Position numbers and translations under genes: made by a program. The notes under the pieces were generated by a model, which saw only the letters and a program-made list of their open reading frames with translations, was not told the DNA's origin and did no database searches. From Acidobacteriota bacterium (lineage in GTDB: Bacteria; Acidobacteriota; Vicinamibacteria; Vicinamibacterales; SCN-69-37), in the NCBI GenBank assembly GCA_020853395.1, contig JADYYY010000010.1, positions 1-64,000 of the forward strand: a stretch of 64,000 bases of DNA. The letters are read 5' to 3'. This document shows positions 1 to 64,000 of this stretch, piece by piece (position 1 is the first letter of the stretch; the number at the start of each line of letters is the position of its first letter).

Positions 1-1211
<1,211 letters not shown>

Positions 1212-1301
1212 AGCGGTTGGAACGGAACAAGTTGAGTTGGTGTCGGGAGACGGAACTGAGATACGCGCATCCGGAGAGGAACGCGCCAGTGGTCGACCCG
1301 G

Positions 1302-1329
1302 AGTATACCACGCGGTCGAGGGGCGTCAA
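1302..1329 (-). promoter_or_regulatory. Predicted sigma-70 promoter of rho
   Basis: On the minus strand TTGACG (1329-1324) and TATACT (1307-1302) are separated by 16 bases, and TGG directly precedes the -10 hexamer, which resembles an extended -10. Predicted transcription start is near 1295, leaving a rho leader of about 85 nt. In E. coli the rho leader mediates autoregulation; no such element was traced here. Confidence 0.6.
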
Positions 1330-1338
1330 CGCCCGCCC

Positions 1339-1707
1339 TCAGTACGCGTCGGGAACCTGTCCGATGCCCAGAATGGAACAGGCCACGATCGGCTCGAGGC
1401 CGAGCTGCCTGGCCCGGGCGACGAGGTCCGGGCTCTCCGCGCCGGGGTTCAACCACACGACGCGGATGCCCTTCGCCGCGAGTTGTTCGAGCACGGCGCC
1501 GCCCGCCTGGGGCGGCACGTACATGGTGGCTTCGTCGATCGGGCCGGGGTACTCGAGCACGCTCGCATACGCGCGCTCGCCTTCGATCGACGACGCGTGC
1601 GGGTTGATCGGCACGACGGTGTAGCCACGGTCGCGAAACGCCCGCACGGCCTTGTTGCCGAACTTCAACCGGTCGTTCGACGCGCCGATGACGGCAATCG
1701 TAGGCAT
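1339..1707 (-). CDS. CoA-binding domain protein (YccU-like)
   Basis: A 122-residue single-domain Rossmann protein of the CoA_binding_2 type. The N-terminus MPTIAVIGASNDRLKFGNKA has the nucleotide-binding Gly-rich turn, and the rest alternates strands and helices (VVPINPHAS, IRVVWLNPGAES) as in the CoA-binding half of succinyl-CoA synthetase. The biochemical role of these free-standing proteins is not settled. TACACT lies only five bases upstream of the ATG and no ribosome site is visible, so the mRNA could be leaderless. It lies upstream of rho on the same strand, with the rho promoter just past its stop codon. Confidence 0.85.
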   Translation of the reverse strand: MPTIAVIGASNDRLKFGNKAVRAFRDRGYTVVPINPHASSIEGERAYASVLEYPGPIDEATMYVPPQAGGAVLEQLAAKGIRVVWLNPGAESPDLVARARQLGLEPIVACSILGIGQVPDAY

Positions 1708-1840
1708 GCGCCAGTGTACCGCGCCCGGCGTCGGGCACGGAGTCGTAACGCGCCGTGCAGAACTGAGATCCCGACCTCGGTGCCGGCGCCAGCACGCGTG
1801 TCGAACCATCTCGTTCTGGTGAGTCGCCGGCAACCCGCAC

Positions 1841-1856
1841 GGGCACGTCGCTTGCA
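1841..1856 (+). promoter_or_regulatory. Candidate sigma-54 (-24/-12) promoter before the minor pilin genes
   Basis: GGGCACG-TCGC-TTGCA matches the RpoN consensus TGGCACG-N4-TTGCW at all but the first base, and keeps the diagnostic GG-N10-GC spacing (GG 1842-1843, GC 1854-1855). Transcription would begin around 1867, only about three bases before the pilin ATG, which is unusually short. Sigma-54 control of pilin genes is known in other bacteria, and a GAFTGA-type activator is encoded elsewhere in this window. It may be a chance match. Confidence 0.35.
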
Positions 1857-1869
1857 CGTTGCCGCAGCC

Positions 1870-2436
1870 ATGACACGCGCCTGCCGGGCAGCGAGCGGCG
1901 ACGACGGATTCAGCGCCACGGAAGTGCTGGTCGTCGCGGCCATGGCGATCACGCTCACGGTGTGGACGACCGCGGTGTTCGGATCGACCGCGGCGACCGT
2001 GCAGGGCGATGCCGACATGCAGGTCGTCCACGGACAGGTGAAGTTCGCGAGGGAGACGGCGATCAACCAGCGACGGCTCGTCGAGGTCCGCTTCACGAGC
2101 CCGAACCTGATCGAGGTGATCCGCCACAACCTTCCCAACGGGACGACGGTGATCTCGTCGGCGTACCTCGAACATCACGCGCAGTTCACGGTGTTCGACG
2201 GCGTGCCCGACAGCCCGGACGGATTCGGGCGCACCACGCCGATCGACTTCGGCGGCTCGGCTGCCGTGATGTTCACGGCCGAAGGCACCTTCGTCGACGA
2301 AGACGGCCAGCCCGTCAACGGCACGGTGTTCCTCGGGCAGCCGTCGAGGCCGTTGACCGCCCGCGCCGTGACGGTCTTCGGGCCGACCGCGATGATCCGA
2401 ACCTACCGCTGGAACGGCGCGGCCTGGAGCCGGTAG
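1870..2436 (+). CDS. Type IV prepilin, GspH/FimT-like minor pilin
   Basis: Predicted minor pilin or pseudopilin of 188 residues that initiates or decorates a type IV pilus. The class III leader is clear: a short charged segment ending in G, then FSATE with Glu at mature position 5, then a hydrophobic helix (VLVVAAMAITLTVW). The body (VVHGQVKFARETAINQRRLVEVRF) resembles the GspH/FimT domain, with an early helix carrying R-x-A-I-N and following beta strands. The stop is directly adjacent to the ATG of the next gene. Start chosen at ATG 1870 because it gives a normal short leader; no good ribosome site is visible, so translation may be leaderless from the candidate promoter just upstream. Confidence 0.85.
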   Translation: MTRACRAASGDDGFSATEVLVVAAMAITLTVWTTAVFGSTAATVQGDADMQVVHGQVKFARETAINQRRLVEVRFTSPNLIEVIRHNLPNGTTVISSAYLEHHAQFTVFDGVPDSPDGFGRTTPIDFGGSAAVMFTAEGTFVDEDGQPVNGTVFLGQPSRPLTARAVTVFGPTAMIRTYRWNGAAWSR

Positions 2437-2982
2437 ATGACGCGACGAGCGCGCCCCGGCGCTGACGCCGGCTTCACGCTGATCGAAGTGCTCGTCGCCA
2501 TGGTGCTGACGAGCATCGGCGTGCTCGCGCTCATGGCCGCCACCACCTTGATGGCTCGCAAGATCACGGGCTCGCAGGAGCAGTTCATCGCCAGTCAGCG
2601 GGCGTCCGAAGCGATCGAGAGCGTGTTCAAAGCCCGGGACAACCGCGTGCTCACGTGGGCGCAGATCCGCAACCGCGTCGGCGAGTCCGGCGCCGATGGC
2701 GGCATCTTCTTCGACGGCCCGCGCGACGTGCGCGATCCCGGCGCCGACGGCCTCGTCAACACCACCGATGACGGCGACCTGGCGACCGTGGTGAAGCCCG
2801 GCCCCGATGCCCTGCTCGGCACGGCCGACGACATCACGACGCCACTGTTCGGGTTCACCCGCGAGATCGAGATCCGCAACCTCGGGCCGTCGCTCCGGCG
2901 CGTCCGCGTCATCGTCCGCTATCGCACGGCCGCAGGCCCGGGCCAGTACGTCCTGACGACCTTCCTGTCTTCCTATGCCTGA
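2437..2982 (+). CDS. Type IV prepilin, PilV-like, with acidic Asp/Gly loops
   Basis: Predicted 181-residue minor pilin. The leader ends DAG and is followed by FTLIEVLVAMVLTSIGVLAL, a canonical prepilin peptidase site with Glu5 and a PilV-type helix. Residues roughly 95-130 carry two Asp/Gly-rich loops (DPGADGLVNTTDDGD and PGPDALLGTADD) that resemble calcium-binding turns of thrombospondin-3 or RTX-like proteins; the binding role is inferred from composition only. The gene abuts the FimT-like gene and overlaps the PilW-like gene by eight bases, so the three are probably translated together. Confidence 0.85.
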   Translation: MTRRARPGADAGFTLIEVLVAMVLTSIGVLALMAATTLMARKITGSQEQFIASQRASEAIESVFKARDNRVLTWAQIRNRVGESGADGGIFFDGPRDVRDPGADGLVNTTDDGDLATVVKPGPDALLGTADDITTPLFGFTREIEIRNLGPSLRRVRVIVRYRTAAGPGQYVLTTFLSSYA

Positions 2983-3991
2983 GCGCGACGCTGGATTCAC
3001 CGTCCCGGAAGTGCTGATCGCGTCGCTGCTGAGCATGTTGGTGCTCGGCGCCTCGCTGGCCTCGTTCAACAACGCGATGACCCTGGCCGACACCTCCCGG
3101 ATCGTGTCGGAGACCAACCAGGGCCTGCAGGCCGCCATCAGCGTGATGACCCGCGACTTCATCCAGACCGGCCAGGGCATCCCCCGCGGCGGGGTGCCGA
3201 TCCCGAGCGGCGGCACGGCCGTGCCGATCGTGCGGCCGGCGCCAGCCGGGCCGGCGCAGGCGTTTCCCAGCACGTGGGTGACGATGCCGGCGCTGGCGCC
3301 GGGAGGCGGGTTGGGCCCCAGCGTCCTCGGCGTCACGACCGATGCCGTGACGCTCTTCTACGCCGACCCGACCCTGGCGTTGAACGAATGGCCGCTCGCA
3401 GGGATCGCGGCCGACGGCAGCACCATGACGGTGGACGCGCGCACGCCCATCACGGGCGTGGACGGCATCCAGCCCGGCGACATCATCCTCTTCAGCAACG
3501 CGCTCGGCAACGCGATGCAGATGGTCACGGCCACGAACGGGACGCAGACCGTGACGTTCGCGGCCGCCGACGCGCTCGGCCTCAACCAGCGGGCTGCGCC
3601 GCAGGGCACGCTGATGCAGCTCCAGAGCGCGCCCGGCACGTTCCCGCCCACGACCGCGACACGTCTGCTGATGATCACGTACTACATCGACGCCACGACG
3701 GACCCCGCGCTGCCCAGACTGACGCGGCAGGTGAACGCCGGGCCGCGGCGAGCGATCGCCCTCGGCGCCGAGAACCTGCAGCTCACCTACGACCTGGTGG
3801 ATGGCACGACCAATCCGAGCAACGTCGAGAGCCCGGCCGCGCCGAACAGCGCCAACCAGATTCGCAAGGTCAACCTGTTCCTCGCCGGCCGCTCGCTGGA
3901 CATCAGCGTGCCGACGCGCCAGTTCATCCGCAACTCGATGGCGGTCGGCATCGGCCTGCGGAGCCTGTCGTTCGTCGATCGCTATCGCTAG
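2975..3991 (+). CDS. Type IV prepilin, PilW-like minor pilin
   Basis: A 338-residue prepilin-like protein. RDAGFTVPEVLIASLLSMLV shows the G/F cleavage site, Glu at mature position 5 and the hydrophobic helix; the SETNQGLQAAISVMTRDFIQTGQGI segment is typical of PilW proteins. The central part is Gly/Pro/Ala-rich, and the C-terminal part (KVNLFLAGRSLDISVPTRQFIRNS) is the beta-rich end common in this family. The start overlaps the preceding pilin gene by eight bases. It likely sits in the same pilus-tip or initiation complex as its neighbours. Confidence 0.85.
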   Translation: MPERDAGFTVPEVLIASLLSMLVLGASLASFNNAMTLADTSRIVSETNQGLQAAISVMTRDFIQTGQGIPRGGVPIPSGGTAVPIVRPAPAGPAQAFPSTWVTMPALAPGGGLGPSVLGVTTDAVTLFYADPTLALNEWPLAGIAADGSTMTVDARTPITGVDGIQPGDIILFSNALGNAMQMVTATNGTQTVTFAAADALGLNQRAAPQGTLMQLQSAPGTFPPTTATRLLMITYYIDATTDPALPRLTRQVNAGPRRAIALGAENLQLTYDLVDGTTNPSNVESPAAPNSANQIRKVNLFLAGRSLDISVPTRQFIRNSMAVGIGLRSLSFVDRYR

Positions 3992-4016
3992 CCCGTGTCG
4001 ACCCTGACGGAGATGC

Positions 4017-6509
4017 ATGACGATGCCCCGGAACGATGATCGCGGCAGTGCGCTGGTGAGCACGATGATCGTGCTCGTGCTGCTCGCCGGCCTCACCGCC
4101 GGCATGACGGCCATCGTCGTCTCGGACACACGCGTGCGCGCGCTGGACAGCACGCGGACGCAGGCGTTCTACGCCTCGCACGCGGGGCTCGAGCAGCTCA
4201 CGGCCGATCTCGGCGACCTGTTCAGCGGGAACTTCGCGCCGACGGCGGCCCAGATCAACGCGTTGACGCTGAACCCGCCAGATCTCGGCGTCGCCTGGCA
4301 GGAGCCCGGCGGGGGCAACGGCTACCGGATCACCTTCCCGGCCGGTGCCGGCGGCAATCCGGCCGCGGCCACGATGACGGTCATGTCCGGCCCGTTCCAG
4401 GGATTGATCGGCTTGGCGACGCCGTACCGGCTCAGCTCCACCGCGCGGCTGCCGGACCGGTCGGAAGCGACGCTGACGCGCACGCTGCAGACGGTGGCGA
4501 TCCCGGTGTTCCAGTTCGGCATCTTCTCGGAGAACGACCTCAGCTTCTTCGCCGGCCCGAACTTCAACTTCGGTGGCCGCGTCCATACGAACGCGAACCT
4601 GTTCGTGGCCGAAGGCAACGGCAACACGCTGACGCTCGCCGACCGCGTCACCGCCGTCGGCGAGATCGTCCGGACGCACCTGTCGAACGGCTGGGCCACG
4701 AGCGTCAACTACACGGGCAACGTCAGCGTCATCCGGGCGCCCGGCGTCTTCCGGAACCTGGCCGCGAACGAAGGCAGCCTGGTCGGCACGATCGGCACCG
4801 CGCGCAACGAGCCGACCTGGACGAACCTGTCGACCGGCACCTACAACCACAACATCGCGACGGGCAACACGGGCGCCAAGCGTCTCGACCTGCCGGTCGT
4901 CAACTTCGGCGCGCAGCCGATCGATCTGATCCGGCGGCCGCTGCCGGGCGAGAACGTGGACGCGCCGCTCGTGTTGCAGGAGCGGTTCTTCTCGCTCGCG
5001 AGCCTCCGCATTCTCTTGAGCGACGCGGCCGCCGACATCAACGGGCTGCCTGGCGTCAGCGCACAGCCGCCGCTGGCGCTCGGCATCGCGGAGCCCGGCG
5101 GTTACGTCGGCGTCCCGTTCGCCGAATCGCCGGGGCCGGGCGGCGGCGGCAACCAGACCGGCGTGCGGACCCCGGCCAACACGCCGGTCCTCGGCGGCTT
5201 CCTGAAGATCGAACGGCAGGGCCCGGCTGGCGTCTGGACCGACGTCACGCTCGAGATCCTGAATCTCGGGATCGCGGGACGGCAATGGGTGGACACGGCC
5301 GGCGCCCCTGCCGGCTGCGCCGAGATCAGCCCGACCGCCGTGATTCGGCTCCAGCGCATGCGCGATCTCAACGCCTGCGCGACGGCGGCACAGCAGAACA
5401 GCGCCTTCAACTACAGCCCCAACATCCTCTACGACGCGCGCGAAGCGATGCAGCGCGATGGCCTCACGGCGGCTGATCCGGTGCGGTTCGGCGGCATCAT
5501 CGCCTACGTCGAGATCGATGCGCGGAACCTGTCGCGCTGGTTCCAGGGCGCCATCGGCACGACCGGCAACCAGGCGCTCAACGTGAACGGCTACACGGTG
5601 TACTTCTCGGACCGGCGCGGCAACCGCAATGCCGCGAACGCCGAAACGGGCGAGTACGGCTTCGAGGATCTCGTCAATCCTGCGTCCGGGACCGGCGCGA
5701 TCAACAACGTGCTCGACACCGGCGAGGACTTCAATGGCAACGGACAGCTCGAGAGCTACGGCGCGACGCCCCGCGCGCCCGCGGCTGTGCCGGGCGGCGC
5801 GCCGATGCCGTGGGGCAATCTCTCGTGGCCGCTCGCGGCCGCGGCGCGGCCCTGGACGTCGGTCGATCCCGGCGGCGCCGTCGGGCAGGCCGAGGAGGCG
5901 CTCATCGCGCGGCGCAATCCACCGATCTTCTTCAGACGCGCGCTGAAGCTGACCAACGGCCGGCTGGGCAACCTGGTCGCCCCAGGGCTCACGATCGCCT
6001 CCGAGAACCCGGTCTACGTACAGGGCGACTGGAACGCCAACGGCGCCTTCGGCAATCCGCACGTGGCCACGGCGGTGATCGCCGATGCCGTCACGCTGCT
6101 CTCCAATGCCTGGAACGACCGCACGTCGGTCACCAACGCGCACAGCATGACGAACCGCGACGCGGTGACCACGTGGTATCGGCTGGCGGTGATCGCCGGC
6201 AAGGGCATCTCCTTCCCGCAACCGGCCGGCACCGTGCAGGACTTCGGCACCGACGGCGGCGCTCACAACTTCCTGCGGTACCTGGAAGACTGGTCGGATC
6301 AGACCTTGAACTTCCGGGGGTCGATCGTGAGCCTGTACACGAGCCGGCAGGGGAACGGTACCTACAAGTGCTGCGTCACCGTGTACTCGCCGCCGACACG
6401 CGGCTACAACTTCGACACGGATTTCCTGACGCCGGCGCTCCTGCCGCCGCGGACGCCGATGTTCCGCGACGTCAACACGACGGGGTTCGCTCAGATCATC
6501 CGGCCGTGA
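4017..6509 (+). CDS. Large PilX-like pilus assembly protein (830 residues)
   Basis: Residues 1-70 look like a PilX N-terminal domain: RGSALVSTMIVLVLLAGLTA, then AFYASHAGLEQLTADLG. As in PilX and GspK, there is no Glu at mature position 5. PilX proteins are usually about 170-200 residues, so the remaining 760 residues are an unusual extension. That part contains FNFGGRVHTNANLFVAEGNG and other Asn/Gly-rich beta-type segments, resembling DUF4900-like pilus-associated proteins, plus cysteines near AGCAEI, NACATA and KCC. It closes the minor pilin operon, where a PilY1 adhesin is often found; no PilY1 is seen here. A GGAG lies five bases before ATG 4017; ATG 4023 is an alternative. The 3' end overlaps the convergent glcD-like gene by 14 bases. 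Confidence 0.75.
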   Translation: MTMPRNDDRGSALVSTMIVLVLLAGLTAGMTAIVVSDTRVRALDSTRTQAFYASHAGLEQLTADLGDLFSGNFAPTAAQINALTLNPPDLGVAWQEPGGGNGYRITFPAGAGGNPAAATMTVMSGPFQGLIGLATPYRLSSTARLPDRSEATLTRTLQTVAIPVFQFGIFSENDLSFFAGPNFNFGGRVHTNANLFVAEGNGNTLTLADRVTAVGEIVRTHLSNGWATSVNYTGNVSVIRAPGVFRNLAANEGSLVGTIGTARNEPTWTNLSTGTYNHNIATGNTGAKRLDLPVVNFGAQPIDLIRRPLPGENVDAPLVLQERFFSLASLRILLSDAAADINGLPGVSAQPPLALGIAEPGGYVGVPFAESPGPGGGGNQTGVRTPANTPVLGGFLKIERQGPAGVWTDVTLEILNLGIAGRQWVDTAGAPAGCAEISPTAVIRLQRMRDLNACATAAQQNSAFNYSPNILYDAREAMQRDGLTAADPVRFGGIIAYVEIDARNLSRWFQGAIGTTGNQALNVNGYTVYFSDRRGNRNAANAETGEYGFEDLVNPASGTGAINNVLDTGEDFNGNGQLESYGATPRAPAAVPGGAPMPWGNLSWPLAAAARPWTSVDPGGAVGQAEEALIARRNPPIFFRRALKLTNGRLGNLVAPGLTIASENPVYVQGDWNANGAFGNPHVATAVIADAVTLLSNAWNDRTSVTNAHSMTNRDAVTTWYRLAVIAGKGISFPQPAGTVQDFGTDGGAHNFLRYLEDWSDQTLNFRGSIVSLYTSRQGNGTYKCCVTVYSPPTRGYNFDTDFLTPALLPPRTPMFRDVNTTGFAQIIRP

Positions 6510-7959
6510 CCCGGCCGTCGGGCGCGGGCGGGCCGTCGTCCGGGAAGATCTTGCCGGGATTGAGGATGCCGCGCGGATCGAACGCCTGCTTGACGCGCTG
6601 CATCAGCGCGATCGTCTCCGGCGTCAGCGCGAGCGGAAGGTACGGCGCCTTGGTGAACCCGATCCCATGTTCCCCGCTGATGGCGCCCTCGAGCGCGACG
6701 ACTCGTCTGAACAGCTCGCCTTCCGCCTCGCGCGCGCGGCCGAGCGCCCCGGGGTCGCCGGCCGGCACCATGATGTTGACGTGGATGTTCCCGTCGCCGA
6801 CGTGCCCGAAACACGGGATACGCAGGCGGAACCGGCGGGCCAGCGCGTCCACCGCCTCCAGGAGCTCGGGCACGCGCGCCTTGGGCACGACGATGTCGTT
6901 GTTCAGCTTGGTCGGCGCGATCGTCTTCAGCGCGGGCGAGATCTCGCGGCGCACGCGCCACAGCTCCTGACGCTCATCGTCGGTCGCGGCGCGCTGCAGG
7001 TCCAGGGCGCCTGCCGCGACGCAGGCGTGCGCCACGCGATCCGCTTCGGCCGCAACCTGCTCGGCGAGCCCGTCTACTTCGATCAGCAGCAGCGCGCCGG
7101 CGCCGGCCGGCGCCAGCCGCGCGCCCGTCGCCGCCGCCACCGCGTCGAGCGACTCGCGATCGATCAGCTCCAACGTCGCGGGCACGACGCGCGCGGCGAT
7201 CATCCCCATGACGGCATCGACCGCCGCCCGCACGCTCTCGAACACGACGCGCAGCGTCACCGCCACCGGCGGCTTCGGCACGAGCCGGAGGATCACCTTC
7301 GTGACGATGGCCAGCGTGCCCTCGGAACCGACGAGCAGTTGCGTGAGATCGTAGCCGACGACGTTCTTCACCACCTTGCCGCCGGTCTGCACGATCTCGC
7401 CCGTGGGCAGGACGGCTTCGAGACCGAGCACGTACTGTCTCGTCACGCCGTACTTGAACGCCCGAGGCCCGCCGGCGCACTCGGCGACGTTGCCGCCGAT
7501 TGCGGAGCGGCCGAGGCTCGCCGGATCCGGCGGGTAGAACAACCCCACCTGTTCGACGGCCTGCTGCAAATCGCCGGTGATGACGTTCGGCTCGACGACG
7601 GCGAGCAGATTCGGCGCGTCGATCTCGAGGATCCGGTTCAACCGTTCCAGGCTGAGGACCACCCCGCCGTGGACCGGCACGGCACCGCCGGTGAACCCGG
7701 TGCCGCCGCCGCGCGGGACGAGCGGCGTCCACGTGTCGTGGCACAGACGCGCGATCGCGGCGATCTCGACGGCGGTCCCTGGCGCCACGACGACATCGGG
7801 CAGCGCGCCGCGCTGCAACGCATCCGTGCCGTAGAGCTCGCGGGTGCGGAGATCCGTGTGGACGTGAGCCGGGCCGACGATGGCGACGAGACGTTCCACG
7901 ATGTCCGCGCGGCCGGCGGCGCCGCGCTCGTGAACGGCCCCATCCGACGCGAACGTCAC
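6496..7959 (-). CDS. glcD: FAD-linked oxidase, GlcD-like (glycolate or D-lactate dehydrogenase subunit)
   Basis: A 487-residue flavoprotein predicted to oxidise a 2-hydroxyacid such as glycolate or D-lactate. The PCMH-type FAD-binding domain is seen in LVPRGGGTGFTGGAVP, PPDPASLGRSAIGGNVAECAGG and KYGVTRQYVLGLEAVLPTGE. The C-terminal FAD-oxidase domain carries FGHVGDGNIHVNI and ISGEHGIGFTK, as in GlcD. No GlcE or GlcF partner is adjacent, so it may be a single-subunit D-lactate dehydrogenase-like enzyme; the substrate cannot be told from sequence. It starts at GTG 7959, overlapping the coaD stop by four bases, and is the last gene of the recG-rsmD-coaD unit. Confidence 0.85.
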   Translation of the reverse strand: MTFASDGAVHERGAAGRADIVERLVAIVGPAHVHTDLRTRELYGTDALQRGALPDVVVAPGTAVEIAAIARLCHDTWTPLVPRGGGTGFTGGAVPVHGGVVLSLERLNRILEIDAPNLLAVVEPNVITGDLQQAVEQVGLFYPPDPASLGRSAIGGNVAECAGGPRAFKYGVTRQYVLGLEAVLPTGEIVQTGGKVVKNVVGYDLTQLLVGSEGTLAIVTKVILRLVPKPPVAVTLRVVFESVRAAVDAVMGMIAARVVPATLELIDRESLDAVAAATGARLAPAGAGALLLIEVDGLAEQVAAEADRVAHACVAAGALDLQRAATDDERQELWRVRREISPALKTIAPTKLNNDIVVPKARVPELLEAVDALARRFRLRIPCFGHVGDGNIHVNIMVPAGDPGALGRAREAEGELFRRVVALEGAISGEHGIGFTKAPYLPLALTPETIALMQRVKQAFDPRGILNPGKIFPDDGPPAPDGRVTAG

Positions 7960-8474
7960 GTCGTCACCGAATACGGCAGTCCTCGGCGCGCCGCGAGCGC
8001 GCGGGCCACGGCCGGCGGCACCAGGCCGTCGACGCTGCCACCCATCATGGCGACGTCCTTGATGAGCCGCGAGCTGATGAACGACACGCCAGGCAGCGGC
8101 ACGAGGAACACCGTTTCACAGTCTGCGTTGAGATGGCGGTTCATCATCGCCATCTGCGATTCGTCGGCGAGCTCCGAGGACGTGCGCAGCCCGCGCACGA
8201 CCGCCACGGCACCGACGTGCCGCACGTACTGCGCGAGCAGGCCGTCGAACGCCTCGACGCGAACGTTCGAGACGTCGGATCGGGCCGCCAGCACTTCTCG
8301 GGTCAGCGCGACACGCGCATCGGCCGTGAACCACGGCGTCTTCGCGGTGTTCGCCAGCACCGCCACGACGATCTCGTCGAAGAGCCTGGCCGCGCGCGCG
8401 ATCATGTCCACGTGGCCGTTGGTCAGCGGATCGAACGACCCCGGGCAGACGGCGAGACGGTGAACGCGGGTCAT
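7956..8474 (-). CDS. coaD: Phosphopantetheine adenylyltransferase
   Basis: Fourth step of coenzyme A synthesis: ATP plus 4'-phosphopantetheine gives dephospho-CoA. At 172 residues it has a normal length for the family. Seen: the nucleotidyltransferase signature AVCPGSFDPLTNGHVD at the N-terminus (TNGH motif), the conserved VVRGLRTSSE loop near residue 90, and the C-terminal PGVSFISSRLIK motif. It overlaps the upstream rsmD stop by four bases (ATGA), the common rsmD-coaD pairing, and overlaps the downstream glcD-like start by four. Confidence 0.96.
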   Translation of the reverse strand: MTRVHRLAVCPGSFDPLTNGHVDMIARAARLFDEIVVAVLANTAKTPWFTADARVALTREVLAARSDVSNVRVEAFDGLLAQYVRHVGAVAVVRGLRTSSELADESQMAMMNRHLNADCETVFLVPLPGVSFISSRLIKDVAMMGGSVDGLVPPAVARALAARRGLPYSVTT

Positions 8475-9052
8475 CGGGGGACCGAGACCTCCATCGTATC
8501 AGCCGAGCCGCCGAGCGCGTACAGCGTGAGCGCGCTGTCGCCGGCCTCGAGCGTCCGTTGCCTGATGAGCGACGCGGCGGCCGCTGGGGCGCCACGGCGA
8601 CGGCTGTGTTCGAGCACGACGACGCCCTCCGGGGCGAGGAGCCGCCCGGCGTCGGCCAGCCCGCCGTCCAGGTCGGCGAAATCGTAGGGCGGATCGAGGA
8701 AGATGACGTCGAACGGTCCGAGGACGGCGGCGCCGCGTGTGGCGGCGCGGTGCAGCGTGTCCTGAATCACGCGCGAGCCCTGCGCCGCCCCGCACGCGTC
8801 GATGTTCGCGCAGAGCGCCGCCGCCGCGCGCCGGTCGGCCTCGACGAACGTCACGTGCGACGCGCCGCGGCTGATCGCTTCGAGCCCCACGGCGCCCGTC
8901 CCGGCGAAGGCATCGAGCACGCGCGCGCCGTCCATGCGATCGCGCAGCACGTTGAAGAGCGTCTCCCGCAGCCGGTCGCTCGTCGGACGCACGCCGGGGC
9001 CAACCGGCGCGCGCAGCCGCCGTCCCTTCAGCCGGCCGGCGATGATGCGCAT
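8471..9052 (-). CDS. rsmD: 16S rRNA (guanine966-N2)-methyltransferase RsmD
   Basis: Methylates G966 of 16S rRNA. The 193-residue frame opens with MRIIAGRLKGRRLRAP, a family hallmark, then has the SAM-binding motif DAFAGTGAVGLEAISRGA and the catalytic DPPY motif (VIFLDPPYDFADL). ATG 9052 lies one base past the recG stop, which gives the normal family N-terminus. It is translationally coupled to coaD. Confidence 0.95.
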   Translation of the reverse strand: MRIIAGRLKGRRLRAPVGPGVRPTSDRLRETLFNVLRDRMDGARVLDAFAGTGAVGLEAISRGASHVTFVEADRRAAAALCANIDACGAAQGSRVIQDTLHRAATRGAAVLGPFDVIFLDPPYDFADLDGGLADAGRLLAPEGVVVLEHSRRRGAPAAAASLIRQRTLEAGDSALTLYALGGSADTMEVSVPR

Positions 9053-9053
9053 C

Positions 9054-11150
9054 TCATCCAATCTCGACGAGCCCGAACCGCACGGCCCAGTTCGCGGAGA
9101 CGTCGGCGACCACGCCGTCGCTGCCGTGCTCGTCGAGCCAGGCGGCCGCCTCGCGGCGCGCATCCTCCATGACGCGATGGTCGCGGACGAGGTCGCCCAC
9201 GCGAAGCGTTGGCAGCCCGGACTGCCGCGTCCCGAAGAAGTCGCCAGGGCCGCGCAACGCCAGGTCGCGCTCGGCGATGTCGAAGCCGTCGCCGGTCTCG
9301 ACGAGCGCGTCGAGACGCGCACGGCTCGCCGGCCCGAGCGGGTGCTGATAGAGCAGGACGCAGGTGGACGCGTGGGCCCCGCGTCCGACGCGGCCCCGAA
9401 GCTGGTGGAGCTGCGACAGCCCGAAGCGCTCCGCGTGCTCGATCACCATCATGGTCGCGTTCGGCACGTCCACGCCGACCTCGACGACGGTGGTGGCGAC
9501 GAGCACGTGCACGTCGCCGCGGGCGAACGCGCTCATCACGCGATCCTTCTCGTCCTGCTTCAGGCGGCCGTGCAACAACGCGACGGTTGCGTCGGGAAAC
9601 ACCTCGAGCTGCAGATGGTCGGCCATCGCCGTGGCGGCGCGCAGGTCGACTTTCTCCGATTCCTCCACGAGCGGATAGATCACGTAGACCTGGCGACCTG
9701 CGGCGATCTCCTGCCGCGCCAGGCCGTAGACCTCGTCGCGGCGCGATTCCGGCCGCGCGATCGTTCTCACGGGCTGCCGGCCGGGCGGCCGGCCGCGGAT
9801 CACCGAGACGTCGAGATCGCCGTAGGTCGTGAGCGCGAGCGTGCGCGGGATGGGCGTCGCGGTCATGACGAGCACATCGGGACTCGCGCCCTTGTGGCGC
9901 AGCGTCGCGCGCTGCATGACGCCGAACCGGTGCTGCTCGTCGATGACGACGAGGCCGAGGTCGTGGAACGCCACCGGCTGCTCGGCCAGCGCGTGGGTTC
10001 CGACGACCAGGTGAACCGCGCCGCTCGCCAGCTCCGCGATCACGTCGCGCCGACGCGCCGCGCTGACGCTGCCGGTGAGCAGCGCGACCCGGAAGCGCGA
10101 GGCATCGAGCAGCCGGCGAATCGTGAGGTAGTGTTGATCGGCGAGGATCTCGGTCGGCGCCATGAACGCGACCTGGAACCCGTTCTCCATGGCGACGATG
10201 GCGGCGAGCAGCGCCACGATCGTCTTGCCGGCGCCGACGTCTCCTTGAAGCAGCCGGTTCATGGGAGTCTCGCGCTGCATGTCCGCGACGATCTCGCGCA
10301 GCGCGCGCTTCTGCCCATCGGTCAGCTTGAACGGCAAGGCCCGCCTCGCCGACTCGCGAATGCGATCGTCGACGACGACCGCGCGCGTCTTGCGCTCGGC
10401 GGCATGACGCCGCTTCCTGAGCAGCAACCCGGCCTGGAACAGGAAGAACTCCTCGAAGATCAGCCGCCGCTGCGCGTCGGACGCCCATTGGTTCAGCACC
10501 GTCACGTCGGCGCCGGCCGGCGGAAAGTGAGCCGCCACGATGGCCGACCGCCGGTCGGGCAGATGAAGCCGCGCGCGAATCGCCGGCGGCAGCGGATCGG
10601 GCACGTCCGCCGGCAGATCCGCGAGGACGCGGTGCACGAGCACCCGCTGCATGCGCGGGGTCATCGACCCCGCGCGTTCGTAGACCGGCACGATCCGGCC
10701 GGCGTGCACGGCGTCGTCCTCGCCTTCCGGCGCGCCCGACAGGATCTCGTATTCGGGATTCGTGAGCTGCAGCCCGCCGGTTCCGCGAAACTCGAGCGCG
10801 CCGAAGAGCACCACGCGATCCCCCGGATGGAACACGTCCTTGAGGAACGACTGATTCGGGAACACCGCGCGGACTGCGCCGCTCGCGTCCTTCACGACCA
10901 GCTCGAAGAGCCGGAATCCCGGCCGGCGCGTGGAGCGCGAGCCGGAGCCGAGCACCTCGCCGATCACCGTGGCGGTGCGCCCGGGCTCGAGCGCGGCAAT
11001 CGGCACGACCACCGCGCGGTCCTCGTAGCGGAGCGGAAAGCGGAGCAGCAGGTCTTCGACGGTGATCAGGCCGACACGCTCGAGGTCGGCGGCGCGCCGG
11101 GGCCCGACCCCTTTCAGGAACTGGAGCGGCGTCGAAAGAAACTCGGACAC
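9054..11150 (-). CDS. recG: ATP-dependent DNA helicase RecG
   Basis: Branch-migrating helicase that rescues stalled forks and resolves recombination intermediates. The 698 residues contain an N-terminal helix-hairpin-helix (FLKGVGPRRAADLERVG), an OB-type wedge domain, Walker A in LLQGDVGAGKTIVALL, the DEQH box (VVIDEQHRFGVMQR), MTATPIPRT, and the C-terminal helicase motif VIEHAERFGLSQLHQLRGRVG with the TRQSG segment. Start is GTG 11150, 24 bases after the preceding secreted protein's stop, and the N-terminus aligns with the usual RecG beginning. rsmD follows at once. Confidence 0.97.
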   Translation of the reverse strand: MSEFLSTPLQFLKGVGPRRAADLERVGLITVEDLLLRFPLRYEDRAVVVPIAALEPGRTATVIGEVLGSGSRSTRRPGFRLFELVVKDASGAVRAVFPNQSFLKDVFHPGDRVVLFGALEFRGTGGLQLTNPEYEILSGAPEGEDDAVHAGRIVPVYERAGSMTPRMQRVLVHRVLADLPADVPDPLPPAIRARLHLPDRRSAIVAAHFPPAGADVTVLNQWASDAQRRLIFEEFFLFQAGLLLRKRRHAAERKTRAVVVDDRIRESARRALPFKLTDGQKRALREIVADMQRETPMNRLLQGDVGAGKTIVALLAAIVAMENGFQVAFMAPTEILADQHYLTIRRLLDASRFRVALLTGSVSAARRRDVIAELASGAVHLVVGTHALAEQPVAFHDLGLVVIDEQHRFGVMQRATLRHKGASPDVLVMTATPIPRTLALTTYGDLDVSVIRGRPPGRQPVRTIARPESRRDEVYGLARQEIAAGRQVYVIYPLVEESEKVDLRAATAMADHLQLEVFPDATVALLHGRLKQDEKDRVMSAFARGDVHVLVATTVVEVGVDVPNATMMVIEHAERFGLSQLHQLRGRVGRGAHASTCVLLYQHPLGPASRARLDALVETGDGFDIAERDLALRGPGDFFGTRQSGLPTLRVGDLVRDHRVMEDARREAAAWLDEHGSDGVVADVSANWAVRFGLVEIG

Positions 11151-11174
11151 GGGAGCGGCGGGCCGACGCCCGCG

Positions 11175-11780
11175 CTACGGTTGTACCACGATGGCTTGGC
11201 CGGGGGTGATCTCCACGGACTGGATGTTCGCCGGCAGATCGAACGGCTTGTCGATGTCGAATCCGTCCGGCGACTCCGGCGTGCGCGTGTAGTAGCTGAT
11301 CAACTGCTGGAGCACCGTCTTCGGAATCGTGACGCCGCTGATGGTGGCGGTCTCGAGCTGGAGCACGCCGCGGCCGTTCGAGGCACGCACGGTGCCGGCC
11401 GCGGTCACGGGCGCCTTGCCGCTCAGCCACGCGAGCGGATCGAAGAAGCTGCGGTTCTGCGGCTTGAGCGCGGCGTCGAGATCGAGGACGGCTTTCGCGC
11501 GCACACGGCCGCCGTCGCCGATCTGCAACTCGGGCTCGAGGACACCGGCGGGCAGAAACGTCCGCCCGTTGAGCTTGAAGTAGGCGTTGACCTCACGGTC
11601 GGTGAGGACGGTCCGGAACGTGGGCGTCGTCTGCCTGGGCTTGGCGGCAGCGCGCTGGTTGATCGCCGCGACCTTCTTCTGGAGGCTCGCGGCATCGCGC
11701 ACGAGGGCGGCATCCTGCGCGGCGACCGACGCGCCGGCGACGAGGACGACGGCGAGCACGCTCAGACGAACCCTGCGCAC
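11175..11780 (-). CDS. Exported protein of unknown function
   Basis: About 201 residues from GTG 11780; a GTG at 11798 or the ATG at 11846 would lengthen it, and the ATG would overlap the upstream kinase. The N-terminus VRRVRLSVLAVVLVAGASVAAQ reads as a cleavable signal peptide. The mature part has a short helical stretch (DAASLQKKVAAINQRAAAK), a DREVNAYFKLNGRTFLP segment and alternating beta strands, ending in ITPGQAIVVQP. I recognise no catalytic motif. The pattern is that of a small periplasmic lipid-binding-like beta protein, but that is only an impression. It lies between pfkB and recG in one direction. Confidence 0.7.
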   Translation of the reverse strand: MRRVRLSVLAVVLVAGASVAAQDAALVRDAASLQKKVAAINQRAAAKPRQTTPTFRTVLTDREVNAYFKLNGRTFLPAGVLEPELQIGDGGRVRAKAVLDLDAALKPQNRSFFDPLAWLSGKAPVTAAGTVRASNGRGVLQLETATISGVTIPKTVLQQLISYYTRTPESPDGFDIDKPFDLPANIQSVEITPGQAIVVQP

Positions 11781-11820
11781 GATCCAATAGTACGACACCG
11801 CGCGAGGTGTCCGACGCCGG

Positions 11821-12777
11821 CTACTTCGGCTCGCGGCCTCTCGCATGGGCGACGAGACGGTCGACGTCCGGCCGCCGTGGCAGGCCGGTTTGCGCCCCGA
11901 CGGCCTGGCAGTTGAGAGCCGCCGTCGCGTTCGCCTGCTCGAGGATGGTCTCGAGGTCCGGCGCGTCGGCCAGACGGATCCACGCGCTGACGAACCCGGC
12001 CCGGAACGCGTCGCCCGCGCCGGTCGTGTCGACGACGTCCACCTGGAACCCCGGCGTGCGGATCTCGCGGCCGTTGGCCAGTGCCAGCGACCCCTCGGCG
12101 CCGAGCGTCACAATCGTCGCGGCCGGCTGGAACTCGCGATCGAGCGCCGCCAGCCCAGCGCCCGGCGACGCCGTGCTGGTCCAGCTCTCCAGGAACGCGC
12201 GTGGGACGACGATGACGGCAATCTCGCGCAGGAGCTCGGCGGCGGCGAGGCTCACGCGGTCCACGTCGACGACGGTCGGCACGCCTCGCTCGCGCGCGAG
12301 CCGGGCGATCGCCGTCGACGTCGCGAGGTCGGTCGCATCCAGCATGAGGATGCGGCCGGCGAGCACGGCCTCGACCGGCATCGCACCGCGATCGACCGCG
12401 AGCGCCGGATCGCGAAATTCGTGCACCGTGCGATCGCCGGTGTCCGAGTCGACGAGCACGACGGCCACGCGGCTGCGGGCGTCGCGCTCGAGCGCCACGA
12501 GGTCCACGCCTTCGCGATCGAGCGCCCGCCGCACCGTGGCGCCCCACTCGTCGCGCCCGAAGACGCCGACGTAGCGCGCGCGCAGCCCTTGCCGCGCACA
12601 GGCGACCGCCGCGGTCGTCGCCTGCCCGCCCACGAGCAGCTCGAAGCGCGTGAGCGTCGTCTTGTCCACGCCGGCGGGCGGGCGCGACCCCGTGCCGACG
12701 AAGTCCAGGCTGTTCTCTCCGAAGGCCACGACGTCGAATCGACGGGCGGCGGAAGGCAGTCGAGGGGGCCAGCGCAT
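11821..12777 (-). CDS. PfkB-family carbohydrate or nucleoside kinase
   Basis: A 318-residue ribokinase-fold kinase. Seen: FGENSLDFVGTG near the N-terminus, the first PfkB signature region FELLVGGQATTAAVACARQG, and the second signature VVDTTGAGDAFRAGFVSAW, with the catalytic Asp in DTTGAGD and the anion hole from GAGD. The substrate (ribose, fructose, an aminosugar or a nucleoside) cannot be assigned. ATG 12777 gives an N-terminus RRFDVVAFGE like other family members. It is divergent from lexA, with a 102-base gap, and leads the minus-strand unit towards recG. Confidence 0.85.
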   Translation of the reverse strand: MRWPPRLPSAARRFDVVAFGENSLDFVGTGSRPPAGVDKTTLTRFELLVGGQATTAAVACARQGLRARYVGVFGRDEWGATVRRALDREGVDLVALERDARSRVAVVLVDSDTGDRTVHEFRDPALAVDRGAMPVEAVLAGRILMLDATDLATSTAIARLARERGVPTVVDVDRVSLAAAELLREIAVIVVPRAFLESWTSTASPGAGLAALDREFQPAATIVTLGAEGSLALANGREIRTPGFQVDVVDTTGAGDAFRAGFVSAWIRLADAPDLETILEQANATAALNCQAVGAQTGLPRRPDVDRLVAHARGREPK

Positions 12778-12817
12778 GCGTTGGGCGACTATCTTGTCCC
12801 ATTCCGGACCCGCCTGC

Positions 12818-12846
12818 TTGATATTCGCCTTTTCTTTGCGTATAGT
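12818..12846 (+). promoter_or_regulatory. Predicted sigma-70 promoter of lexA
   Basis: TTGATA (12818-12823) and TATAGT (12841-12846) are separated by exactly 17 bases, one of the best promoter matches in the window. Transcription should start near 12853, giving a leader of about 27 nt that contains GGAG six bases before the lexA ATG. Confidence 0.75.
12822..12844. promoter_or_regulatory. Imperfect inverted repeat in the lexA promoter (candidate LexA operator)
   Basis: TATTCGC (12822-12828) and GCGTATA (12838-12844) form an inverted repeat with one mismatched pair and a nine-base spacer, lying across the promoter spacer and -10 box. LexA represses its own gene in most bacteria, and operators differ between phyla, so this is a plausible but unproven LexA site. 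Confidence 0.35.
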
Positions 12847-12879
12847 CCCCGCGACCTTCCTTCGGCGCGGGAGCCCCGA

Positions 12880-13485
12880 ATGCAGCCACTGACCAAACGC
12901 CAGCGGGAAATTCTGGACTACCTCGAAGAGTTCATCCACCAGCACGGCTACGCGCCGAGCCTCGAGGAGATCGGCGCGCGATTCAACCTCTCGTCGCTTG
13001 CGACCGTCCACAAGCACCTCACGAACCTCCAGGAGAAAGGCTTCATCCGCCGGTCCTGGAATCGCAGCCGATCGGTGGAGCTCTTGTCGGCCCCTGCAGC
13101 GCATCGCGCGCTCGAGCTGCCGCTGCTCGGGTACGTCGCGGCCGGCATGCCGGTCGAAGCGGTCGCCACGGCGGAGACGATTGCCGTGCCGGAGGATCTC
13201 GTCGGCAAGCGCGAGAGCTACGTGCTGCGCGTGCGCGGCGAGTCGATGATCGACGAGCACATCCGCGACGGGGACTTCGTCATCGTCGAGGATCGCAAGA
13301 CGGCCGACAACGGCGAGATGGTCATCGCGCTCGTGCGCGGCACCGACGTCACCCTGAAGAAGTTCTACCGCGACAACGGCCGCATCCGGCTGCAGCCGGC
13401 GAACCCGGCGATGCAGCCCCTCTACTTCGACGCGGCCGACGTCCAGGTGCAGGGCGTCGTCGTCGGCATCATGCGAAAATACTGA
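12880..13485 (+). CDS. lexA: LexA repressor (SOS regulator, S24 family)
   Basis: SOS repressor that cleaves itself when RecA filaments form. In 201 residues: a winged-helix DNA-binding domain (TKRQREILDYLEEFIHQHG, then IGARFNLSSLATVHKHLTNL), the cleavage bond Ala88-Gly89 in YVAAGMPVEA, catalytic Ser122 in RGESMIDEHI and catalytic Lys160 in VTLKKFYR. All autoproteolysis elements are present, so it should be functional. GGAG sits six bases upstream of the ATG and a strong promoter lies further upstream. nth and ku also occur in this window. Confidence 0.97.
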   Translation: MQPLTKRQREILDYLEEFIHQHGYAPSLEEIGARFNLSSLATVHKHLTNLQEKGFIRRSWNRSRSVELLSAPAAHRALELPLLGYVAAGMPVEAVATAETIAVPEDLVGKRESYVLRVRGESMIDEHIRDGDFVIVEDRKTADNGEMVIALVRGTDVTLKKFYRDNGRIRLQPANPAMQPLYFDAADVQVQGVVVGIMRKY

Positions 13486-13488
13486 GCG

Positions 13489-13812
13489 ATGTCGAAACCC
13501 ATCAACTTCACGATCGTGCCGGACGAGCCGGCCGATCCCGTGCAGGGGCGCCGCGAGTACGCCAACTTCTGCGCCGTCGCCCACACGCCGTTCGATCTGA
13601 CGTTGACCTTCTGCGACGTCCGGCCGCTGTCGGAGCGGGATCTGAAGTCCGCCGAAGCCTCGCAGACCGTCCGCGTTCCGGTGGTCGCGCGTGTCGCGCT
13701 GCCGTTCAACGTCGTGCCCGGCCTGATCGCCGCGCTCCAGGAGCAGATGCGCGCGCTCCAGGACGCCCAGGCGCAGGAGCCGTCGAGCTGGCCCAAGGGC
13801 CCGCTGCACTGA
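13489..13812 (+). CDS. DUF3467 family protein
   Basis: A 107-residue conserved protein of unknown function. EYANFCAVAHTPFDLTLTFCDVRPL and the later VARVALPFNVVPGLIAALQEQ are typical of DUF3467, a small soluble family found widely in bacteria. The C-terminus is a Gln/Ala-rich helix. It begins three bases after the lexA stop and is followed after 11 bases by nth, so it probably shares the lexA transcript. No signal peptide or membrane segment. Confidence 0.85.
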   Translation: MSKPINFTIVPDEPADPVQGRREYANFCAVAHTPFDLTLTFCDVRPLSERDLKSAEASQTVRVPVVARVALPFNVVPGLIAALQEQMRALQDAQAQEPSSWPKGPLH

Positions 13813-13823
13813 GCGTCGCCTCG

Positions 13824-14531
13824 ATGCCTCGCGCCACACGGGCGCCCGCCGCGCCGGCCCGCGATCTGGCCGTCCGAGTCTTCGACCGGCTCGACGCCCA
13901 GCATCCGAACGCCACGACGGAGCTGCACTACCGAACGCCGTTCGAGCTGCTCGTGGCGACGATCCTCTCCGCCCAGTCGACCGACGCCGGCGTCAATACG
14001 GTCACGCCGGCGCTGTTCGAGAAGTACCCGGACGCCACGCGGCTCGCGCAGGCGACGTCGGCCGAGCTCGAGCCCCTGATTCACGCCACCGGCTTCTTCC
14101 GGATGAAAGCGAAAGCGCTCATCGGCATGGCCCGAGGGCTCGTCGAGAAACACCACGGCGACGTCCCGGCGTCGATGGATGCGCTGGTCGAGCTGCCCGG
14201 CGTGGGCCGCAAGACCGCCAACGTGGTCCTCGGGCACGCGCTGGGCGTGCCCGGCCTGCCGGTGGACCGGCACGTGCTGCGCGTGTCGAACCGCATCGGC
14301 CTCGTCGCGAGCGAGGATCCGGTGAAAGTCGAACAGGCCCTGTGCGCGCTGCTGCCGCCCGATCGCTGGACGCGCGCCTCCGATGTGTTGATCCTGCACG
14401 GCCGCCGCGTCTGCCGGCCGACACCGCTCTGCGATCGCTGCCTCGTGCGAGACGACTGCCGGTACTATCGGACGCTCGGCGCGAAGCGCGCGCCGCGCGC
14501 GGTGGCCGCCGGCCGGCGCCGGACGCGATGA
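13824..14531 (+). CDS. nth: Endonuclease III (DNA glycosylase / AP lyase)
   Basis: Base-excision repair glycosylase for oxidised pyrimidines. In 235 residues: TPFELLVATILSAQSTDAGVN, the helix-hairpin-helix LVELPGVGRKTANVVLG with the catalytic Lys, and PGLPVDRHVLRVSNRIGL with the catalytic Asp. The C-terminal iron-sulfur ligands are CRPTPLCDRCLVRDDC, giving C-x5-C-x2-C-x5-C where the E. coli enzyme has x6 in the first gap. The 4Fe-4S cluster should still form. It sits in the lexA unit, and its stop overlaps the next ATG by four bases. Confidence 0.95.
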   Translation: MPRATRAPAAPARDLAVRVFDRLDAQHPNATTELHYRTPFELLVATILSAQSTDAGVNTVTPALFEKYPDATRLAQATSAELEPLIHATGFFRMKAKALIGMARGLVEKHHGDVPASMDALVELPGVGRKTANVVLGHALGVPGLPVDRHVLRVSNRIGLVASEDPVKVEQALCALLPPDRWTRASDVLILHGRRVCRPTPLCDRCLVRDDCRYYRTLGAKRAPRAVAAGRRRTR

Positions 14532-14926
14532 CGCGCGCGCGGTTCCAGGCTCTCGTGGACGAGGCGCTCGCCTCGATTCCGAAGCGATTTCGCGACGCCC
14601 TTCAGAACATCGCCATCGTCGTCGAGGACGAGCCGACGGCGGTGCAGCTCGCCGAGGTCGGCCTCGAGCCGCCCGACACGCTGCTCGGGTTGTACGAAGG
14701 CACGCCGCTCACCGAACGCGCGTGGGCGCACGGCAACACGCTTCCCGACAAGGTGACGCTCTTCCAGCGTTCCATCGAGGACGCCTCCGACGACGAGGAC
14801 GACGTCGTCGTCGCGATCGGCGAGACGCTGATCCACGAGATCGGCCACTACTTCGGCCTGTCGGAACAGGAGATCGAGGAGATCGAAGAGCAGTACTGGC
14901 GAGGCGACGCCGACGACGATGCGTGA
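14528..14926 (+). CDS. Small zincin-like metallopeptidase family protein
   Basis: A 132-residue protein of the Zincin_1 / DUF1025 type. The metal-binding helix is GETLIHEIGHYFGLSEQEIEEIE, an HExxH motif with a downstream glycine and acidic residues, close to the C-terminus. Before it come ALQNIAIVVEDEPT and PDKVTLFQRSIEDASDDEDD, which match the usual layout. The physiological substrate of the family is unknown and peptidase activity is not established here. It is translationally coupled to nth (ATGA) and overlaps rsmA by eight bases. Confidence 0.85.
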   Translation: MTRARFQALVDEALASIPKRFRDALQNIAIVVEDEPTAVQLAEVGLEPPDTLLGLYEGTPLTERAWAHGNTLPDKVTLFQRSIEDASDDEDDVVVAIGETLIHEIGHYFGLSEQEIEEIEEQYWRGDADDDA

Positions 14927-15776
14927 CGCTCCCCGACGGCCGATCAAGCGGCTCGGGCAGCATTTCCTCTCGCCGGCCTGGGCCGCCAAGGTCGTGGACG
15001 CGATCGCGCCGCAGCCGGGCGACGTGTTCCTGGAGATCGGCTCCGGCACCGGCGCGCTGACGCGTCCGCTCGCGGCGCGCGGCGTGCCGATCGTCGCGAT
15101 CGAGATCGACAAGCGCCTCGCGAGCGACCTCGCCCGCGACGCACCGCCGAACGTCACGGTCTGGTCGGGCGACATCCTCGAGATGAACGTGGTCCCGCTC
15201 CTGCTCGGGCTGCGGCCGCAGCGCCCGCCAGGCGCGCCGACGGTCGACGGCCCTGGCCCCCGCTTTCGCATCGCTGGCAACCTGCCGTACTACATCGCGT
15301 CGCCCATCCTCTTCAGGCTCGTGGATCTGTACCGGGAGCACCGCCTGTTTCACGATGCGACGGTCATGGTGCAGCGCGAAGTCGCCGATCGGCTGCTCGC
15401 GCGGCCCCGCTCGAAAGACTACGGTGTGCTGACGATTCTCCTGTCGCTGCACAGCCGGATCACCAGGCTGCTCGATCTGCCGCCCGGCGCGTTCACTCCC
15501 GCACCGAAGGTGCGCTCGTCGGTCGTGCGGCTGGAGTTCGGCCCTCCGTCCGTCCGGATCGTGAACGAGCGGATGTTCGAGCAGGTCGTGAAGGCGATGT
15601 TCTCCAAGCGGCGGAAGACGCTGGCCAACGCGCTGAAGGCGTGCTCGCCGACGGCACCGGCCGCGCTGGCGCAGGCGGGCGTGGACCCGCGGCGGCGAGC
15701 CGAGACGCTGTCGCTCGACGAAATCGCGAGGATCGTCGAGGCCATCGCTGTGGCCGGGCGCCCGCCCGTGCTATAG
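14919..15776 (+). CDS. rsmA: 16S rRNA (adenine1518/1519-N6)-dimethyltransferase RsmA (KsgA)
   Basis: Dimethylates two adjacent adenines near the 3' end of 16S rRNA late in small-subunit assembly. The 285 residues start RPIKRLGQHFLSPAWAAKVV, then have the SAM motif VFLEIGSGTGALTRPLA, VAIEIDKRLASDL, and the catalytic NLPYYIASPILF motif. The C-terminal helical domain contains AMFSKRRKTLANALK. An insertion of about 15 residues (RPQRPPGAPTVDGPGPR) precedes the NLPYY strand. The start overlaps the zincin gene by eight bases. Confidence 0.96.
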   Translation: MRDAPRRPIKRLGQHFLSPAWAAKVVDAIAPQPGDVFLEIGSGTGALTRPLAARGVPIVAIEIDKRLASDLARDAPPNVTVWSGDILEMNVVPLLLGLRPQRPPGAPTVDGPGPRFRIAGNLPYYIASPILFRLVDLYREHRLFHDATVMVQREVADRLLARPRSKDYGVLTILLSLHSRITRLLDLPPGAFTPAPKVRSSVVRLEFGPPSVRIVNERMFEQVVKAMFSKRRKTLANALKACSPTAPAALAQAGVDPRRRAETLSLDEIARIVEAIAVAGRPPVL

Positions 15777-15842
15777 TTTCCGCGGTTTTCCCGCCTGTTC
15801 CGGGGTCCCTCCCAGCGGCCCTTTGCAGCCGGAACCAGTGGT

Positions 15843-15865
15843 CCATGGTGTGTCTCACGCCATGG
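15843..15865 (+). promoter_or_regulatory. Hairpin in the rnj leader
   Basis: CCATGGTGTG and CACGCCATGG, separated by TCT, form a 10-bp stem with one G-U pair, 70 bases before the rnj ATG. There is no T-run, so it is not an intrinsic terminator. A TATAGT at 15772-15777, overlapping the rsmA stop, could be a -10 box placing this hairpin in the 5' leader. RNase leaders are often autoregulated by cleavage; that role here is inference. Confidence 0.35.
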
Positions 15866-15935
15866 GTGCCGGTGCGTCGTGCGCGCGGTTCGCGGGCACG
15901 TGCGCCGTGGTCCGGAAAGAAGGGTGTCGTACTCG

Positions 15936-17609
15936 ATGACGAACGACGCGGCGTCCGCGCCGCCGGTTGATCTCGTGCCGCTTGGCGGGCTCGGCGAGTT
16001 CGGCATGAACATGCTGCTCGTCGCGCACGGCGACGTCGCGTTCATCGTCGACGCTGGCGTCATGTTCCCCGGCCCCGAGCTGTTCGGCGTCGACCTCGTC
16101 ATCCCGGATCTGTCCGTCCTGGCTCCGTACCGCGGGCGCCTTCGCGCGCTCGTGCTGACGCACGGCCACGAAGATCACATCGGCGCGGTCGCGCACGTCC
16201 TGCCCTATCTGGACGGGCCGGTCTACGGGTCGAAGTTCACGCTGGCGCTCGTCGAGCCCAAGCTGCAGGAACGGGGCATCGACGCGGCCGACCGGCTGGT
16301 GGCGGTCGGCCCGCGCGACCGCATCGCGATCGGCCCCATCACGATCGAGTTCCTCCGCGTCACGCACAGCGTGCCCGACTGCCTGGCGCTCGCAATCCAC
16401 ACGCCGGCGGGCACGATCGTGCACACGGGCGACTTCAAGATCGACCAGACGCCCATCGACGGCGCGGCCTTCGACTTCCATCGCTTCGCCGAGCTCGGCG
16501 CGAGCGGCGTGCTCGCCCTCTTGTCGGACAGCACGAACGCCGACCGCCCGGGCTTCACCGGCTCCGAACGCGAGGTCATCGACGGGTTCGAGGAGGTCTT
16601 CAGCAGCGCCCCCGGCAAGATCGTCGTGACGTCGTTCGCGACGAGCGTCTACCGGATGCAGTTGCTCGTCGATCTGGCCGAGCAGTTCGACCGCAAAGTC
16701 GCGTTCGTGGGGCGCGGCATGCAGCAGACGTCCCAGATCGCGGAGCGGCTCGGTTATCTGACGATCCCCGGTGGGCTCCAGATTCGGGATGCCGACGTGC
16801 GCGACTACCCTGCCGAGGACGTGCTCTGCCTCTGCACCGGGTCGCAGGGCGAGCCGCTGGCCGCCCTGCCGCGGATCGCGATCGACGACCACCGGTACGT
16901 CAGCCTGGGCACCGACGACGTCGTGGTGTTTTCGGCGCGCGTGATTCCTGGCAACGAGAAGGCGGTCGGCCGCGTCATGAACCACGTCGCCCGGCGCGGG
17001 GCCGACATCGTCTTCGACGGCCAGAAGCACGTCCACGTCTCTGGGCACGGAAGCCAGGAGGAGCTGAAGCTGATGCTGTCCCTGGTGAAGCCGAAATTCT
17101 TCGTGCCGATACACGGAGAGTACCGGCAGCTTGCCCGTCACGCGCGCATGGCGACGCTCGTCTCGCCCGCCACGTCCGTCGTCATGGCCGAGGACGGCGA
17201 GGTGCTGCGGCTCGACGCCGGGAGCCTGCAGGTCGCCGACCGGGTGGCGGCCGGCCGCGTGCTCATCGACGGCACGCGGACGGGCGAGATCATGGACGAC
17301 GTGTTGCGCGACCGAAAGCACCTGGCGAGCGACGGTCTCGTGGTGTCGGTGGTGGCGATCAACGGCCAGACCGGCGCGCTCGAGCAGACGCCCGAGATCA
17401 TCACGCGCGGGCTGGCCATCGATCCGAGACACGAGGCCATGCTGCGCGAGGCGCCGGCTCTCGTCGCGCGCGCGATCGAGAGCGCTCCGCGCGAGGAGCG
17501 GACCGATCCGGGGCTCGTGACCGAGCGGCTCCGGCAGGAGCTGCAGCGGCTGTTCCGCAAGCGCGCCGGCCGCCGGCCGCTCGTGCTGCCCGTCGTGATG
17601 GAGGTCTGA
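15936..17609 (+). CDS. rnj: Ribonuclease J
   Basis: Metallo-beta-lactamase-fold RNase with 5'-3' exonuclease and endonuclease activity in mRNA decay and rRNA processing. From ATG 15936 it is 557 residues, normal for the family. Seen: VDLVPLGGLGEFGMNMLLV, the metal site LVLTHGHEDHIGAV, IVHTGDFKIDQTP, the beta-CASP region (ALLSDSTNADRPGFTGSERE) and VHVSGHGSQEELKLML with later ligands in FFVPIHGEYRQL. AAGAAGG lies about 12 bases before the ATG; an in-frame start at 15879 is less likely. A 159-base gap with a hairpin separates it from rsmA. ftsK follows after six bases. Confidence 0.96.
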   Translation: MTNDAASAPPVDLVPLGGLGEFGMNMLLVAHGDVAFIVDAGVMFPGPELFGVDLVIPDLSVLAPYRGRLRALVLTHGHEDHIGAVAHVLPYLDGPVYGSKFTLALVEPKLQERGIDAADRLVAVGPRDRIAIGPITIEFLRVTHSVPDCLALAIHTPAGTIVHTGDFKIDQTPIDGAAFDFHRFAELGASGVLALLSDSTNADRPGFTGSEREVIDGFEEVFSSAPGKIVVTSFATSVYRMQLLVDLAEQFDRKVAFVGRGMQQTSQIAERLGYLTIPGGLQIRDADVRDYPAEDVLCLCTGSQGEPLAALPRIAIDDHRYVSLGTDDVVVFSARVIPGNEKAVGRVMNHVARRGADIVFDGQKHVHVSGHGSQEELKLMLSLVKPKFFVPIHGEYRQLARHARMATLVSPATSVVMAEDGEVLRLDAGSLQVADRVAAGRVLIDGTRTGEIMDDVLRDRKHLASDGLVVSVVAINGQTGALEQTPEIITRGLAIDPRHEAMLREAPALVARAIESAPREERTDPGLVTERLRQELQRLFRKRAGRRPLVLPVVMEV

Positions 17610-17615
17610 GACGTC

Positions 17616-19937
17616 GTGGCGCAGTCTGCCCTCTCACGTCGTGTCAGCGAGTTCACCGGCGTCGTGCTGTTCGCCGCGTCGCTCATCTGGGTGCTCGCGC
17701 TCGTGACGCACAGCGACGGCGACCCGGTCTGGTTCTTCAACGACATCCAGTCGACGCGGGTCGACAACTTCGTCGGCCGCTTCGGCGCGTTCCTGTCGCT
17801 CGCCTCGCTGCAACTGATTGGCTACCCGGCCATGCTCCTGCCGTGCGTCCTCGGCGTGATCGCGTGGCACTACTTCTGGTGCCGTGAAATGGACGCCGGC
17901 TACACGAAGCTCTTCGGGGCGGCGCTGTTCATCAGTTGCCTCGCGGCGCTGCTCTCGCTCGCGGTCGTGGCGGTCGACGCGAGTGGGCCGCACGCGGGTG
18001 GCGGCCTGATCGGGTCGGCGCTCGCGTCGGGGCTCTCGCGCTACCTCAACCGGACGGGCGCGACCATCCTGCTGATCACGCTGATGGCGCTCTCGATCAT
18101 CGTCTCCACGCAGTTCTCGTTCGGCCGCGCCGCGGAAACCCTGGCGCGCCGAGTGCGCAGCGGCCCGACGCTCTTCGATCGCTGGCGCGAATGGCGCGCC
18201 GACCGGGAGCGCGCGCAGCAGCGGCGCCAGGTCATCGAAAAGCACGTGAAGAAGGCGGGCAAGGAGCGCGCGCCCGAGATCGCGACGCGGGCACAGGACG
18301 CCGCTGAGAAGCTCCGGGCCGCGCGCGCGCGCACGGCCGACGACGAGGTCGCCGACGGGCCGCCCGCCCGCGCCGCGGCGCCGCCAGCCATCCGGCGCCC
18401 CGAACGCGCCGGCGCGCCACAGCCCCAGCCGCTTCCCCTCGCCGACGCCGCACCCAGAACGCCCGCCGAACGGCGGCAGGACGGCTACACGACGCCGCCG
18501 CTCACGCTGCTCGATGCCCCGAAGGAGCACCAGAAGATCGACGAGCGCGAGCTGATGGAATCGGCGCGCCTGCTCGAAGAGAAGTGCCGCGAGTTCAGCG
18601 TCGAAGGCCGGGTGGTGCAGATCCATCCCGGCCCGGTCGTCACGACCTACGAGTTCAAACCCGACGCCGGCGTGAAGTACAGCCGGATCACCGGCCTGGC
18701 CGACGACCTCTGCCTCGCGATGCAGGCCGAGTCGGTGCTGATCGAACGGATCCCAGGCAAATCGACCGTCGGCATCCAGATCCCCAACCGCAACCGCGAG
18801 CCGATCACGCTCCGCGAGCTGCTCGAGTCGGAGAACTACGTGAAAGCCCCGTCGCGGCTGAGCATGGCGCTCGGCAAGGGCATTCACGGCGAGCCGTTCG
18901 TCGGAGACCTCGCGACCATGCCGCATCTGCTCATCGCCGGATCGACGGGCGCCGGCAAGTCCGTGAGCGTCAACGCGATGGTGAGCAGCATGCTGTTCCG
19001 GTCGACGCCGGACGAAGTGCGGTTCATCATGATCGACCCGAAGCGGCTCGAGCTCGGCATGTACGAGGACATCCCGCACCTGCTCACGCCGGTCGTCGTC
19101 GATCCGAAGCAGGCGGCGAACGCGCTGCGGTGGGCCGTCCGCGAGATGGAGGAGCGCTACAAGTCGCTCGCGGCCGTCGGCGTCCGGAACATCGACCAGT
19201 TCAACCGCAACGTGAAGGCCATGCTCGCCGAGCAGAAGGACGCGAAGGCGCCGGACGGCGGCGAGCTCAAACCGCTGCCGTACATCGTCGTCATCATCGA
19301 CGAGCTGGCGGATCTGATGATGGTGGCCGGCAAGGAGGTCGAGGAGTCGATCGCCCGGCTCGCGCAGATGGCGCGCGCCGTCGGCATCCACCTGATCCTC
19401 GCCACCCAGCGGCCGTCGGTGGACGTCATCACGGGCGTCATCAAGGCGAACCTGCCGGCGCGCATCGCGTTCCGCGTGGCGTCGCGGATCGACTCGCGCA
19501 CGATCCTCGACGGCAACGGCGCGGAGCAGTTGCTCGGCAAGGGCGACATGCTCTTCCTGCCGCCGGCCTCGTCGCGCTACATCCGGATTCACGGTCCCTA
19601 CATCTCGGAGCAGGAGACCGCGCGGCTGTGCAGCTTCCTCCGCAAACAGGGCAAGCCGGTGTACGACACGAGCATCACCGCCGAGGAGAAGCCCGAGTCG
19701 GAGAAGCTCGAATTCGAGAAGGACGACCTGTACGACGAGGCAGCGCGCATCGTGGTCTCGACCGGCCAAGCCTCGATTTCCTATCTTCAGCGCCGGCTGC
19801 GCATCGGGTTCAGCCGCGCCGCCCGGCTCATCGACATGATGGAGATGGACGGCGTGGTGTCGACTGCGGCGGGCGGCAAGCGCGAAGTGCTCGTCGATCA
19901 GAGCTACTTCGACGAAGTTGACGCACAGGTGAAATAG
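17616..19937 (+). CDS. ftsK: DNA translocase FtsK
   Basis: Septum-anchored dsDNA pump that clears chromosome termini at division. From GTG 17616 it has 773 residues: four N-terminal membrane helices within about 175 residues, a basic Ala/Pro-rich linker (about 180-300), an alpha/beta domain (RVVQIHPGPVVTTYEFKPDAG), Walker A in LLIAGSTGAGKSVSVNAMV near residue 445, Walker B in IVVIIDELADLMM, and the C-terminal winged-helix gamma domain (LYDEAARIVVSTGQASISYL) that reads KOPS sites. The linker is short compared with E. coli FtsK. Six bases follow the rnj stop. Confidence 0.96.
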   Translation: MAQSALSRRVSEFTGVVLFAASLIWVLALVTHSDGDPVWFFNDIQSTRVDNFVGRFGAFLSLASLQLIGYPAMLLPCVLGVIAWHYFWCREMDAGYTKLFGAALFISCLAALLSLAVVAVDASGPHAGGGLIGSALASGLSRYLNRTGATILLITLMALSIIVSTQFSFGRAAETLARRVRSGPTLFDRWREWRADRERAQQRRQVIEKHVKKAGKERAPEIATRAQDAAEKLRAARARTADDEVADGPPARAAAPPAIRRPERAGAPQPQPLPLADAAPRTPAERRQDGYTTPPLTLLDAPKEHQKIDERELMESARLLEEKCREFSVEGRVVQIHPGPVVTTYEFKPDAGVKYSRITGLADDLCLAMQAESVLIERIPGKSTVGIQIPNRNREPITLRELLESENYVKAPSRLSMALGKGIHGEPFVGDLATMPHLLIAGSTGAGKSVSVNAMVSSMLFRSTPDEVRFIMIDPKRLELGMYEDIPHLLTPVVVDPKQAANALRWAVREMEERYKSLAAVGVRNIDQFNRNVKAMLAEQKDAKAPDGGELKPLPYIVVIIDELADLMMVAGKEVEESIARLAQMARAVGIHLILATQRPSVDVITGVIKANLPARIAFRVASRIDSRTILDGNGAEQLLGKGDMLFLPPASSRYIRIHGPYISEQETARLCSFLRKQGKPVYDTSITAEEKPESEKLEFEKDDLYDEAARIVVSTGQASISYLQRRLRIGFSRAARLIDMMEMDGVVSTAAGGKREVLVDQSYFDEVDAQVK

Positions 19938-19939
19938 CC

Positions 19940-21865
19940 ATGCCGACCTTGGTTTCACGTTCGATGCTCCGGCGCACGGTCCTCGCGGCCGCCGGGATCC
20001 TCGTGCTGTCGCTGCCAACTGCCGCGGCGGCCCAGACGCCCGCGGTGAAGTACCAGCGGGCTCAGGCGCGCGAGAAGACGGCGCGCAGCGCACAGACCAC
20101 GACGCCCGACACGCTTCGGGCGATCGGGAATGCCTACGAAGCCATCGTCCGCGCCCACCCTCGGACGGGCTACGCGGACAACGCGCTCTGGCAGGCGGCC
20201 GGCATGTACGCGCTGGCGTTCGAGAAGAGCGGCAACGTCCGCGATCGAGAGCAGGCAGTGCGGACGCTGAGCTGGCTCAAACGCGAGTATCCGACGTCGG
20301 CGCTCGTCCGGCAGGTCCCCGCCCGGCTGGCATCACTGCGGGCACCAGATCGATCGGCTCCGTCCAAGGCCGCGTCGGACGGCACGACCGCGCGCCCTGC
20401 CGTCACGCGCGCCACAGCAGCGCCCACACCGGCGCCCACCCCGCCGTCGACGCCGCCGAGATCCGCCGAAACGCCAGCCGCCTCGGTGCCGCCTGTCAAG
20501 CCTGCCGAGAAGACGCCGGCCGACGTAGCCGCGGCGCAGCCGGCGGAGCTCGAAGCTCCCTCGGTGTCCGTGCCGCTGCCCGCGCCTGCCCTCGCCGCGG
20601 CGAGCGACACGCCTTCGTCGCCATCGGTGAGGAAGATCACGCACAGCCGCCTGCCGAAAGGCGATCGACTGACGATCGAGCTGTCGTCTGAAGCGGTCTA
20701 CGCGACACGTCGATCGGCGAATCCCGATCGGCTGACCGTCGATTTGGTGAATGCCGACGTTGCCGCGGGGATCAGCGAGCGGGTGACGACGCTGTCGGGC
20801 GTCTTGTTCAAGTCGGTGCAGGTCAGCCGGACCATCAACCAGAACACGCGCTTCGTCCTCGACGTGACCGGCAACCCACGATACAGCACGTTCCCGCTCT
20901 ACAACCCGTTCCGGCTGGTCATCGACGTCGAATCCGACGAGGCGCTTCCCGACGACGTGCCGCCCGCGCCCATCGTCGCGACCAAGATGGCGCCCAGCCG
21001 TCCGGGCCGGATCGTGACGGACGGGCCGGCCGACGCGGCCCCGCCCGCGGCATCGGCGGCCACCGCACCCGGCGCGCGCGCGCCGGCCTCCGCGCCGTCG
21101 AGCGCGAACGCGCCGGCACCTCCGTCGGCGACCAGCCGCGGCGAGTTCTCGATCGCGCGCCAACTCGGTCTCGGCGTGGCGCGCATCGTCATCGATCCCG
21201 GCCATGGCGGATACGATCCGGGCGCGCAGGCCAACGGCGTCACCGAGTCCACGCTCGTGCTCGACGTCGCGCTTCGTCTCGAGAAGCTGCTCCTCGAGAA
21301 GCCCGGCTTCGAGGTCGTGCTGACCCGCCGGACCGATCGCTTCATTCCGCTCGAGGAACGCACCGCGATCGCCCAGCGCGAGGCCGCCGACATGTTCATC
21401 TCGATCCACGCGAACTCGAGCCCGCAGTCGAGCACGCGCGGCCTCGAGACCTACTACCTGGACTTCGCGTCGAACCCGCAGGCCGAGGCCGTCGCGGCCC
21501 GCGAGAACGCGTCCAGCGCCCAGACGATGCGCCTGCTGCCCGAGCTGGTGAAGGCCATCACGCTGAACAACAAGCTGGACGAATCCAGGGAGCTCGCGCG
21601 GCAGGTGCAGGCCGCGCTCGTCAAGCGGCTCGCCGGCCCCAACAAGGCCATCAAGGATTTCGGCGTCAAGCGCGCGCCGTTCGTCGTGTTGATCGGCGCG
21701 GAGATGCCGAGCGTGCTGGCGGAGGTCTCCTTCCTCACGAACAGAACGGACGCCAGCCTGCTGAAGCAGGCCGCGCATCGCCAGCGCATCGCGCTGGCGC
21801 TCTTCGAGGCCGTCCAGTCGTATCGGAGCTCGCTGAAGAAGATCGGCACGGTCGCCGCCCGCTGA
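19940..21865 (+). CDS. N-acetylmuramoyl-L-alanine amidase with AMIN domain (AmiC-like)
   Basis: Periplasmic peptidoglycan amidase for septum splitting. The 641 residues show a signal peptide (LRRTVLAAAGILVLSLPTAAAAQ), a helical segment like a TPR or outer-membrane assembly repeat (residues about 35-130), a Pro/Ala linker, an AMIN domain (KITHSRLPKGDRLTIELSSEA to FRLVIDVESDE), a second Ala/Pro linker, and an Amidase_3 domain with IVIDPGHGGYDPGA, the zinc Glu in VTEST, ISIHANSSPQ and PSVLAEVSFLTNRTD. It begins two bases after ftsK, another division gene. AMIN usually targets these enzymes to peptidoglycan at the septum. Confidence 0.93.
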   Translation: MPTLVSRSMLRRTVLAAAGILVLSLPTAAAAQTPAVKYQRAQAREKTARSAQTTTPDTLRAIGNAYEAIVRAHPRTGYADNALWQAAGMYALAFEKSGNVRDREQAVRTLSWLKREYPTSALVRQVPARLASLRAPDRSAPSKAASDGTTARPAVTRATAAPTPAPTPPSTPPRSAETPAASVPPVKPAEKTPADVAAAQPAELEAPSVSVPLPAPALAAASDTPSSPSVRKITHSRLPKGDRLTIELSSEAVYATRRSANPDRLTVDLVNADVAAGISERVTTLSGVLFKSVQVSRTINQNTRFVLDVTGNPRYSTFPLYNPFRLVIDVESDEALPDDVPPAPIVATKMAPSRPGRIVTDGPADAAPPAASAATAPGARAPASAPSSANAPAPPSATSRGEFSIARQLGLGVARIVIDPGHGGYDPGAQANGVTESTLVLDVALRLEKLLLEKPGFEVVLTRRTDRFIPLEERTAIAQREAADMFISIHANSSPQSSTRGLETYYLDFASNPQAEAVAARENASSAQTMRLLPELVKAITLNNKLDESRELARQVQAALVKRLAGPNKAIKDFGVKRAPFVVLIGAEMPSVLAEVSFLTNRTDASLLKQAAHRQRIALALFEAVQSYRSSLKKIGTVAAR

Positions 21866-22001
21866 CAACGCCGGCCGAACGCACCGCGCGATTGCGCGTC
21901 GCTCGTACCGGCGTGCGTCGACGCCGAGAGCGCGGACGCATCCTGGCGGAAGCCACGGAAGGTCGAGCGGGCTTCAGGGATTAAGATGGTCGGAGAGCGC
22001 C

Positions 22002-22247
22002 ATGCAGCCCCCTCCGCCCGATGCCGTGATCGTCGAGCTCGTCCAGACGCCCACGCCGGAGATCACGCTCGCGGACGTGATCTTCGGTTCGTTCGGCATC
22101 GTCGGCCTGCTGGTGCTGCTGGCGGTGCTGCTCGGAGGGGCGTTGTCGTTGCTGCTGGTGGTCTGGCACCGGCGCCATCCGCCAGAAGACGATCACATGC
22201 CGCCGGTCGTCCCGATCATGTCGCAGCCTGGGAGCCACCCGTCATAG
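22002..22247 (+). CDS. Small single-pass membrane protein
   Basis: An 81-residue protein with one membrane segment (IFGSFGIVGLLVLLAVLLGGALSLL was not all counted; roughly residues 27-54) and a His/Pro-rich cytosolic tail (WHRRHPPEDDHMPP). GGAGAG lies about five bases before the ATG, and TAAGAT at 21982-21987 may be a -10 box. I do not recognise the family. Its last 32 bases overlap the convergent pepA gene. It could be a real small gene or a by-product; the ribosome site and membrane helix favour real. Confidence 0.55.
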   Translation: MQPPPPDAVIVELVQTPTPEITLADVIFGSFGIVGLLVLLAVLLGGALSLLLVVWHRRHPPEDDHMPPVVPIMSQPGSHPS

Positions 22248-23727
22248 CGAGCTGGGTCAGCAGGCGCACGGCCACGCCTGTGGCGCCCTTCGGTTGGTGC
22301 GGCTGCTTCGTCTCGGCCCACGCGGGGCCTGCGATGTCCAGATGGGCCCAGGCTCCCTCCCCTGCAAACCGCTCGAGAAACGCCGCCGCCGTGACCGCGC
22401 CTCCCGGACGCCCGGCGGCATTGACGATGTCGGCGATCTCGCTCCGGATTTCCTCCGCCGCTTCCTCGTAGATCGGCATCGGCCACACGCGGTCGCCGGC
22501 GGCCACGGCCGCTGCCCGCACCGTGTCGACCCACTCGGCCGGCCGTCCGAACAGCCCCGATACGTATCGCCCGAGCGCGACGATGCACGCGCCAGTGAGC
22601 GTGGCGACGTCGACGATGTGCGTCGCGCCGAGCTGACGCGCGTACCAGAGCGCGTCCGCCAGGATCAGCCGGCCCTCGGCGTCCGTGTTGATGATCTCGA
22701 CGGACGTGCCGCTGGCCCCGACGACCACGTCGCCGGGCTTCACCGCCCGTCCGCCCGGCATGTTCTCCGTCGTCGGAACGAGGCCGATGACGCGGTGCCG
22801 GCCGCCGAGCAGCGCGATCGCCCGCATCGCGGCCGCAACCGCGGCGCCGCCCGACATGTCGTCCTTCATCCGATCCATGCCGTCCGCCGGCTTGATCGAG
22901 ATGCCGCCGGAGTCGAACGTCACGCCCTTGCCGACGAACGCGAGCACCGGTGCGCTCGGCGCCCCAGGCGGATCGTGCCGCAGAACGACGAGACGGGGCG
23001 GCTCGGCGCTGCCTCGCGCGACCGCCATGAGCAGCCGCATGCCGAGCGCGTGAATCCGCTCTTCGTCGAGCACCTCCACCGCCAGGCCGGCATCACGCGC
23101 GACGGTGCTGATGCGGTCGGCGAAGGTGCGGGGCGTCAGCACGTTGCCAGGTTCGTTCGCCAGCTCGCGCGCCACGTTCGCGCACTGGCCGATGATCCGC
23201 CCGCGGCGGACCTCAGCCGAGACGCCGGCCGCATCGCCGCCCGGTACGATGATCTCGACGCGCGCAGGGAACGCCGGGCGGTCGGCGCGATCGCTCCTGT
23301 ACGTGCCGCCGTCGAACTCGGCGGCGGACAACCCGTCGGCGACGATCGCCGGCGCAAGGCCACGGGCGACGAAGCCGACCGACGTCGACGCGCGCTGGCG
23401 CGCGGCGTACGACGCGGTGGCCGCGAGGCGCCGCGCCCGTTCCGCATCGATTTCGGCGCGATCCCCGGCGCCGAGGAACACGAACCGCCGCGCTCGCCAT
23501 CCGCCACCCGTCACCGCGACGACGAGCGTCTCATGGACGGCTGCCTTGAACTCGCCCGCCTCGATCGCGCGCCGCAGCTCGCCGCCCGCGGCAGCCGCCG
23601 CACCAGGCACATCCTCGAGCGTGTCCTGGCGGCCGAAGATCGGGATGAAGAGCAGGTCGACCCCGGACTCGGCAGGGGCGCCCGTCACGCCAACGAACTG
23701 GGGTGCGTTGGAGGGCTGTTGCGGCAT
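22216..23727 (-). CDS. pepA: Leucyl aminopeptidase (M17 family)
   Basis: Two-metal cytosolic aminopeptidase for peptide turnover; PepA homologues also bind DNA in some bacteria. In 503 residues: an N-terminal macro-like domain with poor conservation, then the catalytic domain with FVGKGVTFDSGGISIKP (metal Lys and Asp), MKDDMSGGAAVAAAM, and the signature NTDAEGRLILADAL. ATG 23727 was preferred over an upstream TTG at 23766. A 141-base gap separates it from the JAMM gene, so it may have its own promoter. Confidence 0.94.
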   Translation of the reverse strand: MPQQPSNAPQFVGVTGAPAESGVDLLFIPIFGRQDTLEDVPGAAAAAGGELRRAIEAGEFKAAVHETLVVAVTGGGWRARRFVFLGAGDRAEIDAERARRLAATASYAARQRASTSVGFVARGLAPAIVADGLSAAEFDGGTYRSDRADRPAFPARVEIIVPGGDAAGVSAEVRRGRIIGQCANVARELANEPGNVLTPRTFADRISTVARDAGLAVEVLDEERIHALGMRLLMAVARGSAEPPRLVVLRHDPPGAPSAPVLAFVGKGVTFDSGGISIKPADGMDRMKDDMSGGAAVAAAMRAIALLGGRHRVIGLVPTTENMPGGRAVKPGDVVVGASGTSVEIINTDAEGRLILADALWYARQLGATHIVDVATLTGACIVALGRYVSGLFGRPAEWVDTVRAAAVAAGDRVWPMPIYEEAAEEIRSEIADIVNAAGRPGGAVTAAAFLERFAGEGAWAHLDIAGPAWAETKQPHQPKGATGVAVRLLTQLAMTGGSQAAT

Positions 23728-23868
23728 GGAGGATCGGTACTCCTTGAAGAGGCGCGTGAGGCGCAACTGCCGATCATAGCGGAGGAAAGAACGCCCGCGA
23801 CCGAATCAGCGTCGCACGACGCGACGGCAGGGAACGAAAGACGAAAGCTCGCCAACCGCCTCGCGCGC

Positions 23869-24279
23869 TCAGCGACACCGCGCGGCAAACGCGTGTCCGC
23901 CGGCGATCCGGAACGCTGCCAGCCGCGCGCGTCCGCTCCCGAGACCGACGATGACGTGGATCCATTCGGGATAGTGCGCTTCGGCGACGTCGGTCTCGGA
24001 CGGCACCGGTGCACCCGCCGGGTGCGAGTGATACACGCCGACGATCGCGAGCGGCGGCCTGAACTCGCGCAAGAGCCGGCGAAGCTCGATGTGCCCGCGA
24101 TCGTCGAGCCGGTATCGCGTCGTGCCCTCTGCCACGTTCGACATCGGCACCGCATGCGTCACGCGCGAGCCCGATCCGACGAGGAACCCGCAGCACTCGC
24201 GCGGCCGCTCCCGCTCGGCGTGCGCGACGATCGCACGCCGCACGGCGCGCGGCAGCACGATCGTCATCGGCGCTCTCAC
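23869..24279 (-). CDS. JAMM/MPN+ metalloprotease (prokaryotic JAB-like)
   Basis: A 136-residue single-domain JAMM protein. The metal motif is complete: Glu in RPRECCGFLVG, and HSHPAGAPVPSETD giving H-x-H and the later Asp with the conserved Ser. Bacterial relatives remove small ubiquitin-like or sulfur-carrier tails or act on cysteine metabolism; no ThiS/MoaD partner or E1-like gene is adjacent, so the target is unknown. GTG 24279 overlaps the preceding stop (GTGA) with GGAG eight bases upstream; ATG 24267 is the alternative start. Confidence 0.85.
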   Translation of the reverse strand: MRAPMTIVLPRAVRRAIVAHAERERPRECCGFLVGSGSRVTHAVPMSNVAEGTTRYRLDDRGHIELRRLLREFRPPLAIVGVYHSHPAGAPVPSETDVAEAHYPEWIHVIVGLGSGRARLAAFRIAGGHAFAARCR

Positions 24280-26213
24280 GAGCGGAGCTCCGGCAGATCG
24301 CGGAAGAGATCCAGGCTGTCAGGATTCGCGAGCGCGTCGCGGTTCGGCACCGGCTCGCCGTGAATCACCCGCCGCACCGCCAGTTCGACCAGCTTGCCGC
24401 TCATCGTCCTCGGCAAATCCGCGACCGCGACGATGCGCTGCGGCACGTGACGCGGTGACGCCTGCTGGCGGATGACGTCGACGATCCTGCGCCGCAGGTC
24501 GTCGTCGAGCGACGTGCCGGGGCGCAGGCGGACGAACAGCACGATCCGTTGATCGCCTTGCCACTGCTGGCCGACGGCGAGGCTCTCGAGGACCTCGGGC
24601 ACGTGCTGCACTTCCCGGTAGATCTCCGCCGTGCCGATCCGCACGCCGCCTGGATTGAGCGTCGCATCGGAACGCCCTTCGATGACGAAGCCGCCGTGTG
24701 ACGTCCGGCGGATCCAGTCGCCGTGGTGCCAGACGGCCGGGTAGCGTTCGAAGTAGGCGGCGCGGTACCGGGCCCCATCGTCGTCCTGCCAGAACCCCAG
24801 CGGCATGGATGGAAACGGCGTCGCGCAGACGAGCTCGCCGGCGCCTTCGGCCAGCTCGCGGCCGTCTTCGTCGAACACGCGAACGTCCATCCCGAGCCCG
24901 GCTGCCTGGATCTCGCCGGCCCAGACTTCGCCGTTGGGATTGCCCAGCACGAAGCAGCCGATGATGTCGCTGCCCCCGGAAATCGAGGCGAGATGGACGT
25001 CGCGCTTGACGGCCCGATAGACGTACTCGAAGGCCTCGGGTGCAAGCGGCGAGCCCGTCGAAGTGATCGTTCGCACCGACGCGAGGTCGTGCGTCTCGCG
25101 CGGCACCACTCCCGACTTGGCGAGCGTGTCGAGCAGCCGCGCCGACGTGCCGAACAGCGTGATGCGCAGGCGGTCCGCCAGGTCGAGCAGCGTCGTGATC
25201 TGCGGGTGCGCGGGTGACCCGTCGTAGAGCACGATCGTCGCGCCGGTGGCCAGCCCCGACACGAGCCAGTGCCACATCATCCAGCCGCACGTCGTGAAGT
25301 AGAAGAGCCGGTCGCCGTGCCGCAGGTCGCAGTGTAGGCGGTGTTCCTTCACGTGCTGCAGCAGCGTGCCACCAGCGCCGTGCACGATCGCCTTCGGCAC
25401 GCCGGTCGTGCCCGACGAGTACAGAACGTAGAGCGGGTCGTTGAATCCGAACCGCTCGAACGCGAGCGGCTGATCGCCGGCGGCGTCGAGCCAGTCGCGC
25501 CAGGCGACGGCCCCCGCCAGCACGCGCGGCGGGTCGTCCATCGGCACCACCACCGTCGTCGTCACCGACGGCAGCCGCGCCAGCACGTCCCGCAGCTTCG
25601 GCAGGACGTCGAACCGGCGGCCGCCGTAATGATGCGCATCGACGGCGATCAGCACGCGCGGCGCGATCTGGCCAAAGCGGTCGACGATGCCGTCGACGCC
25701 GAACTCCGGCGAACAGCCGGACCAGACGGCGCCGATCGACGCGGCGCCGAGCGCGGCGATGACGGCTTCGGGCACGTTCGCGATCAGCCCTGCGACACGG
25801 TCGCCGCAGCCGACGCCGGCCCGCCGGAGCGCTGCCGCGGCGCGCCCGACGTCACGAAGCAGCTCGGCGTGAGAGATCTCCACCTCGCGTCCGTGTTCCG
25901 TGGTGGCCAGAATCGCCGGACCATCGTCGCGGCGTCGCAGCAGGTTCTCCGCGAAGTTGAGCCGTGCGTCGGGGAAGAACCTCGCACCCGGCATCGCGTC
26001 GAGCCGATCGACGACCCGCTCGCCGCGTTCGCCGACGATGCCGGCCGCGGACCAGAGCTCGTCCCAGAACGCCGGCACGTCGGTGACGGACCAGCAGTGC
26101 AGGCTCGCGTAGTCAGGAAGCGATCGGCCCGCGCGACGCTCCGCGCGGCGCGTGAATGCCGAGAGGTGCGAACGCGCGATCCGCTCAGGGTCCGGTCGCC
26201 ACAGCGGCGGCAT
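24276..26213 (-). CDS. Acetoacetyl-CoA synthetase
   Basis: ANL-superfamily ligase that activates acetoacetate with ATP and CoA. ATG 26213 gives 645 residues, the usual length. Seen: an ACAS N-terminal segment (HCWSVTDVPAFWDELW), the AMP-binding core YVLYSSGTTGVPKAIVHGAGG, FFTTCGWMMWHW-type segment, TSTGSPLAPEAFEYVY, and the C-terminal GRSDATLNPGGVRIGTAEIYR with the catalytic Lys in MSGKLVELAVR. It starts 11 bases after the tyrA stop, so it may be cotranscribed with the aromatic operon although its chemistry is unrelated. Confidence 0.92.
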   Translation of the reverse strand: MPPLWRPDPERIARSHLSAFTRRAERRAGRSLPDYASLHCWSVTDVPAFWDELWSAAGIVGERGERVVDRLDAMPGARFFPDARLNFAENLLRRRDDGPAILATTEHGREVEISHAELLRDVGRAAAALRRAGVGCGDRVAGLIANVPEAVIAALGAASIGAVWSGCSPEFGVDGIVDRFGQIAPRVLIAVDAHHYGGRRFDVLPKLRDVLARLPSVTTTVVVPMDDPPRVLAGAVAWRDWLDAAGDQPLAFERFGFNDPLYVLYSSGTTGVPKAIVHGAGGTLLQHVKEHRLHCDLRHGDRLFYFTTCGWMMWHWLVSGLATGATIVLYDGSPAHPQITTLLDLADRLRITLFGTSARLLDTLAKSGVVPRETHDLASVRTITSTGSPLAPEAFEYVYRAVKRDVHLASISGGSDIIGCFVLGNPNGEVWAGEIQAAGLGMDVRVFDEDGRELAEGAGELVCATPFPSMPLGFWQDDDGARYRAAYFERYPAVWHHGDWIRRTSHGGFVIEGRSDATLNPGGVRIGTAEIYREVQHVPEVLESLAVGQQWQGDQRIVLFVRLRPGTSLDDDLRRRIVDVIRQQASPRHVPQRIVAVADLPRTMSGKLVELAVRRVIHGEPVPNRDALANPDSLDLFRDLPELRS

Positions 26214-26224
26214 CGTCGGCTCCG

Positions 26225-27082
26225 CTACTCGGGATCGAACTCCCCGCGCATCAGCCGCGCCCGGCACCGGTGGGCCCGCGCAAAGGCGTCCTGCACCCAG
26301 CGGCCATCGGCCAGATCCGTCTGATGCGGGAGCCGGTCGAGCACGTCCCGCAGCGCCGCGCTCACGTTGTCGGCGTTGTCGGCGAGGATCGCCTGCCACA
26401 TGTCGGCCGGGCTCGAGGCGAGACGGGTCATCTCCTTGAACGCACGGCCCGACGCGGCGAGCCCGCGATCACCCGTGGCGTCGACGGTGGCGTTCATGAG
26501 CGCCACGGCGAGCACCTGCGGCGCGTGGCTGACGTAGGCCACGACACGATCGTGCGTCTGCGCATCGGTCCATCGAGGTGCCGCACCGAGCCCTCGCACG
26601 AAGCGCTCGACACGCCGGCCGTCGTCTCCCGGCTCGCCGGCGGCGGCGACCAGCATCCACGGCCGGCCGTCGAACAGATCGGGCCGCGCGTGCGCGAGGC
26701 CGCCCTGCTCGCTGCCGGCCATCGGATGGCCGCCGACGAAGTGCGGGAGCGCCGCGGCGGCCGCCGCGGCCATCACGCGACGCTTCGTCGATCCAACGTC
26801 CGTGACGATCGTCTCGACGTCCAGATCGCGGATCGCCGCCATCAGCCCGGCCATCGCCGCCACGGGCGTGGCGAGCACGATGAGATCGGCCGCCGCGAGA
26901 TCGCGTACGTCGTCGGTGTAGCGGTCGGCGATCGTCCGCTGTCGCGCCTCGTCCAGCGACTCGCCCCGATCGCAGCCGATCAGCTCCACGTCAGCCCAGC
27001 GCGCCCGCGCCGCGAGCGCGACCGACCCGCCGATCAATCCTAGCCCGGCGACGCCGATGCGGCGAAATGGCGGCTCACTCAC
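26225..27082 (-). CDS. tyrA: Prephenate dehydrogenase (TyrA)
   Basis: NAD-dependent oxidation of prephenate (or arogenate) on the tyrosine branch. In 285 residues: Rossmann motif IGVAGLGLIGGSVALAARAR, ATPVAAMAGLM, the substrate loop GGHPMAGSEQGGLAHA with catalytic His, and VVAYVSHAPQVLAVALMN. No chorismate mutase or ACT domain is attached, so feedback inhibition by tyrosine is not obvious. GTG 27082 overlaps the trpA end by eight bases, placing a tyrosine gene inside the tryptophan operon. Confidence 0.93.
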   Translation of the reverse strand: MSEPPFRRIGVAGLGLIGGSVALAARARWADVELIGCDRGESLDEARQRTIADRYTDDVRDLAAADLIVLATPVAAMAGLMAAIRDLDVETIVTDVGSTKRRVMAAAAAAALPHFVGGHPMAGSEQGGLAHARPDLFDGRPWMLVAAAGEPGDDGRRVERFVRGLGAAPRWTDAQTHDRVVAYVSHAPQVLAVALMNATVDATGDRGLAASGRAFKEMTRLASSPADMWQAILADNADNVSAALRDVLDRLPHQTDLADGRWVQDAFARAHRCRARLMRGEFDPE

Positions 27083-27866
27083 CGGACGTCCCCTTGAGCC
27101 AGCGGATGAACGCCTCGACGCGGGCGGGCACGTCGCCGCCCGTCCGCGTCGCGTCGGCGATCACCTGGACGAGCGCGCTGCCGACCACGGCGGCGTCGGC
27201 GAACCGCGTCACCTCGCGAACGTGCTCGGGCCGGGAGATGCCGAAGCCGAGCGCCACCGGCAGCGACGTCACCTCGCGCACGCGCTCGACGAGCGGTGCG
27301 GCCGACTCGGCCACCGCGTCGCGCGCGCCCGTCACGCCCAGACGCGAAATGGCGTACAGAAAGCCTCGTCCAAGACGCGCAGCTTCGCGCAGGCGCGCCG
27401 GCGTCGTGGTCGGGCTGACGAGAAAGATCTGATCGATTCCTCGGCGCGCCAGCGCATCTCTCGTCGCTGCCGACTCCTCGATCGGCAGATCGAGCAGGAG
27501 CACGCCGTCCACGCCGGCGTCGGCTGCGCGCGAGACGAACTCCTCCGTGCCCATCCGCAGGACCGGGTTGACGTACGTGAAGAGCACGACCGGCACGTCG
27601 AGGTCCGGGCGAACCGAGCGCACGAGATCGAGCGCCCGGCGCATCGTCGTCCCGCCGGCGAGCGCCCGCTCGATGGCCCGCTGGATGACCGGCCCATCGG
27701 CGATCGGATCCGAGAACGGCACGCCGACCTCGAGGACGTCGGCGCCGCCGCGGGCCATCGCGCGCAACACGTCGGCAGACCGCGCGACGTCCGGATCGCC
27801 GGCGGTGGCGAACGCGACGAGCTTCGGCTGGCCGGGACGCGCGAACGCCTGCGCCAGCCGGCTCAT
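27075..27866 (-). CDS. trpA: Tryptophan synthase alpha chain
   Basis: Cleaves indole-3-glycerol phosphate to indole for the beta subunit. In 263 residues: [11 protein letters not shown], catalytic Glu in [19 protein letters not shown], catalytic Asp region [10 protein letters not shown], and [10 protein letters not shown] for phosphate binding. ATG 27866 overlaps trpB by four bases. The gene ends inside the start of tyrA. Confidence 0.97.
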
Positions 27867-29119
27867 CGCCCCGCCTCCCCCACCGGCGTCTCGACATCGT
27901 CGCCCATGAGCTGGCGCACCGTCTCGACGTCCTTGTCGCCGCGGCCCGAGATGTTGAGCACGACGACGGTGCCGGGGGACAGTCGGGGCAGCGCGTCCTC
28001 GACCCAGGCGACCGCGTGCGACGACTCGAGCGCCGGCAGGATCCCCTCGTGGCGCGCCAGCCACGCGAACCCGCGGAGCGCGCGCGCATCGTCAATCCAC
28101 GCGTACTCGGTGCGTCCCTGCGCGGCGAGCCACGCGTGCTCGGGCCCGATGGACGGATAGTCGAGGCCGGCGGACACCGAGTGGGTCGGCAGGATGTTCC
28201 CGTCCTCGTCCTGCAGCAGCAGGCTCCGCGTTCCATGGAGTACTCCGGGCCGTCCGCCCGCGAAGCGCGCGGCGTGATCGCCCGGCGTGATGCCGCGGCC
28301 GCCCGCTTCGACGCCGACCAGACGCACGGTCGCATCGCCGACGAACGCGTCGAAGATCCCGATCGCGTTGCTGCCGCCGCCGACGCACGCCACGACCAGG
28401 TCGGGCAGCCGGCCGGCCTGCGCGCGCACCTGGCGCCGCGCCTCCTCGCCGATCACCGACTGGAACTCGCGGACCATCAGCGGATACGGATGCGGCCCGA
28501 GGGCGGACCCGAGCAGGTAGTACGTCGTGCCGACGTTCGCGACCCAGTCGCGCATCGCCTCGTTGATCGCGTCCTTGAGCGTCCGGCTGCCCGCGTCCAC
28601 GCCGGTCACGGTCGCCCCGAGCATCCGCATGCGGAAGACGTTCAACGCCTGCCGCGCCATGTCGTCCGTCCCCATGTAGACGACGCAGTCGAGGCCGAGG
28701 AGCGCGCAGGCGGTGGCGGTCGCGACGCCGTGCTGGCCGGCGCCAGTCTCGGCGACGATCCGCCGCTTGCCCATGCGCGTGGCGAGCAGCGCCTGCCCGA
28801 GCGCGTTGTTGATCTTGTGCGCGCCGGTGTGCGCGAGGTCCTCGCGCTTCAGGAACAGCCGCACGCCGGTCGTGCCGGCAGCGCGCCGCGCCTCGGACAG
28901 CGGCGTCGGCCGGCCGACGTACTCGCTCAGCAGCGTGCGAAGCGCGCCGGCGAACGCGGGATCGCGGCGCGCCGCCTCGTACGCGGCGGTCAGCTCGTCG
29001 AGCGGCGCCATCAGCGTCTCGGGCACGAAGCGCCCGCCGAACTCCCCGAAGTAGCCATGGCGATCCGGATCGCGACGGCCAAAGGCGGGCCCGGGCGTCT
29101 CGATCACTCCGTCAGTCAC
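27863..29119 (-). CDS. trpB: Tryptophan synthase beta chain
   Basis: PLP enzyme joining indole and serine. From GTG 29119 it has 418 residues. Seen: [24 protein letters not shown] Lys in [20 protein letters not shown], catalytic Glu in [16 protein letters not shown], phosphate cradle [12 protein letters not shown], and C-terminal [16 protein letters not shown] 29119 overlaps the trpF stop by four bases; an upstream extension in frame would lie wholly inside trpF. Confidence 0.97.
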
Positions 29120-29760
29120 GCGTCCTCCGATCTCACGCCGGCCACGGCGTCGATGAACGCCCGCAGGCGCTCCGGGCTCTTCACACCGGCGGCACGTTCG
29201 ACACCTGACGAGACGTCGACGGCCCACGGCCGCACGACGCGCACGGCCTCGGCGACGTTGTCGGCTGTCAGCCCGCCCGCGAGCACGAGCGGACGCGCGC
29301 GCGCGAGCCGCGCCGCCCGCGTCCAGTCGGCGCGGCGGCCGGTGCCGCCACGCGCTGTCGGATCGACCGCGTCCACGAGCGCCAACACATCCCGCGGCAG
29401 CGCCACCGCCTCGGCCAGCGCCTCATCATCGTCGATCGCTGTGCGCTTGAGGAGGCGAGCGCCTACGTCGCGATAGTCGGCGACGCGCTCCTCGCCGTGG
29501 AGCTGCACGGCGCCGAGACCGGCCGCGCGCACGACCCCGGCCACCTCGTCGGGCGCCGCATCGACGAAGACACCCACGAGCGTCACGAACGGCGGCACGG
29601 CCGCCGCGATCTCGCGGATCGACCGGGGCTCGACGTATCGCGGGCTCTCACGCCAGCAGATGAACCCGAGCGCGTCGGCGCCGAGATCCACGGCCAGCGC
29701 GGCGTCCTCCGCGCGCGTCAGCCCGCAGATCTTGACCCGCACACGCTCCACGCGATTCAT
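29116..29760 (-). CDS. trpF: Phosphoribosylanthranilate isomerase
   Basis: Amadori rearrangement step of tryptophan synthesis in a (beta/alpha)8 barrel of 214 residues. Seen: [25 protein letters not shown] with the catalytic Cys, [19 protein letters not shown], and the phosphate-binding end [13 protein letters not shown] plus [12 protein letters not shown] 29760 overlaps the trpC stop by four bases. Confidence 0.96.
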
Positions 29761-30554
29761 GGCTCGCGCTCGGCCTGCGACACCAGCGACGCCAAGGCGG
29801 CACCAGGATCCGCCTCGGTCATCAATCGCTCGCCGATGAGAAATGCCTGATAGCGCACCCGCGACAGCCGGCGCAGGTCGGCGGCCGTGCGCAAGCCGCT
29901 CTCCGCAACGGCGACGACGCCCGGCGGAATGGCGGCGCCCAGCCTGTCGAGCAGCGACGTGTCCACCTGCAACGTCCGGAGATTCCGGCTGTTGACGCCG
30001 ATGACCGCGGCGCCCGCATCGACCGCACGCGCCAGCTCGTCGTCGTCGTGCACTTCGACGAGCGGCGCCAGGCCGACGGCCAATGCCTGTGCGTGCAGCG
30101 AGGTCAGCTCCTGCTGGCTCAGCGCGGCGACAATCAGCAGCACCGCATCGGCACCGGCTGCCGCCGCTTCGATCAACTGGTAGCGCGTGACGACGAAGTC
30201 CTTCCGAAGGAGGGGCAGATCGACCGCCGCGCGGATCTGACGCAGATGGTCGAGCGAGCCGTCGAAGAAGCTCGGCTCGGTCAGCACCGAGATCGCCGCG
30301 GCACCGGCGCGTGCGTACGTCGTCGCGATGGCGACCGGATCGTACGCGGCACGCAGGATGCCTTTCGACGGCGACCGCCGCTTGCACTCGGCGATCACGC
30401 GAATGCCGGGCGCCGAGAGGCTGCGGCGGAACCCTTCGCCGTCGGGTGCGCGCGTGAGGCGCCGCTCGAGCTGTGCGGCCGGCACGAGCCGCTCGCGTTC
30501 CTCCGCCGACCGACGCGCGCCGGCCACGATCGCCTGCAGCAGGTCAGCCGTCAT
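29757..30554 (-). CDS. trpC: Indole-3-glycerol phosphate synthase
   Basis: Closes the indole ring from CdRP. In 265 residues: VIAECKRRSPSKGILR with the catalytic Lys, ISVLTEPSFFDGSLDHL, LLRKDFVVTRYQLIEA, LVEVHDDDELARA, IGVNSRNLRTLQVD and VAVAESGLRTAADL. It is separate from trpF, unlike the E. coli fusion. Overlaps trpD and trpF by four bases each. Confidence 0.97.
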   Translation of the reverse strand: MTADLLQAIVAGARRSAEERERLVPAAQLERRLTRAPDGEGFRRSLSAPGIRVIAECKRRSPSKGILRAAYDPVAIATTYARAGAAAISVLTEPSFFDGSLDHLRQIRAAVDLPLLRKDFVVTRYQLIEAAAAGADAVLLIVAALSQQELTSLHAQALAVGLAPLVEVHDDDELARAVDAGAAVIGVNSRNLRTLQVDTSLLDRLGAAIPPGVVAVAESGLRTAADLRRLSRVRYQAFLIGERLMTEADPGAALASLVSQAEREP

Positions 30555-31561
30555 CGGGTGTAATGGCGCCGCAGCGCATCCAGTGCGGCGCGCGCCGCGC
30601 CGCCGTCGATGCTCCGTGCCGCCTGAGCGATGCCGTCGCGCAGCGATCCGGCCCGCCCGGCCACAAGCAATCCGGCGGCGGCGTTGAAGAGGACGACGTC
30701 GCGCTGTGGGCCGGAGGCGCCGGCAAGCACGCGTTCGATGATCGCGGCGTTCTCCTGCGCCGTGCCACCGGCGAGGTCGCCGGCCGCCGCGACCGGCAGA
30801 TGCACGTCCGCCGGGTGCACGTAGAACGTCCGCACCGATCCGCGGTGCAGCTCCGAGACCTTCGTGTGGCCGAGCGTCGACAGCTCGTCGAGGCCGCCGG
30901 CGCCGTGCACCACCCACGCCCGTTCGGCGCCGAGCGCGCCGAGCGCCTGCGCCAGGAGCGCCGTGTGCTCGGGGCGCGACACGCCGATGATCTGGCGTTC
31001 GGCACCCGCCGGGTTGGTGAGCGGCCCGATCAGATTGAAGACCGTGCGCACGCCCAGCTCACGGCGGGTTGGGCCAGCGTGCCGCATCGACGGATGCCAG
31101 GCGGGCGCGAAGAAGAACGCCAGGCCCGCCTCGAGCGCGCCGGCCACGCGCTCGGCGGGCGCGGCCAGCTCGAGGCCAAGCGCCTCGAACACGTCGGCCG
31201 ATCCGCTCCGGCTCGACACCGCGCGGTTCCCGTGCTTCGCGACGCGCACGCCGGCGCCGGCCAGGACGATGGCCGCGGCAGTCGAGACGTTGAAGGTGTG
31301 CGCGCCGTCGCCCCCCGTGCCGCAGGTGTCGAAGACGCCGCGCACGCGCGCTGGCAGCGGGACCGCGCGCGCTTGCATCGCCCGCGCGAACCCGACCAGC
31401 TCCGACGGGCGCTCGCCTTTCAACGCGAGCGCCATCAGCAACGCCGCGATCTGCGACGGCTGCCGCTCGCCGTCCATGATCGCGCCCATCTCCTCGGCCG
31501 CCTGCTCGGCCGAGAGATCCTCGTGGCGCCGCAACTGCTCGAGCAGGTCGGCGACGCTCAC
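30551..31561 (-). CDS. trpD: Anthranilate phosphoribosyltransferase
   Basis: Transfers phosphoribose from PRPP to anthranilate. In 336 residues: the PRPP site DTCGTGGDGAHTFNVSTAAA, AKHGNRAVSSRSGSADVFEALG, and VFNLIGPLTNPAGAERQIIGV. GTG 31561 overlaps the trpG stop by four bases. It is not fused to a glutamine amidotransferase, which is the separate trpG upstream. Confidence 0.97.
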   Translation of the reverse strand: MSVADLLEQLRRHEDLSAEQAAEEMGAIMDGERQPSQIAALLMALALKGERPSELVGFARAMQARAVPLPARVRGVFDTCGTGGDGAHTFNVSTAAAIVLAGAGVRVAKHGNRAVSSRSGSADVFEALGLELAAPAERVAGALEAGLAFFFAPAWHPSMRHAGPTRRELGVRTVFNLIGPLTNPAGAERQIIGVSRPEHTALLAQALGALGAERAWVVHGAGGLDELSTLGHTKVSELHRGSVRTFYVHPADVHLPVAAAGDLAGGTAQENAAIIERVLAGASGPQRDVVLFNAAAGLLVAGRAGSLRDGIAQAARSIDGGAARAALDALRRHYTR

Positions 31562-32130
31562 GCTCTCACCTCGAGGAAGTTCTGCAGCAGCCGGTGCCCC
31601 ACCGTGGTCATGACCGACTCGGGGTGGAACTGCACGCCGAACACCGGCAGCTCGTCGTGGCCGATGCCCATGATGGTCCGGTCATCCTCCACCCACGCGG
31701 TGATCCGGAAGCCGCTCGGCATCCCATCGCGCGGTATCACGAGGGAATGGTAGCGCCCGGCGTCGAACGGCTCGGCCACGCCGTGAAAGAGCGTGGAACC
31801 GTCGTGCCGCACCCGCGAGATCTTGCCGTGCATCGGCACGGCGGCGCGCTCGACCCGCCCGCCGAACGCGATCGACAGCGCCTGGTGGCCGAGGCACACG
31901 CCGAGCACCGGAATCCGTCCGGTGAAGTAGCGCAGCGCGTCGATCGTGACGCCCGCGCTTTCCGGCCGTCCCGGTCCAGGCGAGATCACGAGACGCTCGG
32001 GATGGAGGCCGGCCAACGCCTCGAGCGGCATCGCGTCGTTGCGGACGACCTTGACGTCCGCGCCGAGCTCGCCCAGGCGGTGCGCCAGGTTGAACGTGAA
32101 GGAGTCGTAGTTGTCGATGAGCAGAACCAT
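31558..32130 (-). CDS. trpG: Anthranilate synthase, glutamine amidotransferase subunit
   Basis: Supplies ammonia from glutamine to TrpE; TrpG proteins of this kind sometimes also serve 4-amino-4-deoxychorismate synthase. In 190 residues: VLLIDNYDSFTFNLAHRLGE, LVISPGPGRPESAG, the nucleophile Cys in VLGVCLGHQALS, and catalytic His-Glu in VQFHPESVMT. The ATG overlaps the last base of the trpE stop (TGATG). No second pab copy is in the window. Confidence 0.97.
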   Translation of the reverse strand: MVLLIDNYDSFTFNLAHRLGELGADVKVVRNDAMPLEALAGLHPERLVISPGPGRPESAGVTIDALRYFTGRIPVLGVCLGHQALSIAFGGRVERAAVPMHGKISRVRHDGSTLFHGVAEPFDAGRYHSLVIPRDGMPSGFRITAWVEDDRTIMGIGHDELPVFGVQFHPESVMTTVGHRLLQNFLEVRA

Positions 32131-33599
32131 CACAGCCCCTGGTGCGCCATCTCGAGCGCCTGCATGAGCGCACGTGCCTTGTCGCGAGTTTCCTCGTACT
32201 CGGCGGCGGGCGTCGAGTCGGCGACGATGCCGGCGCCGGCCTGGATGCGCACGCGCCCCTCGCGCATGGTGATCGTCCGGATCGCGATGCAGAAGTCGAG
32301 GTTGCCCGCGAAGTCGAGATACCCGACCGCGCCGCCGTAGAGGCCGCGCCGCGCCGGCTCGAGCGCACCGACGATCTGCATGGCCCGGATCTTCGGCGCG
32401 CCCGTGAGCGTGCCGGCGGGAAACGCGGCGATGAGCGCGTCGAGCCGATCGCGATCCGCCGCCAGCCGCCCTTCCACGCGCGACACGAGGTGCATCACGT
32501 GCGAGTAGCGCTCGATCGCCATGTACTCGGCCACGCGCACGCTGCCGATCTCGGCCACGCGGCCGATGTCGTTGCGCCCGAGATCCACCAGCATGACGTG
32601 CTCGGCACGCTCCTTCTCGTTCTGGCGCAGCTCGTCGGCGAGCTGGCGGTCTTCCTCCTCGGTCGCCCCGCGCCGGCGGGTGCCGGCAATCGGATGGGTC
32701 TCGACGTGCCGGCCCTCCACGCGCACGAGCATTTCTGGTGACGCGCCGATGATGGCGTCGGCACCCATGCGGATGAAGAACATGTACGGCGACGGGTTCA
32801 CGTGGCGAAGCGCGCGGTAGATGTCGAACGGCGATGCGGTCGTGTCGGCGTCGAACCGCTGCGACAGCACGGCCTGGTAGATCTCGCCGGCCGCGATGTC
32901 CTCCTGGATCTGGCGGACGGCCGCCTCGAACGCTTCGCGCGTCTGATTGGCGGCGAACGCGAGCGGCCCCGGATCGACGCGCCGCGGCCGCGACAGTGTC
33001 CCCTCCAGCTCGCGCTCGAGGAACGCGATCTTCGCGCAGGCGAAATCGTAGAGCGCGCGCAGGTCGGCACCCGGCCGCACGCGGGCGTTCGAGATCGCCA
33101 GGATGCGGTGCTTCACGTGATCGAACGCGAGCACCGTGTCGAACACCATGAAGGCCGCGAGGTCGCGGTCGAGCGGCAGCACGGCGAGCGCGACCGCCGG
33201 CTCGAACCACTCCGCCGCGTCGTAGTCGACGTAGCCGACGGCGCCGCCCGTGAACCGCGGCAGGCCCGGCACCGTCGGCGACTGGAACTCCGTCATCAGC
33301 TCGCGGAGCACGTCGATGAACGGCTCGGTGCGCGTCCGCTCCGTGCCCGACTCCTCGATCACGGTCTCACCGGCGCGGCCGCGAACGACGAGGAACGGGT
33401 CCTTGCCGAGAAACGAGTACCGGCCGACCTGTTCGCCCCCCTCGACGCTTTCGAACAGGAACGCATAGTCGGCGTGCTCGGCGATCTTGAGGAAGGCCGA
33501 GACCGGCGTCAGCAAGTCCGCCATGATCTCCCGGCACACCGGGACGAACGTCGCCCGGCGGGCCAGCTCCGCGAAGTCTTCGTAAGAGGTCTGTGTCAT
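32130..33599 (-). CDS. trpE: Anthranilate synthase, chorismate-binding subunit
   Basis: First committed step from chorismate to tryptophan. In 489 residues: an N-terminal domain with LLTPVSAFLKIAEHADYAFLF, where the SAFLKI-like stretch corresponds to the tryptophan feedback site, then the chorismate domain with IQEDIAAGEIYQAVLSQRF, SPSPYMFF-type segment, IAGTRRRGATEEEDRQL, VDLGRNDIGRV, and FPAGTLTGAPKIRAMQI. The feedback site suggests allosteric control in addition to attenuation. ATG 33599 overlaps the aroDE stop by four bases. Confidence 0.97.
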   Translation of the reverse strand: MTQTSYEDFAELARRATFVPVCREIMADLLTPVSAFLKIAEHADYAFLFESVEGGEQVGRYSFLGKDPFLVVRGRAGETVIEESGTERTRTEPFIDVLRELMTEFQSPTVPGLPRFTGGAVGYVDYDAAEWFEPAVALAVLPLDRDLAAFMVFDTVLAFDHVKHRILAISNARVRPGADLRALYDFACAKIAFLERELEGTLSRPRRVDPGPLAFAANQTREAFEAAVRQIQEDIAAGEIYQAVLSQRFDADTTASPFDIYRALRHVNPSPYMFFIRMGADAIIGASPEMLVRVEGRHVETHPIAGTRRRGATEEEDRQLADELRQNEKERAEHVMLVDLGRNDIGRVAEIGSVRVAEYMAIERYSHVMHLVSRVEGRLAADRDRLDALIAAFPAGTLTGAPKIRAMQIVGALEPARRGLYGGAVGYLDFAGNLDFCIAIRTITMREGRVRIQAGAGIVADSTPAAEYEETRDKARALMQALEMAHQGL

Positions 33600-35041
33600 G
33601 GCGCGTCGTTCCTCGTGCGTGCGATGAAAGCGTCCGCGGCCTCGGCCATCACGGCCGCCGGCGCCGGCTGGCCGGTCCACCACTCGAACTGATGGCAGGC
33701 CTGGCCGACCAGCATCTCGAGACCGCCGAGCACGTCCGCGCCGGCGTCGCGAGCGAGCCGCAGCAGCCGGGTCTCGCGCGGGTTGTAGACGAGGTCGTAG
33801 ACGAGCCCTCCGCCGATCGCCGCCGGCTCCAGCGGCGACACCTCGACCGACGGCCACGTGCCGACCGGCGTCGTGTTGACCAGCAGATCCCACCCGGGCA
33901 CGGGCGGCCACGGCACGGCGGCGGCGCCGAACTCGGCGGCGACGCGTTCGGCCTGATCGGCGCGGCGCGCCGCGACCTCGACGCGCGCGCCTTCGCGCGC
34001 CAGCGCCCAGGTCACGGTGCGGGCGGTGCCGCCGGCGCCGAGCACGACGGCGCGACTCCCACGCAGCCGCCGCCCTTCGCGGCGAAGCGGCGCCAGGAAC
34101 CCGCTCGCGTCGAAGTTGCGCCCTTCCCAGCCGTGGTCGCGCCGGCGCAGCGTATTGACCGCGCCGATCGCCGCCGACAGATCGTCGGTCGACGCGACGC
34201 GCGCGTGCATCGCCGGCTTGAGCGGCGCCGTCACGCTCAGGCCGCGCACGCCGAGCGCCTCGGCCGCCGCGAGCAGATCGTCGGCGTCGCGCGACTCGAA
34301 CGTGACGTAGATCGCATCGAGCCCGAGCGCGTGGAACGCCGCGTTGTGCATGGCCGGCGACGCCGAGTGCACGAGCGGTGCGCCGGTGATCCCGTAGACG
34401 GCCGTCGACGCGGAGGCCATCGTGACTCGATAGACGTCGATCATCTCCCCCGCGGTCACCTGGCCCGGCGCGTTCGACCCGCCGTACGTCCAGCACGAGC
34501 CGAACAGCCAGGGGCACAGGCGGCTGACCTGTCCGGCCGCGCCCATGGCGATCGCCACGTGCGGACGATCGAGGCGCATCGCCTCGCGCAGCGTCAGGCA
34601 CTCGCCCAACCGCGACGGCGTCACTGCAACCTTGATGACGTCGGCGTCCTCGGCCGCCATGGCCCGCACCCGATCGGCGAGATCCGCCGGCACGCGCTCG
34701 AAGTCGTGATGCGAGACGACGAGCGCCGTCCGGCCGCGCTCCGCGAAACGCCGGCGGTCGGCCCGCCACTCGACGTCCACGTACTCGGCACCGAGCGCGA
34801 CGGCACGCGCCAGGATGCCGAGCCGTTCCTCCTCGCTGCCGTCGAAGTGCCCGCCTTCCCAGCGCGCCCGGCAGGTGACGATGACGGGCGTGCGGCGGCC
34901 GGCGAGGACAGCCGCCACGTCCAGATCGTCCACGCCGTCGATGCGCAACTCGACCAGGCCGGCGACCGCCCGATCCCGCCCCGCGCGCACCTCGGCCGTC
35001 GTCCGGCCGGTCACGACCTCGACGACTTCGACTCCTGCCAT
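33596..35041 (-). CDS. aroDE: Bifunctional 3-dehydroquinate dehydratase (type I) / shikimate dehydrogenase
   Basis: A 481-residue fusion doing steps 3 and 4 of the shikimate pathway. Residues about 1-215 are a type I dehydroquinase: VELRIDGVDDLD, TCRARWEGGHF, catalytic His in VVSHHDFERVP and the Schiff-base Lys in ADVIKVAVTPS. Residues about 218-481 are shikimate dehydrogenase: YGITGAPLVHSASPAMHNAAF, SVTAPLKPAMHARV with the catalytic Lys, GAVNTL, the NADP motif VVLGAGGTARTV and LVNTTPVGTWP. Such AroD-AroE fusions are known in plants and some bacteria. ATG 35041 was preferred to an upstream TTG. As first gene of the trp run it sits directly after the attenuator and overlaps trpE by four bases. 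Confidence 0.94.
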   Translation of the reverse strand: MAGVEVVEVVTGRTTAEVRAGRDRAVAGLVELRIDGVDDLDVAAVLAGRRTPVIVTCRARWEGGHFDGSEEERLGILARAVALGAEYVDVEWRADRRRFAERGRTALVVSHHDFERVPADLADRVRAMAAEDADVIKVAVTPSRLGECLTLREAMRLDRPHVAIAMGAAGQVSRLCPWLFGSCWTYGGSNAPGQVTAGEMIDVYRVTMASASTAVYGITGAPLVHSASPAMHNAAFHALGLDAIYVTFESRDADDLLAAAEALGVRGLSVTAPLKPAMHARVASTDDLSAAIGAVNTLRRRDHGWEGRNFDASGFLAPLRREGRRLRGSRAVVLGAGGTARTVTWALAREGARVEVAARRADQAERVAAEFGAAAVPWPPVPGWDLLVNTTPVGTWPSVEVSPLEPAAIGGGLVYDLVYNPRETRLLRLARDAGADVLGGLEMLVGQACHQFEWWTGQPAPAAVMAEAADAFIARTRNDAP

Positions 35042-35063
35042 CTGCTCGTTACCCCGCAGGCAC

Positions 35064-35099
35064 AAAAAAAGCCCCTCCAGTCGTTCGACTGAAGAGGCT
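35064..35099 (-). terminator. Trp attenuator: intrinsic terminator hairpin before aroDE
   Basis: On the minus strand AGCCTCTTCAGTCG (35099-35086), AA, CGACTGGAGGGGCT (35083-35070) form a 14-bp stem with two G-U pairs, followed by seven T residues (35070-35064). This is the clearest intrinsic terminator I see in the window. It lies between the leader peptide stop and the aroDE ATG, so it should stop transcription unless its 5' arm is captured by the antiterminator. Confidence 0.9.
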
Positions 35100-35153
35100 G
35101 TCCATCCCGCTGCGCGATGTCGTGCTAGCTGCGCCCGCGATCCCCTTCAGCCA
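35086..35153 (-). promoter_or_regulatory. Trp antiterminator pairing (leader regions 2 and 3)
   Basis: TGGCTGAAGGGG (35153-35142) can pair over 12 positions, three of them G-U, with CCTCTTCAGTCG (35097-35086), the 5' arm of the terminator, so the two structures exclude each other. The same upstream segment can instead pair with region 1: CCCCT (35213-35209) with AGGGG (35146-35142), and CCATC (35206-35202) with GATGG (35155-35151). This reproduces the 1:2 / 2:3 / 3:4 logic of known trp leaders. Derived by hand pairing, without energy calculation. Confidence 0.75.
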
Positions 35154-35226
35154 TCGGCCCACACCACCACCAGTACGACCAGGTCGTCCGGCGGGCGTCG
35201 AGATGGACAGGGGCGAACGCGGTCAT
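35125..35226 (-). CDS. trpL: Trp operon leader peptide
   Basis: A 33-codon reading frame from ATG 35226 to TAG 35125-35127. Codons 16-21 read Trp-Ser-Tyr-Trp-Trp-Trp (35181-35164), four Trp codons in six, in the frame directly ahead of the terminator. Ribosomes starved for charged tRNA-Trp should stall there, leaving the region-2 segment free to pair with region 3 and let transcription enter aroDE-trpEGDCFBA. A Tyr codon inside the control run could add weak tyrosine sensing. No clear ribosome site precedes the ATG; the predicted transcript begins only about five bases upstream. Confidence 0.85.
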   Translation of the reverse strand: MTAFAPVHLDARRTTWSYWWWCGPMAEGDRGRS

Positions 35227-35238
35227 CGCGTGCCACGG

Positions 35239-35267
35239 AGAGTACCAGAGGACCGCAGCGCGGTCAA
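35239..35267 (-). promoter_or_regulatory. Candidate promoter of the trp/aro operon with overlapping palindrome
   Basis: TTGACC (35267-35262) and TACTCT (35244-35239) are 17 bases apart on the minus strand. The -35 match is good and the -10 match moderate. A perfect inverted repeat GACCGC-GCT-GCGGTC (35265-35251) covers the -35 box and spacer and could be a repressor operator. Predicted start is near 35232, five or six bases before trpL. A second -10-like TATAGC near 35299-35294 lacks a partner. Confidence 0.45.
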
Positions 35268-35311
35268 ATCCAGTGTTCTTTCCAGTCCTTGCGTGCTATA
35301 ACGCGTCTAAA

Positions 35312-35335
35312 CTTCCGTAGGGCCTTTCGTAGGGC
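35312..35335 (+). repeat. Tandem 12-bp repeat in the divergent intergenic region
   Basis: CTTCCGTAGGGC (35312-35323) is followed directly by CTTTCGTAGGGC (35324-35335), differing at one base. The pair lies between a -10-like TATAAC (35297-35302) and the ATG of the S55 protein, hence probably in its 5' leader, and upstream of the trp promoter on the other strand. A regulator binding site is possible. Confidence 0.5.
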
Positions 35336-35349
35336 ATTTCCCCACGCTC

Positions 35350-37167
35350 ATGCGACAACCACTCGTTGGCACCGCTCTGCTGGTCGCGATGGTCGGGGCG
35401 CTGGTCGCGGCCCCGCAGCAGCCCAGCCCGTTCTTTCCGATCGACGACATCAGGCCCGGCATGGCCGGCACGGGAGAAACGGTGTTCGCCGGCAACGCGC
35501 GCGAGCCGTTCACCGCGACCGTCATCGGCGTGCTGCGCAACGCGATCGGTCCCCGGCGAAACCTGGTGCTCGCGCGGTTGGAGGGCGGTCCGCTCGCGAC
35601 GACCGGCGTGATTCAGGGCATGAGCGGCAGTCCGGTGTACATCGACGGCCGGCTGGTCGGCGCCGTGTCCTACGCCTTGGGATCGTTTCCGAAGGAGCCG
35701 ATCGCCGGCATCACGCCCATCGCGGAGATGATCGAGGCCGTCGACAGCACGGCACCGCGCCCGTCCGATCCCTCGCTGGCCATGACGTGGCCGGCCACGC
35801 CCACGCAGGTCTTCGCCGCGCTCGGCGCCATGATGACGCGGGCTGCTGCGCCGCTCGGCCGACTCTCCGGCGATATGCGGGTCGTCGGCCCGTCGTCGCT
35901 CGCCGAGTTGGCGCCCGCGCTGCGCCCGATCGGCGCCGCGATGGTCTTCAACGGCTTCGACGGTCCGATCGACCAGGACGTGCGGCGGGCGTTGTCTGCG
36001 GAAGCCGGGACCCGCGCCGGCGGACCGGCGGGCGCGGACCGTCCGCTCAATCCAGGCGATCCCGTCGGCATGAGCCTGATTCACGGCGACCTCGACATGG
36101 GGGCCACCGGAACCGTGACGTACGTCGACGGCACGCGCGTCTACGCCTTCGGCCATCCGTTTCTCAATTTGGGCCCGACGGCGTTCCCGATGACGAAGGC
36201 ACAGGTCCACACCGTGCTGCCCAGCCTCGACAGCTCGATGAAGATCTCGTCGCTCGGTCCGGTGATCGGGACGATCAGCCAGGATCGTGCGACGGCGGTC
36301 GGCGGGACGCTCGGCGCCGGGCCGCGTGAAGTGGACGTGCACCTGTCGCTCACGTCGTCGCGCGCGCCTGCGCGCCAGTTCTCGTTCTCGGTCCTGCGCG
36401 ACCAGTCGCTCACGCCGCTCTTCACGTACGTGGCGATGCTGAGCGCGATGAGCGCCTACGAGCGCGAGGCCGGCGTGATGACGGTCGCGGCGCGCGGCGC
36501 GGTGTCGTTCGGCCAGAACGGCCGCGTGACGATCGACGATCTCTTCTCGGGCGATGGCGCGAGCGCCGCGGCGGCGGCCGCCGTCGCCGGGCCGATCGGC
36601 GCCGCGATGACGAACGAGTTCGCGACGGTCGTGCCCGAGCGCATCGACATCGAGTTCCACGCGTCCGAAACGCGCGAGTCGACGACGATCGACCGCGCGT
36701 GGCTCGATACGGTGCGCCCGCGCTTCGGCGCGACGCACAGCCTGCACATCCAGCTCCAGGACTACCGCGGCGGCAAACGCGTCGTGACGGTGCCGGTGAC
36801 GATGCCGGCGTTCGCCGACGGTCCGCTCACGCTGCTCGTGACCGACGCGGCCGGCCTCACCAGCCTCGAGCAGAAGGACCTCAAACCGGGCAAGGCGACG
36901 ACGTGGAGCGAGATGCTCGGGAATCTGAACGACACGCGGCGCAACAACCGGCTGTACGTGCGCCTGATTTCCGCCAGCCAGGGCACGGTCGTCGGCGGCG
37001 ACACGCTGCCGGCGCTGCCGCCCTCGGTGCGGTCGGTGCTCGACACCGACACCACCACCATTCGCACGCCGGTCAGCCGGACGCTCGTGGGCTCGTGGGA
37101 GCGGCGGCTCGACGTCGCCGTCCGAGGCTCCAGGGAGCTGACCCTCACGCTTTCTCCTGCACCGTAG
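35350..37167 (+). CDS. Exported SpoIVB-like S55 peptidase domain protein
   Basis: A 605-residue protein with a signal peptide (GTALLVAMVGALVAAPQQ). FFPIDDIRPGMAGTGETVFAG and LEGGPLATTGVIQGMSGSPVYIDGRLVGAV match the SpoIVB S55 domain, with the nucleophile Ser in GMSGSP; YAFGHPFLNLGPTAFPMTKA is a second hallmark (GHP). In sporulating Bacillus SpoIVB signals to the forespore, but this organism shows no sporulation genes, so the role is likely envelope proteolysis. The C-terminal 250 residues are beta-rich and unassigned. The next gene starts 34 bases downstream. Confidence 0.85.
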   Translation: MRQPLVGTALLVAMVGALVAAPQQPSPFFPIDDIRPGMAGTGETVFAGNAREPFTATVIGVLRNAIGPRRNLVLARLEGGPLATTGVIQGMSGSPVYIDGRLVGAVSYALGSFPKEPIAGITPIAEMIEAVDSTAPRPSDPSLAMTWPATPTQVFAALGAMMTRAAAPLGRLSGDMRVVGPSSLAELAPALRPIGAAMVFNGFDGPIDQDVRRALSAEAGTRAGGPAGADRPLNPGDPVGMSLIHGDLDMGATGTVTYVDGTRVYAFGHPFLNLGPTAFPMTKAQVHTVLPSLDSSMKISSLGPVIGTISQDRATAVGGTLGAGPREVDVHLSLTSSRAPARQFSFSVLRDQSLTPLFTYVAMLSAMSAYEREAGVMTVAARGAVSFGQNGRVTIDDLFSGDGASAAAAAAVAGPIGAAMTNEFATVVPERIDIEFHASETRESTTIDRAWLDTVRPRFGATHSLHIQLQDYRGGKRVVTVPVTMPAFADGPLTLLVTDAAGLTSLEQKDLKPGKATTWSEMLGNLNDTRRNNRLYVRLISASQGTVVGGDTLPALPPSVRSVLDTDTTTIRTPVSRTLVGSWERRLDVAVRGSRELTLTLSPAP

Positions 37168-37201
37168 CCCGCAGCTCGTTCGCTTGTCGTCAGGCCCGTC
37201 T

Positions 37202-39325
37202 ATGAAGTCATCTCGCCTGGTCTTTGCCGTGTTGCTGGCGGCCGCGCTCGCGCCGGCCTTCGTCGTCCAGGCCGCCGGCCCGACGTTCTGGACCGTCGCC
37301 ACGGCGAGCGAGTTCCTGAAGGGCCGATCCGACGGCGTCTACGTGAGCATGGCCGGCGTCATCACGGCCGGCCCGCAGCTCGTCAACCGGCTCACGTCGA
37401 CCCCGTCGCAGATCTGGGCGCTCGCCGAGGGACCAGACGGCTCGCTCTGGGCCGGCACCGGCGGCGACGGCCAGGTGATCCGCCTCAGACCCAACCAGCC
37501 GGACACGACGGTGTTCGATTCGAACGAGAACAACGTGTTCGCGCTGGCAGTGGCGGGCTCGCGCGTCTACGCCGCCACGGCGCCCGACGGCAGGGTCTAC
37601 GCGATCGAGGCCGACGGATCGGCGCGTCCGTTCTTCGATCCCGAGGAGAAGTACATCTGGGCGCTGGCGGTCGATCCGGTGGGACAGCTCTGGGTCGGCG
37701 CAGGCAATCCGGCCGTCATCTACCGTGTCGATCCAAACGGCACGGCCCAGGTCGTCTATCGCCCACCCGCCGCGCACGTCGTCACGCTCGCGCGCGACGC
37801 GAGCGGTCGAATGCTGGCCGGCACGGATTCACCGGGCCGGCTGTACCGCTTCGACGCGAGCCAGAAGCCGTTCGTCGTGCTCGACGCGGGCCAGGCCGAG
37901 ATGCGCGCCATCGCGGTCGACGCGGCGAGCGGCGCGCTGTACGCGGCCGCCGTCCTGCGGAGCGACGACGGGAGCAGCAGCGACACGCCCACGATCGCGG
38001 CCGCTGCCGCTCCGACCACGCCGGCCAGCACGTCCGCCTCGCCGCGGCGTTCGACGCTGTACTGCATCGACGCGAACGGCACGTGGGAAGCGATCTGGAA
38101 CGCGCCGGACGTGATCTACGACGTCGCCGTCGATACGGACGGCGTCGTCGCGGCGACGGGCCCGGCCGGGCGGCTCTACCGCGTGACGCCGACTCGCGAC
38201 GTGGCGTTGCTCACCGGCGTGGACGCCCGGCAGATCACGAAGTTCGTGACCAACCCGAAGACGCGCGCTTTGGCGGCGTTCGCCACCGCCAACCCCGGGC
38301 GCATCGTGTCCGTGGGCACAGGGCCACAATCGCCGGCCACCTACGTCTCGCCCGTGCGCGACACGTCGAGCTCGGCGACGTGGGGACTGGTCCGGTGGGA
38401 GGCCGTTGGTGCGGTCACGCTGTCGACGCGGTCGGGCAACACGGAGCAGCCGGATGACTCGTGGAGCGACTGGTCGGCCCCGTACGGCACGGCGCAGGGT
38501 CAGCCGATCGCCAGCCCTGCGGCGCGGTTCCTCCAGTGGCGAGCGACGTTGACGGCCGCGGCCGGTTCACCCGCCCAGCTCACCGGCGTGACCGTCGCCT
38601 ATCTCACGCGAAACAACCGGCCGGTCGTGCAGAGCGTGACCGTGTATCCGCCCGGCGTCGTGTTCCAGCGGCCGTTCGTCAACGAGGAAGGCGCGGTGGC
38701 GGGCCTCGACGAAGCGGTCGCCAACGCGCGCCGCGCGCCAGGCGATCCTGGCCCGCCCACGCCGGCGCCAGGCCGCCGGATGTTCCAGCGCGGGCTTCAA
38801 ACGATCACGTGGAAAGCCGAGGACGACGACGAGACCGATCGGCTGGTCTACAGCCTCGAGTACCGCCGCGAGGGTGCGACCGAGTGGCAACCGCTGCGGA
38901 CGGGCTTGAGCGACGGCATCTACGTGTGGGACACGACCGCCGTCCCCGACGGCCGTTACCTCGTCCGTGTGCGTGCCTCCGACTCGGTGACGAACGCCGT
39001 GGATCGAGCGCTCGCGGGAGACAAGGAAAGCGATCCGATCGATGTCGACAACACGCCGCCCGCGATCGTCACGGAGGTGGCCCGGCAGGGGGCGGCGGTA
39101 CGGTTGCTCGTGCGCGTGACCGACGCGCGCAGCCCGATTCAGAAGGTCGAGTACTCGATCGGCGGCGGGCCGTGGCAGCTCGTCTACCCGCAGGACGGCC
39201 TGGCGGACGCACCGGACGAGCGGTACGAGGTTCCGCTCGACGCCGGCGTCGATCCCGCGCGCGTCGTGGTGCGCGCGACCGACCTGCTCCAGAACGTCAC
39301 GACGCGAGCGAACACGGCGCGGTGA
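37202..39325 (+). CDS. Exported beta-propeller protein
   Basis: A 707-residue secreted protein. Signal peptide: MKSSRLVFAVLLAAALAPAF up to VQAAG. Residues about 60-390 contain repeated blades of the form IWALAEGPDGSLWAGTGGDG, NVFALAVAGSRVYAATAPDG, YIWALAVDPVGQLWVGAGNP and VVTLARDASGRMLAGTDSPG, a seven-bladed-type WD/NHL-like or two-component-sensor-type propeller. The C-terminal half has Ig/fibronectin-like strands (YSLEYRREGATEW, YVWDTTAVPDGRYLVRVRASD). It is probably an extracellular or periplasmic structural or binding protein; no enzyme motif seen. Start ATG 37202 gives the normal signal peptide. Confidence 0.8.
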   Translation: MKSSRLVFAVLLAAALAPAFVVQAAGPTFWTVATASEFLKGRSDGVYVSMAGVITAGPQLVNRLTSTPSQIWALAEGPDGSLWAGTGGDGQVIRLRPNQPDTTVFDSNENNVFALAVAGSRVYAATAPDGRVYAIEADGSARPFFDPEEKYIWALAVDPVGQLWVGAGNPAVIYRVDPNGTAQVVYRPPAAHVVTLARDASGRMLAGTDSPGRLYRFDASQKPFVVLDAGQAEMRAIAVDAASGALYAAAVLRSDDGSSSDTPTIAAAAAPTTPASTSASPRRSTLYCIDANGTWEAIWNAPDVIYDVAVDTDGVVAATGPAGRLYRVTPTRDVALLTGVDARQITKFVTNPKTRALAAFATANPGRIVSVGTGPQSPATYVSPVRDTSSSATWGLVRWEAVGAVTLSTRSGNTEQPDDSWSDWSAPYGTAQGQPIASPAARFLQWRATLTAAAGSPAQLTGVTVAYLTRNNRPVVQSVTVYPPGVVFQRPFVNEEGAVAGLDEAVANARRAPGDPGPPTPAPGRRMFQRGLQTITWKAEDDDETDRLVYSLEYRREGATEWQPLRTGLSDGIYVWDTTAVPDGRYLVRVRASDSVTNAVDRALAGDKESDPIDVDNTPPAIVTEVARQGAAVRLLVRVTDARSPIQKVEYSIGGGPWQLVYPQDGLADAPDERYEVPLDAGVDPARVVVRATDLLQNVTTRANTAR

Positions 39326-39355
39326 ACGGGGCGATCGTGCCGGGAGCCGGAAGAC

Positions 39356-40126
39356 CTACGAGCCAGAGTCGGAGGACTTGGCGCTCACGGTCGTGAACGC
39401 CCGGACGTGCAACTGCCGCACGCCGACGGCAACCCCGAGCGGCATGGAGCCGTTCACACGCAGGTGCTTGATCTTCTGCAGCAGCTCCTCGGTCTGACGG
39501 CGGCTGCTCCGATCCATCGCTTCGAACGGCACCGGACGCCCCTTGTCGGTCACGACCGCGAGCAGCGCGTCCACGAGATCGGCCTCGGTGCCGCGCGACT
39601 CGTGCACGACCCGTTCGGCCATCTCGTCGGAGGCACGGGTCGCGAGCGGCCCGATCTCGTCCACCTGCAGGAGCATCGATTCCTGGCCGACCGGCAAGAT
39701 GTACGCGAGCTCCTCGGTATTCGAGATCAGCGCGGCGAACGAGTCGCCGCGTTCCGGCGTGGGACCGAACGCGAGGATGACGGAAAGCGCCAGGGTGGAC
39801 ACGAGGGTCGCGGCGACCGAGCCGCCGCCGATCATCAGCCAGTGATTCTCCTGGGCACGGGTCAGCAGCCCAGCCCACGAGACGGCGGCGTCGGCTTTGC
39901 GGCGAGCCAACACCGCGCTCGCGAGCGCGCCGAAGCTGAGCGGTTCGTCGGGGGGCGCACCCGCGCGCAGCGCTTCGCCCAGGGTACGCAGCTCGCGAAC
40001 GTGCGCGGCGCACGCCGCACAGTCGCCGAGATGATCGACCACGCGCAGGACGTCGGCGCCGCCCAGCTCGCCGTCGACGAAGGCCGCCAGATGCAGCCGC
40101 ACGAAGTCGCACTGAAACGGCGTCAT
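39356..40126 (-). CDS. Anti-sigma factor with zinc-finger (ZAS/zf-HC2) domain
   Basis: A 256-residue membrane protein that probably holds the adjacent ECF sigma factor inactive. The N-terminus has VDHLGDCAACAAHVRELR, the H-x3-C-x2-C zinc-binding anti-sigma motif. One transmembrane segment (WLMIGGGSVAATLVSTLALS to VILAFG) lies near residue 105. The periplasmic part has a helical region and ends in KHLRVNGSMPLGVAVGV. ATG 40126 overlaps the sigma gene stop by four bases, the usual pairing. Confidence 0.85.
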   Translation of the reverse strand: MTPFQCDFVRLHLAAFVDGELGGADVLRVVDHLGDCAACAAHVRELRTLGEALRAGAPPDEPLSFGALASAVLARRKADAAVSWAGLLTRAQENHWLMIGGGSVAATLVSTLALSVILAFGPTPERGDSFAALISNTEELAYILPVGQESMLLQVDEIGPLATRASDEMAERVVHESRGTEADLVDALLAVVTDKGRPVPFEAMDRSSRRQTEELLQKIKHLRVNGSMPLGVAVGVRQLHVRAFTTVSAKSSDSGS

Positions 40127-40740
40127 GCTTCCACCAGCCTGTCGCGCAGGGTCGCGCGCGCCCGTGCGAGCCGCGATTTCACGGTCCCGACGGCCACGCT
40201 CAACGACTCGCCGATTTCCTCGTAACTCAGCCCGTGGATCTCGCGAAGCACGATGGCCGTCCGCTGATCGAACGGCAGGTCGTCGAGCGCCGCCCACACG
40301 CGGCCCGCGGTTTCGCGCTGCTGGAAGACCCGGTCCGGCTGCGCGAAGTTCCGCGACTCCGTCAGCTCGCCGCCGAGCGCCGCCAGCTCCTCGAGCGGCA
40401 CCTGCTGTGACTTACGGCGCCGCCGCCACCAGCGTTGCCGGTTCGAGGCCTGATTGACGACGATCCGGTAGATCCAGGTCTTCAGGGCAGACTGCCCGCG
40501 AAACTGGCCGAGGGTGCGAAAGACGCGGAGGAACACCTCCTGCGACAGGTCGAGCGCCTCCTGCGGATCGCCGAGCAACTGCAGGCTCAATTGATACACC
40601 ATGCGCTGATGGTCCGTGACCAGCCGCGTGCACGCATCATCGTCGCCAGCCGCACACTGCTGCACCAGCGCCCAATCGCCGCTATAGGTCTCCGACCACG
40701 GGAGGACTCGGGCGGGCTTCACGTTCGTGGTACTCGACAT
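40123..40740 (-). CDS. ECF RNA polymerase sigma factor (RpoE-like)
   Basis: A 205-residue sigma factor. Region 2: VYQLSLQLLGDPQEALDLSQ, EVFLRVFRTLGQFRGQSALK and TWIYRIVVNQASNRQRW. Region 4: LPFDQRTAIVLREIHGLSYE and EIGESLSVAVGTVKSRLARA. ATG 40740 has GAGGG about 8 bases upstream; an in-frame ATG at 40770 would add ten residues. The upstream leader is an extreme purine-rich tract on this strand. Coupled to the anti-sigma gene; the signal sensed is unknown. Confidence 0.93.
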   Translation of the reverse strand: MSSTTNVKPARVLPWSETYSGDWALVQQCAAGDDDACTRLVTDHQRMVYQLSLQLLGDPQEALDLSQEVFLRVFRTLGQFRGQSALKTWIYRIVVNQASNRQRWWRRRRKSQQVPLEELAALGGELTESRNFAQPDRVFQQRETAGRVWAALDDLPFDQRTAIVLREIHGLSYEEIGESLSVAVGTVKSRLARARATLRDRLVEA

Positions 40741-40780
40741 CGTAGCACCCTCGCGGCGTCTCAGGCGCATCGCCCAGTCG

Positions 40781-40837
40781 CCTTTCGCCCTTTTCCCTTC
40801 TACCTCTTCCCTTTACCTTTGCCCTTTGCCCTTCTTT
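40781..40837. repeat. Polypyrimidine/polypurine low-complexity tract
   Basis: All but about five of 57 bases on the plus strand are pyrimidines, with repeating TTTxCCC units; on the minus strand this is a run of AAAGGG-like units just upstream of the ECF sigma gene. The minus copy looks like many ribosome-binding sites in a row and could also form unusual DNA structure. Confidence 0.7.
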
Positions 40838-40864
40838 AGACTCCGTTCCCGGTAAGATGGCGGC

Positions 40865-42250
40865 GTGCGCCGGCTGGCGGTGATTCTCGCGTCGACGGCG
40901 GCTGTCGTGGCCGTCGTGCTCCTGGTCCAACACCTCGAGCGCGAGCGGGAGTACAGGCGGCTGCTCGCGGAGGGCGAGGCGGCGCTCGCCGACGGGCGGA
41001 GTGCCGTCGCCATCGAGCTGTTCAGCGGCGCGCTCGCGCTTCGGCCGAGCTCGATGCCGGCGTACTACCGCCGTGGCGAGGCGTATCGTGCGCAGGGGTT
41101 CGACGAGCAGGCCGTCCGGGATTTGCGCGAGGCCGCGCGGCTCGCTCCGACCGCGGCCCAGCCGCTCATCGCGCTCGGCGCCGTGTACGACCAGCGCAGC
41201 GAGCCGGCGGCGGCGGCCGAGTGGTACGGCCGAGCGGCGATGCGGCTCAAGGACGAGGATCCGGCGCTGCTCTACGCCTGGGCGCTCGCGCTGTATCGCA
41301 CGGGCGCACCGGCCGCTGCGCGCGAGCCCTTGCAACGCGCGCTCGCGCGCAACGACGGCATGGCCGAAGCGCACTACCTGCTGGGACTCGTGTATCGCGA
41401 CGCGGGCGATCTCGCGCAAGCCGCGGCGTCGCTCGAACACGCGATCCGTCTCGCGCCGCCGCTCGTCGCCGCCCGTGAGGAGCTCGCCGACCTGTACCGC
41501 GAACGTGGCCAGCCGGCCGACGAGATGGCGCAGCTCCACGCGCTCGCGGCGTTGGATGCGCAAGTGGACCGGCGCCTCGCGCTCGGCCTGGCGCGAGCAC
41601 GGGCTGGCGAGTTCGACGAGGCGCTCGCCACGCTGGACGCGGCGGCCGCCGAGGCTCCCAACGACTCGCGCGTGTGGCTCGCAATCGGCCGGGTCCGCCT
41701 CGGCCAGGCCGAACACGGCCACGATCGGCACGCGGTGACGGCCGCGCTCGCCACGCTGGAACGTGCGCTGGCCGGCTCGGCGCGGCGGAGCGAAGGGCTG
41801 GCGTTGTTCGGCCGGGCGCTGTTCCTGTCGGGCGACACCTCCGGGGCGGAGCGTATCCTCGCAGAAGCCGTCGCCACGTCGCCGGTCGATCCCGAAGCCT
41901 TCGCATTCCTCGCCGACGCGGCCGAACGCAACGGGCACGCCGGCGTGGCGCGGCGCGCGCTCGTGGATCTGGACGCGCTCGACGGTGACACGGTGCCGGC
42001 CGCCGTGCGGGTCGCGCGTGCGCGCCGGATCGGTGCCCTGTCACTCGAGGCCGGCGATCCGCGCCATGCGCTCGCCGCGCTGACCGAAGCCGCCAACGCC
42101 TCGCCGTCCGATCCCGACACGCTCGGCCTGCTCGCGCGGGCCCGCTGGCTCACCGGCGACGCCGACGGTGCGCGAGCGGCGCTCCGGGAGGCCCTCGCAC
42201 TCGACGCAGCCGACCCGGCCCTGCGCACGCTCTCGCGAACGATCAGGTGA
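40865..42250 (+). CDS. TPR-repeat protein with N-terminal membrane anchor
   Basis: A 461-residue protein. The N-terminus LAVILASTAAVVAVVLLVQH is an uncleaved-type anchor, followed by EREREYRRLLAEGEAAL and about ten tetratricopeptide-like helical pairs (for example AIELFSGALALRPSSMPAYY, AEAHYLLGLVYRDAGDLAQA, DPDTLGLLARARWLTGDADG). TPR arrays bind other proteins; no enzyme domain is present. Start is GTG 40865 with TAAGAT only six bases upstream and no ribosome site, so a leaderless message is possible. Its end overlaps the convergent dppC-like gene by eight bases. Confidence 0.8.
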   Translation: MRRLAVILASTAAVVAVVLLVQHLEREREYRRLLAEGEAALADGRSAVAIELFSGALALRPSSMPAYYRRGEAYRAQGFDEQAVRDLREAARLAPTAAQPLIALGAVYDQRSEPAAAAEWYGRAAMRLKDEDPALLYAWALALYRTGAPAAAREPLQRALARNDGMAEAHYLLGLVYRDAGDLAQAAASLEHAIRLAPPLVAAREELADLYRERGQPADEMAQLHALAALDAQVDRRLALGLARARAGEFDEALATLDAAAAEAPNDSRVWLAIGRVRLGQAEHGHDRHAVTAALATLERALAGSARRSEGLALFGRALFLSGDTSGAERILAEAVATSPVDPEAFAFLADAAERNGHAGVARRALVDLDALDGDTVPAAVRVARARRIGALSLEAGDPRHALAALTEAANASPSDPDTLGLLARARWLTGDADGARAALREALALDAADPALRTLSRTIR

Positions 42251-43037
42251 CGCGCGGATCGAGCCGGTCGCGCAGCGCGTCGCCGAGGATGTTGAAGCCC
42301 AGCACGACGAGCGCGATGGCCAGACCGGGGAAGATCGTGAGGTGCGGCGCGTCGAACAGGTGCGACCGGCCGGCGTCGAGCATCGTGCCCCAACTGGGCG
42401 TCGGCGGCTGCACGCCGAGCCCGAGAAAGCTGAGCGACGCCTCGGCGATGATGGCGCTCGCCATGCCGAGCGTTCCCTGCACCGTGACCGCGGGAAAGGT
42501 CGCGGGCACGACATGCCGGCCGAGCACCCGCGTCGTGGATGCCCCAAGCGCGCGCGCGGCCTGGACGTACTCCAATTCGCGCAGCCTGAGGACCTGGCCG
42601 CGAACGAGCCGTGCGTAGCCGACCCAACCAATCGCCACGAGCGCCAGAACGACGTTGGTGATGCTCGGGCCGAGGACGGCGACGAGCGCGATCGCCAGCA
42701 GGATGCCGGGGAACGCCAGCAGCACGTCGATCACGCGCCCCGTGAGCTCGTCCACCCAGCCGCCCGCATAGCCCGCAACGGCGCCGACGACCGTGCCGAT
42801 GGCGGCCGAGAGCGACACGACGGCCAGGCCGACGAGCAGCGACACCCGCGCGCCGGCAGCCAGCCGCACCAGCACGTCGCGCCCGAGCTCGTCCCGCCCG
42901 AACGGATGCCGCCAACTCGGCCCCGTCAGCCTCTCGGCCAGATCCTGCGTGACCGGATCATCGGGCAGGACGGCCGGTCCGACAATCGCGGCAATCACGA
43001 TGACGAGGATGACGAAGGCGCCGAGGCGACGGATCAT
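42243..43037 (-). CDS. Peptide/nickel-type ABC transporter permease (DppC-like)
   Basis: A 264-residue inner-membrane permease. Seen: HPFGRDELGRDVLVRLAAGARVS near the N-terminus, a conserved DppC block, five to six membrane helices, the EAA loop region YVQAARALGASTTRVLGRHVVP, and FLGLGVQPPTPSWGTMLDAG. It overlaps dppB by four bases. No ATPase or substrate-binding protein gene lies next to it, so the transporter must be completed from elsewhere or be incomplete. Substrate (dipeptide, oligopeptide, nickel) unknown. Confidence 0.92.
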   Translation of the reverse strand: MIRRLGAFVILVIVIAAIVGPAVLPDDPVTQDLAERLTGPSWRHPFGRDELGRDVLVRLAAGARVSLLVGLAVVSLSAAIGTVVGAVAGYAGGWVDELTGRVIDVLLAFPGILLAIALVAVLGPSITNVVLALVAIGWVGYARLVRGQVLRLRELEYVQAARALGASTTRVLGRHVVPATFPAVTVQGTLGMASAIIAEASLSFLGLGVQPPTPSWGTMLDAGRSHLFDAPHLTIFPGLAIALVVLGFNILGDALRDRLDPRVT

Positions 43038-43954
43038 TGGTACCGGATCCTCGGATCGAGCCAGGCGTACAGCAGGTCGACGACGAAGTTCATCGTGACG
43101 TACGTCACGGCAATGAGCAGGATGCAGCCCTGCACCAGCGGATAGTCGCGGAAGTTGATCGCCTGGATGAGCAGCCTGCCCACGCCGGGCCACGCGAAGA
43201 TCGTCTCGGTGATGATCGTCCCGGTCAGCACCGAGCCCAATTGCAGCCCGAGAATCGTTACGACCGGGATCAGGCTGTTCCGCAAGGCGTGGGCGACGAC
43301 CGCGCGTGTCCGCGACAGGCCGCGCGCGCGCGCCGCCAGCACGTACAGCTCGCCGAGCTCCTCGACGAGCGCGGCCCGCGTCATGCGCGCGGTAATGGCG
43401 GCGAGCGACGCGCCGAGCGTGACGGCCGGCAGGACGAGATGCCGCCACGTGCCGGTGCCCGACACCGGCAGCCAGCCGAGGCCGACCGAGAAGACGATCG
43501 CGAGCACCGGTCCGAGCCAGAAGTTCGGCATCGCCACTCCCGCCAGCGCCATCGTCATCGCAGCGTGGTCGAGCGCACGCCCGCGCTGGAGGGCGGCCGC
43601 GACGCCGAGCGGCAGCGCGATCGCGATCGCGATGGCCATGGCCACGAGCGCGAGCTGGGCGGTGGCGCCCATCCGCGCGGCGATCTCGCGCGTCACCGGC
43701 GTGTTGTAGCGGAACGAAGTGCCGAGATCGCCCGCGACGACGCCCGTCATGTAGGCGCGGTACTGGGCGAAGAGCGGCGCGTCCAGACCGAGCTTCGCGC
43801 GCAGGTCCGCCAGGTCGGCGGGCGACGCCGATTCGCCGAGCATCGCCGCGGCCGGATCGCCGGGCACGAGGTGAATGAGCGCGAAGACGAGCGTGGCGAC
43901 GCCCGCCAGCACCACCATCGTCAGCACGAGGCGGCGCGCGATGAAGCGCAACAT
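43034..43954 (-). CDS. Peptide/nickel-type ABC transporter permease (DppB-like)
   Basis: A 306-residue permease partner of the DppC-like protein. Seen: FIARRLVLTMVVLAGVATLV, LVPGDPAAAMLG, GDLGTSFRYNTPVTREI, the EAA loop YVLAARARGLSRTRAVVAHA, and TETIFAWPGVGRLLIQAINF followed by DYPLVQG. It begins 29 bases after the stop of the sigma-54 activator on the same strand, suggesting one transcript of activator-dppB-dppC. Confidence 0.93.
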   Translation of the reverse strand: MLRFIARRLVLTMVVLAGVATLVFALIHLVPGDPAAAMLGESASPADLADLRAKLGLDAPLFAQYRAYMTGVVAGDLGTSFRYNTPVTREIAARMGATAQLALVAMAIAIAIALPLGVAAALQRGRALDHAAMTMALAGVAMPNFWLGPVLAIVFSVGLGWLPVSGTGTWRHLVLPAVTLGASLAAITARMTRAALVEELGELYVLAARARGLSRTRAVVAHALRNSLIPVVTILGLQLGSVLTGTIITETIFAWPGVGRLLIQAINFRDYPLVQGCILLIAVTYVTMNFVVDLLYAWLDPRIRYQ

Positions 43955-43983
43955 CGGCGGCGATAATCCTCCAACCGCCGCGC

Positions 43984-46965
43984 TCAGGCAACCCCTTCCG
44001 CTTCGCCGTCTGCTCCGCCGAGCTTGAGCCGGCGAATCGCCTTGACGAGCCCCTGCCGCGTGAGGCCCAACTCGCGGGCGGCCGCAGCGCGTCGGCCGCC
44101 ATGCCGCGCGAGCGCGACGCGGATCGCGCGCCGCTCGAATTGCGATCGCAGGAGGTGCAGGGGCGCACTTCCCGGCACCTCGGCCTCGCTCGAGAGCACC
44201 TGCTGGACGTGTCTGACGCTGACGCGGCCTCGTTCGGGCGCAACGACCAGAAGCCCGGCCAGCACGTTCTGGAATTCCCGCACGTTGCCCGGCCACGCGT
44301 GCCGGCACAATGCGGCCAGCGCATCCGGCCCGAGCACGACGCGTCGCCCTGCCTCGAGCGTGAGCGCGTGCCACAGGGCCCGTGCCAGCACCGGAATGTC
44401 TTCCGGCCGCTCGCGCAAGGGCGTGGTGCGGATGCGAACCACGGCGAGCCGGAACAGCAGGTCGGCACGAAAGGCGCCGCGGGCGCAGGCATCGGCCAGC
44501 GGCTGGTTCGTCGCCGCGATCACCCGCACGTCGACGGCGCGAGGCACGTTTTCGCCGACCCGGCGCAGCTCGCGTTCCTGGAGGACGCGCAGCAGCTTCG
44601 CCTGGGCGCGGGGTGACAGCTCACCGACCTCATCCAGGAAGAGGCTCCCGCCGTTGGCCTCCTCGAAGAGGCCGACGCGCGGATTGACCGCGCCGGTGAA
44701 GGCACCCCGCACGTGGCCGAACAGCTCCGCCTCGATCAGGTCGTCGCTCAGCGCGGCGCAGTTGAGCGACGACAGCCTGCGGTCGCGGCGCGGGCTGAGC
44801 CGGTGGATCGCCCGCGCGACGAGCTCCTTGCCGGTGCCGCTCTCCCCTTCGATCAGCACTGAGAAGGGCGTGACTGCCGCCCTCGCCACCGACTCGCGAA
44901 GCGACATGATCGCAGGGCTGACGCCCAGGATTTCCGGCGTGAGCGCCGGGCCGCGCCGCGCGGCGGCGAGCGCGTCGAGCCGGCCCTGGAGCGATGGCGC
45001 ACAGACGGCGGCCAGAACACGTCCGAGGTCGCGGAACGTGCTGCCCCGCTCGGCGGCCCCGCGCACGACCAGCCAGCCGATGGGCGTCCCGGCATGCTTC
45101 ATCGCCACCGAGACCAGGACGGTGTCGCCGTGAAACGACGCGCACCGATCCTCCATGGTGCCGGGCGTCCATCCGGCGGCGACGACGTCGGCGGCCGACC
45201 AACCGTCCGACGCCACGAGAGCCAGGTCCTCCGCGGCGAGCACCGCGACGCCGCACGCGTCCGCCGTGCGGCGGAGCCACTGACAGCCGCGAGCGAGCGC
45301 GACCGCCTCGTCGTCGGCGTCCTGGACGAGCTGCAGAACCGCCGGCACTTCGTGCGCGAGCTGCATGACTTCTCTCCCCGATCCCCAGCGACGAAGGCCG
45401 AGCGCGCCGGTTCGCTCGAGCCCGATCGCGAGATCGGCCCGCTCTCTGGCGTCGCCGGCCGCCCGCAACCAGCGGCTGAGCCACTGCTCGACGACCGACG
45501 CGCGGCTCCAGACCTCCACGGATCCAAGCGCCCGTTGGGCATCGTCGGGCCGGCCTGCGGCGATGAGCAGGTCGGCGGCGAGCGCGCGCGCGAGGCGCGC
45601 CGCGTGCGCATGCGAGACGCGCGTGGTCGCCGATAGCATCCCCTTCGCCGTGTCCGCTCGGCGCTCATCGTCGTCGTCGACATACGCGGAGGCGAGGGCG
45701 GTGAAGGTGTGCGACCACATCGCCGTGACGGGATCGTGTCGCGCGTGCTTCGCGAGCTCGGACGCCGCACGGCGCAGCCGGGTGCAGTCGCGCGCGACCC
45801 ACCCGGCGAGCCCGGCCAGTTCCGGCGCCGAGCCGGCGAGGTCGTGTGCGAGCGTCGCGAACTCCTCGAACCGGCCCTGCCAGAACCGCAGCCACGCGAG
45901 CGCGCGCAGTACCGGTTTGGAGACGGGCGCGCCCGTCAACGCGCCATGACTGCGAGCGGTGGTCAGGAGGGCGTCCGCACGCGCGAGCTCGCCACAGGGC
46001 ACGAGCACGTCCGCCAGTGCGGCTGCACCCTCGGGCCAATGCGCGCTTCCCTGCAGACGTTCGGTGACGTCGAGCGCAGAGCGCAGCGCGCCGGCGTACT
46101 CGTCGCGCGCCAGCAACAGGTCGACCAGCGCGCGGCTCGCCTCGGCCAGCCCGGCGGTGTTCCGGTGACGTCGGGCCGATTCGAGCGCTGCGCGGGCCCA
46201 GCGTTCCGCTTCGGCCGCGCGCCGCCGCCTGGCGGCGCGCAGCGCGCGCTGAACACGGCCGGCGCTCGCCGGGAGCGCCTCGCTGCACCAGGCATCGTCG
46301 GTCCGATCGCGCGCGAGCCGCGGCCTCGAGGACGTCCGCGGTTCGCGAAGGTCGACGACCAGGTGCGTGCGGGTGCTGAGGCGGCTCAGCGCATGCATCC
46401 ACGCCAGCGCTGCCGCTACGTCATCGTCATCGCACAGAAGGAGCGCGACGTGCCGGCGCAGGGCCCACTCCGCTGGAGGAGACAGCCGCAGAGCGCAGGG
46501 CCGCAGGGGCAACAGACCTTGTAATCGATAGCGCCTGGCGAGGACGACCGCCAGGTCCGACGATGGCGCCAGATCGCGCGCGATGAGGCAGTGCACGCCG
46601 GGAGACGTGAGCCCGTCGGCCGCGGAGAGCAACGTGGCGGCATCCCGATCCGCCGCGACCGCATCGACCGCGCGATCGCCGCGCGTTTCGAACCACCCGC
46701 AATCCCCCGCGCGGCCCCAGTCGATCAGCCGCGTCGGCGGCCCGTGCCACTCCCGATGACAGGCAGTCTCCGCGCGGGCCATCGCATCCGGTGGACCCGT
46801 CTCGACGCGCACCTCGACGACCGCACCCGTCGCCAGATCGATCCATGAGGCGTCGTCACGCCGGTGGAATCGATCGGCAACGAGCACGGCCGTCACGCCT
46901 CCATCGACTGCAAACGGCGGGCCCGGCGAGACGACGCCCGATCGGCGCGTGATGGCCGAGGACAT
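43984..46965 (-). CDS. Sigma-54-dependent transcriptional activator with long N-terminal region
   Basis: A 993-residue bacterial enhancer-binding protein. Residues about 1-540 are not a receiver domain; they include a alpha/beta-like start, then Ala/Arg-rich helical repeats (ARALVDLLLARDEYAGALRS and the like) resembling TPR solenoid repeats. About 560-650 looks GAF-like. The AAA+ domain has Walker A GESGTGKELVARAI (about 706), the sigma-54 loop GAFTGA (about 753), Walker B GGSLFLDEVGEL, and RAFRADLLFRL-type sensor. The Fis-type HTH is RRAAAARELGLTRQGLVKAI near 955-985. All motifs for RpoN activation are intact. It is divergent from aroC and upstream of dppB-dppC. Confidence 0.9.
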   Translation of the reverse strand: MSSAITRRSGVVSPGPPFAVDGGVTAVLVADRFHRRDDASWIDLATGAVVEVRVETGPPDAMARAETACHREWHGPPTRLIDWGRAGDCGWFETRGDRAVDAVAADRDAATLLSAADGLTSPGVHCLIARDLAPSSDLAVVLARRYRLQGLLPLRPCALRLSPPAEWALRRHVALLLCDDDDVAAALAWMHALSRLSTRTHLVVDLREPRTSSRPRLARDRTDDAWCSEALPASAGRVQRALRAARRRRAAEAERWARAALESARRHRNTAGLAEASRALVDLLLARDEYAGALRSALDVTERLQGSAHWPEGAAALADVLVPCGELARADALLTTARSHGALTGAPVSKPVLRALAWLRFWQGRFEEFATLAHDLAGSAPELAGLAGWVARDCTRLRRAASELAKHARHDPVTAMWSHTFTALASAYVDDDDERRADTAKGMLSATTRVSHAHAARLARALAADLLIAAGRPDDAQRALGSVEVWSRASVVEQWLSRWLRAAGDARERADLAIGLERTGALGLRRWGSGREVMQLAHEVPAVLQLVQDADDEAVALARGCQWLRRTADACGVAVLAAEDLALVASDGWSAADVVAAGWTPGTMEDRCASFHGDTVLVSVAMKHAGTPIGWLVVRGAAERGSTFRDLGRVLAAVCAPSLQGRLDALAAARRGPALTPEILGVSPAIMSLRESVARAAVTPFSVLIEGESGTGKELVARAIHRLSPRRDRRLSSLNCAALSDDLIEAELFGHVRGAFTGAVNPRVGLFEEANGGSLFLDEVGELSPRAQAKLLRVLQERELRRVGENVPRAVDVRVIAATNQPLADACARGAFRADLLFRLAVVRIRTTPLRERPEDIPVLARALWHALTLEAGRRVVLGPDALAALCRHAWPGNVREFQNVLAGLLVVAPERGRVSVRHVQQVLSSEAEVPGSAPLHLLRSQFERRAIRVALARHGGRRAAAARELGLTRQGLVKAIRRLKLGGADGEAEGVA

Positions 46966-46994
46966 TGAAGAAAGTTCGATAGAATGACGGCCCG

Positions 46995-48215
46995 ATGCTT
47001 CGTTTTCTGACAGCCGGCGAGTCGCACGGCCAGGCGCTCGTCGCGATCGTCGACGGCGTGCCGGCCGGGCTGCCGCTCACCGCCGACGCGATTGCCCGCG
47101 ACCTGGCTCGCCGGCAACTCGGCTACGGCCGCGGTCGCCGCATGGCGATCGAAAAGGACCGCGCGGAGATTCTGTCTGGCGTGCGCCGAGGCCAAACGCT
47201 CGGCGGTCCGATCGCCCTGCTCATCCCCAACAAGGACTGGGCGAACTGGCAGCACACGATGAGCGTCGACGCCGATCCCGGCGAGGCGCTGCCCGGCGCG
47301 CGGCGCGCGGCGACGACGAGGCCGCGGCCGGGGCATGCGGATCTGTCAGGCGGGCTCAAGTACAACCGGGAGGACCTGCGCGACGTCCTCGAGCGCGCGA
47401 GCGCCCGCGAAACGGCTGCGCGCGTAGCCGTGGGCGCCGTCGCCCGCGCGTTGCTCCGCCACGCCGGGATCGAGGTCGCGAGCCACGTCTTCTCGATCGG
47501 CGGCGCGCGGCTCGCCGACCCGCTCGCCGTCACGTTCGAGCAGGCGCGGGCGCTGGCCGAGACGGATGATCTCCGCTGCGTCGATCCGGACGTGGCCGCC
47601 GCGATGCGCGAGCGGATCGATGCGGCGCGCGAGGCTGGCGATACCGTCGGCGGCGCGTTCGAGGTGATCGCGCACGGCGTCCCGCCGGGCCTTGGCAGCC
47701 ACGTGCAATGGGATCGCAAGCTCGACGGCCGCCTGGCGCAGGCGCTCATGTCGATCCACGCCATCAAGGCGGTCGGCATCGGCCGAAGCGCCGACGTCGG
47801 CGACCTGCCCGGCTCGCGCGTCCACGATGAGATCGTGCTCGCTGGCGGAGCGCCGACGGGCCAGGTGCCAGGCATCTCCCGCCCGACGAACAATGCGGGC
47901 GGGCTCGAGGGCGGGGTGACGAACGGCGAGGACGTCCGCGCGACGGCCTGGATGAAGCCGATCTCCACGCTCATGAAACCGCTCCGGTCGATCGAGCTGA
48001 CGACGATGGCGGAGGCGCCAGCGGCGATTGAGCGCAGCGACGTCTGCGCCGTGCCGGCCGCCGCCGTGGTCGGCGAGGCAATGGTCGCCTTCGTGCTCGC
48101 CGACGCGCTGCTCGACAAGTTCGGCGGCGACACCGTGCAGGATCTCGCCGCCGCCCGGGCCCAGTACGCCGATCGGCTCGCGGCGCGGCTCCGCGTCCCC
48201 GTGGAGCGGAAGTGA
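46995..48215 (+). CDS. aroC: Chorismate synthase
   Basis: Last step of the shikimate pathway, producing chorismate for the trp and tyr branches encoded 12 kb away. In 406 residues: [77 protein letters not shown], and the C-terminal [20 protein letters not shown]. Active-site His and Arg clusters are present. TAGAAT lies nine bases before the ATG and no ribosome site is visible, so the transcript may be leaderless. It abuts def. Confidence 0.97.
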
Positions 48216-48725
48216 ATGCTCCGGCCGATCGTCCGCTATGGCGTGCCAGCACTCGTCGCCAAAGCGGGTCGGGTCGACCGGTTCGACGCTGATCTCGGCC
48301 GGCTCATCGACGACATGGTCGAGACCATGTACGCGGCGCCCGGCGTCGGGCTCGCGGCGCCACAGATCGGCGTCGCGCTGCGCGTCGCGGTCATCGACCT
48401 CAGCGTGGGCAAACGCGGCGGCGAGATCATCACCCTGGTCAACCCGGAGTTCGTCGAGCGCGAGGGCGTGCAGCTCGAGGAGGAGGGGTGCTTGAGCGTG
48501 CCCGGCTTCACGGCCACCGTGGCGCGCCCCGGCCGCGTGGTCGTTCGTGCGCAGGATCGCAGCGGTGCCTCGCGCGTGGTCGAAGGCACGGGACTGCTCG
48601 CTCGCGCGCTCCAGCACGAGCTGGATCACCTCGACGGCGTGCTCTTCCTGGACCACCTGCGCGGCATCAAGCGCGAGATGATCGTGCGCAAGATCCGCAG
48701 GCTCGCGCGGACTGGCCAGTGGTGA
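48216..48725 (+). CDS. def: Peptide deformylase
   Basis: Removes the formyl group from nascent N-termini. In 169 residues the three motifs are all present: GVGLAAPQIGV, EEGCLSVPGF (zinc/iron Cys) and QHELDHLDGVLF (HExxH). The ATG directly follows the aroC stop, and the stop overlaps the fmt GTG start by four bases. The def-fmt pairing matches function: Fmt adds what Def removes. Confidence 0.97.
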   Translation: MLRPIVRYGVPALVAKAGRVDRFDADLGRLIDDMVETMYAAPGVGLAAPQIGVALRVAVIDLSVGKRGGEIITLVNPEFVEREGVQLEEEGCLSVPGFTATVARPGRVVVRAQDRSGASRVVEGTGLLARALQHELDHLDGVLFLDHLRGIKREMIVRKIRRLARTGQW

Positions 48726-49678
48726 GGTCGCTGCGGGTCGCCTTCTTCGGCACGCCGGCATTCGCGCTCACCACGCTCGAACGCATCGCCGCGTCGGCCC
48801 ATCCGATCGTCCTCGTTGTCACCCAGCCGGATCGGCCGCGAGGCAGGGGCCAACGGGTGCTGCCAAGTCCGGTCAAGACGTTCGCGGCTGCGCGAGGTGT
48901 TCCGGTGCTGCAGCCGGAGAGGCTGCGCGACGAGCCGTTCCTGCTCGCGTTCGATGCCGCCACGGCGGACATCGGGGTGGTGGCGGCGTACGGACGGATC
49001 CTGCCCCCGGTGCTCCTCGCGCGCCCGCGCCTCGGGATGATCAACGTGCATGCGTCGCTCTTGCCGCGGTGGCGAGGCGCCGCGCCGGTCCACCGCGCGA
49101 TCCTGGCCGGCGACCGTGAGACCGGCGTCACGATCATGCGCGTCGCCGCAGCGCTCGACGCCGGGCCGATGCTCGCGCAGGAACGGGTGACCATCGGGCA
49201 GGATGAGACGAGCGCGGCACTCGAGGGCAGGCTGGCGGACGCGGGGGCGCGCCTGCTCGTGCAGACGCTCGACCGGCTCGCGGAAGGACCGGTCGCGGAG
49301 ACGCCCCAGCCGGAGGACGGGATCACGTACGCGAGCCGGCTCGAACGGCAGGAGAGCCGGATCGACTGGGGGCAGCCCGCCCGGCAGGTCCATGACCGGA
49401 TTCGCGGCCTGCAGCCCTGGCCGATGGCGACGGTGATGCTGCACGGCCGGCGTCTGCGGATCGTCGGTTCGTCGATCGGGCACGAGGATCCCTCGGACGC
49501 CTCGCCCGGAACGGTCGTGAAGGTGACACCCGATGCGTTCGAGGTGGCGGCGGCGGCCGGAACGGTGCGGGTGACGACCGTCCAGCCGGAGGGGAAGACG
49601 CCGATGAGCGTGCGTCAGTTCCTGCTCGGCCACACCCTGAGCGCCGGCGACCGTCTGGATCCGGTGCCGACCGGCTGA
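48722..49678 (+). CDS. fmt: Methionyl-tRNA formyltransferase
   Basis: Formylates initiator Met-tRNA. From GTG 48722 it has 318 residues. Seen: RVAFFGTPAFALTTLERIAA, VTQPDRPRGRGQRVLPSPVK, the catalytic Asn-His core MINVHASLLPRWRGAAPVHR, GVTIMRVAAALDAGPML, and the C-terminal domain RIDWGQPARQVHDRIRGLQP. GTGA overlap with def; TGATG overlap with rsmB. Confidence 0.97.
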   Translation: MRSLRVAFFGTPAFALTTLERIAASAHPIVLVVTQPDRPRGRGQRVLPSPVKTFAAARGVPVLQPERLRDEPFLLAFDAATADIGVVAAYGRILPPVLLARPRLGMINVHASLLPRWRGAAPVHRAILAGDRETGVTIMRVAAALDAGPMLAQERVTIGQDETSAALEGRLADAGARLLVQTLDRLAEGPVAETPQPEDGITYASRLERQESRIDWGQPARQVHDRIRGLQPWPMATVMLHGRRLRIVGSSIGHEDPSDASPGTVVKVTPDAFEVAAAAGTVRVTTVQPEGKTPMSVRQFLLGHTLSAGDRLDPVPTG

Positions 49679-51057
49679 TGGCGGCCGTTCGTGTCGCGGC
49701 GGCGCGTGTGCTCCTCTCGGTGGAGCGAGGCCACGCCACGCTCGCGGCGGCGCTCGATCGCGAACGGGCGGCCGTGGCCGACGCGCGCGACCGCGGCTTG
49801 CTGGTGGAGCTCGCCGCCGGCGCGCTGCGCTGGCAGGCCGAGCTCGACGCGCTGACCGAAGCTGCCGCCCGTCGGCCGGCCGCGCACCTCGACGCGCCCG
49901 TCCGGGTCGTGCTCCGCCTCGGCGCGTATCAACTGCGGCATCTCGAGCGCGTGCCGCCGCACGCGATCGTCCACGAAGCGGTCGAAGCCGTCAGGACGCT
50001 CGGCGCGCCCAGAGCCGCCGGCCTGGTCAACGCCGTGCTGCGGCAGATGGCCCGTGATCCCGATGCCGCGCGGCCACGTGCCGGCGCTGCGCTGCCGCGG
50101 CGGCCGGGCCCGACGGCGACCGAAGAGGAGCAGCTCGCGTATCTGGCCGTCGCGCTCTCGCACCCGCGGTGGGTGGTTCAACGGTGGCTCCGACGGTACG
50201 GGTTCGACGCCACCGAACGCTGGTGCCGGTTCAACAACGCCTCCCCCGCCGTGACGGTTCGTCCGTTGGGCGGCCGGCCGGTCCTCGACCGGCTCGCCGC
50301 CCTCCGGACCGAAGGGATCGAGGCGGAGCGGGCACCGTACGCGGCCGGCGCGATTCGGCTTCCGCCAGGAAGCCTCGGCCGGCTCACGCCGGCGACCGCC
50401 GAGACGATGGCGGTGCAGGATGAGGGCGCGCAGCTCGTCGCCGAGTTCGCCGGCGCGCGGCCGGGCGAGACGGTGATCGACCTCTGTGCGGCGCCCGGCG
50501 GAAAGACGACCGCGCTCGCCGACGATCTCGAGCTCACACGGCCCGGCTCCAGGTCGCACTTGATCGCGAGCGACTATCGCGTATCGCGGGTGCGGCTGCT
50601 CGCGAGAACGATGGCCGAGCGCGGGCTGCCCGTGCCGGTGGTGGCTCTCGACGCCCGGCAGCCCCTGCCGTTCCGTCCGATCTTCGACTGCGTCGTGCTC
50701 GATGCGCCCTGCTCAGGGCTCGGCACCCTGCGGCGCGACCCCGATCTCAAGTGGATCCGGCGCGAGGACGACCAGCCGCGCTTCGTCGCCGACGAGCGCC
50801 GGATGCTGCGCGCCGCCGCCGCGCTCGTCCGGCCGGGCGGACGGCTGGTGTACGCGACGTGCTCGAGCGAACCCGAAGAGAACATCGAGGTCGTCCGCGC
50901 GTTCCTGGCCGAGGTCGACGGCTTCGAGCTGGCGCCACCGCCCGCGCGCCTGCCGGCGGACGTCGTGGACGCCGACGGCTGCCTGCGCACCGAGCCATTC
51001 CGCCACGCGCTCGACGCCTACTTCGCGGCCACGTTGGTGCGCCGCGGCGGCGCATAG
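49678..51057 (+). CDS. rsmB: 16S rRNA (cytosine967-C5)-methyltransferase RsmB
   Basis: Methylates C967 of 16S rRNA. In 459 residues: an N-terminal NusB-like RNA-binding domain (LVELAAGALRWQAELDALTE, AYQLRHLERVPPHAIVHEAV), then the SAM domain with VIDLCAAPGGKTTALADDLE, DAPCSGLGTLRRDPDLKWIR and VYATCSSEPEENIEVV, which carry the two catalytic cysteines. It shares one base with the fmt stop. This fmt-rsmB order is common. Confidence 0.96.
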   Translation: MAAVRVAAARVLLSVERGHATLAAALDRERAAVADARDRGLLVELAAGALRWQAELDALTEAAARRPAAHLDAPVRVVLRLGAYQLRHLERVPPHAIVHEAVEAVRTLGAPRAAGLVNAVLRQMARDPDAARPRAGAALPRRPGPTATEEEQLAYLAVALSHPRWVVQRWLRRYGFDATERWCRFNNASPAVTVRPLGGRPVLDRLAALRTEGIEAERAPYAAGAIRLPPGSLGRLTPATAETMAVQDEGAQLVAEFAGARPGETVIDLCAAPGGKTTALADDLELTRPGSRSHLIASDYRVSRVRLLARTMAERGLPVPVVALDARQPLPFRPIFDCVVLDAPCSGLGTLRRDPDLKWIRREDDQPRFVADERRMLRAAAALVRPGGRLVYATCSSEPEENIEVVRAFLAEVDGFELAPPPARLPADVVDADGCLRTEPFRHALDAYFAATLVRRGGA

Positions 51058-51109
51058 TACACTTCCGGCCCGACGGCCCGATACCTGCCCGAGCATCGCG
51101 CCACACATC

Positions 51110-51850
51110 TTGCCCTCTCCTCCGCCTTCGTCCCGTTTCGGCACGCGCGTCTGGAGCGCCGGCCGGCTGCTCGTGCTGGCGGTCGCGCTCGCGGTGACCT
51201 TCGGCGCGTTCTTCCTGACGGCGTTTCGCGTCACGAACCGTGCGCGCGAGGTGGCCGTGCCGGATCTGAAGGGCATGACGATCGCGGCCGCGACGACGGC
51301 GCTCGCCGACGAAGGCCTGGCGCTGAAGGTCGAGTCGCGGCGGGCCGATCCCAAGGTACCGGCCGACCGCATCCTCGCGCAGGAACCCGAGCCGGGCGCG
51401 GTGCTCCGGCGCCAGCGGACGGTCCGCGTGCGCGTGAGCGACGGGCAACGCGATCCGATCGTGCCGTCCGTCGTCGGTCAGGCCGAACGCACGGCGGAGA
51501 TCGTGCTGGCGCAGGCGCAGATCGGCATCGCCAGCCGGTCTGAAATCCACGACGGCGAGTATCCGGCCGGCACCGTGATCGCGCAGGATCCGCCCGAGAA
51601 GCAGCGGGCCGGCCAGGTGAACCTGCTGGTCAACCGCGGGCAGGGCGGCGTCAGCTTCGTGATGCCGGATCTCATCGGCACGCCGGCCAGCCGCGTCGTG
51701 GACCTGCTGCGCCGCCGGGGGTTCCGCGTATCGGTGAGCGCCGACGTGCCCTATCCCGGCGTGCCGTCCGGCACCGTCGTCCGGCAGCGGCCGCAGCCCG
51801 GATTCCAGATCGGCGCCGGCGAGCCGGTGGTGCTGGAGGTGAGCCGGTGA
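51110..51850 (+). CDS. Membrane-anchored PASTA-domain protein without kinase
   Basis: About 246 residues from TTG 51110, the only in-frame start before the membrane helix (LLVLAVALAVTFGAFFLTAF). Three PASTA repeats follow: VAVPDLKGMTIAAATTALAD, PIVPSVVGQAERTAEIVLAQ and FVMPDLIGTPASRVVDLLRR, each ending in a PGxxL/V strand. PASTA domains bind peptidoglycan or beta-lactams, usually at the end of Ser/Thr kinases or penicillin-binding proteins; here no catalytic domain is attached. The end overlaps rpe by four bases. The start codon is uncertain. Confidence 0.8.
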   Translation: MPSPPPSSRFGTRVWSAGRLLVLAVALAVTFGAFFLTAFRVTNRAREVAVPDLKGMTIAAATTALADEGLALKVESRRADPKVPADRILAQEPEPGAVLRRQRTVRVRVSDGQRDPIVPSVVGQAERTAEIVLAQAQIGIASRSEIHDGEYPAGTVIAQDPPEKQRAGQVNLLVNRGQGGVSFVMPDLIGTPASRVVDLLRRRGFRVSVSADVPYPGVPSGTVVRQRPQPGFQIGAGEPVVLEVSR

Positions 51851-52509
51851 CCGTGCAGATCGCGCCGTCGATCCTCTCGGCCGATTTCGCGCGGCTGGGC
51901 GACGCGGTCACGCAGGCCGAGGATGGCGGCGCCGACCTCATCCACGTCGACGTCATGGACGGCCGATTCGTGCCGAACATCACCATCGGCGTGCCGGTTG
52001 TCGCGGCGCTCAATCGGGTGGCGCGCGTGCCGCTCGACGTGCACCTGATGATCGAGGATCCGGGGCGCTACGTGGAGGCGTTCGTCACGGCGGGCGCGGC
52101 CACGCTCACGGTGCACGTGGAGGTGCTGCCGCACCTGCACCGCACGCTCTCGGCCATCCGGGAGCTCGGCGCGCGGGCAGGCGTCGCGCTGAACCCATCC
52201 ACGCCGGTCGAGACGATCGCCGACGTGATCGACCTCGTCGATCACGTGCTCATCATGTCGGTGAACCCTGGGTTCGGCGGTCAGACGTTCATTCCGCGCA
52301 GCCTCGACCGTGTCGCGCGGATGCGCGACCTGCTGACGGTCAACGGCAGCGACGCGAGCATCGGCGTCGACGGCGGTGTCGACGTGCACAACGCCGGCCG
52401 GCTGGTCCGCGCCGGGGCGACGGTGCTCGTCGCCGGCTCCGCCATCTACGGGTCGGCCGACGTCGCCGGCGCCATTCAGGCGCTGCGCCGGGCCGCCGCC
52501 GAGGCCTGA
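51847..52509 (+). CDS. rpe: Ribulose-phosphate 3-epimerase
   Basis: Pentose phosphate pathway epimerase, a 220-residue TIM barrel. Seen: QIAPSILSADFARLGDAVTQ, IHVDVMDGRFVPNITIG with metal His/Asp, PLDVHLMIEDPGRYVEAF, VLIMSVNPGFGGQTFIP, and GVDGGVDVHNAGRLVRAG with the catalytic Asp. GTG 51847 overlaps the PASTA gene stop (GTGA). Confidence 0.96.
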   Translation: MTVQIAPSILSADFARLGDAVTQAEDGGADLIHVDVMDGRFVPNITIGVPVVAALNRVARVPLDVHLMIEDPGRYVEAFVTAGAATLTVHVEVLPHLHRTLSAIRELGARAGVALNPSTPVETIADVIDLVDHVLIMSVNPGFGGQTFIPRSLDRVARMRDLLTVNGSDASIGVDGGVDVHNAGRLVRAGATVLVAGSAIYGSADVAGAIQALRRAAAEA

Positions 52510-52513
52510 GCCG

Positions 52514-52909
52514 GTGCCCACGTCCACGTCGACGCTGCGCGTACGCTACGCCGAAACTGACCAGATGGGCGTCGTCTACCACGCGAACTACTTCGTGTGG
52601 TTCGAGATCGGGCGGACGGACCTGCTGCGCACCCTCGGCTGGACCTACCGGGAGATGGAAGCCTCGGGCGTCGCGCTGCCGGTCATCGAGGCGAGCTGCG
52701 TCTACCGCCAGCCGGTGCGCTACGATGATGAGGTGCAGATCGCCACGACCGGGACGCTGACGTCGCCCGCGCGCATGGAGTTCACGTACGAGCTGACCGT
52801 CAGCGGCCGGTCGGCCGTCGCGGCGACCGGGCGGACGGTGCACGCGGCGGTCGGCGCCGACGGCCGGCCGTGCCGGCTGCCTTCGCGCGTGCGGGAGGCC
52901 TTCGCGTGA
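52514..52909 (+). CDS. Acyl-CoA thioesterase, YbgC-like hot-dog fold
   Basis: A 131-residue 4-hydroxybenzoyl-CoA-type thioesterase. LRVRYAETDQMGVVYHANYF contains the YxxTDxxGxVYHANY signature with catalytic Asp and His; WFEIGRTDLLRTLGWTYREM follows. YbgC is often next to Tol-Pal genes and acts on acyl-CoA or acyl-ACP linked to envelope lipids; tol genes are not in view, but bamD is near. GTG 52514 is four bases after the rpe stop. Overlaps the next start by four. Confidence 0.9.
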   Translation: MPTSTSTLRVRYAETDQMGVVYHANYFVWFEIGRTDLLRTLGWTYREMEASGVALPVIEASCVYRQPVRYDDEVQIATTGTLTSPARMEFTYELTVSGRSAVAATGRTVHAAVGADGRPCRLPSRVREAFA

Positions 52910-53853
52910 AGGCGCTCGTCACCGGCGTCGCCGGCTTCATCGGATCGACCCTGGCGGCGCGTCTGCTCGACTCCGGCGCCGACGTCACGGGGCTGGACTG
53001 CTTCACCGACTACTACGCGCGCGCGCTGAAGGAGCACAACCTCGAGCCGCTGCGCGCCCGATCGGCGTTCCGGTTCGTCGAGGCGCCGCTGCAGACCGTG
53101 CCGCTCGAACCGCTGCTCGACGGCGTCACCCACATCTTCCATCTGGCCGCGCAGGCGGGCGTCCGCGGCAGTTGGGGCGAGCAGTTCCGCACCTACACGT
53201 CCCACAACGTCGACGCGACGCAGCGGCTGCTCGAAGCGGCGAAGGGCCGGGCGCTGCACCGTCTCGTGTACGCCTCGAGCTCGTCCGTCTACGGGGACGT
53301 CGCCACGATCCCGATGCGCGAGCACTCGGTGCTGCAGCCGGTGTCGCCGTACGGCGTGACCAAGCTGGCCGCCGAGCACCTCTGCTACCTCTACCACGTG
53401 AACCACGGCGTCCCGACGGTGTCGCTGCGGTACTTCACGGTGTACGGCCCCAAGCAGCGGCCCGACATGGCGTTCCACCGGTTCATCAAGGCCGCGCTCG
53501 TCGGCGAGCCCGTCACGCTCTTCGGCGACGGCGAGCAGACGCGCGACTTCACCTTCGTCGACGACATCGTGACGGCCACGTGCACGGCCGGCGACCGCGG
53601 CACGCCGGGCGGCGTCTATAACATCGGCGGCGGCACGCGCGTGACCATCAACCAGGTGCTCGACACGATCGGCCGAGTCACGGGACGCCCGCTGACCATC
53701 CGGCGGCTGCCCGCCGAGAAGGGCGACATGCGCGACACGTTCGCCGACACGACCCGCGCCAAGGACGAGCTGGGATTTCGGCCGACCCATACGCTCGACG
53801 ACGGGCTGGCCGCCGAGCATCGATGGCTGTCCGGCGTGCTGGAGGTCCGTTGA
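52906..53853 (+). CDS. NAD-dependent nucleotide-sugar epimerase/dehydratase (extended SDR)
   Basis: A 315-residue extended short-chain dehydrogenase. Seen: KALVTGVAGFIGSTLAARLL (GxxGxxG), HIFHLAAQAGVRGSWGEQF, the Ser of VYASSSSVYG, and PYGVTKLAAEHLCYLYH with the YxxxK pair; RYFTVYGPKQRPDMAFHRFI resembles UDP-glucuronate or UDP-glucose 4-epimerases. The exact sugar is not determinable. Likely feeds envelope polysaccharide synthesis with the pyrophosphorylase and mutase 2 kb downstream. GTGA overlap with the thioesterase. Confidence 0.9.
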   Translation: MKALVTGVAGFIGSTLAARLLDSGADVTGLDCFTDYYARALKEHNLEPLRARSAFRFVEAPLQTVPLEPLLDGVTHIFHLAAQAGVRGSWGEQFRTYTSHNVDATQRLLEAAKGRALHRLVYASSSSVYGDVATIPMREHSVLQPVSPYGVTKLAAEHLCYLYHVNHGVPTVSLRYFTVYGPKQRPDMAFHRFIKAALVGEPVTLFGDGEQTRDFTFVDDIVTATCTAGDRGTPGGVYNIGGGTRVTINQVLDTIGRVTGRPLTIRRLPAEKGDMRDTFADTTRAKDELGFRPTHTLDDGLAAEHRWLSGVLEVR

Positions 53854-53858
53854 GCGGC

Positions 53859-54710
53859 ATGACGCGCATGACCCGATGGTCTCGATCGCTCGCGTTGCCG
53901 CTCGCCGCCGTGCTCGCCGCCTCGCTGGCCGCGTGCGTCGCGCCCGTGCGGATGCCGTCGCCCGGCGAGCGCGAACCGGACAAGTATCTCTTCGACCGAG
54001 GCACCGAGGCCCTGCAGAAGAAGCGCTGGCTCGACGCCCGCGAGTACTTCCAGCGCATCATCGACGCCTACCCGCAGAGCTCGTACCGCCAGGAAGCGCG
54101 GCTCGGCATCGGCGACGCGCACCTCGGCCAGGGTGGCTACGACCAGTACCTGCTCGGCGCCGAGGTCTTCCGGGAGTTCCTCCGGTTCTACCCGCTCAAT
54201 CCGCGCGCCGACTACGCGCAGTACCGGCTCGGCTACTCGCAGTTCAAGCAGATGCTGTCGTCCGATCGCGATCAAACGCCGACGCTCGACACGCTGCGTG
54301 AAACGGACCAGTTCCTCCGCAGCTACCCGAACAGCGAGTACAAACCGGAGGTGCTGAAACTGCAGCGCGAGGCGCGCGAGCGGCTCTCGACGAGCGACAT
54401 GCGCGTTGGCCTCCACTACTTCCGCAACCAGTGGTACTCAGGGGCGATCCCGCGCCTCCGATCGGTGATCGACGACGACCCCCAGTACTCGCGGCGCGAT
54501 GAGGCGTACTACTACCTGGCCGAATCGTTCTACCGGGTGGGCCGGCCGAAGGAGGCCCTGCCGTACTACGAGAAGCTGCTGGCGGAGTACCAGGCGAGCG
54601 AGTTCCTGGACCGGGCGAAGGTGCGCGCCGAGGAGCTCAAGCGCTTACCCGATCCTGCGCCGGTTTCGGTGCTGGCCGCTCCGGGCTCGCCGGCGTCGGC
54701 CGCGCAGTGA
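53859..54710 (+). CDS. bamD: Outer membrane assembly lipoprotein BamD
   Basis: Lipoprotein of the beta-barrel assembly machine. A 283-residue form with a lipobox LAASLAAC in the N-terminal signal, then TPR-like repeats: KYLFDRGTEALQKKRWLDAR, AYPQSSYRQEARLGIGDAHL, FREFLRFYPLNPRADYAQYR, YRLGYSQFKQ and YYLAESFYRVGRPKEALPYY. The LNPRADYAQYRLG segment is typical of BamD. ATG 53859 chosen; TTG 53850 is possible with GGAGG close upstream. Its 3' end overlaps the convergent pgsA by 74 bases. Confidence 0.92.
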   Translation: MTRMTRWSRSLALPLAAVLAASLAACVAPVRMPSPGEREPDKYLFDRGTEALQKKRWLDAREYFQRIIDAYPQSSYRQEARLGIGDAHLGQGGYDQYLLGAEVFREFLRFYPLNPRADYAQYRLGYSQFKQMLSSDRDQTPTLDTLRETDQFLRSYPNSEYKPEVLKLQREARERLSTSDMRVGLHYFRNQWYSGAIPRLRSVIDDDPQYSRRDEAYYYLAESFYRVGRPKEALPYYEKLLAEYQASEFLDRAKVRAEELKRLPDPAPVSVLAAPGSPASAAQ

Positions 54711-55251
54711 CGACCCCGTTGAACCGCCGCCAGTAGTCGACCGCCGAGACGAGCGCCGCGATCGTCGCGACCCACAGGGCCGCCTGGCCCAGCACGAAGA
54801 ACTGCTGCATGTGCCGCGGCCCCAGGATGAGCAGCAGGATCGCGATCACCTGCGCCGCCATCTTGATCTTGCCGAGCGGCGAGGCCGGCAGGCTCTGCCC
54901 GCGCGCGTGGACCACGCTGCGGAGGACCGTGACGGCGAACTCCCGTCCGAGGATCACGGCCACCATCCAGGCGGGCGCGAGGCCCATCTGCACGAGCGAG
55001 ATCAAGGCGGCCGTCACGAGCAGCTTGTCGGCGAGCGGGTCCATCCACTGGCCGATGCCGGTCACCTGCCCGCGGCGCCTGGCCACGTAGCCGTCGAGCC
55101 AGTCGGTGAACGACGCGACGCCGAAGATGGCGGCGCCGAGCATCTCGTTGCTGATGCCCATGACCTGCTCGTCGAATCCGGTGAGCAGCACGACGACGAG
55201 CAGGGGGACGAGAAAAATCCGTCCGAGCGTGAGCGCGTTCGGCAGATTCAC
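54637..55251 (-). CDS. pgsA: CDP-diacylglycerol-glycerol-3-phosphate 3-phosphatidyltransferase
   Basis: Makes phosphatidylglycerophosphate, the precursor of phosphatidylglycerol and cardiolipin. The CDP-alcohol transferase signature is complete: DWLDGYVARRRGQVTGIGQW followed by MDPLADK. Four or more membrane helices span the 204 residues. The last about 25 residues (Pro/Ala-rich) overlap bamD and are probably variable. GTG 55251; a -10-like TAATAT lies at 55272-55267. Confidence 0.93.
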   Translation of the reverse strand: MNLPNALTLGRIFLVPLLVVVLLTGFDEQVMGISNEMLGAAIFGVASFTDWLDGYVARRRGQVTGIGQWMDPLADKLLVTAALISLVQMGLAPAWMVAVILGREFAVTVLRSVVHARGQSLPASPLGKIKMAAQVIAILLLILGPRHMQQFFVLGQAALWVATIAALVSAVDYWRRFNGVVTARPTPASPERPAPKPAQDRVSA

Positions 55252-55320
55252 AGGCGGCTCGGCTCAATATTACGGCATAAGGCGAAGGCGGCATCGCCGT
55301 TTGCTATGATTTCGGCCGGC

Positions 55321-56379
55321 ATGAAAGCGATTTTGCTCGCCGGAGGGCAGGGCACGCGCCTGCGGCCGCTGACCCTCCACACGCCGAAGCCGGTCGTCCC
55401 GATCTTCGATCGTCCGTTCCTGCAGTACCAGATCGATCTGCTGCGGCAGGTGCCCGAGATCGACGAGGTCGTCCTGAGCCTCAACTACCAGCCGCGGCGG
55501 ATCGAAGAGGTGTTCGGCGACGGCTCGGCGATGGGCATCGCGCTCCGGTACGTCGTCGAACCGCACCCGCTCGGCACGGGCGGCGCCATCCGGTTCGCGG
55601 CGGGCGACACGCGCGGCGAGCCGATCGTCGTCTTCAACGGCGACGTGTTCACGTCCGTCGATTTGCCGGCGCTCATCGCGCGGCACCGCGATCGGAAGGC
55701 GCGCGCGACGATCGTGCTCACGCCGGTGGAGAACCCGTCCGCTTACGGCCTGGTGGAGACCGACCACGACGGCAACGTGCTCGGCTTCATCGAGAAGCCG
55801 AACCCGGACGAAATCCGCTGCGACACGATCAACGCGGGGATCTACGTGCTCGAGCCCGAGACGCTCGATCGGATCCCGCCGAACATCTCGTACTCGATCG
55901 AGCGGGAGTTCTTCCCGTCGCTCATCCGCAACAACGAGACGTTCGTCGCCGAGATCTACCGCGGCTACTGGATCGACATCGGCACGCCGGAGAAGTACCG
56001 CCAGGCGCACCGGGACATCATGATCGGCCGGTTCGTGGCGCCGCCGTTCGCCGCCTCGCCCGGCGCGGCCGTCGTCTCGCCCGATGCGATCGTCGAAGAC
56101 GACGTCACGATTCATGCGCCGTGCTTCATCGACGCCGGCGTGGTGCTGCGGCGAGGCGCGCGGATCGAGCCGCACACGGTCATCGGACCGCACTGTCAGA
56201 TCGGCGAGGGCACGGTCGTGCGCGGCGCCATCCTCTGGCCGCAGACGGTCGTGGACGCGGGCGCCCGCATCGGTGCGGTGCTCGCCGGACGCGAGTGCCG
56301 GTTCGGCCGCCATGTCGACGTTGCCGACGGCGGCGTGTTCGGCGACGGAAGCCACGTCACCGACTTCTCGCGCGCGTGA
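55321..56379 (+). CDS. NDP-sugar pyrophosphorylase (mannose-1-phosphate guanylyltransferase-like)
   Basis: A 352-residue nucleotidyltransferase joining a sugar-1-phosphate to an NTP. N-terminal MKAILLAGGQGTRLRPLTLH with the GxGTRLxPLT signature, FNGDVFTSVDLPALIARH, GFIEKPNPDE and YWIDIGTPEKYRQAHRDI. The C-terminal third is a left-handed beta-helix (IEPHTVIGPHCQIGEGTVVR). Followed after 46 bases by phosphomannomutase, so GDP-mannose production is likely, though glucose-1-phosphate is possible. TATGAT ends ten bases before ATG 55321, with no ribosome site. Confidence 0.88.
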   Translation: MKAILLAGGQGTRLRPLTLHTPKPVVPIFDRPFLQYQIDLLRQVPEIDEVVLSLNYQPRRIEEVFGDGSAMGIALRYVVEPHPLGTGGAIRFAAGDTRGEPIVVFNGDVFTSVDLPALIARHRDRKARATIVLTPVENPSAYGLVETDHDGNVLGFIEKPNPDEIRCDTINAGIYVLEPETLDRIPPNISYSIEREFFPSLIRNNETFVAEIYRGYWIDIGTPEKYRQAHRDIMIGRFVAPPFAASPGAAVVSPDAIVEDDVTIHAPCFIDAGVVLRRGARIEPHTVIGPHCQIGEGTVVRGAILWPQTVVDAGARIGAVLAGRECRFGRHVDVADGGVFGDGSHVTDFSRA

Positions 56380-56425
56380 ACCGGGGCGCGGCCGCGGCCG
56401 CGCCCGAGACCACGGAGTTGCCCCG

Positions 56426-57781
56426 ATGCCCATCTCTCCCTCGATCTTCAAGGCGTACGACGTCCGCGGCCTCTACCCGGCCGAGGTGAACGAAGGCGCC
56501 GCGCGCGCGATCGGCCGCGCCTACGTCGCGTACCTGAGCGCCGACCGGATCGCCGTGTCGCGCGACATGCGCGTGTCGTCGCCGTCGCTGGCCGCGGCCT
56601 TCATCGACGGAGCGCGCGAACAGGGCGCCACCGTCGTCGACCTCGGCATGTGCGCGACCGACATGATGTACTTCGGGGTCGCGAGCCTCGGCCTCGACGG
56701 CGGCGTGCAGATCACCGCGTCGCACAATCCCGGCGAGTACAACGGGATCAAGATGGTGCGGCGCGACGCCTTCCCGCTCTCGGGCGCCGAAGGCATCGGC
56801 GAGATCCGCGACATGGTGACGACCGGGCACGTCCCGGCGTCGAGCCGGCCCCGCGGCGGGATCGAGACGGTGTCGATCCTCGACGACTACGTCGCCCGCG
56901 TGCTGGGCTTCATCGACCCGGCCGTCGTCAAGCCGTTCAACGTCGTGCTCGACGCCGGCAGCGGGATGGGCGGGCTCGTCGTGCCACGGCTCTTCGACCG
57001 GCTGCCGTGCCGGACGACGAGGCTCTGCTTCGAGATCGACGGCACGTTCCCCAATCACGAGGCCAACCCGCTCATCGACGAGAACCGCGTGGACATCACC
57101 GAGCGGGTGATCGCCGAGAAGGCCGACATCGGGATCGCATGGGATGGCGACGCCGACCGCTGCTTCTTCCTCGACGGCGCCGGCGAGTTCATCTCGGGCG
57201 ACTTCATCACGGCGCTGCTCGCCGAAGCCGCGCTCGCCAAGTCGCCCGGCTCGACGATCGTCTACGACGTGCGCGCGAGCTACGCCGTCAAGGACGTCGT
57301 CGCCGCGCACGGCGGCAAGGCCGTGATGAACCGCGTCGGCCACGCGTTCATGAAGCGGCGGATGCGCGAAGAGAACGCGGTCTTCGGCGGCGAGGTCACC
57401 GGCCACTACTACTTCAGGGACTTCTACTACGCCGACAACGGCTTCATCCCGGCGCTGCTGATCCTCGAGCTGATGTCACGCCGGAACATGACGCTCCGCG
57501 ATCTGCTCGCGCCGCTGCGGGCGAAGTACTTCATCTCGGGCGAGATCAACACCCGCGTCGCCGACATGAGCCAGGTGGACGCCAAGCTGACCATGCTGGC
57601 CGAGCGCTACCGGCATGGGCACACCTACACGCTCGACGGGTTCTCGGCCGAGTTCCCCGATTGGCACTTCAACGTCCGCGGCTCGAACACCGAGCCGATG
57701 CTGCGGCTGAACCTCGAGGCGCTGACGCCGGAGCTGATGGCACAGAGACGCGACGAGGTGCTCGGGGTAATCCGAGGATAG
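56426..57781 (+). CDS. Phosphomannomutase/phosphoglucomutase
   Basis: Interconverts hexose-6- and hexose-1-phosphates through a phosphoserine. In 451 residues: FKAYDVRGLYPAEV, the phosphoserine loop QITASHNPGEYNGIKMV, the metal site IAWDGDADRCFFLDG, sugar-specificity loop GGEVTGHYYFRDFYYADNG and phosphate-binding RGSNTEPMLRLNLEA. GGAG sits eight bases before the ATG. GEVTGH-like specificity loops occur in mannose/glucose enzymes (ManB/AlgC type). A tRNA gene follows after 41 bases. Confidence 0.93.
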   Translation: MPISPSIFKAYDVRGLYPAEVNEGAARAIGRAYVAYLSADRIAVSRDMRVSSPSLAAAFIDGAREQGATVVDLGMCATDMMYFGVASLGLDGGVQITASHNPGEYNGIKMVRRDAFPLSGAEGIGEIRDMVTTGHVPASSRPRGGIETVSILDDYVARVLGFIDPAVVKPFNVVLDAGSGMGGLVVPRLFDRLPCRTTRLCFEIDGTFPNHEANPLIDENRVDITERVIAEKADIGIAWDGDADRCFFLDGAGEFISGDFITALLAEAALAKSPGSTIVYDVRASYAVKDVVAAHGGKAVMNRVGHAFMKRRMREENAVFGGEVTGHYYFRDFYYADNGFIPALLILELMSRRNMTLRDLLAPLRAKYFISGEINTRVADMSQVDAKLTMLAERYRHGHTYTLDGFSAEFPDWHFNVRGSNTEPMLRLNLEALTPELMAQRRDEVLGVIRG

Positions 57782-57822
57782 CTCGGGCCGGCCCCTGGAC
57801 CTGCTATGATCGCGTGGCCCGA

Positions 57823-57896
57823 GCGGGCTTAGCATAGTGGTAATGCTCTGGCTTCCCAAGCCAGCTAGACGGGTTCGATTCCCGTAGCCCGCTCCA
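57823..57896 (+). tRNA. tRNA-Gly (anticodon CCC) with encoded CCA
   Basis: The cloverleaf can be drawn in full: acceptor GCGGGCT with AGCCCGC, D stem GCAT/ATGC, anticodon stem CTGGC/GCCAG around TTCCCAA (anticodon CCC), T arm ACGGGTTCGATTCCCGT. The 3' CCA is encoded (57894-57896). TATGAT at 57805-57810 is positioned as a -10 box. It reads GGG codons. Confidence 0.95.
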
Positions 57897-57955
57897 CTCC
57901 GCCAGCCGAGAACACCAGCACGAACAGCAGCCCGCCTGCGACGAGAGTGACGCGG

Positions 57956-58948
57956 TCACACGCCGCTCGCCACGGGCGGGATCGACATCGCCGCCGGGCT
58001 CGGCGAGCGCTCTTTTCGGACTGTGTCGACGAGGTCGCGGATGACCGCGACGATCCATTCCGGCTCGTCGAGAGGGATCCAGTGTCCGCTTCGCTTCGCG
58101 ATCAGGTGCGCGCCCTGCGACGACAGGCGCGCGAGCGCATCCTGCTGGTTGACACGATAAGGGGATGGATCGGCGGCTGACAACGTGATGAGCGGCAGGT
58201 CGCCGTAGCCCGAGGCGGAGGCCTCCAGCGCTTCGCGGGCGCTCGTCGCGATCGAGCCAATCTGGCTGCCAAGCGCCTCGAAGAATCTGCGCCGCGCCCA
58301 GAATCGGTGGAGCGGCCGGCGGACCTCGGCGGGCAACTTCCAGAACGGCGACAGGATGTAGTCGATCTCGCCGCCGAGGCCGCCACGCGCCAACGTGTCG
58401 GCCAGCGCCCGGGCCGGCCGCATGGCACCGAGCCCCACGAGGATCGCGACGAGGTGCGACAGCCTGAACCGCGCGGCCGCGACGCCGTAGCGGCACAGCA
58501 GCACGCCCTTGTCGATGCGCGCCTGCTCCTTGGGCGCGGGATCGGCCCAATCCTCGGGATGCGCGGGATCGACGAGCACTACACCCGCGACGTCGCGCCG
58601 GTAGCGCGCGGCGAAGATCCGCATGACCAACCCGCCGTACGAGTGGCCCACGAGCACGTACGGCGGCGGCACGCCGGCAACCCGGAGCGCGGTGTGCAGC
58701 TCGTCGGCCGAGCGGCCGGCCGTGCGAGGCAGCGGACCGGCATCGCTCCAGCCGAAGCCGGCCCGGTCGTACGCAGCGGTTCTCGCGAACCGGCTGACCG
58801 ACGGCTGCACGAAGGTCCAACTGATCGAAGATCCGCCGAGCGCCGCATCGAACACGACGGCAGGCCCGCGAGTTCCTTCCGTCGCGACGTGCAACCGGAA
58901 GCCGCCGACGTCGACGAGCCGTCCCGGTGCGGGCGGCATCCATCCCAT
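57956..58948 (-). CDS. Alpha/beta hydrolase
   Basis: A 330-residue alpha/beta-fold hydrolase of unknown substrate. Seen: FDAALGGSSISWTFVQPSVS (oxyanion region), the nucleophile elbow VLVGHSYGGLVMRIFAARY, VLVDPAHPEDW carrying a possible acid residue, and a C-terminal His in KRSGHWIPLDEPEW. The lid region (about 155-240) is Ala/Arg-rich. No signal peptide. It is minus-strand and downstream-convergent with the tRNA; the preceding gene is 18 bases upstream. Confidence 0.85.
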   Translation of the reverse strand: MGWMPPAPGRLVDVGGFRLHVATEGTRGPAVVFDAALGGSSISWTFVQPSVSRFARTAAYDRAGFGWSDAGPLPRTAGRSADELHTALRVAGVPPPYVLVGHSYGGLVMRIFAARYRRDVAGVVLVDPAHPEDWADPAPKEQARIDKGVLLCRYGVAAARFRLSHLVAILVGLGAMRPARALADTLARGGLGGEIDYILSPFWKLPAEVRRPLHRFWARRRFFEALGSQIGSIATSAREALEASASGYGDLPLITLSAADPSPYRVNQQDALARLSSQGAHLIAKRSGHWIPLDEPEWIVAVIRDLVDTVRKERSPSPAAMSIPPVASGV

Positions 58949-58966
58949 CCACCGATAGTGACAGAT

Positions 58967-59746
58967 TCAGGAGATCGAATCATCCGCGCAGCGGTCGGCG
59001 GGATCGGCGCAGCGCGAGATCGCATCAGCCATTCGCTCGTGGTGCGAGAGGAGCAGACCGGCAACGTTCTGTTGAAGCTGCTTCAGCCGATGCAGCCGCT
59101 CGTCCGCGTGTTCCGCGCGCTGCTCTTCCGGACAGGCGAAGTGCCCCGTCACGTGCACGATCCGCCATCGGAGCCGAGCCACGGCGCCGAAGACGAAGTG
59201 CCGCCATCCCCATCCAAGCTCGGCCTCCGCGTGCCGCACGAGCGGCGCGAGCCGGCGGTTCAGAAGGAACGGGCCGTACGAGTAGTCGCCATCCGCTCCC
59301 AGCACGTGCCCGCACAGACGATTGATCGCCTCCTCTGTCGTCCGCTGGGTCTGGGGAAACGTCTCGAACGCCGGCGGCGTTCGACAGGCCAGCACCACGC
59401 CGACGTCGTCGTCGTCGGGCGCCGCGGCGAGGAACCCCGCGAGATGTTGCTGAAAGAACGTGGCCTTGTCGGGCTCCGTGTAGAGCACGAAGCGGCCGTG
59501 CTGGCGCGCCGCCTCGTCCATCGCACGCCTCACCTGCCCGACGAGCCCCGGGCCCTCGGGCTCGACCATCCGCAGCGTCCGATGCGATCGCAGGAACTCG
59601 CGGAACGACGGGACCGACGCCCCGTCAGCGACGATGGTTGGCCATCCGTGCGCGGTCAGCAGCTCGAGCGCGCGCGAGAGCAGCGCTGCCTCCTGCTCGG
59701 TACGCGCGAGCGTCATCGTCGCGACGGCCAGATCGTCGGTCCGCAT
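58967..59746 (-). CDS. Conserved-looking protein, possible GT-A-like fold, function unknown
   Basis: A 259-residue protein from ATG 59746. The segment LAVATMTLARTEQEAALLSR, with LLTAHGWPTIVADGAS, YTEPDKATFFQ and YGPFLLNRRLAPLV, is reminiscent of sugar-nucleotide transferase folds (strand-helix start, acidic loop, later YGPFL). This is a weak impression. The C-terminus is helical (ERLHRLKQLQQNVAGLLLSH). No membrane segment or signal peptide. An in-frame extension up to 59896 is low-complexity and less likely. It ends 18 bases before the hydrolase. Confidence 0.6.
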   Translation of the reverse strand: MRTDDLAVATMTLARTEQEAALLSRALELLTAHGWPTIVADGASVPSFREFLRSHRTLRMVEPEGPGLVGQVRRAMDEAARQHGRFVLYTEPDKATFFQQHLAGFLAAAPDDDDVGVVLACRTPPAFETFPQTQRTTEEAINRLCGHVLGADGDYSYGPFLLNRRLAPLVRHAEAELGWGWRHFVFGAVARLRWRIVHVTGHFACPEEQRAEHADERLHRLKQLQQNVAGLLLSHHERMADAISRCADPADRCADDSIS

Positions 59747-60036
59747 CGTGTGCGCTATCGCGCCGGCCCAACGGCGCCACCGCCGCGCCGCGGCCGGACC
59801 GAAGACAGGCCGAGCAGGGCCCGGCGCACCGGTCGACGGCGCGTCGCTCGCCCGTACGCCACTCGATGTCCCACTCGGGCACGGACTGCAAGACACACGC
59901 CCTGAAAACGGCGTGAGTTCCTTGGCACGGGAACGGAGATTTTCGCTGATCCAGGCGCGGCTTCACCCCGCATGCCCAATAACGGTCGCGGAAGAGCGTA
60001 CAAGACGTTGGCCCGAGGACTGCAGCGGCGTCGGGC
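59747..60036. other. Intergenic region, 290 bases, divergent
   Basis: Lies between the divergent unknown protein and dps and is the longest stretch here without an assigned gene. It contains a few Ala/Arg-rich open frames with no ribosome site, which I rejected. I see no clear -35/-10 pair and no inverted repeat long enough to call an operator; the dps promoter and any oxidative-stress operator should be here. Confidence 0.5.
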
Positions 60037-60651
60037 ATGGCACCTCGAATCCTCGACTCCGACGTCATCCTCCAGCATGCCGCGCCGCTCGGTAATCGTG
60101 AGCCGCACGAGATCCAGCCCTACGGGCACCTGATCAAGTCCCCGATCGCTCTGCCGGAATCGGTGTGCCGCCAGAGCGTCGAAAACCTGAACCAACTGCT
60201 CGCCGATACGATGACGCTGGCCAGCCTGTACAAGAAACATCATTGGCAGGTCACGGGCCCGACGTTCTACCCGCTGCACTTGCTCTTCGACAAGCACCAC
60301 GAGGCGCAGGACGCGCTGATCGACGTCATCGCCGAGCGGATTCAACTGCTCGGCGGCATCAGCGTCGCGATGGCGCCGGACGTGGCCGAGCTGACGATCA
60401 TCCCCCGGCCGCCGAAGGGACGCGAGCCGGTCTCGACGCAGATTTCACGCCTGCTGCACGCGCACGAGGTGATTCTGCGTGAGGCGCGGGCCATGGCGCA
60501 CATGGCCGGCGAGCAGGGCGACGACGGTACGAACGACTTGATCGTGAGCAGCATCGTGCGCACGAACGAGATGCAGGTCTACTTCGTGTCCCAGCACGTC
60601 GTCGATGTGCCGCTCGTGGAGCACGAAACGCACCAGCACGCTCAGAAGTGA
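60037..60651 (+). CDS. dps: Dps-family DNA-binding ferritin-like protein
   Basis: Stores iron and shields DNA in stationary phase or oxidative stress. In 204 residues the Dps core is clear: LNQLLADTMTLASLYKKHHW, then QVTGPTFYPLHLLFDKHHEA, which holds the ferroxidase ligands (HW, D, E), and ALIDVIAERIQLLGG. An N-terminal extension of about 40 residues (including EPHEIQPYGHLIKSPIALPE) and a His-rich C-terminus (VEHETHQHAQK) flank it. N-terminal tails often bind DNA. The end overlaps a minus-strand small gene by ten bases. Confidence 0.93.
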   Translation: MAPRILDSDVILQHAAPLGNREPHEIQPYGHLIKSPIALPESVCRQSVENLNQLLADTMTLASLYKKHHWQVTGPTFYPLHLLFDKHHEAQDALIDVIAERIQLLGGISVAMAPDVAELTIIPRPPKGREPVSTQISRLLHAHEVILREARAMAHMAGEQGDDGTNDLIVSSIVRTNEMQVYFVSQHVVDVPLVEHETHQHAQK

Positions 60652-60884
60652 CGCGTGCGCGGAGCGGGCACGTGGACCTCGCCAGGGTTCGCTCCCCGGC
60701 CCTGGCCAGGTCCTTGCCCGCCTCCGAGCGTGTCAGTCCGATCGTCACTGCCATCCTCGTATTGCCCAGGCTTGTTGGGCGGGCCCTGGACTCCCCGATC
60801 GCGATCTCGATACGCCGGGCTCGTCTTGCCCGCGCGGCGGCGCCGGCTGCGATTCGTGGACCTCCGCGGTTTCGGCCGTGTCAT
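60642..60884 (-). CDS. Small Arg- then Gly-rich protein, unknown
   Basis: An 80-residue frame from ATG 60884, preceded by AGGAGG four bases upstream, one of the best ribosome sites in the window. The N-terminal third is strongly basic (RPKPRRSTNRSRRRRAGK), the rest is polar and Gly-rich (GGGQGPGQGRGANPGE). It looks disordered and nucleic-acid-binding-like. I do not recognise it. It overlaps the 3' end of dps by ten bases on the opposite strand. Confidence 0.5.
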   Translation of the reverse strand: MTRPKPRRSTNRSRRRRAGKTSPAYRDRDRGVQGPPNKPGQYEDGSDDRTDTLGGGQGPGQGRGANPGEVHVPAPRTRHF

Positions 60885-61056
60885 CGTTCCTCCTGACATC
60901 CCATCGTGAGCACGTGACGGCGTCCAATCCCCGGAACGTGCTTCCACAGAAGAGCCACCAGGCGATACAGCGCTGACGCGATGGATGCACAGCCCGTGTC
61001 GCGCTGACCTCGCTTCGGACGCGGCGAGGCGCCGCGTCCGCGTGCCGCCCTTCACG

Positions 61057-61242
61057 TCAGTCCTCCTCACCGCCCCCGGTTTCCTCTTCGCCACCTTCCT
61101 CCTCGTCTTCTTCGTCCTCATCCTCGAACTCATCGTCGTCCTCGTCCTCGTCGTCGTCAGCCTCCGGTTCGTCCGGCGCGGTCAGCACGATGGTCCCGAC
61201 CCAGCCCTTGATGCTCTCCCAATCGATCGGTGTGTTGGTCAT
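61057..61242 (-). CDS. Small acidic protein, unknown
   Basis: A 61-residue frame from ATG 61242 with GGAGGAG seven bases upstream. The first half is a normal-looking sequence (MTNTPIDWESIKGWVGTIVL), then about 30 residues are almost all Asp/Glu, ending EEDEEEGGEEETGGGEED. The acidic tail recalls nucleic-acid mimics or charged chaperone tails. Divergent from the PHP gene. The opposite strand gives a leucine-rich frame that is the complement of the acidic codons. Confidence 0.55.
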   Translation of the reverse strand: MTNTPIDWESIKGWVGTIVLTAPDEPEADDDEDEDDDEFEDEDEEDEEEGGEEETGGGEED

Positions 61243-61360
61243 GCCTTGGCTCCTCCGGCCCAAGCCTTGGCAAGAGCAATACCAGCGGCGCGGCGAAGCT
61301 TTGGTTCGCGTGCCTCACGGACGCGCCCAGCCTGAGCAACAATCGTCTGTGGCGAGAGGC

Positions 61361-62437
61361 GTGCCCGACCTCAACGCGCTCATCAGCGGTCTGCTGCGCG
61401 ACCTGGCGTCGGTGCAGGCGGACAAACCGAAGCAGTGGGGCTACAAGGGCGCCGCTGCCGTCATCCAAGAACTCGACGCACAGGTGACCGACCTCATCGA
61501 TCGCGAAGGGCGGCTGCAGGCCATTCCGTTCGTCGGCCCGGCGTCGTTGCGGGTGATCAACGAGGTCATGGCGACGGGACGATCCGAGCTCGTCGAGCGG
61601 GCGGTCCAGAGCAGCGGCCGCACGGCGGACGTGGAGCGCCGCCGTGCGCTGCGCGGTGGCGTGCTCAGCCGCGCCGAAGTCGTGCGCGTGCTTCGCCTGC
61701 CGTTGCGCGGTGTCGTGCGCACCGCCGACTATCGTGGCGATCTTCAGATGCACTCGACGTGGAGCGATGGCGCCGAGCCGATTCGGGCGCTCGCCGGCGC
61801 CTGCGCAGCACGCGGCTACGAGTTCATGGCCGTGACCGATCACTCCAAGGGCCTGCCGATCGCCGGCGGGTTGTCCGACGCCGAGCTGCAGGCGCAGCAT
61901 CGCGAGATCGACGCGCTGAACGGTGAGGATGCGCTGAGCTGCCGAATCCTCAAAGGGCTGGAAGCGAACATCCTGCTCGACGGCAGCCTCGATGTGTCGC
62001 GTGCGGACTGCCACGGCGTCGAAATCGTCCTGGCCGCCCCTCACGCCAAGCTCAGAACGCCGGCGGACCAGACGGAAAGGCTCGTGAACGCGGTTCGCAC
62101 GCCGTGGGTACACGTGCTGGCGCACCCGCGCGGCCGGATGGCCGGCTCACGACCGGGCGTCACGGCCGATTGGGATGCGGTGTTCGAGACGGCCGCCCGC
62201 AGCCACGTCGCCGTCGAGCTCGACGGCGATCCCGCCCGGCAGGACCTCGACCACGCTCTCGCCGCCCGCGCTCTCGCGGCGGGCTGCACGTTCGCCCTCG
62301 ACAGCGACGCCCACTCCAGCCGTCAGCTCGGCTATGCCGACACTGCCCTTGCGCACGCTCGCCTCGCTGGAATTCCCGCGGACCGCATCATCAACTGCTG
62401 GCCGCTCGAACGGCTCCTCGATTGGCTGGAACGATGA
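61361..62437 (+). CDS. PolX-derived HhH-PHP phosphoesterase lacking the polymerase domain
   Basis: About 358 residues from GTG 61361 (GTG 61349 is an alternative). The N-terminal helix-hairpin-helix region (AIPFVGPASLRVINEVMATG) matches bacterial family X polymerases. The PHP domain has DLQMHSTWSDG, FMAVTDHSKG, the Glu of KGLEANIL, LAHPRG, and SDAHSSRQLG, the last PHP metal site. DLQ in place of DLH also occurs, from memory, in Thermus PolX. The polymerase (NT_POLXc) domain is absent. PHP parts of PolX are 3' phosphatases or exonucleases. ku starts 34 bases downstream. Confidence 0.85.
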   Translation: MPDLNALISGLLRDLASVQADKPKQWGYKGAAAVIQELDAQVTDLIDREGRLQAIPFVGPASLRVINEVMATGRSELVERAVQSSGRTADVERRRALRGGVLSRAEVVRVLRLPLRGVVRTADYRGDLQMHSTWSDGAEPIRALAGACAARGYEFMAVTDHSKGLPIAGGLSDAELQAQHREIDALNGEDALSCRILKGLEANILLDGSLDVSRADCHGVEIVLAAPHAKLRTPADQTERLVNAVRTPWVHVLAHPRGRMAGSRPGVTADWDAVFETAARSHVAVELDGDPARQDLDHALAARALAAGCTFALDSDAHSSRQLGYADTALAHARLAGIPADRIINCWPLERLLDWLER

Positions 62438-62471
62438 GGGCCTGGCCCACGTTTTGCTGACGTACGCCGCC

Positions 62472-63347
62472 ATGGCAGCGCGCTCGAGCTGGAAGGGATC
62501 GCTGAAGCTCAGCCTGGTCACGATCCCCGTCCGTGCCTACCCTGCGACGAATCCCGGCAGCGACGTCTCGTTCCATCAGCTCCATCGGAAGTGCCACACC
62601 CGCATCCAGTTGAAGAAATGGTGTCCGCACTGCCATGAGGAGGTTGGAAAGGACGACATCGTGAAGGGCTACGAGTCGTCCAAGGGCCAGTACGTGATCG
62701 TCGAAGAGGAGGAGATCGCGCGGCTGCGGCCCAAGTCGTCCGGGCTCGTCGACGTCTCGCACGTCGTCGATGCCGCCGCGGTCGATCCGATCTTCATCGA
62801 GCGCGCGTACTACCTGGCGCCTGACGGCAAGGCGGCCGGGCCGGCGTTCGCAGTCGTTCGCGCCGGGCTCGACGGGCGCGCCGCGATCGGCCGGGTCGCG
62901 CTCCACGGCCGCGAGTACCTCGTCGCCGTGACACCGCGTGAGAGCGCGCTCATCCTGTACACCCTGCGGACCGCCGGCGAGGTTCGCGACATGGACGACG
63001 TCGAAGAGCTGTCGTCCGCAGCGAAGGCTCGGCCCGAGGAAGTGAAGCTCGCGCGGCAGATTCTCGACAGCTTCGAGTCCACCGCTGATCTCTCGACGTT
63101 CGTGGACAACTACGAGGTCGCGCTGAAGCAAATGCTCCGGACGAAAGGCACGAAGGCCGTTTCGGAACCCGAAGCGCCGGCCAAGCCGGCCCGCGTCGTC
63201 AACCTCATGGATGCGCTGCGGCAGAGCCTGGAGCGCGTCAGCGCCGGCAAGAAGCCTCCCGCGGTGGCGCGGCCGAAAGCCACCACGAGCCATGCGGCCC
63301 GTCCGGCCGGAAAGCACGTGGAGCGGCGTTCGCGGCGCGCCAGTTGA
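62472..63347 (+). CDS. ku: Bacterial Ku (non-homologous end joining)
   Basis: DNA-end-binding protein of bacterial NHEJ. A 291-residue Ku core: SWKGSLKLSLVTIPVRAYPA, VSFHQLHRKCHTRIQLKKWC followed by PHCHEEVGKDDIVKGYE (a cysteine-rich turn), FIERAYYLAPDG, and the later helices (KLARQILDSFESTADLSTF). The C-terminus is basic (KKPPAVARPKATTSHAARPA and RRSRRAS), as in other bacterial Ku proteins where it binds DNA or LigD. No LigD is within the window. Start ATG 62472. Confidence 0.94.
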   Translation: MAARSSWKGSLKLSLVTIPVRAYPATNPGSDVSFHQLHRKCHTRIQLKKWCPHCHEEVGKDDIVKGYESSKGQYVIVEEEEIARLRPKSSGLVDVSHVVDAAAVDPIFIERAYYLAPDGKAAGPAFAVVRAGLDGRAAIGRVALHGREYLVAVTPRESALILYTLRTAGEVRDMDDVEELSSAAKARPEEVKLARQILDSFESTADLSTFVDNYEVALKQMLRTKGTKAVSEPEAPAKPARVVNLMDALRQSLERVSAGKKPPAVARPKATTSHAARPAGKHVERRSRRAS

Positions 63348-63450
63348 GCGCTTTCGCCCGCACGGCTATCCGGTCGCGCGTTCGTGCGCGGTCAACCGGT
63401 CGACCATGTCGCGAAGTGCGCGCGCGTTTCGTCGCAGCTCTGGATCCCGG

Positions 63451-64000
63451 CTACTGAACGATGCGGAATGGCAGCAGACGCCGTTCGGTGTCGTCCCCGC
63501 GGCCGGCGACGACCTCGAGCACGTAGTCTCCCGGCGCCAACTGGGTCAACGCAAACGTCGTGGACATCGTCGGCGTTCCGGCGGTCACGCCATCCGTGAG
63601 GGTCAAGGTCACGGGCGTCGGCTCGCCGGTACGTCTGAGCAGGCGCGCGGTGCGGCGATCGGCAGGCTGTACGACCGCCCATTCGACGAAGAGCCGTTCG
63701 GACCGCGAGAACTGGTACTCGGCGGTGGGTTGCAGGGGCGAGCGCGCCGATCCCTGCCCACGCCACACGCGGGCGGCACCGAGCCACGCCCCGCCCGTCG
63801 ACGCCTGGGCGGCGTCCTCGAGCACTGCGCCCTCCGCCCGGATCTTCACGGCGGCACGGAACGGACCGCGGCTCGCCGGGAGGGGCTGGCCGGCGGCATC
63901 GTTCAGCGGAATGCCGACCATCACGGCCCTCGTGCCCTTCTCGATGCGGCCGGCCGCGGTGCCGACGAGGGCGCCGGCGCTGTCCGTAACCGCGACGTCC
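63451..64000 (-). CDS. C-terminal part of a large protein, cut by window edge
   Basis: The minus frame stays open from 64000 to the stop at 63451, so only about 183 C-terminal residues are visible. Segments such as GVTAGTPTMSTTFALTQLAP and GDYVLEVVAGRGDDTERRLL look like the closing beta domain of secreted proteins with VWFA-related domains seen in Acidobacteria; this is a family impression without the VWA part in view. It converges on ku with a 103-base gap. Confidence 0.5.
   Translation of the reverse strand, partial: DVAVTDSAGALVGTAAGRIEKGTRAVMVGIPLNDAAGQPLPASRGPFRAAVKIRAEGAVLEDAAQASTGGAWLGAARVWRGQGSARSPLQPTAEYQFSRSERLFVEWAVVQPADRRTARLLRRTGEPTPVTLTLTDGVTAGTPTMSTTFALTQLAPGDYVLEVVAGRGDDTERRLLPFRIVQ

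Follow-up and report, generated by a model that had tools for sequence, protein, structure and literature searches.

Which signal sets the expression of the aromatic amino acid genes in this bacterium, and how many amino acids does it sense? The question arises from an element upstream of these genes in the window, i.e., the whole stretch of 64,000 nucleotides that was analysed. The initial annotation described the element as a ribosome-mediated tryptophan attenuator before aroDE-trpEGDCFBA. From the start of its leader ORF to its T-run, it occupies positions 35226-35064 of the minus strand, ahead of aroDE-trpEGDCFBA-tyrA. Judged from its sequence and from those of its relatives, the element is very probably a Trp-responsive, ribosome-mediated transcription attenuator. 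The proposed location before aroDE-trpEGDCFBA holds, and the first gene is an aroD-aroE fusion, but the operon continues to tyrA.

The genes of the operon are all on the minus strand. The first, aroDE (33596-35041), encodes a fused type I 3-dehydroquinate dehydratase and shikimate dehydrogenase, and its matches to TIGR01093, TIGR00507 and PRK09310 are all below the curated cut-offs. Protein family matches identify trpE (32130-33599), trpG (31558-32133), trpD (30551-31561), trpC (29757-30554), trpF (29116-29760), trpB (27863-29119) and trpA (27075-27866). A gene for a tyrA-type prephenate dehydrogenase (26225-27082) overlaps trpA by 8 bases and is conserved downstream of trpA in relatives. The order aroDE-trpEGDCFBA is found in all 38 stretches checked, as far as each of them reaches, and tyrA follows the trp genes in every one that is sufficiently long. 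In relatives whose stretches are long enough, a DAHP synthase gene lies between trpA and tyrA, with the exceptions of G007 and G042. By its gene content, the operon in relatives is an aromatic supraoperon, with the pathway entry enzyme, the mid-pathway fusion, the Trp branch and the Tyr branch. The trpA/tyrA junction of the window (27082-27075) is without the DAHP synthase gene that was seen there in 34 relatives. Within the window's own genome (4.28 Mb in 21 contigs), the best match to the DAHP synthase of the operon is only 31% identical (C2:311619-312389), so another type of DAHP synthase presumably serves.

The predicted leader ORF has 33 codons followed by TAG and spans 35226-35125, with its ATG at 35226 and the stop codon at 35127-35125. 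Translated from the minus strand, the leader peptide is MTAFAPVHLDARRTTWSYWWWCGPMAEGDRGRS. Its putative regulatory codons (35181-35164) are UGG UCG UAC UGG UGG UGG, corresponding to W16, S, Y18, W19, W20 and W21. Both the length of 33 codons and the Trp-Ser-Tyr-Trp-Trp-Trp stretch that had been annotated can be read directly on this strand. Thus, a short candidate leader ORF with a run of codons for a product of the operon precedes that operon. The run of Trp codons was correctly recognized, but Trp is not alone, since Tyr codons are conserved as well.

The best promoter in the region has a -35 element TTGACC (35262-35267, minus strand) and, after a 17-nt spacer, a -10 element TACTCT with an extended TGG (35239-35244, minus strand). 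The -10 element ends 12 nt before the leader ATG. Relatives have the same arrangement: TTGAC-N17..19-TAnnnT occurs in 76 of 84, versus 0.2 expected in shuffled sequences, and a median of 12 nt separates the end of the -10 element from the first in-frame start codon (within 17 nt in 59 of 80). Because this sigma-70-type promoter is only about 12 nt before the leader start, the predicted 5′ UTR has few nucleotides and the leader mRNA would be nearly leaderless. We infer that transcription starts a few bases upstream of the leader ATG.

Downstream of the leader ORF and upstream of aroDE is an intrinsic terminator. Its hairpin (35099-35070) has 13 bp, a GAAC loop and a predicted free energy of -22 kcal/mol, and it is followed by seven T (35064-35070). 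The annotated hairpin and its seven T are therefore present, but the stem is 13 bp rather than 14. The terminator is not that of an upstream gene and serves only the leader transcript, because the adjacent gene is divergent (35350, plus strand). The 5′ arm of the terminator (region 3, 35087-35099) can pair either with the 3′ arm (region 4, 35070-35082) or with an upstream segment, GGCUGAAGGGG (region 2, 35142-35152), which lies within the leader ORF. Region 2 (35152-35142) is complementary to 35097-35087 over 11 positions, one fewer than the annotated 12, with a duplex energy of -17.7 kcal/mol that none of 100 shuffles equalled. Thus, the antiterminator shares the 5′ arm of the terminator, and the two structures are mutually exclusive. 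Overall, the 201-nt leader RNA folds better than shuffled sequences (z = -2.7; 4 of 200 shuffles were as good).

Classic attenuators also have a region 1 that protects region 2, and a pairing of this kind was annotated. In the minimum-energy fold of the window's leader, region 2 is indeed paired with a possible region 1 (CCCCUGUCCAUC, 35213-35202), but this pairing is weakly conserved and the duplex does not exceed shuffles: the best upstream partner of region 2 ranks 76 of 100 against shuffled upstream sequence. Among 77 leaders, a rank of at most 5 of 100 is reached by 9, versus 3.9 expected. Region 2 pairs with upstream sequence at a mean of 0.61, compared with 0.51 in shuffles (Wilcoxon P = 0.0009), and its pairing exceeds the shuffle mean in 51 of the 77. 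A classic 1:2 protector helix is thus at best weakly supported across relatives. The translating ribosome presumably does much of the work by covering region 2.

We found the element to be conserved across the order Vicinamibacterales. AroDE was found in 92 of 100 relatives, and upstream regions of 84 loci from 15 families were compared. Nearly all of these regions have a short frame with two to four clustered Trp codons at a constant distance from the terminator, whose sequence is near-constant (AGCCTCTTCAGCC...GGTTGAAGAGGCTTTTTT). We built a covariance model, R1, from 80 relatives' sequences. In this alignment, strong conservation is seen in most columns of UGGUGG, of the region 2 core, of regions 3 and 4 and of the T-run, many of them at 90% identity or more; the mean column identity is 40%. 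The terminator is paired in 97.1% of alignment cells and exhibits 51 changes on both sides of the helix, versus 12.9 in shuffles. The antiterminator is paired in 89.9% of cells, compared with 40-57% for slid partners, and has 34 both-side changes versus 12.7 shuffled. Segment 3 thus covaries with both region 2 and region 4, which fits the requirement of an attenuator. A consensus predicted by RNAalifold, without the terminator as input, recovers the same terminator. Strong R1 matches (E ≤ 3e-7) occur in 143 of 162 genomes of the order, including 53 of the 62 outside the model-building set, for which matches to the RNA alone were counted. Had the Trp codons or the hairpin been missing in relatives, the annotated attenuator would be in doubt; instead, nearly all relatives have both, together with the covarying terminator and antiterminator.

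A few relatives (G042 and G053) retain the terminator while their Trp runs are degenerate. One of these (L045 / L109 in G042) belongs to an operon without DAHP synthase, and could be a decaying attenuator. A different locus (L092, G002:C2:25934-27433) has one in-frame TGA inside the AroDE reading frame.

The classic logic of ribosome-mediated attenuation is supported by the leader, the terminator, the antiterminator, conservation and covariation. The last Trp codon is about 15 nt upstream of region 2 (median 15, IQR 12-16 across leaders), and region 2 ends about 10-15 nt before the stop codon (median 10 across leaders). Given the footprint of the ribosome, a ribosome stalled at the Trp run would stop just short of covering region 2, whereas one at the stop codon would cover part of it. 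The following sequence of events can be proposed. Transcription would begin a few bases upstream of the leader AUG; a ribosome would load at once and follow the polymerase. When charged tRNA-Trp (and probably tRNA-Tyr) is plentiful, the ribosome would pass through region 2 to the stop codon and block the pairing of regions 2 and 3. Regions 3 and 4 would then form the terminator, and the operon would be off. A shortage of Trp (or Tyr) would instead make the ribosome stall in the W/Y run, whose last Trp codon is about 15 nt, or one ribosome edge, before region 2. Region 2 could then pair with region 3, no terminator would form, and aroDE-trpEGDCFBA-tyrA would be transcribed, along with the DAHP synthase gene in most relatives. 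The stalling, the read-through and the response to Trp are predictions of this model; a response to Tyr is a less certain one.

The case for Tyr comes from the distribution of its codons: in 72 of 79 leaders, they lie next to or within the Trp run. Close to the run, Tyr accounts for 18.5% of the residues other than Trp, versus 1.7% earlier in the leaders and 1.7% in the proteins of the operon. This enrichment is specific to the reading frame, with 95 Tyr codons around the run when it is read in frame, versus 0 and 5 in the two alternative frames. The predicted stall region thus has conserved codons for a second end product, Tyr, as is expected of a multivalent leader. The codons have no fixed place: 29 are before the run, 24 inside it and 42 after it. 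Among 74 distinct run contexts, Tyr is present elsewhere in 34 of the 41 that have no Tyr after the run, versus 14 of the 33 that do (P = 0.0005). Leaders without Tyr number 7 of 74, whereas 18.3 are expected if Tyr positions are independent; shuffling within families gives 12.8 (P = 0.001), a comparison in which relatedness is only partly controlled. None of eleven other residues tested for this position-shifting retention departs from expectation. Selection that retains at least one Tyr codon would produce this pattern, again with the relatedness of the sequences only partly controlled.

A fixed constraint at the level of individual bases was considered as a source of the Tyr enrichment and is disfavored. 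The frame and position tests argue against it, although a skew of the third base toward UAU (UAU:UAC is 62:33, versus 579:1322 in the operon genes) would be compatible with it.

Some leaders also have codons for the third aromatic amino acid. Leaders of family f14 carry several Phe codons, and five of them, from small genomes (L049, L052, L054, L056 and L061), have Trp, Phe and Tyr together (e.g., WFWFIYF and WWWFFYF), hinting that all three amino acids might be sensed.

We consider it slightly favored, given these codon statistics, that the leader senses Tyr as well as Trp. The main competing explanation is that the same attenuator responds only to Trp, with the Tyr codons kept for RNA shape, ribosome pacing or effects of the peptide. 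The UAU skew could reflect such an RNA constraint, and the Phe codons of family f14 are likewise unexplained. There is also a precedent, in that the AroR leader of Corynebacterium (Phe-Tyr-Phe) has a Tyr codon, yet the availability of Tyr was without effect (PMC11802643). On the other hand, what is conserved is the Tyr residue, whether it precedes, interrupts or follows the run, and not a single base position, it appears in the reading frame alone, and the operon makes Tyr in addition to Trp. A response to Trp only is thus a serious contender that falls somewhat short of an even chance. The likeliest device is one that senses Trp and probably also Tyr, in view of the pattern of Tyr codons and of the DAHP synthase and tyrA genes in most relatives' operons.

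The predicted near-leaderless start and the lack of TrpR over cut-off in 21 genomes resemble trpL of S. meliloti, whose transcript begins at the ATG (PMC7298713), and raise the possibility that attenuation is secondary to a main action in trans, by the RNA of the leader or by its peptide, like that of rnTrpL/peTrpL. However, conservation of the leader peptides is poor outside the W/Y run and the C-terminal stretch whose codons form region 2, and the terminator and antiterminator covary, so we regard a main role in trans as very unlikely. Even less probable is a constitutive terminator that trims expression of the operon, with the Trp-rich ORF being due to chance or passive. The terminator is the most conserved part of the element, but such a role does not account for the fixed spacing between the Trp run and region 2, the covarying antiterminator or the promoter that is conserved immediately upstream of the ORF. 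We find it least credible that TRAP, TrpR or a T-box, which are known to control trp operons elsewhere, acts through the same terminator, because searches of 21 genomes found none over cut-off, and the leader has no Rfam match at the gathering score. In these 21 genomes, a search for the TrpR family gave one sub-threshold match (G012), and searches for TRAP (PF02081) and the T-box (RF00230) gave none, while controls in known hosts were detected. Rfam leader families, including Trp_leader, do not match at the gathering score or even at E ≤ 5. The only match in the window at the gathering score is a tRNA gene (57823-57893, plus strand).

Elsewhere in the phylum, R1 matches are weak, and several of them immediately precede trpE, aroDE-trpE or a TrpB-like gene. 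Clustered Trp codons together with a terminator were detected on the coding strand in 11 of 60 stretches, versus 1 of 60 on the other strand; the proportion of 11/60 is enriched because the 60 include loci picked for R1 matches, and L200, which is among the 11, belongs to Vicinamibacterales. Trp leaders of different sequence occur in several other acidobacterial families, which suggests that the strategy is old in the phylum. In these families, one operon with tyrA was found, and its leader has Tyr; the others are mixed, which is too small a set to correlate leader Tyr codons with tyrA. Two loci of family f85 (L181 and L182) have a Trp-run leader and a terminator before a TrpB-like gene, as a separate attenuated unit. 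Their TrpB-like proteins are 35% and 32% identical to TrpB of the window, and a DAHP synthase gene follows in L181.

Attenuation of trp operons by leader peptides is a textbook mechanism in E. coli. Like trpL of E. coli and other enteric bacteria, the element has a leader ORF with Trp codons, alternative antiterminator and terminator structures, a T-run and a biosynthetic operon downstream. It differs in that region 2 is inside the leader ORF, the 1:2 helix is weakly conserved and the predicted start is nearly leaderless, and also in its conserved Tyr codons, its aroDE...tyrA operon, the absence of TrpR and the lack of an Rfam match at the gathering score. The S. meliloti trpLE(G) system (rnTrpL/peTrpL) shares a Trp leader at or near the 5′ end of the transcript and the absence of transcription repression (PMC7298713). 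However, its attenuator controls trpE(G), and its leader is described with Trp codons only. The trp attenuators of Corynebacterium and Streptomyces are also classical attenuators before trp operons outside Proteobacteria, but they are described without aroDE, DAHP synthase or tyrA, and no Tyr codons are reported (PMC1262725). The aroR-aroF attenuator of C. glutamicum similarly has two kinds of aromatic codons before a gene for entry into the shikimate pathway, but these are Phe-Tyr-Phe with no Trp, and Tyr is reported to have no effect (PMC11802643).

According to a 2010 survey, Proteobacteria and Actinobacteria were the only groups with known leader-peptide systems until the Firmicutes case that it presented, and predicted attenuators in Acidobacteria were almost without assigned functions (PMC2965389). 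In the open literature, we found no description of a trp leader-peptide attenuator in Acidobacteria/Acidobacteriota, in line with the initial annotation's suggestion for an acidobacterial host, which this one is (Vicinamibacterales-type). The only related paper is a statistical treatment of leader genes (PMC4833913). Within the open literature, then, the kind of attenuator is known, while the added Tyr codons and the acidobacterial setting appear to be new.

The element thus extends leader-peptide attenuation of trp genes to the Acidobacteriota on strong comparative evidence, and the RNA model marks where the aromatic operon begins throughout Vicinamibacterales. On balance, we lean toward an order-wide, repressor-free and nearly leaderless attenuator that would sense Trp and Tyr, and in one family perhaps Phe, to set the level of the whole aromatic supraoperon: DAHP synthase, aroDE, all trp genes and tyrA. 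With about 75 distinct variants, it offers a natural example in which a single leader may respond jointly to two end products of a branched pathway.
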